Assembly (NCBI GenBank): GCA_021827225.1
Contig: JAKAXG010000241.1
Span: forward strand, 1-6,754
Direction of reading: 5' to 3'
Source of the DNA: Actinomycetes bacterium
GTDB taxonomy: Bacteria > Actinomycetota > Acidimicrobiia > Acidimicrobiales > Palsa-688
Length of the DNA stretch: 6,754 bases
A program made the translations under genes and the position numbers. The notes beneath the pieces were generated by a model. That model made no database searches. It was not told where the DNA came from and saw only the letters and a program-made list of their open reading frames with translations. Shown piece by piece: positions 1 to 6,754 of this stretch; the first letter of the stretch is position 1, and every line of letters begins with the position of its first letter.

Positions 1-224
1 TGTTCTCGTTCGGGGGAGGCCTGTTCATCCCGCTCAGCCAGTTCTCCCCGGCGCTTCGGACCATGGCCTCCTTCACCCCCCTCTACGGTCTCAACCAGAT
101 CGTCCACTACCCGCTGGCGGCCGGGTCGTTCCACTGGGCGTGGGTCGCCAACCTGGTGGCCTGGCTGGTGGTGTTCGTCGTCGGGGCGGCGTGGCGGTTC
201 AGCCGTGACACGGCGCGGGTGTGA
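1..224 (+). CDS. ABC-2-type transporter permease, C-terminal end (partial)
   Basis: This is the last 73 codons of a gene that begins before the window. Reading from base 3 gives a hydrophobic protein end with GGLFIPLSQFSP, then FTPLYGLNQIVHYPL, then a final membrane helix (roughly WVANLVAWLVVFVVGAAW) and a short basic tail ending at TGA 222-224. The pattern of a loop with 'P..Y..' followed by one last transmembrane helix and a short cytosolic tail is typical of the C-terminus of ABC-2 family permeases, the membrane subunit of drug or lipid exporters paired with a separate ATPase. The substrate cannot be told from this piece. The gene is followed by an 80-bp gap and shows no link to the selenium genes downstream. 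No convincing terminator is visible after it. Confidence 0.75.
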   Translation, partial: FSFGGGLFIPLSQFSPALRTMASFTPLYGLNQIVHYPLAAGSFHWAWVANLVAWLVVFVVGAAWRFSRDTARV

Positions 225-304
225 GCCGGCGCCCATCTCCTGTCACAGCAACTGCAACTAGCGACTGGGAGTGTCGGGTGTCTCCCGCCGGGTAACTGCA
301 CGGG

Positions 305-1732
305 GTGAAGCCCGTCTCCCCCGACCCTCGGGAAGGATCCCCGCCCTACCGCCCAATGGCCGACATACCTGTAGGTATGGGGCCCGAGGGAGTGGTTCTG
401 GACCCGGTCAGGAGGCGCTGTTACGTGGCGTGCTCGCGGAGCAATTGGCTGGCGGTCATCGACATGGACACCCTGCAGGTCGAGGCCACCGTGGCGGTGG
501 GCACCGAACCCATCGCCGTGGTCCACGACCCGGTGCGGGACCGGATCTTCACGACCGACGCCCGCACCTCGACCCTCTCCGTCGTCGACGGTGCCACCCT
601 GGAGCTGATCGGGCAGGTGGCGGTGGGCGCCTACTGCGCCGGGGCCGGCATCCACGTCGGCCGGCGCAAGGTGCTCACCGGCAACACCGCCGACGGGACC
701 GTCACCATGGTGGACGCCGACTCCCTGGCCGTACTGGCCACCGTCCCGGCCCGCTTCGCCTCCGGCAGCATCGCCGTGGACGAGGCCCGGGACCGGGCCT
801 ACGTCGTCAACTTCGGCGACGACACCGTCACGGTCATCGACACCGACGAGAACCGTTCGCTCACCACCGTCCCGGTGGGGGCCGCCCCGTGCAAGATCGA
901 CCTCGACCCCGACCGCGGCGTCGGCTACGTGGCCAATTCCCTCACCAGCGAGCTGGCCGTGCTCGACCTGGAGGAGCTGGTGGTCACCGACCGCATCCCG
1001 GTGGAGCGGGCACCCGTCGGCCTGGCCGCCTGCGGCGACCGGGTGTACGCGGTCAACCGGGGCGCCGGCAGCGTCAGCATCATCGGCTCGGCGGACCATT
1101 CGGAGTGGGGGCGGATCCCGGTGGGCGACGCCCCCGGGGACGTGGCCGTCGACCGCGATGGCCGCACCCTGTACGTCTCCAACGCCGGGTCCTGCGACGT
1201 GTCCGTGGTGGTGGACCTGCTCGACGATCCGGCTCCCGTGCCGGAGGCCCCGACCGGCGGGCTCTCGGACCTGGTCGGTTCCCGGCTGCCGCCGTGGGAT
1301 CTCTACGACGCCCGCACCGGCGGCCGGATGACCAGCGAGGCCTGGGCCGGCCACAAGTACATCCTCAACTTCTTCGCCAGCTGGTGAGGCCCGTGCAATG
1401 CGGAGGCGCCCGTCATCGAGGAGGTGCGCCGACGTGCCGGCCGGTTCGGTCTGGAAGTGATCATGGTGAATGTCTGGGAGCACGTGGCGGCTCAGCAGGA
1501 GGCGCTCAACTTCTGCGGGATCTACGGGCTGAGCGGCCCGCTGGCTCTCGACGACCACCGCTACATGAAGTCGCTGGGCGTAGCGGGCGTGCCGTTCAAC
1601 GTCCTTGTCGACGAGGCCGGGATGGTCCGCGGGGCGGGGTTCACCACTCCCGAGGAGATCGACGGCGCCCTGCCGCTGCTCGGCCTGCCCCGCCTGCAGG
1701 ACCTGCCGGCGAAGGGGGAGCCGCCTAGCTGA
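305..1732 (+). CDS. Selenoprotein: YVTN beta-propeller fused to TlpA/thioredoxin-like domain (Sec at TGA 1385-1387)
   Basis: Read through the TGA, this encodes 475 residues. Residues about 20-310 hold seven YVTN-type repeats (CYVACSRSNWLAVID, AYVVNFGDDTVTVID and so on, each near an 'IPVG..P..VAVD' strand), so a seven-bladed propeller. Residues about 315-475 are a TlpA/ResA-like thioredoxin fold: YILNFFASW, then the TGA as residue 361, then GPC, giving U361-G-P-C364. The sheet strand VIMVNVW and a cis-proline at GVP (Pro430) follow. In relatives the first position of this motif is cysteine, so TGA as Sec fits exactly. An in-frame TAA at 293 limits the start to GTG 305 or ATG 356; neither has a good ribosome site. 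No signal peptide or membrane segment is visible, unusual for a TlpA-like domain, so a cytosolic place is inferred. It is likely a thiol or selenol oxidoreductase; the substrate is unknown. The 3' end overlaps selD (opposite strand) by 8 bp. Confidence 0.88.
364..379. repeat. Perfect inverted repeat, 7-bp arms, 2-nt spacer
   Basis: CATACCT at 364-370 and AGGTATG at 373-379 are perfect complements separated by GT. The dyad sits in the coding sequence for D-I-P-V-G-M and uses ATA, CCT, GTA and GGT, codons that are rare in this GC-rich gene. The encoded IPVG matches the propeller repeat consensus, so the stretch is translated, yet the AT-rich symmetric DNA suggests an additional role such as an operator near the 5' end. 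Function is unproven. Confidence 0.5.
1385..1416 (+). promoter_or_regulatory. Sec codon and candidate bacterial SECIS hairpin of the propeller-selenothioredoxin
   Basis: After TGA 1385-1387 come 10 nt, then a hairpin: ATGCGG (1398-1403) pairs with CCG (1410-1412) and CAT (1414-1416), leaving T1413 bulged and an apical loop AGGCGC (1404-1409). The E. coli fdhF element has about the same distance from UGA, a bulged U and a loop starting AGG, which SelB reads. Here the bulge lies on the 3' side rather than the 5' side. A competing stem is GGCGC 1405-1409 with GCGCC 1426-1430. The hairpin is inferred by eye, not folded. Confidence 0.55.
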
Positions 1733-2741
1733 CCCGCACGGCGGCCGGCCCGTCCCCGATCTCGCCGACCTCCCACCAGCCGTCGGCGACGAGCGCCGCC
1801 GACGAGGCCGGGTCGACCGCCGCCAGCAGGCCTCCCGAGGTCTGGGGGTCGAGGACCAGTGCCTCCGCTTCGGGTCCCGCGTCGGAGAGCAGGTGCTCCC
1901 CCAGGTAACCCCGGTTGCGGGCCTCGCCGCCGGTCTTCACGCCCTGCGCCGCCAGGTCCGCGGCCCGGGGGTAGAGCGGCAGGCTGGAGGCGTCGATCAC
2001 CGCGGTGACACCCGAGCGTTCGGCCATCTCCCAGCCGTGGCCGGCCAGGCCGAACCCGGTGACGTCGGTGACGGCGTGCACCGGACCCCGCCCGTCGGCG
2101 CCGGGGCGGCCTCCGGCCACCGCCGTCAGGGCGCGGGCCGCCCCGTCGTTGAGGGTGCGCATCCCGGCGATGGCGGCCCGCTTGGCGTCCTCGTCGTCGC
2201 CGGCCAGGACTATCCCGGTGCCGAGCGGCTTGGACAGCACCAGCCGGTCGCCGGGACGGGCCCCCGACTTGCTCCACACCCGCCCCGGGTGGACCACCCC
2301 CTGCACGGCCAGCCCGAAGATCGGTTCCGGCGAGCGGATGGTGTGGCCACCGGCGACCGTGCCGCCGGCCCGGCGCACCGTCTCCGCGGCGGCGGTCAGG
2401 ATCTCACCGATGGTCTCCGGGGGCATCTCCTCCGGGAAGGCGGCGATGTTGAGGGCCAGCACCACCCGCCCGCCCATGGCGAACACGTCGCTGCAGGCGT
2501 TCGTCGCGGCGATGGCCCCGAAGTCGGCCGGGTCGTCCACCAGCGGCGGGAAGAAGTCGGTGGTGGACACCAGGGCGGTGTCGTCGCTCAGCTTGTACAC
2601 GGCGGCGTCGTCGAAGGGGGCCAGGCCCACCAGCAGCGAGCCGTCGGTCCCTGCCGCCAGCTCCCGCACCAGGCGGCCCAGGGGAGCGCCGCCCCACTTG
2701 GCCGCACACCCGCCGCAGGTCGTCCATTCGGTGAGCTTCAC
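1725..2741 (-). CDS. selD: Selenide, water dikinase (selenophosphate synthetase)
   Basis: This 338-residue enzyme makes selenophosphate from selenide and ATP, the selenium donor for Sec synthesis. The N-terminus carries TCGGCAAKWGG, where C12 and K15 match the catalytic Cys17/Lys20 pair of E. coli SelD. The catalytic residue is plain cysteine (TGT codon), not Sec, so the enzyme can be made without the system it feeds. Metal and nucleotide residues are in place: PFDDAAVY (D44/D45), TTDFF (D62), NACSD, GGHTI and VTDVTGFGLAGH (D226). The length is normal for the family. The start is GTG 2741; an in-frame TAG at 2751-2753 rules out any longer form and no strong ribosome site is seen. It is the last gene of the selA-selB-selD run, 30 bp after selB, so probably cotranscribed. 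Its 3' end overlaps the converging selenothioredoxin gene by 8 bp. Confidence 0.95.
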   Translation of the reverse strand: MKLTEWTTCGGCAAKWGGAPLGRLVRELAAGTDGSLLVGLAPFDDAAVYKLSDDTALVSTTDFFPPLVDDPADFGAIAATNACSDVFAMGGRVVLALNIAAFPEEMPPETIGEILTAAAETVRRAGGTVAGGHTIRSPEPIFGLAVQGVVHPGRVWSKSGARPGDRLVLSKPLGTGIVLAGDDEDAKRAAIAGMRTLNDGAARALTAVAGGRPGADGRGPVHAVTDVTGFGLAGHGWEMAERSGVTAVIDASSLPLYPRAADLAAQGVKTGGEARNRGYLGEHLLSDAGPEAEALVLDPQTSGGLLAAVDPASSAALVADGWWEVGEIGDGPAAVRVS

Positions 2742-2771
2742 CTTGTCAGACTATCGGCGGTCACCCGCACG

Positions 2772-4535
2772 CTATTCCCCGCCTCCCGGGCCTGCAGCCG
2801 GCCCGCCCGGCATGCGGGGCCCGGCGATGCGCAGGTCACCGCGTCTCCGGGTCACCCCCCTGGAGTCGAGGTGGGCCAGCAGCGGCAGGACGTGCTTGCG
2901 GCTGCTGCCGAGGGCGTCGCGGGCGTCGCCTACGGTGAAACCGTCGGGGCGGTCGTCCAGCAGGCCCCGCAGGACCAGCATCGCCGAGTCCACCGCCGCC
3001 GACGCGTACCAGGTGTCGCCGGCCTGGACGGCCAGGCCCGACCGTTCGAGCTCGCGCAGCGCCCCGCGGTCGGACAGGGGCAGGGCGGGCGGGGCCCACT
3101 TGCCGTCCTCCAACTCGCCGAGCACCCGCTGGGCGGCCTGGCTGAGCCCCTGGCCGGCCAGGTCGGCGGCCACCGCCCGGCCGTCGCGGACGGTCACGCC
3201 GGGTAGGCCGGCCTTGAGCAGCGCCCGTTCCCGCTCGTCGAGGACCGCCAGGTCCACTCCCGTGGGGCCGGCCGCGCTGCAGCGCTCGCCGAGCGCCGCC
3301 CGGGTGGCGGCCAGGGCGGCCGGGTCGACCGCCCAGCGGCCGACGGTCGGCTCCACCGGCTCGCCGCTGATGAGCGACAGGTGGCCGGCGTCGACCCACC
3401 CCCGCTCCCTGATCAGCCGCTCCGTGGAGCGCGACGGCACGGCCCGCGCCGCCGGCAGCACCGGCTCGACGTCGAGCACCTCCCCGCCCCCGACCGTCTC
3501 GAAGCGGCCGGCCTCGCGGAGCACGTACCGGTCCCCGGGGACGAGCGGTATGCCGCCCCGGTCCCTGACCCAGAACCGCACCGCCGCCTGCTCCCCGGGC
3601 TCGATCCGCGAGGCGCCGAGCACCCGCATCTTGACCGGGAACTCGCCGCTGCCCACGTACACGGTGTAGGCGCCGCGCCGTTCCACGGTGTGCTCCACCG
3701 AGGCCAGCACGGCCAGGGAGGCGTCGAAGCAGCTGGTCAGGTGCCACTGGTCGGGCTTGACCAGGGCCTGGCCCCGGCCCACCTGGTGGTGGGCCACCCC
3801 GTTCAGGTTGACGGCCAGGCGCCGGCCCGGGGCGGCCCGGGTCAGGGCGGAGTGGTGGCTCTGCAGCGAGCGCACCCGCCCGGCGTGACCCCCCGGCAGT
3901 ACCACTGTCTCTTCGTCGACGGCGATCGAGCCCCCGGTCAGGGTGCCGGTCACGACCGTACCCGAGCCGCGCACGGCGAAGGACCGGTCGACCCACAGCC
4001 GGGGCCGGCCCCGGTCGGCGGCGGCGGGGGTCCGCTGCACCAGCCGGTCGAGGGCGTCGCGCAGGTCGGCCACCCCCCGCCCGGCGGGAACGTCGACCTG
4101 CACCGTCTCCGCCCCGGCCAGGAACGTGCCGGCCAGGTGCTCCTCGAGGTCCAGCGCCACCAGCTCGGCCCAGTCCTCCTCGACCAGACCGACCTTGGTC
4201 AGGGCCACCACCCCGTGGGAGATGCCCATCAGCTCCAGGATCCGCAGGTGCTCCTCGGACTGCTCCTTCCACCCCTCGGTGGCCGCCACCACGAACAGGC
4301 AGGCGTCCACCGAGCCGACGCCGGCCAGCATGTTGCGCACGAACCGGCCGTGCCCGGGGACGTCCACGAAGGCCACCTCCCGCCCGGAGGGGAGGGTCGT
4401 CGCCGCGAAACCCAGGTCGATGGTGAGCCCCCGGGCCTTCTCCTCGGGCCAGCGGTCCGGGTCCACGCCGGTCAGCGCCCACACCAGGGTGGACTTGCCG
4501 TGGTCCACGTGCCCGGCGGTCGCCACCACCCTCAC
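2772..4535 (-). CDS. selB: Selenocysteine-specific elongation factor SelB
   Basis: This 587-residue GTPase carries Sec-tRNA-Sec to the ribosome at UGA codons marked by a SECIS hairpin. The N-terminal EF-Tu-like domain shows G1 GHVDHGKS (residues 8-15), switch I RGLTIDLGFA (36-44) and G3 DVPGH (58-62). Domain 2 begins near RSFAVRGSGTVVTGTLTGG (from 184). The C-terminal part, about 370-587, has the length and helical, charged character of the SelB winged-helix repeats that bind SECIS RNA, ending in a basic region and a Gly/Pro-rich tail. The G4 motif is TKVG (113-116) where E. coli SelB has TKAD, and the G5 region reads VDVPAG instead of an S-A motif. GTG 4535 is chosen because the protein then starts right before the G1 strand and GTGA overlaps the selA stop by 4 bp, a sign of translational coupling. 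The open frame upstream to 4811 is selA shadow. Confidence 0.95.
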   Translation of the reverse strand: MRVVATAGHVDHGKSTLVWALTGVDPDRWPEEKARGLTIDLGFAATTLPSGREVAFVDVPGHGRFVRNMLAGVGSVDACLFVVAATEGWKEQSEEHLRILELMGISHGVVALTKVGLVEEDWAELVALDLEEHLAGTFLAGAETVQVDVPAGRGVADLRDALDRLVQRTPAAADRGRPRLWVDRSFAVRGSGTVVTGTLTGGSIAVDEETVVLPGGHAGRVRSLQSHHSALTRAAPGRRLAVNLNGVAHHQVGRGQALVKPDQWHLTSCFDASLAVLASVEHTVERRGAYTVYVGSGEFPVKMRVLGASRIEPGEQAAVRFWVRDRGGIPLVPGDRYVLREAGRFETVGGGEVLDVEPVLPAARAVPSRSTERLIRERGWVDAGHLSLISGEPVEPTVGRWAVDPAALAATRAALGERCSAAGPTGVDLAVLDERERALLKAGLPGVTVRDGRAVAADLAGQGLSQAAQRVLGELEDGKWAPPALPLSDRGALRELERSGLAVQAGDTWYASAAVDSAMLVLRGLLDDRPDGFTVGDARDALGSSRKHVLPLLAHLDSRGVTRRRGDLRIAGPRMPGGPAAGPGGGE

Positions 4536-5815
4536 GCGGTGAGCGCCTTGGCCAGGGCCGGGTCCTGCTCCTCCGACACGGTGCGCAGATCGCAGATGGT
4601 GCGGCCGTCCTTCACGTGGGCGATCACCGGCGGCGACGCCCGGCGCAGCCGGGAGGTGACGTCGCCGTCGAAGGCCACCCCGGCGGAGGGGATGGTGACC
4701 GACGGCAGGGTCCCCCCGCCCATCACCGACGAGCAGTCCACCACCCGGCCGGCGCCGAGGGCCTCCGCCCGGCGGCGCAGGGCGGCCACCGGGGCGGTGG
4801 CCATCCGCCACAGCGGCAGCGTCCGGCCGGCGTCACGGCGCAGGTAGGCCAGGGCCACCTCCTGGAGGGACTCGAGGACCAGGCCGCCGGGGCGCAGCGC
4901 CCGGGCCAGCGGGTGCCTCCGGCACCGCTCCACCAGGTCCCGCCGGCCGGCGATCACCCCGGCCTGGGGTCCACCGAGCAGCTTGTCGCCGCTGAAGGTC
5001 ACCAGCGCGGCGCCCGCCGCCAGGGTCTGGCGGGCCGCCGGCTCGCCGACCAGCCAGCTGGGAGGGCCGCCGGGCAGCCACGGGCACCCGGCGTCGAGCA
5101 GCCCCGACCCGAGATCGACGACCACCGGCGGCCCCAGGCCGGCCAGCGGGCCCACACCGACCGACTCGGTGAAGCCGGTGATGGCGTAGTTGGAGGTGTG
5201 GACCTTGAGCACCACGGCGGTGTCGGGGCCGGCCGCCGCCTGGTAGTCGGCCAGGCGGGTCCGGTTGGTGGTGCCCACCTCCACCAGCCTGGCCCCGGAC
5301 TGGACCAGCACGTCGGGGACCCGGAACCCCCCTCCGATCTCCACCAGCTCGCCCCGGCTGACCAGCACCTCCCGGCCGGGGGCCAGCACCGAGAGGGCGA
5401 GGAGGATGGCGGCCGCCCCGTTGTTGACCACCAGGGCGGCCTCGGCGCCGCACGCCCGGGCCATGAGCGAGGCGGCGTGGGCGGAGCGGTCCCCCCGCCG
5501 GCCGGTGAGGATGTCGAGCTCCAGGTTGGTGTAGCCCCCCGGGCGGTCCACCGCCAGGGGGGCCCGGCCCAGGTTGGTGTGGAGCAGCACGCCGGTGGCG
5601 TTGATCACCGGCTGCAGCAGGCCCCGGCTGAACCGGGCGGCGGCGTCGGCGGCGGCGGCCAGGATCCGCTCGGGATCCGGCGGCTGCGCTTCCGGGGCCG
5701 CCCCCACCTCGGCGGAGATGGCCCGGCGGGCCAGCTCGACGAGGACGGGATGGGGGAGCCCGGTGCCGGCCAGCTGTCTGGCCACGTAGTCCACGGAGGG
5801 AGCCCGGCTGGTCAC
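4532..5815 (-). CDS. selA: L-seryl-tRNA(Sec) selenium transferase SelA
   Basis: This is a PLP enzyme of the fold-type I class that converts Ser-tRNA-Sec to Sec-tRNA-Sec using selenophosphate. Clear family motifs are VINATGVLLHTNLGRAPL, VVNNGAAAILLAL, SRGELVEIGGGFRVP, VEVGTTNRT, KVHTSNY and VVDLGSG. The PLP lysine is in FSGDKLLGGPQAG (Lys278 from this start; Lys295 in E. coli). From GTG 5815 it is 427 residues, against 463 in E. coli. ATG 5857 would add 14 residues of LRRSAAGLGTFGP type that do not look like family sequence. That longer form would start 8 bp from the 5' end of tRNA-Sec, leaving no room for promoters. GTG 5815 lies about 7 nt after a TACTTT box, so a leaderless mRNA is possible. 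It is the first gene of the selA-selB-selD run and diverges from selC. Confidence 0.94.
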   Translation of the reverse strand: MTSRAPSVDYVARQLAGTGLPHPVLVELARRAISAEVGAAPEAQPPDPERILAAAADAAARFSRGLLQPVINATGVLLHTNLGRAPLAVDRPGGYTNLELDILTGRRGDRSAHAASLMARACGAEAALVVNNGAAAILLALSVLAPGREVLVSRGELVEIGGGFRVPDVLVQSGARLVEVGTTNRTRLADYQAAAGPDTAVVLKVHTSNYAITGFTESVGVGPLAGLGPPVVVDLGSGLLDAGCPWLPGGPPSWLVGEPAARQTLAAGAALVTFSGDKLLGGPQAGVIAGRRDLVERCRRHPLARALRPGGLVLESLQEVALAYLRRDAGRTLPLWRMATAPVAALRRRAEALGAGRVVDCSSVMGGGTLPSVTIPSAGVAFDGDVTSRLRRASPPVIAHVKDGRTICDLRTVSEEQDPALAKALTA

Positions 5816-5822
5816 CGGACCA

Positions 5823-5828
5823 AAAGTA
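5823..5828 (-). promoter_or_regulatory. Possible -10 box of selA (leaderless)
   Basis: On the minus strand TACTTT fits the actinobacterial TAnnnT -10 pattern and lies 7 nt before GTG 5815, so transcription could start at the start codon itself. No ribosome site precedes GTG 5815, which agrees with a leaderless mRNA. No recognisable -35 box is present. Confidence 0.35.
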
Positions 5829-5851
5829 CCCAGCCCAGCGGCCGAGCGGCG

Positions 5852-5857
5852 TAGCAT
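5852..5857 (+). promoter_or_regulatory. Possible -10 box of selC
   Basis: TAGCAT fits TAnnnT and ends 7 nt before the first base of tRNA-Sec at 5865, the right spacing for transcription to begin at or just before the mature 5' end. No clear -35 hexamer is seen about 17 nt upstream. Confidence 0.35.
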
Positions 5858-5864
5858 CTCGGGC

Positions 5865-5957
5865 GGAGGTGTCCGGGCACCTGGTGGGCTCCACCGCCTT
5901 CAAAGCGGCTGGCTGCGGCGATCCCGCAGCGGCGGGTTCGATTCCCGTCCACCTCCG
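5865..5957 (+). tRNA. selC: tRNA-Sec, anticodon TCA
   Basis: This is the tRNA that inserts selenocysteine at UGA. The acceptor is GGAGGTG 5865-5871 with CACCTCC 5950-5956, followed by discriminator G5957. The anticodon loop CTTCAAA (5898-5904) holds TCA at 5900-5902 on a 4-bp stem CCGC/GCGG. A long variable arm is typical of tRNA-Sec: GCTGCGG 5912-5918 pairs perfectly with CCGCAGC 5924-5930 across loop CGATC. The T arm is GGCGGG 5931-5936 with CCCGTC 5944-5949 and loop TTCGATT. Acceptor plus T stem add to 13 bp, as in bacterial tRNA-Sec, although the 8+5 split is blurred: base 5872 does not pair with 5949, while 5931 does. CCA is not encoded. A3893-type pairing above the anticodon stem is imperfect (A5893 opposite C5909). 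It lies between divergent selA and fdhA. Confidence 0.95.
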
Positions 5958-5961
5958 TCTC

Positions 5962-5985
5962 CAGCCCCTCCGGACGGGGCTGTTT
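5962..5985 (+). terminator. Rho-independent terminator of selC
   Basis: CAGCCCC 5962-5968 pairs perfectly with GGGGCTG 5976-5982 around a 7-nt loop, followed by TTT 5983-5985. It begins 4 nt after the tRNA-Sec 3' end. The short T run makes it modest, but the place is right to end the tRNA transcript. Confidence 0.65.
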
Positions 5986-5997
5986 CCCGGCAGCTTC

Positions 5998-6024
5998 GCG
6001 GAGGTGGATTCCGTCCGGCCTCCG
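5998..6024 (+). repeat. Collapsed tRNA-Sec-like fragment
   Basis: Three pieces of selC recur here in the same order. GCGGAGGTG (5998-6006) copies 5863-5871. GATTCCGTCC (6007-6016) copies 5940-5950 less one C. CCTCCG (6019-6024) copies 5952-5957. The middle of the tRNA (D, anticodon and variable arms) is absent. CGGAGG 5999-6004 and CCTCCG 6019-6024 can still pair. This could be the scar of a tandem selC copy that suffered an internal deletion, or chance in GC-rich DNA. Confidence 0.45.
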
Positions 6025-6033
6025 GAGGGTACC

Positions 6034-6039
6034 TACACT
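6034..6039 (+). promoter_or_regulatory. Possible -10 box of fdhA
   Basis: TACACT fits TAnnnT and would start transcription near 6046, giving a leader of about 34 nt that includes the ribosome site. No clear -35 is visible upstream. The 10-bp palindrome CCTCCGGAGG (6019-6028) lies just before it and could be an operator or part of the tRNA-like fragment. Confidence 0.35.
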
Positions 6040-6066
6040 GCGCTATGCAGGCTGACGGACACTCCC

Positions 6067-6071
6067 GGAGG
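6067..6071 (+). promoter_or_regulatory. Ribosome binding site that fixes the fdhA start
   Basis: GGAGG, 8 nt before GTG 6080, is the only strong Shine-Dalgarno site found in front of a gene in this window. It overlaps the in-frame GTG at 6071, which therefore is not the start. The wider CGGAGGTGG (6066-6074) is also perfectly complementary to the 3' acceptor strand of tRNA-Sec (5949-5957). Confidence 0.7.
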
Positions 6072-6079
6072 TGGGCGCA

Positions 6080-6754
6080 GTGAAACTGGGCGATTGGCCG
6101 GTCATACGCCAGGTCACCGGCGCCGACCGCAGCGGACGGGGTGCCGCGGTGGCGTCGCCCCGCACCAAGAAGCTGATCGCCCGGCTGGCGGAGGCCGACA
6201 AGGTCGTGAAGTCGGTCTGCCCCTACTGCGCCGTGGGCTGCGGCCAGAACGTCTACGTCAAGGACGAGAAGGTCATCCAGATCGAGGGCGACCCGGACTC
6301 CCCGGTCAGCCGGGGCCGGCTGTGCCCCAAGGGTTCGGCCAGCCTGCAGCTCACCACCGGATCGGCCCGCCGCTACGACGTCCTGTACCGGCCGCCGCAC
6401 GCCACGGAGTGGCAGACCCTCGACCTGGACACGGCCATGGACATGGTCGCCGACCGGGTCATCGAGACCCGCCGGCGGACCTGGCAGTGGGAGGACGGCG
6501 GGAAGCGGGTGCGGCGCACCATGGGTATCGCCAGCCTGGGCGGCGCCACCCTGGACAACGAAGAGAACTATCTGATGAAGAAGCTCTACACCGCCCTGGG
6601 AGCGGTGCAGATCGAGAACCAGGCCCGCATATGACACTCCTCCACCGTCCCCAGTTTGGGGACATCGTTCGGTAGGGGAGGCGCCACCTCCTTCCAGCAG
6701 GACCTGCAGAACGCGGACTGCATCGTGATCCAGGGCTCCAACATGGCCGAGGCC
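6080..6754 (+). CDS. fdhA: Formate dehydrogenase alpha subunit, selenoprotein, 5' part (Sec at TGA 6632-6634)
   Basis: This is the N-terminal 225 codons of a molybdopterin enzyme that oxidises formate to CO2; the gene runs off the window. The [4Fe-4S] site is CPYCAVGC, then 27 residues, then CPKG: Cys47, Cys50, Cys54 and Cys82, with the lysine after it that relays electrons to the pterin in this family. The segment ENQARI, TGA, HSSTVPSLG matches the family active site, where Sec (or Cys) ligates Mo/W and is followed by the conserved His. TGA is residue 185, near Sec196 of E. coli FdnG. After it GTSFGRGGATSFQQDLQNADCIVIQGSNMAEA continues in frame. No twin-arginine signal is seen at the N-terminus, unlike FdnG, so a cytosolic enzyme is inferred. 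Its electron partner is outside the window. It follows selC on the same strand. Confidence 0.92.
6632..6680 (+). promoter_or_regulatory. Sec codon and SECIS hairpin of fdhA
   Basis: Twelve nt after TGA 6632-6634, GTCCCC (6647-6652) pairs perfectly with GGGGAC (6658-6663) around loop AGTTT, with G as second loop base as SelB targets usually have. A lower stem of 6637-6646 with 6671-6680 is possible (nine pairs, one C-A mismatch), leaving 6664-6670 unpaired on the 3' side. Distance and place match known fdh SECIS elements. Confidence 0.75.

Follow-up and report, generated by a model that had tools for sequence, protein, structure and literature searches.

Introduction

The thioredoxin-like proteins ResA, TlpA, and DsbE are exported or membrane-anchored. 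We analysed a stretch of 6,754 nucleotides of DNA (the window, at its full length) from an actinomycete of the order Acidimicrobiales, which contains a gene whose predicted product resembles these proteins in its thioredoxin fold, in a W-C/U-x-x-C motif, and in a proline at the cis-Pro position, with ResA providing the best solved relatives. However, whereas ResA, TlpA, and DsbE use Cys, the window protein would use selenocysteine (Sec), has its redoxin domain fused behind a β-propeller, and looks cytosolic by sequence. YncE and archaeal surface-layer YVTN propellers are also similar, their matches being limited to the propeller of the window protein's model. NHLRC2 also combines a Trx domain with a β-propeller: its TlpA-like Trx domain and its propeller form a cleft that contains the active-site motif CCINC, and the Trx-like domain shows no classical insulin-reduction activity (PMC6107167, in part). 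As far as that part of the source goes, NHLRC2 has the Trx domain first, six NHL blades, CCINC, and no Sec, whereas the window protein has the propeller first, seven blades, and U-G-P-C. Because domain order, blade number, and motif all differ, we regard NHLRC2 as a likeness and not as a member of the same family.

Prokaryotic selenoproteins were grouped in a 2026 review into 119 families or subfamilies (PMC13188914, in part). Table 1 of that review has an entry named "Redoxin family protein" (PF08534, UxxC, HEU0032618.1), for which GOS 2008 and Peng 2016 are cited. Compared by the table entry alone, PF08534 and UxxC are common to this entry and to the window protein, and no propeller is mentioned; the entry could overlap with the C-terminal half of the family described here. 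The GOS group for pfam08534, "Prx-like 3", comprises 68 Sec and 2,608 Cys sequences and is more abundant in marine samples (PMC2398784, in part), and we infer from the parts of these two sources at hand that it corresponds to the "Redoxin family protein" entry. NCBIfam release 20 has no fitting model. Its nearest selenoprotein model, NF041054 (WAxxUGC_long), is by its name a ResA-like Sec protein; it reaches 44.1 bits over the same domain against a cut-off of 300, its match covers the redoxin part only, and its motif is U-G-C versus U-G-P-C in the window protein.

No propeller-named entry occurs in the available part of the prokaryotic selenoprotein tables (PMC13188914), and neither the main text of this review nor that of a 2022 review (PMC9312934) uses the terms propeller, YVTN, or YncE. 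Literature searches for a selenoprotein with propeller and thioredoxin in actinobacteria, and for YVTN with thioredoxin and selenocysteine, found none among the papers searched. An earlier annotation of the window by a model that saw only its letters and open reading frames (the sequence-only reading) had proposed that a propeller-redoxin fusion is not a described selenoprotein family. This agrees with what we found, i.e. no name in the published tables, in the part available, and no model in NCBIfam release 20, with the proviso that the HEU0032618.1 entry could overlap.

An in-frame UGA at the active-site position of a redoxin domain

The gene and its parts are as follows.

305..1732, + strand: read-through gene, predicted to encode a 475-residue propeller-redoxin selenoprotein; GTG start, final stop TGA at 1730-1732
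347..1216, + strand: seven-bladed YVTN β-propeller, residues 15-304 (28 strands in the model)
1274..1630, + strand: redoxin or ResA/TlpA-like thioredoxin domain, residues 324-442, with the UGA inside (PF08534, 50.8 bits versus a cut-off of 26.6; ResA 4nmu, E 1.1e-11)
1385..1387, + strand: UGA codon, residue 361 (W-U-G-P-C), very probably read as Sec; cut point in N- and C-terminal relatives
1394..1396, + strand: Cys364, the predicted resolving Cys, in the translated frame
1592..1594, + strand: Pro430, at the cis-proline position; G-V-P invariant in the window protein and in 18/18 C-terminal pieces

In the frame that starts with GTG 305, the TGA at 1385 is residue 361 and occupies the first active-site position of W-x-G-P-C, as the sequence-only reading had it. 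A CTG at 296 is a possible alternative start, with a TAA in frame at 293. Past the TGA, the frame stays open for 114 codons, one fewer than the 115 given previously, up to the second TGA, and it contains the thioredoxin landmarks that had been reported there, C364 and P430. Third-position G+C in the same frame is 0.933 before the TGA and 0.895 after it, indicating that coding bias continues past this codon. The five other frames of the post-TGA stretch comprise three with several stops, one reverse frame with none, and one forward frame with a single stop near its end. Because the sequence is so G+C-rich, a 114-codon open frame is weak evidence when taken alone, and it is homology that raises read-through above chance, since relatives either end at W360 (32/32) or start after the UGA (18/18), as detailed below.

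Pfam finds, behind the propeller, a single redoxin domain (PF08534) that spans the TGA, with PF00578 at 37.6 bits over a cut-off of 26. The second half alone scores 23.1 bits with PF08534, under the cut-off of 26.6. The UGA residue aligns with the first Cys of W-C-x-x-C in ResA structures (4nmu, E 1.1e-11; 1st9, E 1.8e-10), i.e. a Cys at the Sec position is present at the level of the domain. Curated NCBIfam cut-offs were missed for ResA (NF002854, 48.9 of 170 bits), dsbE (39.3 of 123.15), and TlpA (35.7 of 230). The redoxin fold of the C-terminal half is predicted from sequence, with no confident structure model: this part is poor in the model built from alignment A4 (described below), domain packing is likewise without a confident model, and the fold-search lists are filled by propeller matches and are uninformative on this half.

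As for the propeller, the YVTN repeat model TIGR02276 (NCBIfam) scores 135.6 bits against a cut-off of 27.85. The seven-bladed model comes from an alignment (A3) of joined N-half and C-half relatives, in which the N-half ends are misaligned, and was used for the propeller only; a second model, from A4, agrees with it on the propeller. None of the enzyme-level NCBIfam propeller cut-offs was reached, the YncE equivalog NF052280 scoring 84.7 versus 400.

Sec machinery adjoining the propeller gene

The following genes occupy the remainder of the window downstream.

1725..2741, - strand: selD, selenophosphate synthetase, convergent with the propeller gene (TIGR00476, 334.1 bits versus 125)
2772..4535, - strand: selB, Sec-specific elongation factor, start approximate (TIGR00475, 280.9 bits versus 242.25; PF09107 winged helix)
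4532..5857, - strand: selA, L-seryl-tRNA(Sec) selenium transferase (TIGR00474, 404.6 bits versus 267.9)
5865..5957, + strand: tRNA-Sec, anticodon UCA (62.8 bits versus a gathering score of 47)
6071..6754, + strand: start of a molybdopterin oxidoreductase gene (FdhA-like), with an in-frame TGA at 6632-6634 (PF04879, E 1.5e-20)

A full set of Sec genes beside the propeller gene had been noted previously and is borne out by these scores, selD, selB, and selA all being above their NCBIfam cut-offs and tRNA-Sec (UCA) above its gathering score. selD and the propeller gene are convergent and share 8 bases at their 3' ends. The selD product is presumably the Cys form at a position that can be Sec. The FdhA-like gene adds another selenoprotein gene to the window, one of the type most often found in bacteria. 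Ahead of the propeller gene, positions 3-224 (+ strand) are the last part of an open frame resembling, by eye, a membrane permease.

Relatives divided at the position of the UGA

A protein search with the read-through product returned 139 matches among 7992 scored candidates, of which 120 were listed. The best 32 of the 139 (P0002-P0033), which are 38-99% identical to the query, all end in F-A-S-W, at W360. This ending was found in 0/88 of the other matches listed (best 120 of 139). P0002 is 99% identical and may come from the same organism; without it, 31 diverged clusters are left. Alignment A4 consists of the window protein and P0002-P0032 (32 sequences), with pairwise identities of 37-99% (median 52%), and in it Y352 and F357-A-S-W360 are invariant (32/32). 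P0033 was left out as garbled; its propeller end is disrupted as by a frameshift, with the F-A-S-W end still there.

A second search used as query only the 114 residues that follow the UGA; of 31 candidates, 18 matched at E up to 1e-5. These C-terminal pieces are 82-115 residues long and 48-100% identical, one of them, P0122, coming from the window itself. Each of the 18 starts downstream of the UGA, with several different internal start positions among them, W-C-x-x-C occurs in none, and N389-V-W-E392 and G428-V-P430 are invariant among them (18/18). P0135-P0139 form a second C-terminal subgroup, with N-V-W-E-S or N-V-W-E-G versus N-V-W-E-H and 44-54% identity to the window domain (A1); one of these is named Mycobacteriales. 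The named sources of relatives are Streptomyces for P0008 and P0010 (N-terminal) and a Mycobacteriales MAG for P0137 (C-terminal). Pairs of an N-half and a C-half on one contig were sought by eye among the records listed, and none was found.

The sequence-only reading expected TGA-containing homologues, and numerous relatives are indeed compatible with a stop at this codon, with the qualification that they are known from proteins alone, so the stop at the cut could be UGA, UAG, or UAA. It had also named a true stop in homologues as evidence against Sec. The gene models do end at W360, but the second half is conserved and is found in pieces of its own, as would be expected of a mis-annotated UGA.

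Almost all selenoproteins are said to have Cys homologues (PMC12013277, in part), and such homologues had been expected for this protein as well. We compared residues 328-472 with 1062 candidates, i.e. proteins of ∼0.55-1.75x full length with any residue allowed at 361. Two matches were obtained at E up to 1e-6, P0002 itself and P0140, and neither is a full-length Cys version, P0140 being an unrelated tandem thioredoxin without a propeller. The expectation of full-length Cys homologues was therefore disappointed among these 1062 candidates, with the caveat that a distant Cys relative could be missed because protein searches need shared five-residue words. Since this full-length search returned no Cys version, the family looks Sec-only as far as the database searched shows.

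A scan of genome contigs with a single sequence gave a generic propeller only (L001), without a redoxin, and three scans of viral contigs gave no relative. In the plasmid collection, tblastn with the whole protein matched 261 records, none of these matches extending over 80% of the query; the 20 matches listed cover the propeller part only. The redoxin part matched 47 plasmid records, in one case extending over 80% of the query, while the 12 matches listed (29-39% identical) lie within TlpA-type or thiol:disulfide interchange genes. Of 201 Chloroflexota genomes, two contained matches at E up to 1e-30; the three matches cover the propeller (query 18-316), and none reaches the redoxin. When the redoxin part was compared with 400 Chloroflexota genomes (a draw overlapping the 201), 14 of them yielded a total of 17 matches; these are 32-38% identical, clearly lower than the 48-84% seen for the family's other C-terminal relatives. 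One of these Chloroflexota matches, L012, is on reading an ordinary Cys TlpA.

Because 32/32 relatives end at the Trp, 18/18 start after it, and no full-length Cys versions were found, the window protein most likely belongs to a selenoprotein family with systematically split gene models, whose named members come from Streptomyces and a Mycobacteriales MAG. We consider it very probable that the gene encodes a cytosolic selenoprotein composed of a seven-bladed YVTN propeller and a ResA/TlpA-like redoxin, with a catalytic Sec inserted at UGA 1385 by the neighbouring SelA, SelB, SelD, and tRNA-Sec. A propeller-redoxin selenoprotein, which the sequence-only reading had put forward, is the best reading in view of the relatives cut at the same codon, the machinery, and the redoxin landmarks. 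In such a protein, Sec361 would be the nucleophile acting on a disulfide, sulfenic acid, or peroxide, Cys364 would resolve the resulting selenylsulfide, and a cellular thiol reductant would recycle Sec361/Cys364. The propeller may hold a substrate or partner beside the active site, by analogy with the cleft of NHLRC2.

Predicted localization and possible roles of the probable selenoprotein

Within the first 80 residues, the most hydrophobic 19-residue stretch has a hydropathy of 1.04 in the window protein, 0.37-1.22 in 29/30 relatives, and 1.62 in one relative. Three exported-looking control propellers gave 1.53, 1.65, and 2.34 by the same rough test, and the relative at 1.62 falls inside this range. 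In line with the reported lack of a signal peptide, the window protein has no signal-like hydrophobic start, and 29/30 relatives agree, with one borderline in hydropathy. On this evidence, the family leans to the absence of an export signal or membrane anchor. The window protein has a later start than most of its relatives.

Several cysteines are conserved in the propeller half. Among the relatives P0003-P0032, C196 is present in 30/30, C43 in 29/30, and C167 in 28/30, and an N-terminal Cys is present in 29/29 of those that align there. These residues would suit a propeller that is itself catalytic (lactonase-, YncE-, or metal-site-like) and whose Cys or metal site is kept reduced by the Sec redoxin, which is a sub-case of the preferred explanation. 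The window protein, however, has C43 and C196 but neither C167 nor the N-terminal Cys, and the enzyme-level NCBIfam propeller cut-offs were missed, leaving us to view a catalytic propeller as rather unlikely. That the propeller cysteines work together with Sec361 is only a conjecture. P0007 carries just one of C167 and the N-terminal Cys, and the possibility that these two covary was set aside on this ground.

A second sub-case of the selenoprotein explanation is that the protein serves selenium handling, i.e. that it reduces or delivers selenium for SelD, instead of general thiol redox. Such a role would explain both its place beside selD, with which it is convergent in the sel cluster, and the want of Cys versions, none of which was found. 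The FdhA gene, however, lies at the same cluster without having such a role, and no test in our analysis points to selenium binding, so that we judge selenium handling to be improbable.

A candidate SECIS hairpin and readings without Sec

One hairpin follows the UGA of the propeller gene.

1406..1427, + strand: weak candidate bacterial SECIS hairpin, with 5 bp and a 12-nt loop in which G is the second base

When a simple SECIS rule is applied to 2021 codons from genes of the window, 61% are as good as this one, and the stability of the hairpin is unexceptional (z -0.21 over 50 nt, -1.68 over 37 nt). The hairpin after TGA 6632 in the FdhA-like gene is stable (z -2.50 over 50 nt, -3.05 over 23 nt), and by the same rule 15% of codons are as good. 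The candidate in the propeller gene is thus no better than background and lends no SECIS support to this gene. This poor hairpin is the weakest part of the selenoprotein case, and it could mean that the SECIS is atypical.

If the UGA were instead a real stop, the product would be a truncated propeller, with the downstream piece left untranslated or made as a protein of its own by re-initiation. This would be in line with the storage of the relatives as separate pieces in databases, with the lack of a convincing SECIS in the window copy, and with the existence of internal starts (GTG 1424). However, the cut would then lie inside a thioredoxin fold, just before the catalytic residue, although Y352 and F357-W360 are invariant in 32/32 sequences and the half after the UGA is conserved too. 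In addition, internal start positions vary between relatives, and Sec machinery adjoins the gene. We therefore hold a real stop to be very improbable. That the gene is a decayed pseudogene, or the TGA a sequencing error standing for TGC or TGG, is scarcely credible, for although a single base change would restore the usual W-C-G-P-C, 31 diverged relatives, plus the 99% identical P0002, are cut at the same residue, and codon bias continues past the TGA.

Discussion

We favor the selenoprotein reading, in which gene models named "YVTN β-propeller" and orphan thioredoxin-piece gene models are explained as halves of one protein. Judged against the available part of the published tables, the family is most likely a variant among known UxxC thioredoxin-fold selenoproteins, with an architecture that is absent from these tables and with members named Streptomyces. 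Thioredoxin-fold selenoproteins as such are common, and the value of this one to the specialist lies in its Sec-only pattern and in its many split gene models. Since no full-length Cys version was found, screens based on Cys/Sec pairs may miss such a family, and the authors of deep-Sep state the same blind spot for their own method (PMC12013277, in part).

More tentatively, the protein might represent an obligate-selenium family, cytosolic, present in Streptomyces and probably widespread in Actinomycetota, occurring in the Sec form only, and having a relay or metal site formed by C43/C196 (mostly with C167 and the N-terminal Cys) that is served by Sec361. We see this as possible, with the odds against it. 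If true, loss of Sec decoding would mean loss of the protein, and the family would constitute a second reason, beside formate dehydrogenase, for keeping the Sec system. It would thereby offer a testable proposal on why some actinomycetes retain Sec decoding.
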